Of a stretch of 33,732 nt of DNA, positions 1 through 33,732 are shown piece after piece. The notes beneath the pieces were generated by a model. The model worked only from the letters and a program-made list of their open reading frames with translations. It did not search any database and was not told where the DNA came from. Origin of the DNA: Candidatus Halobonum tyrrellensis G22 (GTDB lineage: Archaea > Halobacteriota > Halobacteria > Halobacteriales > Haloferacaceae); assembly GCF_000495475.1 (NCBI RefSeq), contig NZ_ASGZ01000016.1, positions 1-33,732 on the forward strand, read 5' to 3'. The first letter of the stretch is position 1; each line of letters starts with the position of its first letter. A program made the translations under genes and the position numbers.

Positions 1-94
1 GCGGCCACGGCGACCGACCGGGAGACGCCCAGCCGCGCGTCGTCGCACCGCGGGCCCGCTCCCGCGGCGCGGCGACGCGGCGGCGGTACGACAG

Positions 95-1423
95 ATGCAA
101 TCAGGAGACGGACACAGCGACGAGCCGAACAGCGGGCGGGCCGTGGTCGCGGCGCGCTCGGCGGACGAACGACCCGACACGACCGAGATCCGCGGGCTGG
201 CCGAGACGGCGGGCTACGCGGTAGTCGGCGAGGTGACCCAGCGGCGCGCGGAGGACTCGACGTACGACCTCGGGCGGGGGAAGGCGGAGACGCTGGCCGA
301 GCGGGTGGCCGAGGCGGACGCGGGGGCCGTCGTCTTCGACGGCGCGCTCGACCCCGGGCAGTACGCGGACCTGCGCTCGCTGCTCCCCGACGGGACGGAG
401 CTCGTCGACCGCTACCGGCTGGTGCTCGACGTCTTCGCGGCGGGCGCGGGCGACGAGGCGGCGACGACGCAGGTGGAACTCGCCCGGCTGAGGTACGACC
501 TCCCTCGGCTCCGGCGCGCGACCGAGGAGTCGCTGTTGAACGAGGCGACCGAGAAGGGGTCGCCGGTCCTCGACGCCGAGCGGCGGATCGGCCGGCTGGA
601 GTCGCGGCTGTCCGACCTGACCGACGCCGCCGCCGAGCGCAGGGAGACCCGCCGCGCGGAGGGGTTCGACCTCGTGGCGATAGCGGGCTACACCAACGCC
701 GGCAAGTCGACGCTGTTGCGCAGGCTCGCGGACGACCTCTCGGTCGAGGCGGACGGGAGCGGCGAGACGGACACCGACGGCGCCGGTTCCGGCGACGTCG
801 ACGACGAGGCGTCGGTGCGCGACCGCCTGTTCGAGACGCTCGAAACCACCACCCGCCGGGCGACCGTCGGCGGCAGGCGGGTGCTGTGTACCGACACCGT
901 CGGGCTGGTCGACGACCTGCCCCACGAGTTGGTGCGGTCGTTCTCGTCGACGCTGTCGGAGATCCGGTCGAGCGACGCCGTGCTCGCGGTGGTGGACGCC
1001 GCCGCCGACTCCGAGCGGTTCCGCCGGCGCGTGGCGGTGACGGCGGACGTGCTGACCGCCGACGCCGAGGGAGCGGTCGTGCCGGTGTTGAACAAGGTCG
1101 ACCGGGTTGACGAGGCGACGCTCGACCGGCGGCGCGCCCACCTCCGCGAGGCCGTCCCCGGGGCGGTCGAACCGGTGGCGGTGAGCGCGCGCGACGGCGA
1201 CGGCGTCGGGGAACTCGCCGCGGCGCTGGTGGACGCGCTCCCCGGCGCGCGCGCCGAGTTCGTGCTCGCGAACTCGGGCGAGACGCAGGCGCTGCTCTCG
1301 TGGCTCCACGAGCGCGGGAGCGTGACGACCGACTACGCGGGCGACCGGGTCGAGGTGACGTTCGCGGGGAAGCCGTCGGTCGTGAGGGAGGCGGAGCGCC
1401 GGGCGGCCGACCTGGAGCCGTGA
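95..1423 (+). CDS. hflX: GTPase HflX
   Basis: HflX is a ribosome-associated GTPase of the Obg-HflX branch that binds the 50S subunit and can split stalled ribosomes. The 442-aa product has the HflX N-terminal domain (about 25-190, with the family's glycine-rich GRGKAETLAE stretch near 60 and a helical arm to 190) and then a G domain: G1 GYTNAGKST at 198-206, a TTTRRA switch near 251, G3 DTVGLV at 267, G4 NKVD at 333 and a VSARDGDG G5-like segment. A 25-residue acidic Gly/Asp insert (about 212-237) sits between G1 and the switch; this is a typical kind of haloarchaeal loop expansion. No TATA element is visible 27 nt before the ATG, so it may be transcribed from an upstream gene outside the window. 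hisC follows after 60 nt with its own promoter. Confidence 0.93.
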   Translation: MQSGDGHSDEPNSGRAVVAARSADERPDTTEIRGLAETAGYAVVGEVTQRRAEDSTYDLGRGKAETLAERVAEADAGAVVFDGALDPGQYADLRSLLPDGTELVDRYRLVLDVFAAGAGDEAATTQVELARLRYDLPRLRRATEESLLNEATEKGSPVLDAERRIGRLESRLSDLTDAAAERRETRRAEGFDLVAIAGYTNAGKSTLLRRLADDLSVEADGSGETDTDGAGSGDVDDEASVRDRLFETLETTTRRATVGGRRVLCTDTVGLVDDLPHELVRSFSSTLSEIRSSDAVLAVVDAAADSERFRRRVAVTADVLTADAEGAVVPVLNKVDRVDEATLDRRRAHLREAVPGAVEPVAVSARDGDGVGELAAALVDALPGARAEFVLANSGETQALLSWLHERGSVTTDYAGDRVEVTFAGKPSVVREAERRAADLEP

Positions 1424-1453
1424 CCCGCCCACCGATGTGGGCGTGTGGGCACC

Positions 1454-1459
1454 CTTAAG
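1454..1459 (+). promoter_or_regulatory. TATA element of hisC operon
   Basis: CTTAAG is centred about 27 nt upstream of the ATG at 1484, the spacing of a leaderless haloarchaeal promoter. It decides in favour of that ATG over an in-frame GTG at 1445, which would lie upstream of the TATA element. Confidence 0.65.
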
Positions 1460-1483
1460 AAGCGCGACCCACTGGTGTCGAGC

Positions 1484-2623
1484 ATGCGACCCCGAGACCT
1501 CTCCGCGAACGCCCCGTACGTCCCCGGGCGCGGGGCGGAAGAGGTGGCGCGCGACCTTGGGATGGAGCCCGAGGAGTTGGTCAAACTCTCCTCGAACGAG
1601 AACCCGCACGGACCCTCCCCGGCGGCCGTCGACGCCGCCTCCCGGGCCGTCGCCGACGCGCACGTCTACCCGACGGCGGCCCACGCCGACCTGACCGAGC
1701 GACTCGCCGACGAGTGGGACGTCGACCCCGAACAGGTGTGGGTCGGGCCGGGCGCCGACGGCGCGCTCGACTACCTCTCGCGGGCGACGCTCGACCCCGG
1801 CGACCGGGTGCTGGTCCCCTCGCCCGGCTTCGCCTACTACGGGATGAGCGCCCGCTACCACCACGGGAGCGTCGCGGAGTACCCGCTGTCGAAGGCCGAC
1901 GGCTTCGCCCAGACCGCCGAGGGGGTCCTCGACGCGTACGACGGCGAGCGTATCGTCTACGTCACCACGCCGCACAACCCGACCGGGTCGGTGCTCGAAC
2001 GCGAGGAACTCCGGGCCCTACTCGACGGCGTCGACGACCGGACGCTGGTCGTCGTCGACGAGGCGTACGGCGAGTACAGCGACGAACCCTCGGCGGTGGA
2101 ACTGCTCGACGCGCGCGACGACCTCGCGGTCACGCGGACGTTCTCGAAGGCGTACGGGCTGGCGGGACTGCGGATCGGGTACGCGGTCGTCCCCGAGTCG
2201 TGGGCCGACGCGTACGCCCGGGTCAACACGCCGTTCGCGGCGAACGTCGCGGCGCTGGCGGCCGCGAGCGCCGCCCTCGACGACGACGACCACGTCGAGC
2301 GGTCGGTGGAGTCGGCGCGGTGGGCGCGGGCGTTCCTCGCGGCGGAACTCGACGCGCCGACGTTCGACACGGCGGCCAACTTCGTGCTCGCGGACGTCGG
2401 CGACGGCACGGCGGTGGCCGAACGCGCCCAACAGCGCGGGGTCATCGTCCGCGACACCACGTCGTTCGGCCTGCCGGGCTGTGTCCGGGTCTCGTGTGGC
2501 ACCGAGAGCGAGACGCGGCGGGCGGTCGAGGTGCTCAACGACGTACTCGCCGAACGGGAGGCGGTGACGGACGCGAGCGCGACCGGGATGGGGACGGAGC
2601 CGGGGTCGGGGGGCGGCGCGTGA
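1484..2623 (+). CDS. hisC: histidinol-phosphate aminotransferase
   Basis: HisC converts imidazole acetol phosphate and glutamate to histidinol phosphate and 2-oxoglutarate in histidine biosynthesis, using PLP. The 379-aa product is a fold-type I aminotransferase: N-terminal SSNENPHGPSP substrate region, PHNPTG near 165, VVDEAYGEYSD near 190, and FSKAYGLAGLRIGY with the PLP lysine at about K222. The start at 1484 is preferred because the TATA element lies 27 nt upstream and the product then begins MRPRDLS, as haloarchaeal HisC proteins do. The last codons overlap the next gene by 4 nt (GTGA), so hisC heads an operon with the adenylate kinase and phosphatidyltransferase genes. The C-terminal 15 or so residues are Gly/Thr/Ala rich and probably disordered. 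Confidence 0.92.
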   Translation: MRPRDLSANAPYVPGRGAEEVARDLGMEPEELVKLSSNENPHGPSPAAVDAASRAVADAHVYPTAAHADLTERLADEWDVDPEQVWVGPGADGALDYLSRATLDPGDRVLVPSPGFAYYGMSARYHHGSVAEYPLSKADGFAQTAEGVLDAYDGERIVYVTTPHNPTGSVLEREELRALLDGVDDRTLVVVDEAYGEYSDEPSAVELLDARDDLAVTRTFSKAYGLAGLRIGYAVVPESWADAYARVNTPFAANVAALAAASAALDDDDHVERSVESARWARAFLAAELDAPTFDTAANFVLADVGDGTAVAERAQQRGVIVRDTTSFGLPGCVRVSCGTESETRRAVEVLNDVLAEREAVTDASATGMGTEPGSGGGA

Positions 2624-3195
2624 GCGACCCCGACGGGACCGGTGGGACCGCCGGGACCGACGACGCCCCCGGAGCCGGCGCGGCGGCGCGGCGGCTCGCG
2701 GTGACGGGGACGCCCGGGACGGGGAAGACGAGCGCGACGGCGGCGCTCGGGGGCGACCGGGAGGTGCTCCACCTCAACGAGTACGTCCGCGAGCACGACC
2801 TCTGGACCGAACGCGACGCCGACCGCGACGGCTCGCTGGTGGTCGACCTGGAGGCGGTCCGCGAACGCCTCGGCGACCGCGAGGGGGTGGTCGAGTCGCA
2901 CCTCGCCCACCACCTCGACGCCGACCGGGTGGCGGTGTTGCGGTGTCGCCCCGACGTGTTAGAAGAGCGGCTGCTCGACCGGGGGGAACCCGCGGCGACC
3001 GCGCGGGAGAACCGCGAGAGCGAGGCGCTCGACGTGATACTGGGCGAGGCGGTCGAGCGGCACGGCGCCGACCGGGTGTACGAGATAGAGACGACCGACC
3101 GGACGCCGGCCGAGACGGCCGCCGAACTGGACGCGGTCGCGGCGGGCGAGCGCGACCCCTCCGCGGGCGGCGTCGAGTTCATCGAGTACGTATGA
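2620..3195 (+). CDS. adenylate kinase, AK6/Fap7-type NTPase
   Basis: This 191-aa P-loop protein resembles the small archaeal adenylate kinase family related to eukaryotic AK6/CINAP and yeast Fap7, which interconverts ATP+AMP and 2 ADP and is linked to late 40S maturation in eukaryotes. Seen: about 24 disordered residues, Walker A GTPGTGKTS at 30-38, an LNEYVREHDL segment near 54 as in AK6, a VVESHLAHH strand, and an LDRGEPAATARENRESEALD lid-like helix region. It starts at a GTG that overlaps the hisC stop (GTGA), and its TGA overlaps the next ATG (ATGA), so translation is probably coupled along the operon. Whether its main role is nucleotide balance or ribosome assembly cannot be read from the sequence. 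Confidence 0.85.
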   Translation: MSDPDGTGGTAGTDDAPGAGAAARRLAVTGTPGTGKTSATAALGGDREVLHLNEYVREHDLWTERDADRDGSLVVDLEAVRERLGDREGVVESHLAHHLDADRVAVLRCRPDVLEERLLDRGEPAATARENRESEALDVILGEAVERHGADRVYEIETTDRTPAETAAELDAVAAGERDPSAGGVEFIEYV

Positions 3196-3809
3196 CGCTC
3201 GATAGGTTCCGCCCCCTCGCGAACCGGGGGCTCGGCCCGTTCGTCCGGCTGGCGGACGCCGTCGGTCTCTCGCCCGACGGGGTGAGCGTCGTCGCGTTCG
3301 GCTGTGCGGTGGCGGCGGGCGTCGCGTTCGGTCTCGACTCGCCGGCCGCGGCGCCGTGGCTGTACGTGCTCGGGGCGGCGCTGGTGTTCGCAAACGGCTG
3401 GCTCGACCTGGTCGACGGCGCGCTCGCGCGCGAACAGGGCGTCGCGTCGTCGGGCGGCGACATGCTCGACCACGTCCTCGACCGGTACGCCGACATCGCG
3501 CTGTTGGTGGGGCTGGCGGCGGGTATCGACAGCTACGGGCTGGGACTCGCCGCGGTCACGGGCGTGCTCATGACCTCGTACATGGGGACGCAGATACAGG
3601 CCGTCGGCGTCGGCCGCGAGTACGGCGGGCTGCTCGGCCGGGCGGACAGGCTGGTGCTCGTCGGCGTCGTCGGCGTCGTCGCGGCGGCCGTCCCGGGCGC
3701 GCTGGTCGCGGGCTACGGCGTCGTGGCGCTGCTGCTCGTCCTGTTCGCGGTGGTCGGCCACGTCACCGCCCTCCAGCGGTTCCGGGGTGCGTGGTCGGAC
3801 CTCCGGTGA
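3192..3809 (+). CDS. CDP-alcohol phosphatidyltransferase family membrane protein
   Basis: CDP-alcohol phosphatidyltransferases displace CMP from a CDP-lipid with an alcohol phosphate; in archaea the lipid is CDP-archaeol and the products are archaetidyl phospholipid head groups. The 205-aa product carries the complete family motif D-x2-D-G-x2-A-R-x8-G-x3-D-x3-D, with D72, D75, G76, A79, R80, G89, D93 and D97. About five or six hydrophobic segments (near 28-50, 55-75, 102-120, 120-140, 150-175, 175-195) make it an integral membrane enzyme. It overlaps the kinase gene by 4 nt and ends the operon. The acceptor (inositol phosphate, glycerol phosphate or another) cannot be decided; archaetidylinositol-phosphate synthase is one plausible reading. 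Confidence 0.87.
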   Translation: MTLDRFRPLANRGLGPFVRLADAVGLSPDGVSVVAFGCAVAAGVAFGLDSPAAAPWLYVLGAALVFANGWLDLVDGALAREQGVASSGGDMLDHVLDRYADIALLVGLAAGIDSYGLGLAAVTGVLMTSYMGTQIQAVGVGREYGGLLGRADRLVLVGVVGVVAAAVPGALVAGYGVVALLLVLFAVVGHVTALQRFRGAWSDLR

Positions 3810-3906
3810 GCGTCTCCCCGGCGACGGCGGTGCGGGCGGCCCGCCGGGAGGACCGCCGCGTTCGGTCGACCCGGGGCGTTCTCGCGGGCGATTTCTCGGG
3901 GCGAAC

Positions 3907-3931
3907 CCTTTTGTTCTCCCGCGTAGAGAAC
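3907..3931 (+). promoter_or_regulatory. TATA element plus GTTCTC-N7-GAGAAC dyad ahead of the CHAT operon
   Basis: CCTTTTG (3907-3913) is centred 27-28 nt before the ATG at 3938. An inverted repeat GTTCTC (3913-3918) / GAGAAC (3926-3931), with a 7-nt spacer, starts at the last base of the TATA element and ends 6 nt before the start codon. A protein bound here would cover the transcription start, so this is a candidate repressor operator. Inferred from position and symmetry only. Confidence 0.5.
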
Positions 3932-3937
3932 GAATCC

Positions 3938-4696
3938 ATGAGTGGACCGACGGGCACGCGCGACGACGACCGGTCCGCGGCCCCCCTCCGAACGCGCGGG
4001 AACGAGCCGACGCTGCAGGCGGCGCTCGACAGACTCGCGGGCGGGTGCGGGCTGCTGGTGACGGGCGACGTTTCGACGGAGGCGTACCGGGTCGCCGCGG
4101 CGCGTTACTTCGGGGAGTCGTCGAACGACCGCCGGCGCGTGCTCGGGCTAACGCACGACTCGCTCCGGGCGGACGACTGGCTCCCGGACGGGGTCGACTC
4201 GGACGGCGACGACGCCGACGTGGTGCGGCTCGGCGACGCCGTCCGCGACCCCGCCGCGGTCGAACCGGACCCGGCCGACCCGCCCGTCGACGACGGCAGA
4301 CAGCCCGTGACCGACCCCGAGACGTTCTCCGACCGGTTCCTCGGCGCCATCCGCGCCGACGACGGGGAGCCGACCGACAGCATGTACCTCCGGGTCGGCC
4401 TGTACCGCGTCGACGGCCTCCGCGCGGCGCTCGGCGAGGACCGGGCGGGCGACCTGTTGTGCGACGCCGCGGCGGCGACGCGCGACCGGGGCGGGATGGC
4501 GCACTTCCACCTCCCCCGACCGGCGGCGGAGACGTCCGCGCCGCGGGCGGACCCCGTCGTCGATTCGGTCGCGACGCGGCTCGGCGAACACCTCGACGTC
4601 ATCGTCCAACTCCGGTTCGCCGAGCGCGCGGCCGTCCCGGAGGAGCGGTGGCACATCCTCGGATGGGGGACGACCGACTGGCACCCGCTGCGGTGA
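3938..4696 (+). CDS. RecA/KaiC-like haloarchaeal protein, probably DUF7504 family
   Basis: A 252-aa soluble acidic protein with no signal peptide or membrane span. The segment GGCGLLVTGDVSTEAYRVAA (from about residue 33) sits where a RecA/KaiC-like protein would have its first strand and P-loop, but the Walker A lysine is missing (GDVSTEAY). Later strands such as VLGLTHDSL, MYLRVGLYRVDG and HLDVIVQLRF fit an alpha/beta fold. This pattern matches what I recall of haloarchaeal DUF7504 proteins, degenerate RecA-superfamily proteins of unknown function; the assignment is from memory. The start follows from the TATA element 27 nt upstream. The stop lies 3 nt before the CHAT protease gene and the GGTGA around that stop can act as its ribosome binding site, so the two are translationally coupled. 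Confidence 0.6.
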   Translation: MSGPTGTRDDDRSAAPLRTRGNEPTLQAALDRLAGGCGLLVTGDVSTEAYRVAAARYFGESSNDRRRVLGLTHDSLRADDWLPDGVDSDGDDADVVRLGDAVRDPAAVEPDPADPPVDDGRQPVTDPETFSDRFLGAIRADDGEPTDSMYLRVGLYRVDGLRAALGEDRAGDLLCDAAAATRDRGGMAHFHLPRPAAETSAPRADPVVDSVATRLGEHLDVIVQLRFAERAAVPEERWHILGWGTTDWHPLR

Positions 4697-4699
4697 GCG

Positions 4700-6892
4700 A
4701 TGAGCGAACAACTCGAAGGACGAGTCGGTGACGCGCTGACGCTCACGGCCGCGCCGACGGGGCGCGGTCGCTACGACATCGCCGACCACATCGAGGACGT
4801 GCGGATGCCGCTGCGTATCGGCGGCGACGGCGGCGGGCCGAACCGGATCGACGCGACCGACCGGTTCCCCGCGCCCGTCGACGCGTGCTGGCGGTTCCAC
4901 GCCGAGTCGGTGGCGCCGCTGTGCACCGCCGACATGTACGTCCGGACCCCGGACAACGCGGTGGTCGACGCGGCGACGACCGACGGGTCGGCGCGGGTCC
5001 CGCCGGGACCGCACGTGATCGAACTCTCGACTGCGCCGATGAAGACGTACTTCGCCGTCGAGGGACCCGCGCTGGTCGGCTACGACGACCGCTACCCACA
5101 CGTCCGGTTCGACGGCGGCCCGGCGGAGGTCGTCGTCGGCGCGCGCTCGCGCCACGAGACGCCCGTGGGCACCATCACGACCACCGACGACCCCGCCGAC
5201 CTCGCCACCGCGATCTCGCTGTTCGGGTCGGCGCTCGTGACCACCTCCCCCGAGCGGTCGTTCCCCACCCTCCGCGGACACCCGCCGCTGCTGGAGGTCG
5301 GCGACCGGTTCGACGTGCCGCCGCTGGTGAGTCGGGTCGACACCGGGGTCGAACTCGGGTTGCCGTTCGAGTACGGCCCGTTGTTTTCGGCGGCACCGCT
5401 CGCGTACTACCTCGGGGCGGGCATCGTCGAGAGCGGGGCGCCGTACCTCGCCGCCGCCAACGTCCGGTACGACCTGCCGGCGTCTCCCGAGGAGTTGGCG
5501 GCCGAACTGGGTCGGCTCCTCAGACACTGTTTCACACTCGACTGCGCGACGCGGGCGTGTTCGGCCGGGCTGTACGACGTGAACCTCGACGTCCACGAGG
5601 CGCTGACCGACCGGCTGGACCCGCCGTGGGAGGCGTGGTACCGCGCGGCTCTCGACGAGCGGACGGCCCGCTACCTGGAGGTGCCGACGGCCGCGACGCT
5701 CGAGTACATCGACTGGCCGCAGACGACCGACGTCAAGCCCGTGGCGACGAACGCCTCGATCCTGCCGTTCCTCGCGGCCGACCTCTCGGCCGTTCGATCG
5801 CCGCCGCCGACGCCGACCGTCTCCGGTGGCGAGCGCTCGACCGAACTCGACGACTTCCTCCGCGGGTGTCGCCCGACGGCGACGCGGGGTGCGGACGTGC
5901 GACCGCGGTCGGCGACCGCCGCCGGCACGTTCACGCGCGGCCCGACCCAGAACGCGATCGAGGAGAGCGACGAGACGGTCTCGCCGCGCGCGGCCGACAG
6001 CGTCTCGCGGGCGTGGGTCGGGCCGGGGTTCCCCACCAGCGCGGCGAAGCCCACCGTCGAGGCGTACCGTCGTCGGTTCGACCGGTCGCCGTCGGCCGAC
6101 CTCACCATCGACGTCACCGTCGTCTGCAACGACGAGCGGATGCGCGAGGAGATGGACGACGGCTACGGGTTCCGCGACCACGTCGCGTTCGACGTACAGA
6201 ACGAACACGACCTGACCGTCGCCGAGCTCCGGGACCTGCTCCGCGCCGACCACGACTTCTTCCACTACATCGGCCACGTCGACGGGCGCGGCATGGAGTG
6301 TTCCGACGGCTTTCTCGACCTCCGCGAACTCGACGGGACGGGCGTGGACGCGTTCCTGCTCAACGCGTGTTCGTCGTACAAGCAGGGGATGGCGCTCGTC
6401 GAGGCGGGGGCGCTCGGCGGCGTGGTCTCGCTGATGGAGCTGCCGAACACGCTCGCGACCCGCGTGGGACGCGACCTGGCGCGGCTGTTCGACGCCGGGT
6501 TCCCGCTGGACGCCGCCCTCGACGTGGTCCGCCGCGGCCCGTTCGCCGGGAGCGCGTACACCATCGTCGGCGACCCGCGCGCGCAGTTGTGTCAAAACCC
6601 GACGGGTGCCGCGATGGTGGTTCGGTTCGTCGACATCGACGAGGAAACCGCGAGAGTGGCTCCACGGTACTATCCGACGCTCTCGTTCGACATCGGGTCG
6701 ATGACCAATCCACACTACGCGAACACGGGGTGTCAGTACGTCTCTTCGGGAGAGCCGGCGGAGCTAGAATTGGACATCGATACGCTCGATAGGCTTTTCG
6801 GAACCCGCATTCCGATACTCATCCGTGATCGACTCTACTGGGCGGACGAAGTGTCTGTAGACGAGTTAGTATCCCTTAGGGACCCGCAGTAG
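4700..6892 (+). CDS. CHAT domain (caspase-like) protease, haloarchaeal type
   Basis: A 730-aa protein whose C-terminal part carries the CHAT signature. CHAT domains are caspase-like cysteine peptidases found in separase-related, bacterial defence and cell-death proteins. Seen: DFFHYIGHVD with the candidate catalytic histidine H526 (HYIGH, equivalent to the usual HFAGHG), then FLLNACSSYKQG with the candidate nucleophile C557 (usual LSAC), then alternating helices and SAYTIVGDPR near 620, like the late CHAT IVGDP motif. Residues 1-470 match no domain I recognise; 400-460 is low complexity and probably a linker. There are no TPR repeats, signal peptide or clear membrane helix. The last ~100 codons use AT-richer, rarer codons (TTA, CTT, AGG) than the rest. 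The 3' end overlaps a convergent small gene by 17 nt. Substrate and trigger are unknown. Confidence 0.8.
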   Translation: MSEQLEGRVGDALTLTAAPTGRGRYDIADHIEDVRMPLRIGGDGGGPNRIDATDRFPAPVDACWRFHAESVAPLCTADMYVRTPDNAVVDAATTDGSARVPPGPHVIELSTAPMKTYFAVEGPALVGYDDRYPHVRFDGGPAEVVVGARSRHETPVGTITTTDDPADLATAISLFGSALVTTSPERSFPTLRGHPPLLEVGDRFDVPPLVSRVDTGVELGLPFEYGPLFSAAPLAYYLGAGIVESGAPYLAAANVRYDLPASPEELAAELGRLLRHCFTLDCATRACSAGLYDVNLDVHEALTDRLDPPWEAWYRAALDERTARYLEVPTAATLEYIDWPQTTDVKPVATNASILPFLAADLSAVRSPPPTPTVSGGERSTELDDFLRGCRPTATRGADVRPRSATAAGTFTRGPTQNAIEESDETVSPRAADSVSRAWVGPGFPTSAAKPTVEAYRRRFDRSPSADLTIDVTVVCNDERMREEMDDGYGFRDHVAFDVQNEHDLTVAELRDLLRADHDFFHYIGHVDGRGMECSDGFLDLRELDGTGVDAFLLNACSSYKQGMALVEAGALGGVVSLMELPNTLATRVGRDLARLFDAGFPLDAALDVVRRGPFAGSAYTIVGDPRAQLCQNPTGAAMVVRFVDIDEETARVAPRYYPTLSFDIGSMTNPHYANTGCQYVSSGEPAELELDIDTLDRLFGTRIPILIRDRLYWADEVSVDELVSLRDPQ

Positions 6893-7016
6893 TACTCGCA
6901 GCCGCCATCGCATTCCCCGCGTTCGACAGCAGTAGCATCGCCGTAAACAGCACGCCCATCATCTTCGGGTGGTTCGCGAGCCAGTTCGTCGTCGCATCGG
7001 TTGTCTCGGACGTCAC
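6876..7016 (-). CDS. small single-span peptide, probably DUF7503 family
   Basis: An unlisted 46-aa ORF starting at GTG (7016). It has a short polar N-terminus (TSETTDATTNWLAN), then HPKMMGVLFTAMLLLSNAGN as one hydrophobic helix (about 19-36), and ends AAASTTAGP. The pattern N-x-P-K/R-M-M/I-G-V-L-F-T...AG is one I associate with small haloarchaeal proteins called DUF7503, which I believe occur next to DUF7504 and CHAT genes. A TATA-like GGTTTACTG (plus strand 7040-7048) lies 28 nt upstream of the GTG, and GGTGG lies just before it. It is convergent with the CHAT gene and overlaps its last 17 nt. Alternatives are an orphan signal peptide or a holin-like peptide; function is unknown. Confidence 0.68.
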   Translation of the reverse strand: MTSETTDATTNWLANHPKMMGVLFTAMLLLSNAGNAMAAASTTAGP

Positions 7017-7419
7017 ACTACCACCCAGAGTTTGTTTCACAGTAAACCTATCTGAAAGGTTCTGATATGCTGAACGTAAAAAGAATTCTCATCGATTAGA
7101 GGCGTCCTAAGAGCGGGCACGGTCTAGTTAATTCGGTCCTGCCGCTCCCGACTGGCGGGGACGGTCGACGAGAGTCGCCGATCAGTGAAGTAACGATTTG
7201 CGGGTGCTCACACGACAGAAACGGTCAGTGGATGGGGCGAGTATATCCCCGACAGAAGAGCCAGAGCACCGGTGAGAAACCTCGTTCGACCGAACCCGTA
7301 CCGAGGCCGCTTCGAAGCTGAACGGTTCTCGTCGACGAGAGCACCGGCCGGAGGCGGCAGACGGACGGCCGGTAGGCGGCGGGCGCGGGGTTTATCACTC
7401 GGAGCGGCGAAGCGTGCGT
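7017..7419. other. AT-richer intergenic region between the small peptide and aMBF1
   Basis: This 403-nt gap contains the promoter of the minus-strand peptide (TATA-like 7040-7048, with a second AT-rich candidate CGTAAAAAGAA at 7075-7085) and the aMBF1 promoter at its right end. 7040-7135 is clearly AT-richer than the surroundings. A perfect 14-bp palindrome, TCTCGTCGACGAGA, lies at 7327-7340. An Arg-rich open stretch from 7272 is not convincing as a gene. I see no RNA gene or repeat family here. Confidence 0.5.
7388..7396 (+). promoter_or_regulatory. TATA element of the aMBF1 gene
   Basis: GGGTTTATC, with TTTATC centred 26-27 nt before the ATG at 7420, fits a leaderless transcript. It supports that ATG rather than the GTG at 7414. 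Confidence 0.6.
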
Positions 7420-7941
7420 ATGCCTCAGTGTGAGATGTGCGGCGCGGAGAAGCCCTCGCTCACCACGACGAAGGTCGAAGGTGCGGAGTTGGAGCTGTGT
7501 GACGACTGCACGGACTTCGGTACCGAGGTGCGGACGGAGTCGGCGGAGTCGTCCACCTCGACGAAGTACTCCACCTCGTCTTCGTCGTCGTCCTCCTCGT
7601 CGTCTTCGTCCACCTCGTCGTCGTCGGGCGGCGGACAGCGACGCGACATGTTCGACGAGATGGACACGGTGGCGTCGGACTTCGACGAGCGGATCCGCGA
7701 CGCGCGCGAGTCCGCTGGGCTGACTCAAGAGGAACTCGCCGACCGACTCAACGAGAAGGCGAGCGTCATCCGAAAGCTCGAACGCGGCGACCACCTGCCG
7801 AGCGACCGAGTCCAGAAGAAACTCGAGAAGGCGTTGGGCATCTCGCTGGTCGAGGGCCAAGACGTCGAGGACTCCGAGTGGTCCTCCGAGTCGTCGGGGT
7901 CGATGACGCTCGGCGACGTCGTGAAGCGCAACGACAACTGA
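7420..7941 (+). CDS. archaeal multiprotein bridging factor aMBF1
   Basis: aMBF1 is the archaeal relative of eukaryotic MBF1, a zinc-ribbon/HTH protein associated with transcription and with the small ribosomal subunit. The 173-aa product has an N-terminal zinc ribbon (C4, C7, C27, C30), a long serine-rich linker at about 43-70 with a run of 12 consecutive Ser, and a Cro/CI-type helix-turn-helix at about 87-140 ([20 protein letters not shown], then [11 protein letters not shown]). The tail is acidic and Ser-rich. This is the usual domain order for the family, but the linker is longer and more uniform than I would expect. The linker DNA is a TCG/TCC trinucleotide tract that could vary in length by slippage. 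Confidence 0.92.
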
Positions 7942-7993
7942 GTCCCCGCGGCGCAACCGCTACGCCTTTGGCTCCGAAGCGCGCTCTTCCCGT

Positions 7994-8638
7994 ATGTTCG
8001 TTCTCGTCAACCTGAAGGCGTACGACTGCGACCCGGTCGCCATCGCGGAGGCGGCCGCGGAGGTGGCCGACGCGTCCGGCGAGCGCATCGCCGTCGCGCC
8101 GCAGGCAGCCCGGCTGTCCGCCGTCGCCGACGCGGGCGTCGAGACGTGGGCCCAGCACGTCTCGCCGGTCGAACACGGCAGTCACACCGGGAGCACGCTC
8201 GCGGAGGCGGCCGCCGACGCGGGCGCGGTCGGGACGCTGTTGAACCACTCCGAGCGGCGCATCACGCTCGCGAACGCCGACGACGGTCTCGGGGCCGCCG
8301 ACCGCGCGGGTCTCGACACCGTCCTCTGTGCGAACAACCCGGCGCAGGCCGCCGCGGCGGCGGCGCTCGGTCCCGACGCCGTCGCGGTCGAACCGCCCGA
8401 ACTCATCGGCGGCGACGAGTCGGTGGCGTCGGCCGACCCCGCGGTCGTCGAGGAGTCGGTCGAGGCGGTGGCCGACGTCGACGACTCGGTCGAGGTGTTC
8501 TGTGGAGCGGGCGTCTCGACCGGCGCGGACGTGGCGGCCGCCGCCGACCTCGGCGCGACGGGCGTCCTCCTCGCGAGCGGCGTGGCGAAGGCCGACGAGC
8601 CCGAGTCGGTGCTGCGGGACCTCGTCTCCGAGATCTGA
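7994..8638 (+). CDS. tpiA: triosephosphate isomerase
   Basis: TpiA interconverts dihydroxyacetone phosphate and glyceraldehyde 3-phosphate in glycolysis and gluconeogenesis. The 214-aa product has the short archaeal form (about 215-225 aa against about 250 in bacteria). Seen: N6 and K8 in VNLKAY, catalytic H85 in NHSERR, catalytic E133 in [10 protein letters not shown], and the phosphate-binding GAGVSTG and LLASGVAKA loops. CCTTTGG, 26 nt before the ATG, is a weak TATA element. The gene follows aMBF1 by 52 nt in the same direction but probably has its own promoter. Confidence 0.95.
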
Positions 8639-8653
8639 CCCCCGGCGGACGAG

Positions 8654-8659
8654 TTTATG
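8654..8659 (+). promoter_or_regulatory. TATA element of the UPF0173 gene
   Basis: TTTATG lies about 30 nt before the ATG at 8687. It contains an in-frame ATG at 8657, which would be the start of a longer product; a TATA element there makes the downstream start more likely. Confidence 0.55.
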
Positions 8660-8686
8660 TGGCCGTCGGCCGAACGGGCGTCCGCT

Positions 8687-9415
8687 ATGCCCATGGAACT
8701 CACGTGGCACGGTCACTCGACGTGGAGCGTCTCGGTCGGCGACACCGACCTGCTGATCGACCCGTTCTTCGACAACCCCAAGACGGATCTCTCGCCCGAC
8801 GACGTCGACGACCCCGACTACCTCCTGTTGACCCACGGGCACGCCGACCACATCGGCGACGCCGGCGAGTTCGACGCCACCGTGGTGTCGACGCCCGAGG
8901 TGGCGGCCTACGTGGACGCGGAGATGGGGCTGGGCGACGCTATCGGCGGCATGGGAATGAACATCGGCGGCACCGTCGAGTGCGGCGACGCCTACGTGAC
9001 GATGCACCGCGCCGACCACACCAACGGCGCCAACACCGACTACGAGTACGACCTCGGGATGCCGACGGGGTTCGTCATCGCCGACACGAAGCCCACGCAG
9101 GTGTCCGACGAGGAGTCGACCGCGTTCTACCACGCGGGCGACACCGGCCTGATGTCGGAGATGCGCGACGTGATCGGACCGTACCTCGAACCCGACGCCG
9201 CGGCGGTGCCCGCGGGCGACCACTTCACCATGGGTCCGTGGCAGGCGGCCATCGCGGTCGACTGGCTCGACGTCGACCACGCGTTCCCGATGCACTACGA
9301 CACGTTCCCGCCGATCGAGATCGACACCGACGAGTTCGTCCGGGAGGTCGAAGCGACCGGCAGCGACGCCGAGGTGCACGTCCTCGGCGGCGACGAGTCG
9401 TTCACGCTGGAGTAG
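8687..9415 (+). CDS. UPF0173 family metal-dependent hydrolase
   Basis: A 242-aa metallo-beta-lactamase-fold protein of the UPF0173 (UlaG-like) type, whose characterised relatives are di-metal hydrolases of phosphodiester or lactone bonds; its own substrate is unknown. Seen: N-terminal LTWHGHSTW, a first aspartate in [10 protein letters not shown], the metal motif THGHADH ending at residue 55, HRADHTNG near 105, FYHAGDTGL near 145, [16 protein letters not shown] near 175 and a final FPMHYDTFP histidine near 205. All expected metal ligands appear to be present. The protein is cytoplasmic, with no signal peptide. The start at 8687 gives MPMELTW, and 8693 is an equally possible ATG. The OsmC-like gene follows 149 nt downstream with its own promoter. 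Confidence 0.88.
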
Positions 9416-9527
9416 TCGGGAGACCCGACGCGGCCCGGTCGCCCGCCGCGACCCGCCGCGCTCGGAGGCGGCCAGTCCCCCCTCGCCGTCCGCCCGTCGT
9501 TCGGCACCGCGGATGCCGAGGCAACAA

Positions 9528-9535
9528 GGTTTACG
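9528..9535 (+). promoter_or_regulatory. TATA element of the OsmC-like gene
   Basis: GGTTTACG is centred about 32 nt before the ATG at 9565, which would give a leader of only a few nucleotides. Confidence 0.5.
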
Positions 9536-9564
9536 CCGCGAGCGGCACACGGATCGACTGCATT

Positions 9565-9963
9565 ATGAGCGACATCGAGACGTCCACCGTCAGCGAGGAA
9601 GGCTACGCGAGCACCAGCCAGGCCGGCGACTTCGAACTCACGATCGACGCGACGAACGAGGAGGGACCGACCCCCCAGCAGGTCCTCGTCGCGGACTACG
9701 CCGCCTGCTATCTGCCCGCGTTCCGCGTCGGCGCCCAACAGCGCGACCACGACGACCTCGGCAAGGTCCAGATCGACGCCGACGCCGACATGAACGACGA
9801 CGACGACCTGACGGCGATCCGGTTCGACATCCACGTCGAGGAGGACGTCGACGACGACACCCTCGACGAGATCGTCGACCGCGCGAACGGCATCTGTCAC
9901 GTCCACGACGCGCTCAAGGAGTCGCTCCACGCCGACGTCACCGCCCACGGCGACGCGTTCTGA
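9565..9963 (+). CDS. OsmC/Ohr family protein
   Basis: OsmC/Ohr proteins are thiol-dependent peroxidases acting on organic hydroperoxides through two conserved cysteines. The 132-aa product has both: C48 in DYAACYLPAF at the start of the central helix and C111 in NGICHVHDAL. A highly acidic strand region at 74-102 is a halophilic adaptation. The length is typical. It is a single-gene unit facing a convergent membrane-protein gene. Peroxidase function is inferred from the two cysteines; the reducing partner is not evident nearby. Confidence 0.88.
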   Translation: MSDIETSTVSEEGYASTSQAGDFELTIDATNEEGPTPQQVLVADYAACYLPAFRVGAQQRDHDDLGKVQIDADADMNDDDDLTAIRFDIHVEEDVDDDTLDEIVDRANGICHVHDALKESLHADVTAHGDAF

Positions 9964-10098
9964 GCCGGGCACCGCCCGTCCTCCGAGCGTGCCTCGGACC
10001 CGACGCGCCGCCGACCGCGCGTCCGTTCTCCAGTTTTCGAACGCTTCCGTCGGTCTCGCCGCGTCCGCTCGGACAGCGCGCCGACCGCGGCGAGCAGT

Positions 10099-10395
10099 CT
10101 ACTCCGACTCCGCGTCCTCGCCGCCGGGGAGGACCGCCTCGACCCGCGACCAGTACTGCCACAGCAGCGCCGCCGCGACGCCCGTCGTGATCGACCCGGC
10201 GGCGTGGCCGGCCTCGAACCCGGTCCCCCCGTAGTAGACGGGGACGACGAACCCCGCGACGGCCGACCCGACGAACGCCGCGAGGAACGCCAGCGCACCG
10301 AAGACGCAGAGGCGGAGGCTCCGCTCGTACGCCGTCGGTCCCCCCGCGTCGTCCCGGTCGTCGTTCAGAACGTCCCGGACGATCCGCTCGTTCAC
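10099..10395 (-). CDS. small two-span membrane protein, unknown function
   Basis: A 98-aa protein starting at GTG (10395), chosen because GGGAGGG lies directly upstream and because the longer reading adds an Arg-rich N-terminus unlike haloarchaeal proteins. Seen: a polar N-terminus (VNERIVRDVLNDDRDD), membrane segment 1 at about 28-50 (VFGALAFLAAFVGSAVAGFVV), a short Gly-rich turn, membrane segment 2 at about 62-80 (GSITTGVAAALLWQYW) and an acidic tail. A TATA-like CTATTTATCG on the minus strand at 10471-10480 would give a leader of roughly 50-60 nt with a real Shine-Dalgarno site, unlike the leaderless neighbours. No family recognised. Confidence 0.6.
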   Translation of the reverse strand: MNERIVRDVLNDDRDDAGGPTAYERSLRLCVFGALAFLAAFVGSAVAGFVVPVYYGGTGFEAGHAAGSITTGVAAALLWQYWSRVEAVLPGGEDAESE

Positions 10396-10470
10396 CGCCC
10401 TCCCCCCCTCGACCCCGCCGCGCTCCCCGGCGACCGTGTGTACGACATCTATCGGTCGCTGGTATCGACC

Positions 10471-10480
10471 CGATAAATAG
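10471..10480 (-). promoter_or_regulatory. TATA element of the small membrane protein gene
   Basis: CTATTTATCG on the minus strand is an AT-rich island in GC-rich DNA, 75-85 nt before the GTG at 10395. The resulting transcript would have a leader containing the GGGAGGG site. Confidence 0.45.
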
Positions 10481-10616
10481 CCTCCCCCGCAGTTACAGGC
10501 GCTGATACCGGCGCGCCCCCGCCGGGGCTGCGAGCGGCGCCGGCGGGCGTAGCGCGGGAGCCCGACGGGCACGAACGAGTGGACGAACGCGAACGGACGA
10601 GTCGGCGGCTCGCCGC

Positions 10617-10763
10617 TCACTCCGCGCCGCGGTAGCGGCGGTACGTCATCGCGCGGCCGTCGATGATCACCACGTCGCCCCCCTCGGGGTCCGGGTCGGC
10701 GTCGACGGCGTTCCCGTCGGGCTGTTCGTCGCGGAAGACGTACGGCGTGTCGCTCTCTTCCAT
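10617..10763 (-). CDS. conserved haloarchaeal microprotein, unknown function
   Basis: A 48-aa ORF beginning MEESDTPYVFRDEQPDGNAV and ending IIDGRAMTYRRYRGAE. It is soluble and strongly acidic in the first two thirds, with a basic Arg/Tyr-rich end. I recall similar short proteins from other haloarchaea, but no function. Support: a TATA element (TTTATTA, plus strand 10787-10793) is centred exactly 27 nt before the ATG, so it would be leaderless; the composition is acidic like a real haloarchaeal protein; and codon third positions are G/C. The gene stands alone between two other minus-strand genes. Confidence 0.65.
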   Translation of the reverse strand: MEESDTPYVFRDEQPDGNAVDADPDPEGGDVVIIDGRAMTYRRYRGAE

Positions 10764-10786
10764 GGGAGGATGTAACACGGTGTCGG

Positions 10787-10793
10787 TAATAAA
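10787..10793 (-). promoter_or_regulatory. TATA element of the microprotein gene
   Basis: TTTATTA on the minus strand is centred 27 nt before the ATG at 10763. Confidence 0.6.
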
Positions 10794-10875
10794 CGTTTGT
10801 CAGACACCGCCCGGCCGGTGACCGGGGCGTCGAGTCGGCGCGGGTCGCCCGGAGGAACGGTCGTACGGCCGCGCG

Positions 10876-11670
10876 TCAGTCGGACCCCGTCTCGGCCGCG
10901 AGCACCCGGTCGATGTCGGCCACCGACTCCAGCACGTAGTCGGGGTCGGCGTCGCTCGCCTCCAGGTCCGCCCGGGAGGTGACCCCGGTGAGCACGAGCA
11001 CGGTCGTCATCCCGGCGGACGCGCCGAGCGCGAGGTCGGTGTCGAGGCGGTCGCCGACGACGAGACAGTCCGCGGCGGGCGCGTCCAGTCGCTCCGACAC
11101 CAGGTCGCGCGTCTCCGCCGAGGGCTTGCCGAGGACGGCGTCGGGGTCGCGCTCCGCGACGCCCGCGACGGCGTTGACGATGGCGCCCGACCCGGGGACG
11201 GCGCGCTCCTCGGTCGGGATGGTCAGGTCCGGGTCGGTGCCGACGAACGGCGTGTCGGGTCCCAGCGCCCACATCGCCGCACACAGGTCGTCGTAGTCGA
11301 ACGTCCGGTCGATGGAGACGACGACCGCGTCGGCGTCGTCGCCGTCAGCGACGACCGACAGTCCCGCCTCGTCCAACTGGTCGAGCAGTCCCGCCTCGCC
11401 CACGACGAATAGGTCGTCGGTCGGGTGGTGCTCCCGGAGGTACGACGCCGTCGCGGTTCCGGAGGTGATCACCTCCGCGGTGTCGGCGTCGACGCCGGCG
11501 GCCGTCAGGTGTTCGGCGTAGCCCGCCGGCGCCCGCGTCGGGTTGTTCGTACAGAAGCAGACGGCGAGACCCGCCTCCCGGAGGCGCGCGACGGCCTCCG
11601 GCGCGCCCGGGATCGGCTCCCCGCCCCGCATCACGGTCCCGTCGACGTCGAGTACGGCGCCGCGTAACAC
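10876..11670 (-). CDS. NagD-like HAD-IIA family phosphatase
   Basis: A 264-aa hydrolase of the HAD-IIA (NagD / p-nitrophenyl phosphatase-like) subfamily, which dephosphorylates small phosphometabolites. Seen: motif I DVDGT with nucleophile D8 and acid D10, motif II TNN at 41-43, the inserted C2 cap (about 85-175), GKP lysine at 181-183 (motif III) and GDRLDTD at 206-212 (motif IV). The start is a GTG at 11670; a weak TTCAACA element lies about 27 nt upstream. No neighbouring gene suggests the substrate. Confidence 0.88.
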   Translation of the reverse strand: MLRGAVLDVDGTVMRGGEPIPGAPEAVARLREAGLAVCFCTNNPTRAPAGYAEHLTAAGVDADTAEVITSGTATASYLREHHPTDDLFVVGEAGLLDQLDEAGLSVVADGDDADAVVVSIDRTFDYDDLCAAMWALGPDTPFVGTDPDLTIPTEERAVPGSGAIVNAVAGVAERDPDAVLGKPSAETRDLVSERLDAPAADCLVVGDRLDTDLALGASAGMTTVLVLTGVTSRADLEASDADPDYVLESVADIDRVLAAETGSD

Positions 11671-11790
11671 GGGCGCCCGTTCGCGCGGGCGGGTGTTGAA
11701 TCACCCGGCGACTCCGGCGAACGCGCGCCCGAGGGCGGTCGGCGCGTGGGGAGCACCGACCGACCCACACATTCATGAACGATGGTAACA

Positions 11791-11796
11791 TTTAAC
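11791..11796 (+). promoter_or_regulatory. TATA element of a small membrane protein gene
   Basis: TTTAAC is centred 27-28 nt before the ATG at 11821. This excludes the in-frame ATG at 11782, which would start upstream of the promoter. Confidence 0.6.
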
Positions 11797-11820
11797 ACCT
11801 TCTCCCACGTACTATCAGCC

Positions 11821-12075
11821 ATGCATCAACAGTCGAACGCCCCCACCCCCGGGCGCGTGGGCCACGCGGTCTGCGGGTTGGCGGGACTGGTCGTCGCCGC
11901 GGCCGCGCTCGTGGTCGGCTGGTCGGTCGTCCTCGCCGCGACGGCGTGGGTACCGTTCCTGTCGACCACCGCGCTGGTCGCCGTCACGGCGGTCGTGTGG
12001 GCGGTCGCCTGGCTCGCGTTCGAGTCGGCGCTGCTGCTCTCGCGGCGGCCGCGGGCCGGGAGTTCGAACCGGTAG
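11821..12075 (+). CDS. small two-span membrane protein, unknown function
   Basis: An 84-aa protein: a short polar N-terminus, two hydrophobic segments (about 16-36, GLAGLVVAAAALVVGWSVVL, and about 43-65, TTALVAVTAVVWAVAWLAF) and a basic tail (RRPRAGSSNR), suggesting a helical hairpin with the tail inside. Leaderless start chosen from the TATA element. No family is recognised and the neighbours are unrelated; the GTP cyclohydrolase gene follows after 96 nt. Confidence 0.65.
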   Translation: MHQQSNAPTPGRVGHAVCGLAGLVVAAAALVVGWSVVLAATAWVPFLSTTALVAVTAVVWAVAWLAFESALLLSRRPRAGSSNR

Positions 12076-12171
12076 CCGCGGCGGTCCGGGCGGCGCGACC
12101 GTTTCGGCCGCCCGCGTCTCGAAACCGGGAACGGTAACGCGTATGTGTGGCCGGTCCGACCCTCGGGTATC

Positions 12172-12924
12172 GTGACGGCTACGCAGCTGACGTTGATGCA
12201 GATCGACAACTACGGTCCGTGGACGGTGACGCCCGAACCGCGGCGGGAGATGGACCTCCAGACGATGCAGTCGCGGCTGTTCGCCGACCTCGCGCAGTTC
12301 GTGGGGGCGCGCGGCGGCTACGTCTTCTTCACGCGCTTCGACAACATGGTCGCGGTCACGAACGGTCTCGACCGCACGGACCACGAACTGCTCCAGGAGT
12401 CGGTGGGGAACCGCTACCCGGTGACGGTCAGCCTCGGCGTCGGCGTCGACGAGGTGCCCGCGGAGGCGTTAGAGACCGCGACCGGACTGGTCCAGAACGC
12501 CGGCAGCGCGCAGTCGTCCGACCGGAGCGAGGCGTTCGCCGGGTCGTTCCACGACGACGCGGCCGACGACGACGTCCACGTCGCCCACTTCGACGTGAAC
12601 GACGCGACCGGGAAGTACACCGACCGCCTCAACGAGTTCGACACGTTCATCAACATCGAACAGGGGTACGCGAGCCTGATGCGCTACATGCGCGAGGCGC
12701 ACGGCGGGCTGTCGTTCTTCGTCGGCGGCGACAACGTCATCGCCACCTGCCCCGACCTCTCGGCGGAGGAGTACCGCGGCGCCGTCGACCACGTGGCCGA
12801 CGAGGCCGAGGTGCAGTTGAAGGTCGGCGTCGGGAGCGGTCCGACGGCCCACGAGGCCGGGATCCGCGCGAAACACGCCCTCGAGGACTGCCGGTACGAG
12901 GGGACGCTCGTCGAGTTCGCCTGA
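12172..12924 (+). CDS. arfA: GTP cyclohydrolase III (archaeal)
   Basis: This enzyme hydrolyses GTP to a formylaminopyrimidine nucleotide (FAPy), the archaeal entry to riboflavin and F420 biosynthesis, in place of bacterial RibA. The 250-aa product starts VTATQLTLMQIDNYGPWTVT, the family N-terminus, and contains YVFFTRFDNMVAVTNG near 45-60, SLGVGVDEVPAEA near 85 and a second copy of the fold with LSFFVGGDNVIATCP near 180 and KVGVGSGPTAHEAG near 220. The two halves resemble GGDEF/palm-like modules, as known for this family. The start is a GTG at 12172; the in-frame ATG at 12145 adds nine residues not seen in the family. Confidence 0.9.
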   Translation: MTATQLTLMQIDNYGPWTVTPEPRREMDLQTMQSRLFADLAQFVGARGGYVFFTRFDNMVAVTNGLDRTDHELLQESVGNRYPVTVSLGVGVDEVPAEALETATGLVQNAGSAQSSDRSEAFAGSFHDDAADDDVHVAHFDVNDATGKYTDRLNEFDTFINIEQGYASLMRYMREAHGGLSFFVGGDNVIATCPDLSAEEYRGAVDHVADEAEVQLKVGVGSGPTAHEAGIRAKHALEDCRYEGTLVEFA

Positions 12925-12975
12925 CCCCGACGCGGAACCGCTCGGTCCTCCGGAAACGATTCGGACGCCGTCGAG

Positions 12976-13389
12976 TTACTCGGGACTCGGCGCCTCGATC
13001 TGCGAGACGTACGCGGTCAGGTCGGTCGTGGTGACGATCCCGATGACGACGCCGTCGTCGTCGACGACCGGGAGGTGGTGGAAGCCGTGCGCCACCATCG
13101 AGTCGGCCGCGTCGCGGATCGACTCCCGGGCGGTCGTGGTCACCACGTCGGTGGACATGTACGACGAGACGGGCGTCTCGTCCTTCGGCCTCCGCTCGGC
13201 GACGATCCGGACGAAGTCGGTCGTCGTGAGCAACCCCTCCAGCCGGCCGTCGTCGTCGACGACGACGACCGAACCGATACCCCGGTCGAGCATGTCGGTG
13301 GCGGCCTCCTCGACGAGTGTGTCGGGAGCGACGGTGTACAGCGACGATGACATGAGTCGGCCGACGAAGAGGTCGTCGATATCGTCCAT
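12976..13389 (-). CDS. CBS domain pair protein
   Basis: A 137-aa protein made of two CBS domains (about 8-60 and 74-130) with nothing attached. Such stand-alone Bateman modules bind adenosyl ligands (AMP, ATP, SAM) and act as energy or ligand sensors on partner proteins. Seen: VGRLMSSSLYTVAPDTLVEEAA, GIGSVVVVDDDGRLEGLLTTTD, then VSSYMSTDVVTTTARESI and HHLPVVDDDGVVIGIVTTTDL, the usual V-V-D-D-x-G...G-I-V-T-x-x-D pattern in both copies. The leaderless start is supported by CGTTTATCC on the minus strand. The partner is unknown. Confidence 0.9.
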   Translation of the reverse strand: MDDIDDLFVGRLMSSSLYTVAPDTLVEEAATDMLDRGIGSVVVVDDDGRLEGLLTTTDFVRIVAERRPKDETPVSSYMSTDVVTTTARESIRDAADSMVAHGFHHLPVVDDDGVVIGIVTTTDLTAYVSQIEAPSPE

Positions 13390-13411
13390 ACGTACTGCTC
13401 AAACGGGAGGC

Positions 13412-13420
13412 GGATAAACG
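13412..13420 (-). promoter_or_regulatory. TATA element of the CBS gene
   Basis: CGTTTATCC on the minus strand, centred 26-27 nt before the ATG at 13389. Confidence 0.6.
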
Positions 13421-13923
13421 CGCCGGAGACCCACGACGCGGCGCGCGGCGACGACAGCCGAACCCGGGGTCGGGACGGGAGAGTGGCCGGCGTCGTCCCT
13501 CGGCGCGTCGCCGCGCGACGGGTCACCACGAGTCGAACCCGACGCGGCTCGCGCTCTTCGAGGTCGGACACAACGGGACGAGAACGCGCCTCCGGAGGGG
13601 TCGTTGCCACACGACCGCTCGGTGGCGAGCGACCGGCACGAACGGTGCCGACCCCCTCCGAGGCGGTGGCGGAGGACGGAACGGGGTATGGGGGATAGAG
13701 CCCGCGAACGGGCGATCCGTTCCGCCACGGTACTCGATAGCACGCCGAGACTGATAAGCGGATGTGACTGCGTCGTTCCCCGTGCTCCCCGGTCCGCGAC
13801 TGGGCAGTGGTGGGCGACCTGTTCTCTCAGGGGAGGACGGACGGTGGAGCGTGAGGAACCACCAGGTATCGAGGAAGTCACGCGTCGAACGGAGTAGTGA
13901 CTTCAGGCGAGTAGAAGTCGGAG
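13421..13923. other. 500-nt region without a convincing gene
   Basis: Open frames on both strands are Arg/Ser/Pro rich and lack the acidic composition of real proteins here, so they are treated as noncoding. A TATA-like CCGCTTATCAG lies on the minus strand near 13751-13761. A short hairpin GGCAC/GTGCC occurs at 13635-13649. Another, GACTTC/GAAGTC, lies at about 13909-13929; it overlaps the last few bases of the tRNA gene. A small RNA is possible between 13690 and 13900, where GC is lower, but I recognise no known RNA family. Confidence 0.4.
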
Positions 13924-14101
13924 TGGGGTCGGAGGGATTTGAACCCCCGATCGACTGATATCTCCGGTTCGCGCCTCGGTCCTCCAGAGGGTCGTCGTCG
14001 CGGCCGATGATCAGTCGGACGCTCGGTATATCAGTCTGGAGTTCGTCACCGGGCGGTCAGCCTCTGGAGTCAGTCGCCATGCCGGGCTTGGCCACGACCC
14101 C
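13924..14101 (-). tRNA. tRNA-Trp (CCA anticodon) with intron
   Basis: On the minus strand the 5' exon (14101-14064) begins GGGGTCG, has D-stem GCCA/TGGC, anticodon stem ACTGA and loop CTCCAG with anticodon CCA. The 3' exon (13959-13924) supplies A38, stem TCAGT, a 5-nt variable loop, T-arm GGGGG-TTCAAAT-CCCTC, acceptor CGACCCC and discriminator A. Acceptor, D, anticodon and T stems all pair (one G-U in the T stem). CCA is not encoded. The mature tRNA is 74 nt. The intron lies after position 37 as in other haloarchaeal tRNA-Trp genes. CTCCAGAGG at the 5' splice region pairs perfectly with CCTCTGGAG near the 3' end of the intron, consistent with a bulge-helix-bulge precursor. Confidence 0.93.
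13960..14063 (-). ncRNA. tRNA-Trp intron with box C/D-like guide RNA elements
   Basis: The intron is about 104 nt; the exact ends depend on the bulge-helix-bulge register. On the minus strand it holds a C-box-like GTGACGA (plus 14043-14049) and two CTGA D-type boxes (plus 14031-14034 and 14011-14014). In Haloferax volcanii a tRNA-Trp intron of nearly this length is a box C/D RNA guiding 2'-O-methylation of C34 and U39 of its own precursor; the same role is inferred here from position, length and boxes. Confidence 0.75.
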
Positions 14102-14125
14102 GTGCCTTCCGCTTGCCCGGAGTCG

Positions 14126-14134
14126 CGTAAAGGG
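14126..14134 (-). promoter_or_regulatory. TATA element of tRNA-Trp
   Basis: CCCTTTACG on the minus strand, centred about 28 nt before the 5' end of the tRNA at 14101. Confidence 0.6.
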
Positions 14135-14154
14135 ATTTCGCTTCGCGCTCGGTC

Positions 14155-14382
14155 TCACTCCGCCCGGTCGGTGTCGCTCCAGCCGCAGTCTTGACACTTG
14201 TAGCCGGTGACGAACTCGGTGACCGAGGGCATGTACCCGACGGATATCACGTCGCCGCCACAGTCGGGACAGTCGCGGTCGGTGTCCTCGATGTCCTCCG
14301 CCTCCATCACCGACTCGTCTTCGATCAGTTCCGCGAGCGACTCCGGGGTGACCATCCGCCCCTCCACGACGCGGTTCGACAT
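14155..14382 (-). CDS. small zinc-ribbon protein, DUF5795-like
   Basis: A 75-aa soluble protein. The N-terminal half (SNRVVEGRMVTPESLAELIEDE) looks helical and acidic; the C-terminal half has a four-cysteine zinc ribbon, CPDC at 38-41 and CQDC at 63-66, separated by GGDVISVGYMPSVTEF. I associate this pattern with haloarchaeal DUF5795, of unknown function, and recall it next to DUF5794, as here. It has its own TATA element (GACTTTAACC on the minus strand, plus 14405-14414) 27 nt before the ATG. Zinc binding is inferred; transcription- or RNA-related roles are only a guess. Confidence 0.75.
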   Translation of the reverse strand: MSNRVVEGRMVTPESLAELIEDESVMEAEDIEDTDRDCPDCGGDVISVGYMPSVTEFVTGYKCQDCGWSDTDRAE

Positions 14383-14404
14383 GGGCGGGCGTCCGAGCGG
14401 TAGC

Positions 14405-14414
14405 GGTTAAAGTC
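14405..14414 (-). promoter_or_regulatory. TATA element of the DUF5795-like gene
   Basis: GACTTTAACC on the minus strand, centred 27 nt before the ATG at 14382. Confidence 0.6.
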
Positions 14415-14444
14415 CCCCGGTCGCGCGGCGGCGGCGGTGGCCCC

Positions 14445-15365
14445 CTACAGCCAGGGGGCGCGCGGGGCGTTCGCCTCGCCGCCGTCGTCGTTCCCGCCGC
14501 CGACCTCCTCGGCCCCGTCGCCGTCGACCGGGTCGATACCGGTCGCGCCGCCGTCGGCGGTGGCGGCGGTGGCGGCGCCGTCGGCGCCCGCGTCGGTCGC
14601 GTCGGGGGCGGGGTCGTCCGGGCCCGACGGGTCGTACGAGAACACCGCGGTGACACAGAGTACGCCCAGCGCGACGGGCGCACTCGTCGCCAGCAGGTCG
14701 GTGACGGTGAGCGCGAGCATCCCGAGCGCGAGCGCCGACCCGAACCGGAAGCGGTCGATGTCGACGTGTCCGCGCAGGCGGTCGCCCGCGAGCGCCACCG
14801 CGAGCGCGAAGCCGACGCCGACCGCGGCCGCCGCGCCCGCGCTCGCGAGCAGTCCGGGGTCGAGCGAGACGTCGAACTCGAACCCCGCAGGGTCGAAACT
14901 CGCCACCAGCCCGAGCGCGATGATCGCCCCCGGCCGCGGGAGGTACTCGCCCACCTCCGCGCTGGCGGTCTTGGCGGCGATGGCGAGGATGACCAGCCCC
15001 GCAAACCGGTGGAACACCGGCGAGAGCAGACTCTCGATGGTCTGTGCGAGCGCCGCCTCGGCCACGGCCAGCGGGATCAGGACCGCACCGAGCATGAGGA
15101 TCGAGACCGCCTTCTCGCGGGGCGTACCGTCCATCTCGGCGAGGACGACCGCCACGGTGGCCGACCCGCCGAAGATCAGCAGGCCGGTCTCGGCGATGCC
15201 GAGTGGGTCGGCGTTGCCGGCCGGGGTCGTGAGCGCCCCGGCGATCACGAGCGCGGGGAAGATACCGTCGATGAGCGGGAGGGCCATGACCGTGGCCAGG
15301 AGCTTCGTCGACCCGCCCACGGCGCGCTCGATGCGGAGGGCGATCGGGTGTCGTGACGTGCTCAT
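14445..15365 (-). CDS. multi-span membrane protein, DUF5794-like
   Basis: A 306-aa integral membrane protein with about seven hydrophobic segments between residues 18 and 245 and a disordered, Ala/Asp/Gly-rich, acidic tail (about 247-306). The N-terminus MSTSRHPIALRIERAVGG followed by KLLATVMALPLIDGIFPALVIAG matches what I recall of haloarchaeal DUF5794, of unknown function. No transporter or enzyme motif is visible. No TATA element is present about 27 nt upstream. Instead a dyad GGGCTA-gcga-TAGCCC (15366-15381) abuts the start codon, and the nearest good promoter is over 200 nt upstream (15594-15604). Confidence 0.75.
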   Translation of the reverse strand: MSTSRHPIALRIERAVGGSTKLLATVMALPLIDGIFPALVIAGALTTPAGNADPLGIAETGLLIFGGSATVAVVLAEMDGTPREKAVSILMLGAVLIPLAVAEAALAQTIESLLSPVFHRFAGLVILAIAAKTASAEVGEYLPRPGAIIALGLVASFDPAGFEFDVSLDPGLLASAGAAAAVGVGFALAVALAGDRLRGHVDIDRFRFGSALALGMLALTVTDLLATSAPVALGVLCVTAVFSYDPSGPDDPAPDATDAGADGAATAATADGGATGIDPVDGDGAEEVGGGNDDGGEANAPRAPWL

Positions 15366-15381
15366 GGGCTAGCGATAGCCC
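15366..15381 (-). promoter_or_regulatory. inverted repeat touching the DUF5794-like start codon
   Basis: GGGCTA / TAGCCC with a 4-nt spacer lies immediately before the ATG on the minus strand. As RNA it would form a 6-bp hairpin next to the start codon, and as DNA it could be an operator. Position and symmetry are the only support. Confidence 0.35.
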
Positions 15382-15572
15382 GCGGCGTCACCCGCGGCCG
15401 GACGGCGATGGGAGGGCGAACGCGCGGCGGCGCGGCCGAATCGGACCGCCCGCCGTACCCCTCCGTCCCGAACTCCCCGGAGTGTGGTGGGCTGCCGGAA
15501 AAATGTCGCGAGCGCGGCGCTGGCGCTCGCTTCACCGGCAGTGCACGAACCGAGGGGGAACTCGGGTTCCAT
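15369..15572 (-). CDS. possible 67-aa ORF or leader of the DUF5794-like gene
   Basis: An ATG at 15572 lies 27 nt downstream of a good minus-strand TATA element (ACGTTTATTG, 15594-15604), and the frame stays open to a TAG 3 nt before the DUF5794-like start, as in a tight operon. Against it, the product is rich in Arg (13 of 67) and not acidic, unlike genuine neighbours, and I recognise no family. The alternative is a leader of about 200 nt for the membrane protein mRNA, or a small RNA. Either way, the promoter suggests that this stretch is transcribed. Confidence 0.3.
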   Translation of the reverse strand: MEPEFPLGSCTAGEASASAALATFFRQPTTLRGVRDGGVRRAVRFGRAAARSPSHRRPAAGDAAGYR

Positions 15573-15593
15573 ACGCCAACGTACCCGGAGAGC

Positions 15594-15604
15594 TACAATA
15601 AACG
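15594..15604 (-). promoter_or_regulatory. minus-strand TATA element upstream of the DUF5794-like gene
   Basis: ACGTTTATTG on the minus strand is the only AT-rich element in this part of the gap. It is correctly spaced for a leaderless start at 15572. Confidence 0.5.
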
Positions 15605-15640
15605 TTGTGTGGGACGTGACCGCACGCGACACGAGAAATG

Positions 15641-15699
15641 ACGGACGTCCGTATAAATGGCCCGACGGATAGTAGGCTGTGCTCGCTATCGTCCGTCGG
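15641..15699 (+). promoter_or_regulatory. palindromic operator and TATA element in the guaB upstream region
   Basis: The palindrome ACGGACGTCCGT covers the BRE position and runs into GTATAAATGG. The second dyad CCGACGGA/TCCGTCGG brackets the predicted start of transcription. Two symmetric sites on one promoter suggest specific regulation, perhaps of a guaB leader transcript about 130 nt long. Symmetry is seen; regulation is inferred. Confidence 0.45.
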
Positions 15700-15780
15700 T
15701 TCGTCGCCGGGAGCTTCGGGTTCGGGCAATCGTTGCACGGCCGGCGTGCCAGCGGGTGCCGAACCGGCGGGCGCTCGCAA

Positions 15781-15790
15781 CGCTTTTGCG
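15781..15790 (+). promoter_or_regulatory. proximal TATA element of guaB
   Basis: CGCTTTTGCG is centred 26-27 nt before the ATG at 15812, giving a leaderless guaB transcript. Confidence 0.55.
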
Positions 15791-15811
15791 CCCCGGCCTG
15801 TCACCGACAAC

Positions 15812-17299
15812 ATGGCGAACGACGAATCCGGCGTGTTCTCGCGGAAGTTGGAGGTACCCGAGGCGCTGACGTTCGACGACGTGCTGCTCCGGCCGATGGA
15901 GAGCCGCGTCGAACCCGACGAGGCGGACGTGTCGACGCGCGTCTCCCGGAACGTCGAACTTCAGATCCCGATCCTCTCGGCGGCGATGGACACCGTCACC
16001 GAGAGCGACCTGGCGGCGGAGATGGCCCGCGAGGGCGGGCTGGGCGTGCTCCACCGCAACATGACCGTCGAGGAGACCGCCGCGGAGATCAGACGGGTCA
16101 AGCGCGCGGACGAACTCGTGATCCGCCGGGAGAACGTCGTCACGGCCGCGCCCGACCAGACCGTCAGCGACGTCGACGAGATGATGGAGCGGCAGGGCGT
16201 CTCGGGCGCGCCCGTCGTCGACGGCGACGACGCCGTCCTCGGGATCATCTCGGGGACGGACATCCGGCCGTACCTGGAGGTCGGCGAGTCCGACGCGGTC
16301 CGGGAGGCGATGACCGACGAGGTGATCACCGCCGCCGAGGACGTGACCGCCCGGGAGGCGCTCGAACTCATGTACGACCACAAGATCGAACGCGTCCCGG
16401 TCGTCGACGACGACAACCGCCTCGTCGGGCTGGTGACGATGCAGGGCGTCCTCCAGCGGCGCGAACACGGCAACGCCGCCCGCGACGACGACGGCGCGCT
16501 CCGGGTCGGCGCCGCGGTCGGCCCGTTCGAGGAGGAGCGTGCGGTCGCCGCCGACGAGGCCGGCGTGGACGTCGTCTTCATCGACTGTGCACACGCGCAC
16601 AACGCGAGCGTCCTCGACTCCGCCCGCGCGATCACGGGTAGCGTCGAGGCGGACGTGGTCGTCGGCAACGTCGGCACCCGCGAGGCGGCCGAGGCGGCGG
16701 TCGACTTCGCCGACGGTCTGAAGGTGGGGATCGGCCCGGGGTCGATCTGTACCACCCGGGTCGTCAGCGGCGCGGGGATGCCCCAGATCACCGCCGTCGC
16801 CGAGGTGGCGGACGTGGCCGCCGACCACGACGTGCCGGTGATCGCCGACGGCGGCATCCGCTACTCGGGCGACGCGATCAAGGCGATCGCCGCGGGCGCG
16901 GACGCCGTGATGCTCGGGTCGTACTTCGCGGGCACCGACGAGGCGCCCGGCCGCGTCATCACGATGAACGGCAAGCGCTACAAGCAGTACCGCGGGATGG
17001 GCAGCGTCGGCGCGATGTCCGAAGGCGGCGGCGACCGCTACCTCAAGGACGCCGACGAGGACGAGGACTTCGTCCCCGAGGGCGTCGAGGCCGCCACACC
17101 GTACAAGGGGTCGCTCGCGTCGGAGCTCAACCAGCTCGTCGGCGGGATGCGCTCGGGTATGGGGTACGTCGGCGCGGGGACGATCCCCGGGTTCAAGGAG
17201 CGCGCCGAGTTCGTCCGCGTCTCGCAGGCGGGCCAGACGGAGGGCCACCCCCACGACGTCACCATCACCGACGAGGCGCCCAACTACAGCCCCGAGTGA
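15812..17299 (+). CDS. guaB: IMP dehydrogenase
   Basis: GuaB oxidises IMP to XMP with NAD, the committed step of GTP synthesis. The 495-aa product has the TIM barrel split by a CBS pair, as in the canonical enzyme: TFDDVLLRP at 20-28, CBS1 about 108-160, CBS2 about 168-220, a strand FIDCAHAHN near 257, the catalytic loop GPGSICTTR with C313, [11 protein letters not shown] near 345, the flap region [18 protein letters not shown] near 393 and the C-terminal [10 protein letters not shown]. The start at 15812 gives [20 protein letters not shown]; the longer in-frame reading from 15638 adds a non-acidic N-terminus that crosses a promoter. Length is standard. It stands alone, with regulation possible through the upstream palindromes. 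Confidence 0.96.
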
Positions 17300-17555
17300 C
17301 GCGAGGCGGGGCGTGCGCCGACCGCGCTCGCTCGACTGCGGCGCCGGCGGACCGGCCCGCAGAACCGGGGGAAACGACCGATGCACTTTCGAGCCGCGGG
17401 GGTGAACGGTCCCGCAGGTGGTTGTGGTGGCCACCGCGGACCGTGGGGCCGACGCGAGAGCGTCACCGACCCACGAAGCCGGTCTTCCGACCGGCACCGT
17501 TCGTGCCAGAGTCGACGGGCACGGTTAAGTACGGGGAGAGAGACACGGTAGACGA
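17300..17555. other. guaB to HalX gap: adjacent hairpins and a promoter
   Basis: No gene is seen. A perfect 7-bp hairpin GCCGGTC-ttcc-GACCGGC (17478-17495) is followed by an overlapping GGCAC/GTGCC hairpin (17493-17507). The 16 nt at 17492-17507 occur as a reverse complement at 13635-13650. There is no T-tract, so a classic terminator is doubtful. GGTTAAGT (17523-17530) is a TATA element reading rightwards. Confidence 0.4.
17523..17530 (+). promoter_or_regulatory. TATA element upstream of the HalX regulator
   Basis: GGTTAAGT would start transcription near 17554. That is either a leaderless start for the short ORF at 17556 or a ~120-nt leader for the response regulator. Confidence 0.5.
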
Positions 17556-17681
17556 ATGTCCGTACGGCGACGACAGGGGGGCTCCGGGCGGGGGAAGCCC
17601 CGCCGACCGGAACTCAAGGATCATTTTGATATGGGTTCCCCCCTCAGATACGTGTCACTCGTAGGGTCACAGCATGAGTGA
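17556..17681 (+). CDS. possible 41-aa upstream ORF or structured leader
   Basis: An ATG sits 28-29 nt after the TATA centre, the leaderless position. The frame runs MSVRRRQGGSGRGKP...HFDMGSPLRYVSLVGSQHE and stops 8 nt inside the response-regulator gene, so translation could be coupled. The product is basic and unlike known families. Its DNA contains a perfect hairpin GGCGGGG-gaag-CCCCGCC at 17587-17604. It may therefore be a regulatory upstream ORF, or simply a structured untranslated leader. Confidence 0.3.
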   Translation: MSVRRRQGGSGRGKPRRPELKDHFDMGSPLRYVSLVGSQHE

Positions 17682-18279
17682 CGATCCACCGGTCGTACTC
17701 GTCGTCGAGGACGAACCCGACCTCGCGGACCTGTACGCCGCGTGGCTCGGCGGCGACTACGCCGTCCGGACCGCCTACGGCGGCGAGGAGGCGATCGAAG
17801 AGCTCGACGAGAGCGTCGACGTCGTCCTCCTCGACCGTCGAATGCCCGGCCTGTCGGGCGACGAGGTGCTCGTCGCGGTCCGCGACCGCGGCATCGACTG
17901 CCGGGTGGCGATGGTGACCGCCGTCGAACCCGACTTCGACATCGTGGCGATGGGGTTCGACGACTACCTCGTCAAACCCGTCACCCGCGAGGCGCTCGCC
18001 GACACCGTCGAGAACCTGGCCCGTCGCAACGAGTACGACAGCGGCGTCCAGGAACTGTACGCGCTCGCGTCGAAGAAGGCGGTCCTGGAGTCGGAGAAGG
18101 GCCGCGCCGCCCTCGCCGACAGCGATGAGTTCCGCGACCTCGACGAACGGCTGAGCCGGCTCCGCGAGGAACTCGACGAACAGGTTGACGAACTCGACGA
18201 ACACGACGACTTCGAGGGCGCGTTCCGCGACCTGAGCGACGGCGAGGACGACGACGACGAACCCGAGTTCGACTTCTGA
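17674..18279 (+). CDS. response regulator with HalX domain
   Basis: A 201-aa protein with an N-terminal receiver domain and a C-terminal HalX domain, a haloarchaea-specific helical output module of unknown activity. Receiver: acidic pair E12/D13, phosphoacceptor D54 in VLLDRRMPG, T82 in AMVTAVEP and K101 in YLVKPVTRE, all the residues needed for phosphorylation. HalX: about 125-190, a charged coiled-coil-like helix (LDERLSRLREELDEQVDELDE), then an acidic tail. There is no DNA-binding domain and no histidine kinase next to it, so it is an orphan regulator; its cognate kinase must lie elsewhere. The ATG at 17674 is preceded by an AT-rich stretch (17625-17640). Confidence 0.9.
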   Translation: MSDDPPVVLVVEDEPDLADLYAAWLGGDYAVRTAYGGEEAIEELDESVDVVLLDRRMPGLSGDEVLVAVRDRGIDCRVAMVTAVEPDFDIVAMGFDDYLVKPVTREALADTVENLARRNEYDSGVQELYALASKKAVLESEKGRAALADSDEFRDLDERLSRLREELDEQVDELDEHDDFEGAFRDLSDGEDDDDEPEFDF

Positions 18280-18334
18280 AGGCGTCGCCCGCCGCCCGAC
18301 GACTCTCCCCCGTCACCGCGCCGACCGGTCCGGT

Positions 18335-19639
18335 CTATCGCCCGTCGAGATACCGCTCCAGCCGCCGGGTCGCCTCCTTGAGTTCCCCCATGCCGGTCGC
18401 GTACGACAGCCGCAGGTGGCCCGCGCCGCCGGAGCCGAACGCGCTCCCCGGGACCGCCGCGACGCCCACCTCGTCGAGGAGGTCGGTCGCGAACGCCTCG
18501 TCGTCGCCGTCGGGCGCGACGTCGGTGACCCGCGGGAACGCGTAGAAGGCGCCGCTCGGCTCCGCGACCGCCAGCCCGAGTTCGCGGAGTCGGGCGGTCA
18601 GGTAGCGCCGCCGGCGGTCGTACTCGCGGCGCATCCGCGCCACCTCGTCGTCGCAGCGCTCGATGGCGGCCACCGCGGCGTGCTGGGCGGTCGTCGGCGC
18701 CGACAACATTCCGTACTGGTGGACGGTCGTCATCGCCTCTATCGCCCCCGGCGGCGCGAGCGCGTACCCCAGCCGCAGCCCGGTCATCGCGTACGCCTTC
18801 GAGAACCCGTTGATCACGACGGTCCGCTCGCGCATCCCCGGCCGGGTCGCGACCGACTCGTGGTCGCCGTCGTACGTCAGCGCGGCGTATATCTCGTCGG
18901 AGACGACGAGCAGGTCGTTGTCGACGCAGAAGGCCGCGACGGCGTCGAGTTCGTCCGCGCTCATGGTCGCACCCGTCGGGTTGTTCGGGTAACAGAGCAC
19001 GAGCATCTCCGCCTCGTCGGCGCCCGCCTCGGCGAGCGCCTCCGGCGTGAGCGCCCAGTCGTCCTCGTGGTAGGTGGGCACCGCCAGCGGGTCGCCGCCC
19101 GCGAACGTGACGCCGGGTTCGTACGAGACGTACGTCGGCGTCGGGAGCGCCACCGTGTCGCCGGGGTCGACGAACGCGCGAAACGCGAGGTCGACCGCCT
19201 CGCTCGCGCCCGTGGTGACGAGCACCTCCTCGTCGGGGTCGTACGCGTGGCCGTACCGCTCGACCCGGCCCGCGATGGCCCGCCGGAGTTCGGCGGTCCC
19301 GCGGTTGGCGGTGTAGCTGGTCCGCCCGCGTTCGAGCGACGCGACCGCCGCCGACCGCGCGGGCCACGGCGCGGAGAAGTCGGGTTCGCCCACGCCCAGC
19401 GAGACGACGTCGTCGTGCGCCTCCGCCACCTCGAAGAACGCGCGGATGCCCGACGGCGGGACGCGCGCCACCCGGTCTGCGGCCGTGAACCGGTCGCCGG
19501 CCGTCGTCTCGCCCTCCCCGGTCGGGTCGCTCGCCTCGGCAGGGTCGGACTGGTCGCTCCCCTCGACAGAGTCGGCGGGGTCGGGCGGGGCGGTCCCGTC
19601 GCTCCGGTCGGCCGCCTCGCTGCCGGTCTCGTCGCTCAT
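18335..19639 (-). CDS. class I/II PLP-dependent aminotransferase
   Basis: A 434-aa fold-type I aminotransferase of the aspartate/aromatic group (subgroup I-gamma type). Seen: VSLGVGEPDF at 79-88, SYTANRGTAELRRAIA near 108-123, PNNPTG at 219-224, SDEIY at 247-251, the PLP lysine K281 in GFSKAYAMTGLRLGY, and the C-terminal LRLSYATGM arginine. The first 47 residues are an acidic, Ser/Asp/Pro-rich extension not needed for the fold; typical relatives begin close to residue 50 here. The ATG overlaps the Lrp-type gene's stop by 4 nt (ATGA), so the two are one operon and the regulator probably controls or senses amino acids handled by this enzyme. Amino-donor specificity cannot be read. Confidence 0.88.
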   Translation of the reverse strand: MSDETGSEAADRSDGTAPPDPADSVEGSDQSDPAEASDPTGEGETTAGDRFTAADRVARVPPSGIRAFFEVAEAHDDVVSLGVGEPDFSAPWPARSAAVASLERGRTSYTANRGTAELRRAIAGRVERYGHAYDPDEEVLVTTGASEAVDLAFRAFVDPGDTVALPTPTYVSYEPGVTFAGGDPLAVPTYHEDDWALTPEALAEAGADEAEMLVLCYPNNPTGATMSADELDAVAAFCVDNDLLVVSDEIYAALTYDGDHESVATRPGMRERTVVINGFSKAYAMTGLRLGYALAPPGAIEAMTTVHQYGMLSAPTTAQHAAVAAIERCDDEVARMRREYDRRRRYLTARLRELGLAVAEPSGAFYAFPRVTDVAPDGDDEAFATDLLDEVGVAAVPGSAFGSGGAGHLRLSYATGMGELKEATRRLERYLDGR

Positions 19640-20127
19640 GGCGTCACGGAGAGGCGGTCGTCGTCGTCGCCGTCGTCGAAGAGGACGCCCCGCTCCTTGT
19701 ACGTCTCCATCGCGAAGTGGGTCACCGTGCTCGTCACCGCGGGCAGGGGGGCGACCTCCTCGGAGACGAACCGCGAGACCGCACCCATCGAGCCGGCGCG
19801 GACGTACACCTCGAAGTCGTAGTCGCCCGACACCAGCCGCATCGTGTCGACGAGCGGCGACTCCGCGATCCGGCGTGCCACGTCGTCGTAGGCGGTCTCG
19901 CGGTCGAGTTCGACGTTCACCTCCAGCACCGCTTCGACGCCCGTCTCGTCGGTGCGGTCCCAGTCGACCACCGCCGAGTACCCCCGGAGCACGCCCGACT
20001 CCTCGAGGTCCGCCAGCCGCGCCTCGACCTCCTCGGCGGAGAGACCGGTCTGTCGGGCGAGGTCGGCGGGCGACTCGCGGGCGTCGGCCACGAGCGCGTC
20101 GATCAGCGCGCGCGTCTCGTCGTCCAT
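19636..20127 (-). CDS. Lrp/AsnC family transcriptional regulator
   Basis: A 163-aa regulator with an N-terminal winged HTH (about 3-50: TRALIDALVADARESPADLARQTGLSAEEVEARLADLEESGVL) and a C-terminal RAM/AsnC ligand-binding domain (about 65-150: AVLEVNVELDRETAYDDVARRI, VDTMRLVSGDYDFEVYVRA). Lrp-type proteins form octamers or dimers, bind amino acids and regulate amino acid metabolism. Its TATA element CCTTTG (minus strand, plus 20152-20157) lies 27 nt before the ATG at 20127. It is the first gene of an operon with the aminotransferase. The very acidic C-terminus (DDGDDDDR) is a halophilic feature. Confidence 0.9.
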   Translation of the reverse strand: MDDETRALIDALVADARESPADLARQTGLSAEEVEARLADLEESGVLRGYSAVVDWDRTDETGVEAVLEVNVELDRETAYDDVARRIAESPLVDTMRLVSGDYDFEVYVRAGSMGAVSRFVSEEVAPLPAVTSTVTHFAMETYKERGVLFDDGDDDDRLSVTP

Positions 20128-20151
20128 GCCTGCTGAGTCCGCGTGCCCCGT

Positions 20152-20157
20152 CAAAGG
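20152..20157 (-). promoter_or_regulatory. TATA element of the Lrp-aminotransferase operon
   Basis: CCTTTG on the minus strand, inside ACCCCTTTGACGGGG, which is itself partly symmetric, 27 nt before the ATG at 20127. Confidence 0.5.
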
Positions 20158-20317
20158 GGTTTCGCCCGCGTGCGAACCGTTCCGGGAGCCGGGCGGTCGG
20201 GAGACCAAGCCGGGTGGCCCGAGCGGCGTCCGTCGACCCCGCCGCCCAGCGCCCCACCGCCGAGCGGTGTCCGCCCCGGCCGAACCCGTTTTGGTCCGTG
20301 CGGCGGTAGACGCTCGC

Positions 20318-20875
20318 ATGGTCATGGCAGAGTCCGACTCGGAACTGTCGCGCGGCGACGCCGCCCCCGACTTCGAGTTGCCGGGCGCGGACGGGGAGAC
20401 GTACGCGCTCGACGACTTCGACGCCGGCGCACTGTTGGTCGCGTTCACCTGCAACCACTGCCCGTACGCGGAGGCGAAGGTGGACCTGCTCAACGACGTG
20501 GCCGACGAGTACGACGACTGCGCGGTGGTGGGGATCAACCCCAACGACGCCGAGGCGTACCCCGACGACTCGTTCGCGGAGATGCGGCGGCGGGTGGAGT
20601 CGGGCGAGATAGCGTACGACGCGTACCTCCGCGACGAGAGCCAGGACGTGGCGCGCGCGTACGGCGCGGTGTGTACGCCCGACCCGTTCCTGTTCGGCGA
20701 CGCCGACGGGACCTACCGGCTGGCGTACCACGGCCGGTTGGACGACGCGCTCGACCCCGACTCCGAACCCGAGGAGTACTACGTCTACGACGCGGTGGAG
20801 GCGGTGCTCGCGGGCGAGGAGGTGTCCCACGAGGACCGGCCGAGCCGCGGCTGTTCGATCAAGTGGCGCGAGTAG
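20318..20875 (+). CDS. thioredoxin-fold redoxin (AhpC/TSA-like)
   Basis: A 185-aa thioredoxin-fold protein of the redoxin/AhpC-TSA group with a CxxC active site: DAAPDFELPGADG at the N-terminus, then VAFTCNHCPYA with C45 and C48, a VVGINPNDAEAYPDDSF segment and DPFLFGDADG. The TCNHCPYA variant is typical of a subgroup annotated as thioredoxin-like thiol-disulfide proteins rather than classical peroxiredoxins, so disulfide exchange is the safer reading. The C-terminus has GCSIKW with a further cysteine, as in that subgroup. CCGTTTTGG at 20286-20294 gives a leaderless start at 20318; 20324 is an alternative ATG. Cytoplasmic. Confidence 0.85.
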   Translation: MVMAESDSELSRGDAAPDFELPGADGETYALDDFDAGALLVAFTCNHCPYAEAKVDLLNDVADEYDDCAVVGINPNDAEAYPDDSFAEMRRRVESGEIAYDAYLRDESQDVARAYGAVCTPDPFLFGDADGTYRLAYHGRLDDALDPDSEPEEYYVYDAVEAVLAGEEVSHEDRPSRGCSIKWRE

Positions 20876-20935
20876 CGGGGCGGTGCGACCGCGGGTCGGC
20901 GCGAGGAGACGGCGACGACGACGGACGGGACCGGA

Positions 20936-21484
20936 TCAGCCCGCCGACCGGCCGCCGTCGGTCGCCTCGCCCTCCGCGCGGTCGGCGTCCGCGTCGGCGG
21001 CATCGTCCGCGTCGACCTCTGCGTCGGCGGCGCCGTCCGCACCCGCGTCGGCGGCGCCGGCCAACTCCGCGAACGTCTCGCGGGCGTTCTCGACGGCCGC
21101 CTCGTGTTTCGCGGGGTACGCCTCGACCTTCCCCCGGAGGGTGATGCCCGGCCCGAGGCGGACGTCGCCTTTGAACGCCGCCTGCTTGTCGAGTCTGAGG
21201 AACAGCGAGTTGTTCGCGTCGACCCGTTCGTCGAGTTCGTCCACCACGCGGTCGAGTGGGGGCAGGCCGGCGATGACCGACAGCACGTGCCGCACGTCGT
21301 CGGCGTTCTCGACGCGCGCCGACAGCACGACGATGCGGTCGCCGTGGTGCCCCTCGTTGACGACCCGCTCTACCTCGAACTCGTCGGGGAGGAACGTCCG
21401 GAGCGCCTGCTCGACGCGCTTCTCGTCCTCCGTCGCGTAACAGAAGGTCCGCAGGTCGACGTAGTGGAAGGGGACGCTGCTCAT
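20936..21484 (-). CDS. RNA-binding protein, COG1325-type predicted exosome-associated protein
   Basis: A 182-aa protein. Residues 1-135 match the archaeal COG1325 RNA-binding family, predicted from gene context in other archaea to work with the exosome or in RNA metabolism: VDLRTFCYATEDEKRVEQALRTFLP, VVNEGHHGDRIVVLSARVENADDVRHVL, then FLRLDKQAAFKGDVRLGPGITLRGKVEAYP. Residues 140-182 are an Ala/Asp-rich disordered tail. The TATA element (CGTTTTTG, minus strand) is 28 nt upstream of the ATG. The next minus-strand gene upstream carries a similar tail but is otherwise unrelated. Confidence 0.82.
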   Translation of the reverse strand: MSSVPFHYVDLRTFCYATEDEKRVEQALRTFLPDEFEVERVVNEGHHGDRIVVLSARVENADDVRHVLSVIAGLPPLDRVVDELDERVDANNSLFLRLDKQAAFKGDVRLGPGITLRGKVEAYPAKHEAAVENARETFAELAGAADAGADGAADAEVDADDAADADADRAEGEATDGGRSAG

Positions 21485-21509
21485 GGGGAGTCGCTACGGC
21501 GGTGGGGGT

Positions 21510-21516
21510 CAAAAAC
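21510..21516 (-). promoter_or_regulatory. TATA element of the COG1325-type gene
   Basis: CGTTTTTG on the minus strand, centred 28 nt before the ATG at 21484. Confidence 0.55.
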
Positions 21517-21573
21517 GTTCGATTCCGCGCGAGTCGGTGGCGCGGGAACGACTCGCGCGGGTGGAGCGTGCGC

Positions 21574-21804
21574 CTACTCCTCGTCGGCGTCTGCGTCCGC
21601 GTCCGAATCGGCGTCCGCGTCCGCGTCGGCGGCCTCCAACTGGTCGGCGGGGACGCCCTGCTCTTGGCCCTCGTCGAAGCTGACGGTGTAGGTGGCGTCG
21701 CCGAACATCGTCTCCATCACCTGCGTGACCGTCCCCGTCTCGCCGTCGAACTCGCTGTGCTCGTCGTGCAGGACCACGGTGTCCTCCTTCTCGAAGTCGC
21801 TCAT
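21574..21804 (-). CDS. small acidic SH3-like protein, DUF1918-like
   Basis: A 76-aa protein: residues 1-56 (SDFEKEDTVVLHDEHSEFDGETG, then TVTQVMETMFGDATYTVSFDEGQEQGVP) look like a small beta-barrel of the DUF1918/KOW kind, common as single-copy small proteins in haloarchaea. The tail, ADADADADSDADADADEE, is an alternating Ala/Asp repeat coded by a GTCCGC-type hexamer tract. The start at 21804 is fixed by CGCTTTTGTAC (plus 21826-21836) 27 nt upstream; the longer in-frame reading would begin at that promoter. Function unknown; the barrel could bind nucleic acid or protein. Confidence 0.7.
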   Translation of the reverse strand: MSDFEKEDTVVLHDEHSEFDGETGTVTQVMETMFGDATYTVSFDEGQEQGVPADQLEAADADADADSDADADADEE

Positions 21805-21825
21805 GGCACCGGGTTCGACACGGCC

Positions 21826-21836
21826 GTACAAAAGCG
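21826..21836 (-). promoter_or_regulatory. TATA element of the DUF1918-like gene
   Basis: CGCTTTTGTAC on the minus strand, 27 nt before the ATG at 21804. Confidence 0.55.
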
Positions 21837-21891
21837 CGCTGAAAAACGACGGGCGCAGACGCCGTCCGCCCCCGGGACCGGCCGCCGCGAC

Positions 21892-22968
21892 TCAGTCCGC
21901 CGTCGAGGGGGTCCGGTGGAACGGGCGGCGCGCGATGGCCGACCGGAGTTCGGGCAGCGACTCCTTGCCGTGGTCGGACATCGCGGTCACCACCGCGAAC
22001 ACCTCCTGGCGGCTGACCTTCACGCCGCGGCCGTCGACCGCGCGCTCGGGCGACGCCGACAGTTCACGCAGGGTGCCGACCGCCAGCAGGAACGGGATGG
22101 CCCACGCGTCGAACGTGTTGCCGTCGACCAGCGGGAGGTGTTCGAGGTACGTCTGGGCGTCGTCGACCAGTCCCCGCGCGAGCCGGGTCGTCCGGCCCAC
22201 GACGCTCGCCGTCCCCTCGTGGTGTTCGGGGGCGGTGAGGTCGGCCTGCGGGACGCCCTCCTCGTCGAGCCACTCGGCGGGGAGGTAGACGTTGTCCTCC
22301 TCGGCGTAGTCGTCGTGGACGTCCTTGGCGATGTTGACGAGTTGGAGCAGCAGGCCGAACTCCTCGGCGGTCTCGTACAGCGTCCGCGCGCGCTCGTCGT
22401 CGACGTCGCCGCGCGTGAGCAGGTTGGTGATGAGGTTGCCCACCGTCCCGGCGACGTAGTAGCAGTACTCCTCAAGTTCCGGGCGCGAGCGGATTCGGAG
22501 GCCGCCCTCGTCGGCGTACCGCCCGACGAACTCCGCCATCCCCCCGACCATCTCGCGGACGGGCGGGGTGACCGCCGCACGCACGTCCGGGGGGAACTCC
22601 TCGAAGGTGGCGACGACCCGCTCGGTGCCGGCGACGACCTGCCAGTCGTCCGAGCGCTCCCCCTCGGGGGGGAGGTGGTCGTCGACGGCGGCGCGGAACT
22701 CCGCCGCGGTGGTGTCGTCGTCCGGGTCGAGCGCGTCGTCGTACAGTCGGAGGAGGCGGGCCTGCTCGGCGGGAGGGATGTCGTCGGTGTCCTCGACGGT
22801 GTCGGCGACCCGACAGAGGAGATAGCCCACGCAGATGTACGAGGCCATCGGCTCTTCGAGCACGTCGACGGTCAGCGCGAAGGTGCGGGAGACCCCCTGT
22901 ACGGAGTCGTGGCACCACGCGAGGTCCGCGTCCGGGGCGGTCGCGTCGGGACGGTCGGCGTCTGGCAT
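21892..22968 (-). CDS. squalene/phytoene synthase family protein
   Basis: A 358-aa trans-isoprenyl head-to-head synthase. Family enzymes join two farnesyl or two geranylgeranyl diphosphates to squalene or phytoene. Seen: CHDSVQGVSRTFAL near 19-32, first Asp-rich motif D56-TVED60, YCYYVAGTVG near 168-177, second Asp-rich motif DVHDDYAEED near 216-225 and VYLPAEWL. The QLVNIAKDVHDDYAEEDNVYLP region and overall length (358 aa) look closer to squalene synthases than to CrtB, which usually has NILRDVGEDAxxGRxYLP, but I cannot decide. Squalene is a quinone-associated membrane lipid in haloarchaea, and phytoene leads to bacterioruberin. The start at 22968 follows the CTTTTTAACC promoter at 22995-23004. 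It is divergent from the acyl-CoA dehydrogenase. Confidence 0.85.
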   Translation of the reverse strand: MPDADRPDATAPDADLAWCHDSVQGVSRTFALTVDVLEEPMASYICVGYLLCRVADTVEDTDDIPPAEQARLLRLYDDALDPDDDTTAAEFRAAVDDHLPPEGERSDDWQVVAGTERVVATFEEFPPDVRAAVTPPVREMVGGMAEFVGRYADEGGLRIRSRPELEEYCYYVAGTVGNLITNLLTRGDVDDERARTLYETAEEFGLLLQLVNIAKDVHDDYAEEDNVYLPAEWLDEEGVPQADLTAPEHHEGTASVVGRTTRLARGLVDDAQTYLEHLPLVDGNTFDAWAIPFLLAVGTLRELSASPERAVDGRGVKVSRQEVFAVVTAMSDHGKESLPELRSAIARRPFHRTPSTAD

Positions 22969-22994
22969 TCTGATGCGGTGGACTACGGCGCCGG

Positions 22995-23004
22995 GGTTAA
23001 AAAG
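22995..23004 (-). promoter_or_regulatory. TATA element of the squalene/phytoene synthase gene
   Basis: CTTTTTAACC on the minus strand, about 30 nt before the ATG at 22968. It rules out the longer in-frame start at 23055. Confidence 0.6.
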
Positions 23005-23063
23005 TGGTGTGGAGGGGCGAGAGCCACCGAAAAGGCCTACCTCGGCGACGGTCACAGTCGACC

Positions 23064-24209
23064 ATGGAGTTCGGACTCACCGGCGAACAGGAACAGATCC
23101 GCGACACGGTCGCCGAGTTCGTCGACGAGGAAGTCGTCCCGCGCGCCGCCGACATCGACGAGTCGGACGAGTTCCCGTCGGACCTGGTCGCCGAGATGGC
23201 GGAGTTGGGGCTGCTGGGGATGCCGTTCCCCGAGGCGTACGGCGGCGCCGGGCTCGACTACCACAGCTACGCGCTCGGGCTGGCGGAGATAGCCCGCGGG
23301 TCGGGGGGGCTGGGAACCGTCGTGGCCGCCCACACCTCGCTCGCGGGGAACATGGTGTACGAGTTCGGCGACGAGACGCAGAAGGAGGAGTACCTCACCC
23401 CGCTCGCGGCGGGCGACGACATCGGCGCGTTCGCGCTCTCGGAGGCGGGCGCCGGGTCGGACGTGGCCGCGATGACCACCACCGCCGAACGCGACGGCGA
23501 CGACTACGTGATAGACGGGGGGAAGCTGTGGACCTCCAACGGGTCGGTCGCCGACACCGTGATCGTCTTCGCCAAGGCCGACCCCGAGGCGGGCAACGGG
23601 GGCGTCTCGGCGTTCGTCGTCCGCCCCGACGAGGACGAGGGGTTCGTCGTCGAGGGGACCGAGCACAAACTCGGCGACAAGGGGTGTCCCACCGCGGAAC
23701 TCCGCTTCGACGGGATGCGCGTGCCCGCCTCGCGCCTGCTCGGCGCGGAGGGCGAGGGGTTCGTCCAGGGGTTGAAGACGCTCAACGGCGGCCGGATCAC
23801 CATCGCGGCCCGCGGGGTCGGCATCGCCCGTGCCGCACTCGACGAGGCCAAGGCGTACGCCCAAGACCGGGAGCAGTTCGACCGGCCAATCGCGGAGTTC
23901 CAGTCGATCCAGCACAAACTCGCCGACATGGACACGAAACTCCAGGCGGCGCGACTCCTGATGCACCAGGCGGCCGACCTGAAGATCCGGGGGGAGGACT
24001 ACGTCAAGGAGGCGGCGCAGGCGAAACTGTACGCCAGCGAGGTCAGCCGGGAGGTGGCCAACGAGGCGCTCCAGATCCACGGCGGCTACGGCTACACGAA
24101 GGACTTCCCCGTCGAGCGGTTCTACCGCGACGCCAAACTCAACGAGATATACGAGGGGACCAGCGAGGTGTTGCGCAACACCATCGCGCGACGGGTGCTC
24201 GACGAGTAG
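23064..24209 (+). CDS. acyl-CoA dehydrogenase
   Basis: An FAD-dependent acyl-CoA dehydrogenase of 381 aa, the usual length, acting in fatty acid or branched-chain amino acid oxidation. Seen: an N-terminal helical domain (LTGEQEQIRDTVAEFVDEEVVP), GAFALSEAGAGSDVAAMTTTAERDGDDYVI in the middle beta domain, KLWTSNGSVADTVIVFAK, and the C-terminal YAQDREQFDRPIAEFQSIQHKLADM and QIHGGYGYTKDFPVERFYRDAKL. The catalytic base is E364 in IYEGTSEV, as in short-chain or butyryl-type enzymes. The start at 23064 gives MEFGLTGEQEQIRD; a weak CGAAAAGGCC element lies about 32 nt upstream. Chain-length preference is not evident. Confidence 0.94.
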   Translation: MEFGLTGEQEQIRDTVAEFVDEEVVPRAADIDESDEFPSDLVAEMAELGLLGMPFPEAYGGAGLDYHSYALGLAEIARGSGGLGTVVAAHTSLAGNMVYEFGDETQKEEYLTPLAAGDDIGAFALSEAGAGSDVAAMTTTAERDGDDYVIDGGKLWTSNGSVADTVIVFAKADPEAGNGGVSAFVVRPDEDEGFVVEGTEHKLGDKGCPTAELRFDGMRVPASRLLGAEGEGFVQGLKTLNGGRITIAARGVGIARAALDEAKAYAQDREQFDRPIAEFQSIQHKLADMDTKLQAARLLMHQAADLKIRGEDYVKEAAQAKLYASEVSREVANEALQIHGGYGYTKDFPVERFYRDAKLNEIYEGTSEVLRNTIARRVLDE

Positions 24210-24278
24210 CGACGGGGACGGAACGAGTACGGGGGACGACCGCCCCGCGAGAGGGGACGCGAACGGGTCCGGCGGCGT

Positions 24279-25319
24279 TCAGTCCGCGAGCGCGTCCGAC
24301 TCGGGCGTCCCGAGGTCGACCGACCCCGACAGGTCGCGCTGGGGGAACGGGATCTCGATCCCCTCGTCGTCGAACCGCGCCTTCACGTTCGTCACGTAGT
24401 CGCCGCGGATCTCCACGAAGTCGGCCCGCGAGGGGTTGGCGATCCAGATGCGCGACTGGAGTCCGACGTAGCTGTCGGCGAGTTCGGTCAGCCGGACCGA
24501 CGGCTCGGGGTCGTCGAGGACGTCCGGGTGGCGCCGGGCCTCCTCGACGATGAGGTCGGTCGCGCGTTCGACGTCGTCGTCGTAGCCGATGCCGAACAGG
24601 AACTTGACGCGGAGGCGCTCCTTGGCGACGGGGTTCTTGATCACGCCGTCGGTCAACTGGGAGTTCGGCACCGTGAGGAGTTCGTTGTCGAACGTCCGCA
24701 CGCGCGTGACGCGAAAGGAGATGTCCTCGACGACGCCCGCGTGGTCGTCCCACTCGACCCAGTCGCCGATCCGGAACGGGCGGTCGGTGAAGATGAACAC
24801 GCCCGCGACGAAGTTCTTGAGCACGTCCTGCATCGCCAGCCCGATGGCGAGCGTCGCCGCCGCGGCGATGGTGGCGAGCGACTGGAGGAAGTCGCCGTAG
24901 CCCGCGAGCCCGAACGCGACGGCGACGCCCGCGAACACGACGGCGACGTTCGCCAGTTTCGTGATCGGCCGCCGGGCGTGCGGCTCCAGCCCGCGCGAGT
25001 CGAGCAGGCGGTCGAGCAGCGGGAGCAACAGCGCGCGGCCGAGGAGGTAGACGGCGCCGAGGACGACGACGAACGTGACGATACCGGCGAGGACAACCGC
25101 GACGCCGTCGGGGACCCCGACGTCCCGGAGGAGACCCGCGATCAACTGGACCGCGTCGCTCGTCGCCGCCGCTCCCCCGGTGGCGTCTCCCCCCGAGGGG
25201 GGAGCGGTCGTGGTCTGTTGGAGGAGCGTCGCGGGTGCGGGGGGGAGCGCGGTCCCCTCGACCCCCCCGGAGACGGCTCCGAGCCCCCCGAGCGGGTCGA
25301 CTCCCCCCGCCGCGCCCAT
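24279..25319 (-). CDS. MscS-type mechanosensitive channel
   Basis: A 346-aa small-conductance mechanosensitive channel that opens under membrane tension to release osmolytes. It has a low-complexity Gly/Pro/Thr N-terminus (1-55), TM1 about 73-105, TM2 about 123-145 and the pore-lining TM3 about 147-175 (SLATIAAAATLAIGLAMQDVLKNFVAG). The cytoplasmic beta domain has IGDWVEWDDHAGVVEDISFRVTRVRTFDNELLTVPNSQL, the MscS hallmark, and then an alpha/beta domain. The ATG shares one base with the preceding stop (TGATG), so it is translationally coupled to the YhbY-like gene, an unexpected pairing of an RNA-binding protein and a channel. Confidence 0.92.
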   Translation of the reverse strand: MGAAGGVDPLGGLGAVSGGVEGTALPPAPATLLQQTTTAPPSGGDATGGAAATSDAVQLIAGLLRDVGVPDGVAVVLAGIVTFVVVLGAVYLLGRALLLPLLDRLLDSRGLEPHARRPITKLANVAVVFAGVAVAFGLAGYGDFLQSLATIAAAATLAIGLAMQDVLKNFVAGVFIFTDRPFRIGDWVEWDDHAGVVEDISFRVTRVRTFDNELLTVPNSQLTDGVIKNPVAKERLRVKFLFGIGYDDDVERATDLIVEEARRHPDVLDDPEPSVRLTELADSYVGLQSRIWIANPSRADFVEIRGDYVTNVKARFDDEGIEIPFPQRDLSGSVDLGTPESDALAD

Positions 25320-25564
25320 CAGTGGAACACCGCCGTGTTCCCGCGCGTCTCCACGACGTCCGCGCCGACCCGGTCGGCCAGGTCCGCCGCGAGTTCCTCC
25401 ACCTCGCCCGCGCCGCGCGCCGAGCGGAGGAACTTCACCTTCACCAGGTCGCGGTTGCCCAACTGTCGTTCGAGTTCGTCGGCGACGGACTCGACGCCGT
25501 TCTTCCCCACGCGGAGCGTCACGTCGAGGTCGTGCGCCTCCTTCCGCAGGTCGTGGTCGGTCAT
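25319..25564 (-). CDS. YhbY/CRM domain RNA-binding protein
   Basis: An 81-aa stand-alone CRM domain. Relatives bind RNA and associate with pre-50S ribosomal particles. Seen: LRKEAHDLDVTLRVGKNGVESVADELERQL, with the GKNG loop (20-23) in the place of the family's GxxG RNA-binding loop, then LVKVKFLRSARG and a final VVETRGNTAVFH strand. The length is typical. RNase P component 4 lies upstream on the same strand, separated by 136 nt, and the MscS gene overlaps the stop. TATA-like GCTTTCAAAG (minus strand, plus 25587-25597) lies 28 nt before the ATG. Confidence 0.88.
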   Translation of the reverse strand: MTDHDLRKEAHDLDVTLRVGKNGVESVADELERQLGNRDLVKVKFLRSARGAGEVEELAADLADRVGADVVETRGNTAVFH

Positions 25565-25586
25565 GACTGTCGAAGAGGGGCGAGCG

Positions 25587-25597
25587 GCTTTGAAAGC
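25587..25597 (-). promoter_or_regulatory. TATA element of the YhbY-MscS operon
   Basis: GCTTTCAAAGC on the minus strand, centred 28 nt before the ATG at 25564; the element is itself palindromic. Confidence 0.5.
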
Positions 25598-25700
25598 TTA
25601 CGGTACGCGGACCGCGGCCGTTCGGGCCGCCGCGGAGCCGCGTGGGGCGGACCCTGAGCGACGCGAGCGGCGCCCGGACGGGGCCGCGGCGACGCGCCGC

Positions 25701-25979
25701 TCAGTACGGGTAGCGCTCCGTCGCGCCGCAGTCGCAGCGGACGACGACGTGGCTCCCCTCCTGGAGCCGGGTCCGGGCGTTGACGCCGGGGACGAGGAAC
25801 GCGTCACACCGGTCGCAGGTGAACCGGGTGAACGTCCGGGGGAGCCCGCAGCGGTGCCGCTCGGCGACCCGGCGCGCCAGCCGGACGTACTCGCGCGCGC
25901 GGTCGGGTTCGCCCGCCTTCGTCGCCTCGCGCGCGAGGACGGTCAGCCGCTCGATGCGCTCTTCGGCGATGGACGCCAT
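25701..25979 (-). CDS. rnp4: ribonuclease P protein component 4 (Rpp21)
   Basis: Rnp4 is the archaeal Rpp21/Rpr2 homologue that helps the catalytic RNA process tRNA 5' ends. The 92-aa product has two N-terminal helices (AEERIERLTVLAREATKAGEPDRAREYVRLARRV) and a zinc ribbon with C55 and C58 (TCDRCDAFL) and C82 and C84 (RCDCGATERYPY); C44 is an extra cysteine. The LARRVAERHRCGLPR stretch is typical of the family. A GGAGGG sits 3-4 nt before the ATG at 25979, unlike most leaderless neighbours. It is grouped with the YhbY-like gene, both RNA-related. Confidence 0.93.
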   Translation of the reverse strand: MASIAEERIERLTVLAREATKAGEPDRAREYVRLARRVAERHRCGLPRTFTRFTCDRCDAFLVPGVNARTRLQEGSHVVVRCDCGATERYPY

Positions 25980-26148
25980 TCCCTCCGGGGTCGACCCGGC
26001 CGCGACATAGGGGTAGCGGTTTCGGGTTTCGGTCTCAGCCCCGGTCGAGCCGCGGGACCGCGGGGCGGCGAGCGGGGAGGCGGCCGCCGAGCGCCGATTC
26101 CGACAGGTCGAAGGCGGGGTCGGGCGAACCGCCGAGCGAGACAGAGAC

Positions 26149-27261
26149 GTGCGCGTCCTGAACTACCTCGAACTTGACTCGCGGCTCGACCGCGCCGGCA
26201 TTGGCACCGCCCACGACCAGCAGGTCAAGGCGCTCTCGCGGGCGGCCGCCGCGGGCGCGGACGTGGAGGTGGTCACCTCGCCGTGGCGCGACGGCGACCC
26301 GGTCGGGGGGCTGAGGGGCGCCCTCGGCGGGCGCGACCCCCTCGTCGACTACGACGTGGCCCACTGCAACCTCGTCGGGCCGGCGAGCGTCGCACTCGCC
26401 CGGCACGCCAAGTACCGCGACCGACCGCTCGTGCTCCACTGTCACGTCACGAGCGAGGACTTCCGCGAGAGCTTTCGGGGGTCGAACACGGTGGCGCCGG
26501 CACTCCGGCGCTACCTCCGGTGGTTCTACTCGCAGGCCGACCTCGTGCTCTGCCCCTCGGAGTACACCGAGCGCCGGTTGGCGGACTACCCGGTCGAGGC
26601 GCCGGTGCGTGCGATGTCGAACGGCGTCGACCTCGGCTCCATCGCGGGCCACGAGCGCCTCCGCGAGCGCTACCGCGAGCGGTACGGGATAGACGGCACC
26701 GCGATGTTCGCCGTCGGCTCGGTGTTCGAGCGCAAGGGGCTGACCGACTTCTGCGAGGTGGCGAAGCGCAGCGACCACGAGTTCGTCTGGTTCGGCACGG
26801 TCGACTCCGGCCCGCAGGCGTCGTCGACGGTGCGGCGGTGGACGAGGGACCCCCCGGAGAACGTCACGTTCACGGGGTGGGTCGACGAGAAGGCGGGCGC
26901 GTTCGGCGCGGGCGACGTGTTCTTCTTCCCGACGAAGGTGGAGAACCAGGGGCTCGTCGTCCTGGAGGCGATGGCGTGCGGGAAGGCGTGCGTCCTCCGG
27001 GACATCCCCGTCTTCCGGGAGTACTTCGAGGACGGCCACGACTGCCTGCTCCGGTCGACGCGCGAGGGGTTCGCGGAGGCGCTCGACTCGCTCGCGGCCG
27101 ACGAGACGTTGCGCGAGCGGTTGGGCGCGAACGCCCGCGAGACCGCCGCGACCCACTCGCTCGACCGGGTGGGCGAACAGCTCGTCGGGGTGTACGAGGA
27201 CCTGTTGGCCCGGCGAGACGCGACCGGGTCGGCGGGGGCGGACGCGAGTGGGAACCGGTAG
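26149..27261 (+). CDS. GT4-type glycosyltransferase (1)
   Basis: A 370-aa GT-B fold retaining glycosyltransferase of family 4. Seen: the N-terminal Rossmann half with GIGTAHDQQVKALSRAA, YDVAHCNLVGPAS and VLHCHVTSEDFRES; the hinge VLCPSEYTERRL, then PVRAMSNGVDL; and the C-terminal nucleotide-sugar half with AVGSVFERKGLTDF, FTGWVDEKAGAFGAGDVFFFPTKVENQGLVVLEAMACGK, containing the E-x7-E motif. GTG start; no TATA element at -27. It is divergent from rnp4. A second, similar-sized GT4 gene follows 78 nt downstream, so the pair probably acts in one pathway; haloarchaeal glycolipid or cell-surface glycan synthesis is the likely use, but donor and acceptor are unknown. Confidence 0.88.
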   Translation: MRVLNYLELDSRLDRAGIGTAHDQQVKALSRAAAAGADVEVVTSPWRDGDPVGGLRGALGGRDPLVDYDVAHCNLVGPASVALARHAKYRDRPLVLHCHVTSEDFRESFRGSNTVAPALRRYLRWFYSQADLVLCPSEYTERRLADYPVEAPVRAMSNGVDLGSIAGHERLRERYRERYGIDGTAMFAVGSVFERKGLTDFCEVAKRSDHEFVWFGTVDSGPQASSTVRRWTRDPPENVTFTGWVDEKAGAFGAGDVFFFPTKVENQGLVVLEAMACGKACVLRDIPVFREYFEDGHDCLLRSTREGFAEALDSLAADETLRERLGANARETAATHSLDRVGEQLVGVYEDLLARRDATGSAGADASGNR

Positions 27262-27306
27262 CTGGCGGCACGGCCGGGGCCGTCCGCCGGTCGCGGCCAA
27301 GACGCA

Positions 27307-27318
27307 AGGGGTTAGTGG
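27307..27318 (+). promoter_or_regulatory. TATA-like element of the second glycosyltransferase
   Basis: AGGGGTTAGTGG is centred about 27 nt before the ATG at 27340, a weak match. Confidence 0.35.
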
Positions 27319-27339
27319 TGGCACGCGGAACGCCGGCGC

Positions 27340-28452
27340 ATGCAGACGGTCGCGGCGTTCACCGACACGTACCTCCCCACGGTGAACGGCGTCACCTACA
27401 CCGTCCAGTCGTGGCGCCGTCGCTGGAACGCCCGCGGGGGGCGGATGGACGTGGTGTTCCCCGGCGCGCCCGGCTACGACCCCGAGGCCGGCGAGTACAC
27501 CACCCGCAGCGTCGGCTTCCCCTTCTACGAGGGGTTCCGGTTCGGCCTGCCGGGCGTCCCCGACGCGGTTCGGGACGCCGACGTGGTCCACGCGCACACC
27601 CCGTTCGCGCTCGGCCTCTCGGCGCTGGCGCTCGCGCGCCGGACGGACACGCCGCTGGTGGCCTCGTATCACACCCCGACCGCCGAGTACGCCGACTACA
27701 TCGCGAAGGGCGCCGTCGCCACGGGAGTCGAGTCGGTCGCCCGGCGCTACGAGCGGTGGTACCTCGACCGCGCGTCGGCGGTGGTCGCCCCGAGCGGCCC
27801 CGCGCGCGACCACCTCGCGGACATCGGGACGCGGACGCCCATCGAGGTGGTGCCCAACGGCGTCGACGTCGACTTCTTCCGGCCGGTCGACGAGGAGACA
27901 CGGGCGGCGTTCCGCGAGCGGTACGGCCTCCCCGACGGCCCGCTGGTCGGCTACACCGGCCGGCACGGGTTCGAGAAGGAGCTCGACGCGGTCGTCCCGG
28001 CGGTCGACGCCGCCGACGCCGACGCGACGCTGGTGTTCGGCGGCGACGGGCCCGCACGCGAGCGCCTCACCGAGCAGGCGGCCGAACGGGGCGTCGACGC
28101 GCGCTTCCTCGGCTTCCTCCCGCGGGAGGACCTACCCGCCTTCTACGCGTGTCTCGACGCGTTCCTCTTCCCCTCGCCGGTGGAGACGCAGGGGCTGGTC
28201 GCCCTGGAGGCGAACGCCTGCGGCACGCCCGTCGTCGGCGTCGACGCGGGCGCGCTCGAAGACACCGTCGTCGAAGGCGTCACCGGCTACCACTTCGCCC
28301 GCGACGACGAGGCGGCGTTCGCGGCCGCCATCGACCGGACGCTCGCCGAACGCGAGACGCTGTCGGCGAACTGTCTCGACCGCCGGGAGGACACCAGCGT
28401 CGAACACGCCGTCGACCGACTCGCCGAGGTGTACGACGGGCTGTCGGGGTAG
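27340..28452 (+). CDS. GT4-type glycosyltransferase (2)
   Basis: A 370-aa GT-B family 4 enzyme, paralogous to its upstream neighbour. Seen: FTDTYLPTVNGVTYTVQSW, the SqdX/MgtA-like N-terminus; VVHAHTPFALGLSALALARR; PLVASYHTPTAEYADY; VVPNGVDVDFFRP; GYTGRHGFEKELDAVV; LGFLPREDLPAFYACLDAFLFPSPVETQGLVALEANACGTPVV with E-x7-E. The DTYLPTVNGV N-terminus is shared with glycolipid glycosyltransferases (sulfoquinovosyl or mannosyl diacylglycerol/archaeol type), making a glycolipid role the best guess. The protein is probably peripheral to the membrane. The gene pair is isolated from other polysaccharide genes. Confidence 0.88.
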   Translation: MQTVAAFTDTYLPTVNGVTYTVQSWRRRWNARGGRMDVVFPGAPGYDPEAGEYTTRSVGFPFYEGFRFGLPGVPDAVRDADVVHAHTPFALGLSALALARRTDTPLVASYHTPTAEYADYIAKGAVATGVESVARRYERWYLDRASAVVAPSGPARDHLADIGTRTPIEVVPNGVDVDFFRPVDEETRAAFRERYGLPDGPLVGYTGRHGFEKELDAVVPAVDAADADATLVFGGDGPARERLTEQAAERGVDARFLGFLPREDLPAFYACLDAFLFPSPVETQGLVALEANACGTPVVGVDAGALEDTVVEGVTGYHFARDDEAAFAAAIDRTLAERETLSANCLDRREDTSVEHAVDRLAEVYDGLSG

Positions 28453-28543
28453 CGTCGGACGGGGAGAACACGGCCGGTCGGAGCGGTCGAGCCGACGAAC
28501 GGCGAAGTCGCCGCTCGCGGCGCGGTCGGAGCAACCCCCTACG

Positions 28544-29011
28544 TCAGTCGTCTTCGAGCGCGTCGCCGATCCGCTGGAGCTGTCGGGTCACGTCGCGGAC
28601 CTCGTCGCGGAGCTGTCGCACCTCGCGGACGAGTTCCTCGTTGCCGACCGACTCCTCCTCGCCGCCGGGACCGCCGCCCATGCCGGGCGGGCCGCCGCCC
28701 ATGCCGCCGGGTCCGCCGCCGCCGCCGCCCATCATGCCGCCCATCATCTGCGCGAACGGGTTGCCGCCGCCGCCACCGCCGCCCATGCCGCCGGGACCGC
28801 CGCCGCCCATCATCTCCTCGGGACCGGGCGGGCCCTCGCCCTCCTCGCGCTCCTCCTCGCGGCGCTGGCGGATCTCCTCGACCCGCTCGCGGAACGACTT
28901 CTCCTCGTCGCCCTCGCCGCCGGCGTCCGCGTCGGACGCGGGGTCGTCGGCGGTGTCGGTCGGCTCGCTCGCCTCGTCGGCCGCCTCGCGCTCGGGGTCG
29001 TCGTCTGCCAT
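28544..29011 (-). CDS. Gly/Met-rich low-complexity acidic protein
   Basis: A 155-aa protein in three parts: an acidic disordered N-terminus with a charged helix (KSFRERVEEIRQRREEEREEGE, about 38-60); a Gly/Met/Pro low-complexity core (about 61-120: MMGGGGPGGMGGGGGGG, QMMGGMMGGGGGG, MGGGPPGMGGGP); and a C-terminal coiled coil (about 126-153: NEELVREVRQLRDEVRDVTRQL). The first Met of the core lies in EEMMGG. There is no signal peptide or membrane segment. The core resembles Gly/Met-rich tails of group II chaperonins, but no chaperonin domain is present. The TATA element is CCCTTTTCG (minus, plus 29036-29043). Similar proteins occur in haloarchaea, as I recall; function unknown. It is divergent from the CRTAC1 gene. 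Confidence 0.7.
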   Translation of the reverse strand: MADDDPEREAADEASEPTDTADDPASDADAGGEGDEEKSFRERVEEIRQRREEEREEGEGPPGPEEMMGGGGPGGMGGGGGGGNPFAQMMGGMMGGGGGGPGGMGGGPPGMGGGPGGEEESVGNEELVREVRQLRDEVRDVTRQLQRIGDALEDD

Positions 29012-29035
29012 GGCTCCCGTTTCGCTCCGGCCGCC

Positions 29036-29043
29036 GAAAAGGG
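29036..29043 (-). promoter_or_regulatory. TATA element of the Gly/Met-rich protein gene
   Basis: CCCTTTTCG on the minus strand, centred about 28 nt before the ATG at 29011. Confidence 0.5.
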
Positions 29044-29070
29044 TTGTTCATCCCGCGAGTGATCCGTGCG

Positions 29071-29079
29071 TTCTTATCC
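29071..29079 (+). promoter_or_regulatory. TATA element of the CRTAC1-like gene
   Basis: TTCTTATCC is centred 26-27 nt before the GTG at 29101, supporting a leaderless start at that GTG. Confidence 0.55.
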
Positions 29080-29100
29080 CCCCGTCTCTGAAGGGGCGGC

Positions 29101-30528
29101 GTGTTCGCGGACCGGTCCGACGCCGTCTGTGACGACGACCCCCACCGTGGCTACGGCGTCGCGGTGACGCCCGGCTGTACGGGCCCGTGTGCGCTCGTCA
29201 CCGGCTACGGGCCGGGTAACCGCCTGCTGACGTGGCGCGACGGCGGGCTCCGCGACGTCGCCACCCCGGCGGTCGCCGACGCCGGCAGACACGCCATCGG
29301 CGTCGTCGCCGCCGACCTCGACAGCGACGGCCGCGAGGAGTTCTACGTCCACAACACCGACGAGTACGAGGGCCACACCCGCGACACCGACCTGCTGCTC
29401 GACCCCGTCCGGGTGCCGCCCGACGACGGGTCGGTCCGGTGGCGCGACCTGTTCGGCCTCGGCGTCAACGCCGACCGGGGGAACTTCCGCGCCGGGCGGT
29501 CGGTCGCCGCGCTCGACCGCTACGGCACCGGCCGGTACGGCGTGTTCGTCGCCTCCTACGGTCCGGCCTCCCGCTTTTACGAACTCGGCGACGACGGCGA
29601 ACTCTCGGACATGGCGGGCGCGGTCGGGCTGAGCGTGACCGCGGGCGGCCGGTCGCTGCTCGCCGGCCCGCTCGTGACCGACCGGATGGACCTGTTCGTC
29701 GGCGTCGAACGCGGCCCGAACCGGCTGTTCCGCAACGACGGCGGCCACTTCACCGAGGTGGCGGGACCCGCCGGCGTCGCCGACCCCGAGACGGACGCCC
29801 GCGGCGTGACCGTCGCCGACGGCGACCTGGCGTACGGCGCGTGGGAGGGGCCGAACCGGCTCTACCGCGCCGACGGCGTCGGCGCGGCCGGGACGAACGG
29901 CGGGTCCGGCGCCGACGCCGCCCGCGACGCCGGAACGCGGACGTTCACCGACGTGGCGCCGCCCGACTTCGCGGAGCCGACTCGGGTTCGGACGCTGGTG
30001 TCGGCGGACTTCGACAACGACGGCCGCGAGGAGCTGTTCGTCCACGCGATGGGGACCGAAAACCGGCTGTTCCGGCGCGACGACGGCGACTGGACCCGGC
30101 TCGACCCCGGCGCCGCCGAGGAGGAGCGCGGACTGGGCACCGGCGCTGCGGTCGCCGACTTCGACGGCGACGGCGCGCTCGAACTCCTCTTGGTCCACGG
30201 CGAACTCGCCGCCCAGCCGCTCACGCTGTTCTCCGTCCCGGGCGCCGCCGACAACGACTGGCTCCGCGTCCGCCCGACCACCCAGTACGGCGCGCCCGCC
30301 CGGGGGGCCAGGGTCACGCTGGAGACGGACGCGTGGACCCGCGATCGGGTGGTGTGTGCGGGGTCGGGCTACCTCTGTCAGATGGGACCGGTCGCCCACT
30401 TCGGGCTGGGCGACGCGACGCCCGAGCGGGTGACCGTCAGCTGGCCCGACGGCCGGACGGCCACGCTCGACCGGCCCGCGGTCCGCGAGGAACACGAACT
30501 CGCACACCCGATGGCCCCTCGCTTTTGA
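29101..30528 (+). CDS. CRTAC1-like FG-GAP/VCBS repeat protein with ASPIC/UnbV domain
   Basis: A 475-aa beta-propeller-like protein. Three copies of the calcium-binding D-x-D-x-D-G type loop lead FG-GAP/VCBS repeats: DLDSDGREE at 72, DFDNDGREEL at 303, DFDGDGALEL at 353. Related GPNRLFRNDGGHFTEV and TENRLFRRDDGDWTRL repeats lie between. The C-terminus (about 390-460: RVTLETDAWTRDRVVCAGSGYLCQMGPVAHFGLGD, then VTVSWPDGRTATL) is the ASPIC/UnbV domain. CRTAC1 proteins are usually extracellular, but this one starts MFADRSDAVCDDD with no signal peptide, and the leaderless promoter supports that start. It contains cysteines at 10, 26 and 30. Role unknown; adhesion or calcium-dependent binding is the family expectation. 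Confidence 0.82.
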   Translation: MFADRSDAVCDDDPHRGYGVAVTPGCTGPCALVTGYGPGNRLLTWRDGGLRDVATPAVADAGRHAIGVVAADLDSDGREEFYVHNTDEYEGHTRDTDLLLDPVRVPPDDGSVRWRDLFGLGVNADRGNFRAGRSVAALDRYGTGRYGVFVASYGPASRFYELGDDGELSDMAGAVGLSVTAGGRSLLAGPLVTDRMDLFVGVERGPNRLFRNDGGHFTEVAGPAGVADPETDARGVTVADGDLAYGAWEGPNRLYRADGVGAAGTNGGSGADAARDAGTRTFTDVAPPDFAEPTRVRTLVSADFDNDGREELFVHAMGTENRLFRRDDGDWTRLDPGAAEEERGLGTGAAVADFDGDGALELLLVHGELAAQPLTLFSVPGAADNDWLRVRPTTQYGAPARGARVTLETDAWTRDRVVCAGSGYLCQMGPVAHFGLGDATPERVTVSWPDGRTATLDRPAVREEHELAHPMAPRF

Positions 30529-30600
30529 GCGGGGGCTCGCGGACCCGGAACCGGAACCGAAACCGGACCCCGGTCGGGACGCGGGCGACGTGACGCGGGA

Positions 30601-30607
30601 GCTTTTG
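30601..30607 (+). promoter_or_regulatory. TATA element of the AIR-synthase-like gene
   Basis: GCTTTTG is centred 27 nt before the ATG at 30631. Confidence 0.5.
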
Positions 30608-30630
30608 CCCCGCCGGAACCACCGGCCGGC

Positions 30631-31701
30631 ATGGACGACCCCGACGCCAGCGAGTCGCTCGGGAAGGCCGACCGCGACCTGTTCGAGTCGGCCATCTACC
30701 CCAACCTCGGCGCCGACCGCGCGGACGTGCCGCTCGGGCCGACCCACGGCGTCGACTTCGGCGTCCTCGACGTCGGCGGCCGGGCGCTCGTGACCGCGAC
30801 CGACCCGCTGTCGGTGCTCCCGGACCTTGGCTACGAGCGTGCGGGTCGGTTCGCGCTGGCGTTCGCGCTGGCGGACGTGGCGGTGTCGGGGGTCGCCCCG
30901 ACCCACATCTGCCCGTCGTTCGCGCTCCCGACGGGCGTGAGCGACGACGAGTTCGCCGCGCTGTGGACCGCGATCAGCGACGAGTGTCGGGAGTTGGGCG
31001 TCGCAGTCGCGACGGGCCACACCGCGCGCTACCCCGGCGCGTCGTTCCCGTGGGTCGGCGCGGCGACGGTGCTCGGCGTCGGCGACCACGACGCGGTGGT
31101 CCGGCCGGACGGCGCGCGGCCGGGCGACCGCCTGCTCGTCACGAAGGGGCCGGCGGTGGAGACTGCGGGCCTGCTGACGACGCTGTACCCCGAGGCGTTC
31201 GACGCGCTCGCGGAGTCGACGCTCCGGGAGGCGCAGGCGTGTCTCGACCGGGTGGGCGTGACGCGGGACGCGCTCGCCGCCGCGGAGGCCGGGCGGGAGG
31301 CGACCCCCGACGGCGCCGTCGGGGGCGTCACCGCGATGCACGACGCCACCGAGGGAGGGTTGCGCGGCGCGCTCTGCGAGACGGCCGCGGCGGCGGGCGT
31401 CCGCTTCGACGTGGAGTCGGCCGCCGTCCCCGAAATACCCGCGGCGGTCGCCGCCTGCGACGCGCTCGGCATCGACCCGTGGGCGTGTACCACGTCGGGG
31501 ACGCTCGTGGTCGCGGCCCGCCCGGCGGCCGCCGACGCGGTCGCTTCGGCGCTCGAAACCCGGGGGACGCCGGTCGGCGTCGTCGGCGAGGTGCGCGAGG
31601 GCGCGGGGGTGTACGTCGACGGCGGGCGGGTCGACCCGCCCGCGGAGGACCCCTCGTGGGCGGCGTACGAGGCGCTCAGCCGTCGAACGCCGAGCGGATA
31701 G
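30631..31701 (+). CDS. AIR synthase-related (PurM/HypE/ThiL superfamily) protein
   Basis: A 356-aa member of the PurM-like ATP-binding superfamily that includes PurM, SelD, ThiL and HypE, closest in feel to HypE. Seen: GVDFGVLDVGGRALVTATDPLSVLPDLGYE in the N-terminal domain with the D-x4 Mg-ATP region; RFALAFALADVAVSGVAPTHICPSFALP; and, in the C-terminal half, GDRLLVTKGPAVETAGLLTT, GGVTAMHDATEGGLRGALCETAAAAGV (the HypE/ThiL-like MHDATEGG motif) and TSGTLVVAA. There are no hydrogenase maturation genes nearby and haloarchaea generally lack NiFe hydrogenases, so a metabolic role other than hydrogenase maturation is likely but unknown. The 3' end overlaps the convergent esterase gene by 26 nt. 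Confidence 0.85.
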   Translation: MDDPDASESLGKADRDLFESAIYPNLGADRADVPLGPTHGVDFGVLDVGGRALVTATDPLSVLPDLGYERAGRFALAFALADVAVSGVAPTHICPSFALPTGVSDDEFAALWTAISDECRELGVAVATGHTARYPGASFPWVGAATVLGVGDHDAVVRPDGARPGDRLLVTKGPAVETAGLLTTLYPEAFDALAESTLREAQACLDRVGVTRDALAAAEAGREATPDGAVGGVTAMHDATEGGLRGALCETAAAAGVRFDVESAAVPEIPAAVAACDALGIDPWACTTSGTLVVAARPAAADAVASALETRGTPVGVVGEVREGAGVYVDGGRVDPPAEDPSWAAYEALSRRTPSG

Positions 31702-32662
31702 CGGCCGCGGCCTCGTCGAACGCGGCGTCGGCCGCGGGCACGGCGTCCCCGAAGGAGAGGAAGCCGTGACACATCGACGGGTAGTCGAGGTGGGTGGTGC
31801 CGACGCCCGCCTCGTCCAACCGCGTCGCGTAGCGCGCGCCGTCGTCCCGGAGCGGGTCGTGACCCGCGGTGACGACCACCGCCTCGGCCGTCCCGCCGAG
31901 CGCCGCCTCGGAGGCGCGTAGCGGCGCGGCGTACGGGTTGGCCGCGTCCACGTCGCTCCGGAGGTAGCGGTCCCAGAACACCTCCATGTCCCCCCGCGTC
32001 AACAGCGGGCCGTCGGCGTTCGCCGCGTAGGAGTCCGTGGTGAAGTCGCGGTCGGTGACCGGGTACAGCAGCGCCTGCACCGACAGGTCGTCCTCGCCGG
32101 ACTCCCGGAGGGCGGTGGCGGCCGCGAGGTTCCCGCCCGCGGAGGTGCCCGCGACGCCCACGCGGCCGTCACCGCCGAGGGCGGCCGCGTGCTCGCGCAC
32201 CCACGCCACCGCGTCGGCGGCGTCGTCGACGGCCGCCGGGAACGGGTGTTCGGGCGCGAGGCGGTAGTCGACCGAGACCACGACCGCACCCACCCGCTCG
32301 CACAGCCCCCGCGCGATGTCGTCCGCCGAGTCGAGCGTGCCGAGACACCAGCCGCCGCCGTGGAAGAAGACCAGCGTCGGCGCGGGCGTCTCCGGCGGGC
32401 GGTACACCCGGACCGGAACCGGGCCGCCGGAGCCGTCGAACGAGAGGTCGACCGTCGAGACGGGGTCGGCGCCGCGCCCCCCCGAGTCGGCGTCGGCCGC
32501 GGCCGCGTCACTCCCGCCCCCGCTTTCGCCCCCGTCGCCGAACAGGTCGGCCTCCACCCGCCGACCGCTCTCGACGGAGAGGGCGCCCCACCCGGGGACG
32601 CCGAGCGCTTCGATGTCGGTGACGACGGCCGCGAGGTCGGAGTCGAGGTCGGTCGGTGCCAT
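31676..32662 (-). CDS. alpha/beta hydrolase of the HSL esterase type
   Basis: A 328-aa esterase/lipase-like alpha/beta hydrolase of the hormone-sensitive lipase family, which hydrolyses short acyl esters. Seen: oxyanion motif HGGGW at 101-105, nucleophile S174 in GTSAGGN, acid D268 in HDPLRDDG and catalytic H298 in MCHGF, a complete triad. Residues 44-66 are an acidic Gly/Ala/Asp insert before the core. The start at 32662 gives MAPTDLDSD. A longer in-frame reading (from 32707) has a basic N-terminus and no promoter of its own; a weak TTCATTACGG lies about 32 nt upstream of 32662. There is no signal peptide, so cytoplasmic. Natural substrate unknown. Confidence 0.9.
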   Translation of the reverse strand: MAPTDLDSDLAAVVTDIEALGVPGWGALSVESGRRVEADLFGDGGESGGGSDAAAADADSGGRGADPVSTVDLSFDGSGGPVPVRVYRPPETPAPTLVFFHGGGWCLGTLDSADDIARGLCERVGAVVVSVDYRLAPEHPFPAAVDDAADAVAWVREHAAALGGDGRVGVAGTSAGGNLAAATALRESGEDDLSVQALLYPVTDRDFTTDSYAANADGPLLTRGDMEVFWDRYLRSDVDAANPYAAPLRASEAALGGTAEAVVVTAGHDPLRDDGARYATRLDEAGVGTTHLDYPSMCHGFLSFGDAVPAADAAFDEAAAAIRSAFDG

Positions 32663-32801
32663 CTGACTCGACGTGTGGCGTCGGGGGGAGCCGTAATGAA
32701 CCCGCACGGTTCGTGACGCGTCGAACCGCGAAAGAAGAGCGGGAGTCGCGCGGACCGCCGTCGCGTCGACGGCTGGTTGGTTCCGTCCGATGCGGGCCGA
32801 G

Positions 32802-33732
32802 TTACGCCGACAGCGCGGACCGCGTCGCCGCGGAGAGCGCGGACGCGTCGTCCGTCTCGTTACTGTCGGGCAGCGACACGGTGATGGTGTGCGTGCCGGG
32901 TTCGAACGTCTCGGTGGTCGCGTCGAACAGTTCCTGTTGGTCGGCCGTCTCGGGGCTGAAGCCCGCGGTGGGCTTGCTGTACGAGACGAGCGACATGGTC
33001 ACGTTCTCGCAGCTCTCGTTGACGGTGAACGTGATCGTCGCCGTCTCGCCCTCGCGGTCGATCACGCCCGCGGAGTCGACACACGAGCGGACCTCCTCGC
33101 TGGCCCACGCGCGGCCGCGGTCGGTGATACCCTCGGAGGTGTTACCGTGCGCGAACCGGACCAAGCGGTCCTGTTCGTCGTTCGCGTACAGCGTGTCAGC
33201 CGAGAGGTTCTCGAGGGGTTCCCCCGCCACGAAGTCAACCTGGTAGTACGTCGCCTCCGGCTCCGCCGGTTCGCCGGTGTCGACGGTGACGGACGCCGAG
33301 TCGACGACCGCACCCGACTCGTCGGTGTACGGACCGTCGGCCGTGCCGCCGGTGGCGACGAAGTCGTACGTCGAGTTGTCGTTCGAGTCGAGGTGCGGCA
33401 TCGCGATCAGCGTCTCGTTCGCTTCGAGCGACGCGTCGTCGCTGAAGTTCGCGCCCGCGACGCCCTCGTAGAGCGTCACCTCGACGTTCTCGTGGGTACC
33501 CGCCGAGAGGTACGCCGAGACGCCGACGACGCTGCCGAGCGCGTTACCCTCCAGGAGACTGCTGTCGTGGATGGCGACGAAGCCGCCCTCGGACATCGTC
33601 ACCGAGTCGACCACGACCGTCGTGCCGTTCGAGCTCTGGTTCTCGAACGTCACGTTCGCGGTCGGTTCGGGTTCCGGTTCGGGTTCGGACTCCTCGACGG
33701 TGAGCTCCGCCGTCGCGGTGTCGTCGTCGGTG
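32802..33732 (-). CDS. secreted surface protein with DUF7282-like domain, 5' part beyond window
   Basis: The frame is open to the right edge, so the N-terminus with any signal peptide is missing; at least 309 codons are present. Upstream of the GTG at 33653 the frame continues through an acidic Glu/Pro repeat linker (EPEPEPEPTA). Then comes NVTFENQSSNGTTVVVDSV followed by GGFVAIHDSSLLEGNALGSVVGVSAYLSAGTHENVEVTLYEG, which I associate with haloarchaeal DUF7282, and a second region with ITFTVNESCENVTMSLVSYSKP, ending TATRSALSA-like. Many N-x-S/T sequons suggest a glycosylated extracellular protein. There is no PGF-CTERM anchor at the C-terminus. The 139-nt gap to the esterase gene is otherwise empty. 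Confidence 0.75.
   Translation of the reverse strand, partial: TDDDTATAELTVEESEPEPEPEPTANVTFENQSSNGTTVVVDSVTMSEGGFVAIHDSSLLEGNALGSVVGVSAYLSAGTHENVEVTLYEGVAGANFSDDASLEANETLIAMPHLDSNDNSTYDFVATGGTADGPYTDESGAVVDSASVTVDTGEPAEPEATYYQVDFVAGEPLENLSADTLYANDEQDRLVRFAHGNTSEGITDRGRAWASEEVRSCVDSAGVIDREGETATITFTVNESCENVTMSLVSYSKPTAGFSPETADQQELFDATTETFEPGTHTITVSLPDSNETDDASALSAATRSALSA

Follow-up and report, generated by a model that had tools for sequence, protein, structure and literature searches.

A 33,732-nt stretch of the haloarchaeon Candidatus Halobonum tyrrellensis G22, hereafter the window, encodes a caspase-like CHAT protease that, in the reading we marginally favor, is served by a dedicated short-peptide partner acting through a C-terminal Gly-Pro tail, most likely by docking on the protease and setting its activity. 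The genes for protease and peptide are linked, the Gly-Pro end is conserved at the protein level, the carriers of the tail are exchanged, and every Gly-Pro peptide accompanies a CHAT protein with an intact His-Cys dyad. The C-terminal Gly-Pro of the convergent peptide, kept across its carriers, is new here.

The locus consists of two codirectional genes, separated by a TGA, 3 nt, ATG junction, and a 46-aa single-span peptide gene that is convergent with the second and overlaps its end (Table 1), as the first-pass annotation had described. That annotation also took the three genes as one module. The pairing of CHAT with the convergent peptide is indeed a module across haloarchaea, whereas DUF7504 is found upstream of and codirectional with CHAT in 86 of 182 loci, so the unit is a two-gene core (CHAT and peptide) plus an optional gene. 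The optional status of DUF7504, the nearly invariant C-terminal Gly-Pro, and two further peptide carriers had been overlooked.

Table 1. Features of the CHAT-peptide locus, with positions in the window.
Feature	Position	Strand	Remarks
DUF7504 protein gene	3938..4696	+	252 aa; degenerate KaiC-like, without P-loop; Pfam 1.4e-28; accessory in CHAT operon
CHAT/clan CD cysteine peptidase gene	4700..6892	+	730 aa
CHAT protein N-terminal region, residues 1-372	4700..5815	+	β-sandwich (about 13-160), then α/β part
CHAT peptidase domain, residues about 434-625	5999..6574	+	predicted model and Foldseek matches
His526 codon (HYIGH), predicted catalytic	6275..6277	+	invariant 55/55
Cys557 codon (LLNACSSY), predicted catalytic	6368..6370	+	invariant 55/55
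DUF7503 peptide gene, convergent with CHAT	6876..7016	-	46 aa; GTG start; Pfam 1.2e-18
DUF7503 hydrophobic segment MMGVLFTAMLLLSNAGNAMAA, after HPK motif	6900..6962	-	family core conservation
Peptide C-terminal Gly-Pro codons	6879..6884	-	Gly-Pro end at 152/182 loci, with variable codons and stop
17-nt stretch shared by the CHAT and peptide coding ends	6876..6892	.	
Promoter-like stretch upstream of peptide gene	7039..7060	-	similar in close relatives L053-L055

The first gene product, previously termed degenerate RecA/KaiC-like, merits that description. It belongs to Pfam DUF7504, whose CHAT-linked members have lost the Walker A P-loop of active KaiC/RecA ATPases. Free-standing paralogues retain this motif as TGAPLTGK/AGPPMTGK (kept in L048/L049), and one of them matches Pfam KaiC (9.8e-4). 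DUF7504 is accessory to CHAT and would act as a lineage-specific regulator. Where it is absent, no other upstream partner is conserved overall, and many of the largest ORFs look like antisense frames. Pfam assigns no function to DUF7503 or DUF7504, to which the window genes belong, and a literature search found no paper naming either family.

The 730-aa protein is assigned to the clan CD/CHAT cysteine peptidases from its sequence and predicted structure, and proteolysis is its predicted activity. His526 and Cys557, proposed earlier as the catalytic pair, are both invariant in the alignment of the first 55 homologues, and the dyad is present in 173-174 of 182 CHAT proteins in a wider alignment. 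The Pfam CHAT profile (PF12770) matches 12 of 36 family members, with a best value of 1.3e-5, and gives no match to the window protein. The predicted structure (pLDDT 86, pTM 0.86) has the caspase-hemoglobinase fold by Foldseek, which bears out the CHAT assignment: PDB matches include RgpB (gingipain R; 2.2e-5), separase (8.1e-5), and the TPR-CHAT protein Csx29 (7zoq_A; 7.8e-4), as well as gingipain K. A PDB sequence search detected no sequence relation to separase or gingipain. The N-terminal region is modeled at pLDDT 92, and its best PDB match, the α-galactosidase TtGalA, was rejected as weak (8.4e-4, TM-score about 0.2). The earlier remark that the N-terminal 470 residues resemble nothing known still stands, since neither sequence nor fold gave a confident match.

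A convergent ORF ending in Gly-Pro, counted from -80 to +400 nt of the CHAT stop, occurs at 152 of 182 distinct CHAT loci vs. 3.7% at random points. The neighborhood of CHAT and DUF7503 is also far beyond chance: DUF7503 is convergent with CHAT in 30/30 genes (13 genomes) and was never found away from it. CHAT proteins with a lost dyad have no Gly-Pro peptide and the dyad is intact wherever the peptide is present, a pattern drawn from few independent events; some CHAT clades with an intact dyad (L045, L258, L269, L287, and L288) have no Gly-Pro peptide.

The Gly-Pro codons and the stop codons vary freely, while the residues do not. Since pN is zero at the Gly-Pro codons partly by construction, only peptides ending in Gly-Pro having been compared, the argument is carried instead by this free codon variation and by the presence of the Gly-Pro end in 133 of 140 DUF7503 peptides (absent in 7). 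The idea that Gly-Pro reflects a motif in the DNA that overlaps the CHAT stop was rejected because codons, stop codons, and distances all vary. A motif common to tail and CHAT, as the idea of amyloid signaling would have it, was likewise rejected, the tail sequence being confined to the peptide in the four loci checked.

Tail-to-tail gene order is conserved, stop-to-stop distances lie mostly within -16 to +6 nt, and the peptide gene has its own AT-rich upstream region (AT fraction of about 0.6-0.75 from -95 to -25 across 137 loci). These features could reflect control at the level of RNA, either through the overlapping convergent mRNA 3′ ends acting as an antisense pair, similar to type I toxin-antitoxin systems, or through a ribosome pause at Gly-Pro-stop; a C-terminal proline is known to slow translation termination. 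However, the distance spans -37 to over +100 with Gly-Pro retained, and each unit of the peptide arrays described below is constrained in its amino acids, which neither antisense pairing nor a single pause needs. This makes control by RNA improbable.

The micropeptide, a real single-span hydrophobic peptide, is a member of Pfam DUF7503, a family under purifying selection. The Pro and Arg/Lys of its HP(R/K) motif are invariant in 140/140 peptides, the spacing from this motif to the C-terminus is nearly fixed at 31-32 residues, and the hydrophobic core (GxLF, LLLSQAG) is highly conserved. Small residues occupy AxA-like positions, and the short tail is variable and differs between paralogues, with the residues preceding Gly-Pro weakly constrained (pN/pS 0.64). 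The conserved Arg/Lys ahead of the hydrophobic segment predicts an N-in/C-out topology. This would place the tail outside the cell, whereas no signal peptide is seen in the CHAT protein, a point that counts against the partner reading, as do the CHAT clades that keep the dyad but lack a Gly-Pro peptide, the 7 DUF7503 peptides with another end, and the weak constraint on the tail.

The Gly-Pro end is found on three carriers: the DUF7503 membrane peptide, a membrane-free tandem array, and an unrelated hydrophilic ORF ending in STYGGP. The arrays comprise 2-14 near-identical units with the same residues and different codons. Arrays with at least four units have a pS of 0.20-0.58 and a pN of 0-0.024, and the L151 array has 13 units with 13 different DNA sequences and one amino-acid sequence. 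Mere slippage was rejected, since synonymous sites have diverged and the amino acids have hardly changed. Membrane peptide and array are mutually exclusive in 12/12 genomes, and at least 3 changes between them occurred on the Haloplanus CHAT gene tree, on which a single repeat clade is rejected (p-AU 1.3e-6). ORFs of the third class end in (K/R)(R/G)(V/I)STYGGP or similar; the fitting tail-plus-stop pattern occurs in 19 of 20 genomes, adjoining CHAT in 18. Since the carrier changes while Gly-Pro stays, the tail and not the membrane segment is most likely the part that acts. The exchange of membrane peptide and array is an unusual natural experiment that points to which part of the peptide is functional. 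The membrane-active, pore, or anchor role once supposed for the peptide is not supported as its essential function, as hydrophilic arrays or ORFs replace the membrane segment and keep the Gly-Pro end.

Multicopy peptide precursors, such as yeast alpha-factor, and Phr/arbitrium-type signal peptides carry short C-terminal peptides, with a signal-like part or tandem units. DUF7503 might similarly be the precursor of a secreted signal, in which a Sec signal is cut at the AxA-like site to release a Gly-Pro-ended peptide of 7-9 residues that CHAT processes or senses, the arrays being multicopy precursors. The nearly fixed spacing, the AxA-like residues, the variable tail that differs between paralogues, and the strict amino-acid constraint on the arrays all fit this proposal. 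It is nevertheless unlikely, as the array and STYGGP classes have neither an export signal nor a membrane segment, in contrast to the signal-like segment of DUF7503, whose hydrophobic core is more conserved than a cleaved signal needs.

The annotation's pairing of protease and membrane effector is slightly less probable still. In this scheme, the invariant HP(R/K) of DUF7503 marks the site behind which CHAT would cut at the inner face, freeing a membrane-damaging peptide. The invariance of Pro and Arg/Lys agrees with it, as do the nearest solved folds, which include gingipains, specific for Arg or Lys, and the Arg-specific separase. However, basic residues flanking a membrane segment are expected anyway, array units contain no Arg/Lys, and hydrophilic arrays and ORFs take the place of the membrane segment at the same gene position with the same Gly-Pro end. 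Alternatively, the peptide may be a plain substrate or bait that CHAT cuts within the tail, binding without a regulatory role. Dedicated CHAT substrates exist, such as Csx30 for Csx29 (PMC10028731), and multi-unit arrays would serve as multi-site substrates. Nonetheless, no candidate P1 residue is common to the tails of the different carriers, and Gly-Pro, the conserved element, stands at the very end with nothing beyond to release, leaving this alternative with little probability.

The peptide is therefore most likely a dedicated partner of the protease, as regulator or substrate. In the favored docking mechanism, the partner would come from a small gene that is convergent with CHAT and has an upstream region of its own. 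The part of it that does the work would be the last 7-12 residues or so, a tail that ends in Gly-Pro and leaves the carboxylate free. Exchangeable carriers would present this tail: DUF7503, a hydrophilic array in which the tail is repeated in tandem, or the hydrophilic STYGGP-type ORF. The tail would most likely dock on the CHAT protein and set protease activity; where a membrane oligomer or an array clusters several tails, protease molecules would be brought together or many of them occupied simultaneously. We infer direct binding to a part of the CHAT protein, with activation, inhibition, or cleavage as the outcome. The downstream role would lie in proteolysis during stress or housekeeping and not in anti-phage suicide of the classical kind.

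Microbial CHAT and caspase-like proteases are best known from defense systems, and the locus had been proposed as a stress or anti-phage response. The anti-phage part found no support: PADLOC gave 0 matches for the three window proteins, no relative was found in viral contigs, and neither a defense island nor a mobile context was found around the locus, which occupies a syntenic core position in three genera (hisC-kinase-CDP-alcohol transferase-[module]-MBF1-tpiA). Cas7-11/gRAMP and Csx30 were not found, the neighbors in the window and close relatives being core metabolic genes. The CHAT family was detected in haloarchaea and a few distant relatives; it occurs in most of the genomes searched from the family to which the window belongs (125 of 148), and the order has other families that carry it. 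This widespread family, core-chromosomal in the genera examined and with a dedicated peptide gene, stands in contrast to the CHAT proteases of defense systems.

Haloferax volcanii shows strong stress-linked caspase-like activity, and archaea have been noted to lack gene homologues (PMC3615174). The CHAT-peptide pair is present in Haloferax species other than H. volcanii, and H. volcanii carries DUF7503 and DUF7504. The Haloferax pair is thus a testable candidate for a caspase-like activity without an assigned gene. Tentatively, the module may represent a new kind of archaeal protease switch, in which a caspase-like enzyme is gated by a short linear peptide with a free C-terminal Gly-Pro, whether a membrane oligomer, a tandem array, or a soluble ORF serves as its interchangeable carrier. 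This switch may also underlie that activity.

Among known systems, the Craspase/CASP system resembles the window system in joining a CHAT His-Cys peptidase to a dedicated genetic partner; its TPR-CHAT protease Csx29, a fold match of the window protein (7zoq_A), has as dedicated substrate the 565-aa Csx30 and recognizes it via the substrate's C-terminal part (PMC10028731). In contrast, no Cas7-11/gRAMP, TPR, or Csx30 was found here, and the partner is a tiny convergent peptide. In the bacterial gasdermin system, too, the gene next to a caspase-like protease encodes a membrane-associated partner (PMC9079055). However, no gasdermin domain or gasdermin-fold pore protein was found beside the protease here. 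It is instead accompanied by DUF7503 or by hydrophilic peptides, sister species do without the membrane part, and defense surroundings are lacking. Separase-securin and gingipain are the solved structures that come nearest to the peptidase domain in fold, but the partner differs. A type I toxin-antitoxin pair would combine a small hydrophobic peptide with an overlapping antisense RNA; the window has the hydrophobic peptide and the convergent overlap, and loci elsewhere have hydrophilic carriers. Multicopy precursors and Phr/arbitrium signals share the short variable C-terminal peptide, the signal-like hydrophobic part, and the tandem identical units; the window peptide differs in being convergent to a CHAT protease, in belonging with arrays without an export signal, and in its conserved C-terminal Gly-Pro.

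The three genes followed up at the locus lie as the first-pass annotation had described them, two adjacent genes followed by a convergent short one, and their coordinates are collected in the table.

Coordinates of the three genes at the locus
Feature	Length	Position	Strand	Match or spacing
DUF7504 protein	252 aa	3938-4696	+	Pfam DUF7504, 1.4e-28
Predicted CHAT-type peptidase	730 aa	4700-6892	+	3-nt gap after the 252-aa gene
DUF7503 peptide	46 aa	6876-7016	-	Pfam DUF7503, 1.2e-18; 3′ end shares 17 nt with the 730-aa gene

Searches of Pfam, NCBIfam, and PADLOC gave no direct match for the 730-aa protein. Pfam's CHAT model lies too far from this family to detect it, even in the genome of the window, and matches 12 of 36 relatives scanned singly (best 1.3e-5). 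The AlphaFold2 model is confident (pLDDT 86, pTM 0.86), and its structural matches, gingipain R, separase, gingipain K, and the Csx29 TPR-CHAT protease, agree with the CHAT identity first proposed. His526 and Cys557, named as the catalytic pair, proved invariant in 55 homologs; in a 182-row alignment, His is kept in 174 rows and Cys in 173. Judged by sequence and predicted fold, the protein is a CHAT-type peptidase. Its N-terminal region, described earlier as matching nothing familiar, is modeled as a beta-sandwich that leads into an alpha/beta part and has no confident PDB counterpart by sequence or by fold. The window genome encodes three more CHAT paralogs, on contigs C12 (L044), C68 (L045), and C23 (L046); two are each accompanied by a DUF7503-like peptide of their own, with differing tails, and the C68 copy has none. 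Neither DUF7503 nor DUF7504 is mentioned in the literature searched, in which no paper pairs the phrase CHAT domain with haloarchaea or Haloferax.

In the first set of loci, 109 of 118 have DUF7503 and CHAT arranged tail-to-tail, with stop-to-stop spacings most commonly of -16, -3, or +1 to +6 nt. An AT-rich region of its own lies upstream of the peptide gene. Conversely, in 13 whole genomes every one of the 30 DUF7503 genes that pass the family cut-off is convergent to CHAT. A convergent ORF ending in Gly-Pro accompanies 152 of 182 distinct CHAT genes, a phylogenetically clustered sample, versus 3.7% at random points, and 133 of 140 DUF7503 peptides have this terminus. The tail-to-tail order would suit a rival explanation, control at the RNA level, either by the overlap of the 3′ ends or by pausing at Gly-Pro-stop. 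The Gly-Pro codons (GGT/C/A/G, CCG/C/T/A) and the stop codon (TAA/TAG/TGA) vary, so the constraint acts at the protein level. In DUF7503, the membrane part has a pN/pS of 0.30 and the tail outside Gly-Pro one of 0.64; a pN of zero at Gly-Pro is partly by construction, as the comparison took in Gly-Pro-ending peptides only. In L260 and L285 the convergent ORF is another one, acidic and with the end RLGSR(D/E)NFWGN; it overlaps the CHAT stop at the same -3 offset and is possibly a fourth partner class or a mere neighbor gene.

CHAT proteins missing His or Cys (L255, L289-L291, L293 twice, and the first copy of L285) all lack a Gly-Pro peptide, a link behind which stand few independent dyad losses; gapped rows for the second copy of L115 and the first piece of L231 are fragments. 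L289, L290, L291, and L293 form one CHAT clade with catalytic His and/or Cys gone, including a tandem pair in L293, and are apparent pseudoproteases without a Gly-Pro peptide. Distant relatives from family f16 of the same phylum (L254-L257) have a diverged C-terminal region and no convincing Gly-Pro peptide.

The tail occurs on three carriers, to all of which a C-terminal Gly-Pro is common. Nine Haloplanus-like genomes lack the membrane segment and carry 2-14 copies of the tail, as in (YTADGNGGGISGP)n, although counts in draft genomes may be off and L221 contains a run of N; most arrays share an MSE(S/R)DSGTVA-like start. Arrays of at least four units have a synonymous divergence of 0.20-0.58 and an amino-acid divergence of 0-0.024, and the 13 units of the L151 array all differ in DNA sequence and are all identical in amino-acid sequence. 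Since synonymous divergence in the arrays exceeds CHAT gene divergence between sister species (lower bound 0.28), recent copying does not account for the unit identity. All units of the L151 and L218 arrays carry the same species-specific residues within a species, and their codon differences exceed the CHAT differences between sister species, amino-acid identity apparently being kept without DNA homogenization. On the CHAT gene tree, membrane peptide and array have switched at least three times, and a single repeat clade is rejected (p-AU 1.3e-6). DUF7503 was not detectable in repeat genomes, nor the array in membrane-peptide genomes (exclusive in 12 of 12). The third carrier, in a separate CHAT clade, is a hydrophilic ORF at the same position ending K/R-R/G-V/I-S-T/S-Y-G/S/R-GP. 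A pattern search found a fitting STYGGP-type tail in 19 of 20 genomes and none in one; compared coordinates place it at the CHAT 3′ end in 18 of 20, with one displaced. In genome G445 (contig C3), an STYGGP-like tail lies ~77 kb from its CHAT gene, the only clear instance in which the two are apart.

Read most simply, the protease would have the tail as its dedicated short-peptide partner, and the carrier would serve only to display it. The tail would dock on the CHAT protease, and membrane oligomers and tandem arrays may be two ways to present many tails together; that docking sets protease activity we consider narrowly probable. The main difficulty is topology, because DUF7503 is expected to be N-in/C-out, leaving its tail outside the cell, and no signal peptide was seen in the CHAT protein. 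In one rival reading the peptide is a secreted signal. Further rivals are cleavage of DUF7503 after its invariant HP(R/K) and a peptide that is a plain substrate.

Of the single module first proposed, the linkage of CHAT and convergent peptide stands, and DUF7504 as a fixed member does not; it accompanies CHAT in only 86 of 182 loci and is therefore optional. Its description as a degenerate RecA/KaiC-like protein was upheld: the P-loop is lost in CHAT-linked copies and kept in free-standing paralogs of the window genome, one of which matches Pfam KaiC, so that by sequence the CHAT-linked form is a degenerate KaiC relative. Six DUF7504 paralogs lie apart from CHAT in that genome (L047-L052), some of which retain the P-loop and resemble KaiC, DUF835, and DUF7090.

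Of 148 genomes from the window's family, 125 have a CHAT relative; relatives also occur in other families of the order and in four genomes farther off within the phylum. Among genome contigs, 454 encoding stretches were found and 80 kept, all haloarchaeal by title; viral contigs held none. Synteny of the locus extends over three genera; by our assignment of the genes, a hisC-like gene, a kinase, and a CDP-alcohol transferase lie to one side of it, with MBF1 and tpiA to the other. It is core chromosome, not a defence island, and the suggested anti-phage role finds no backing in this synteny, in the viral contigs, or in PADLOC.

Caspase-like activity in Haloferax volcanii is tied to stress, in a paper remarking that archaea lack gene homologs (PMC3615174). 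The CHAT-peptide pair is present in several Haloferax species (L142, L152, L154, L172, L176, L180, and L183), and H. volcanii gave DUF7503 and DUF7504 matches in a control search, which covers these two families. The proteasome could be another source of the H. volcanii activity. Neither Csx29/Csx30 nor bacterial gasdermin systems are known to have a convergent Gly-Pro peptide. Nearest in logic to the CHAT-peptide pair is Csx29, whose dedicated substrate is Csx30 (PMC10028731), and bacterial gasdermin systems likewise set a caspase-like protease beside a membrane-acting protein (PMC9079055).
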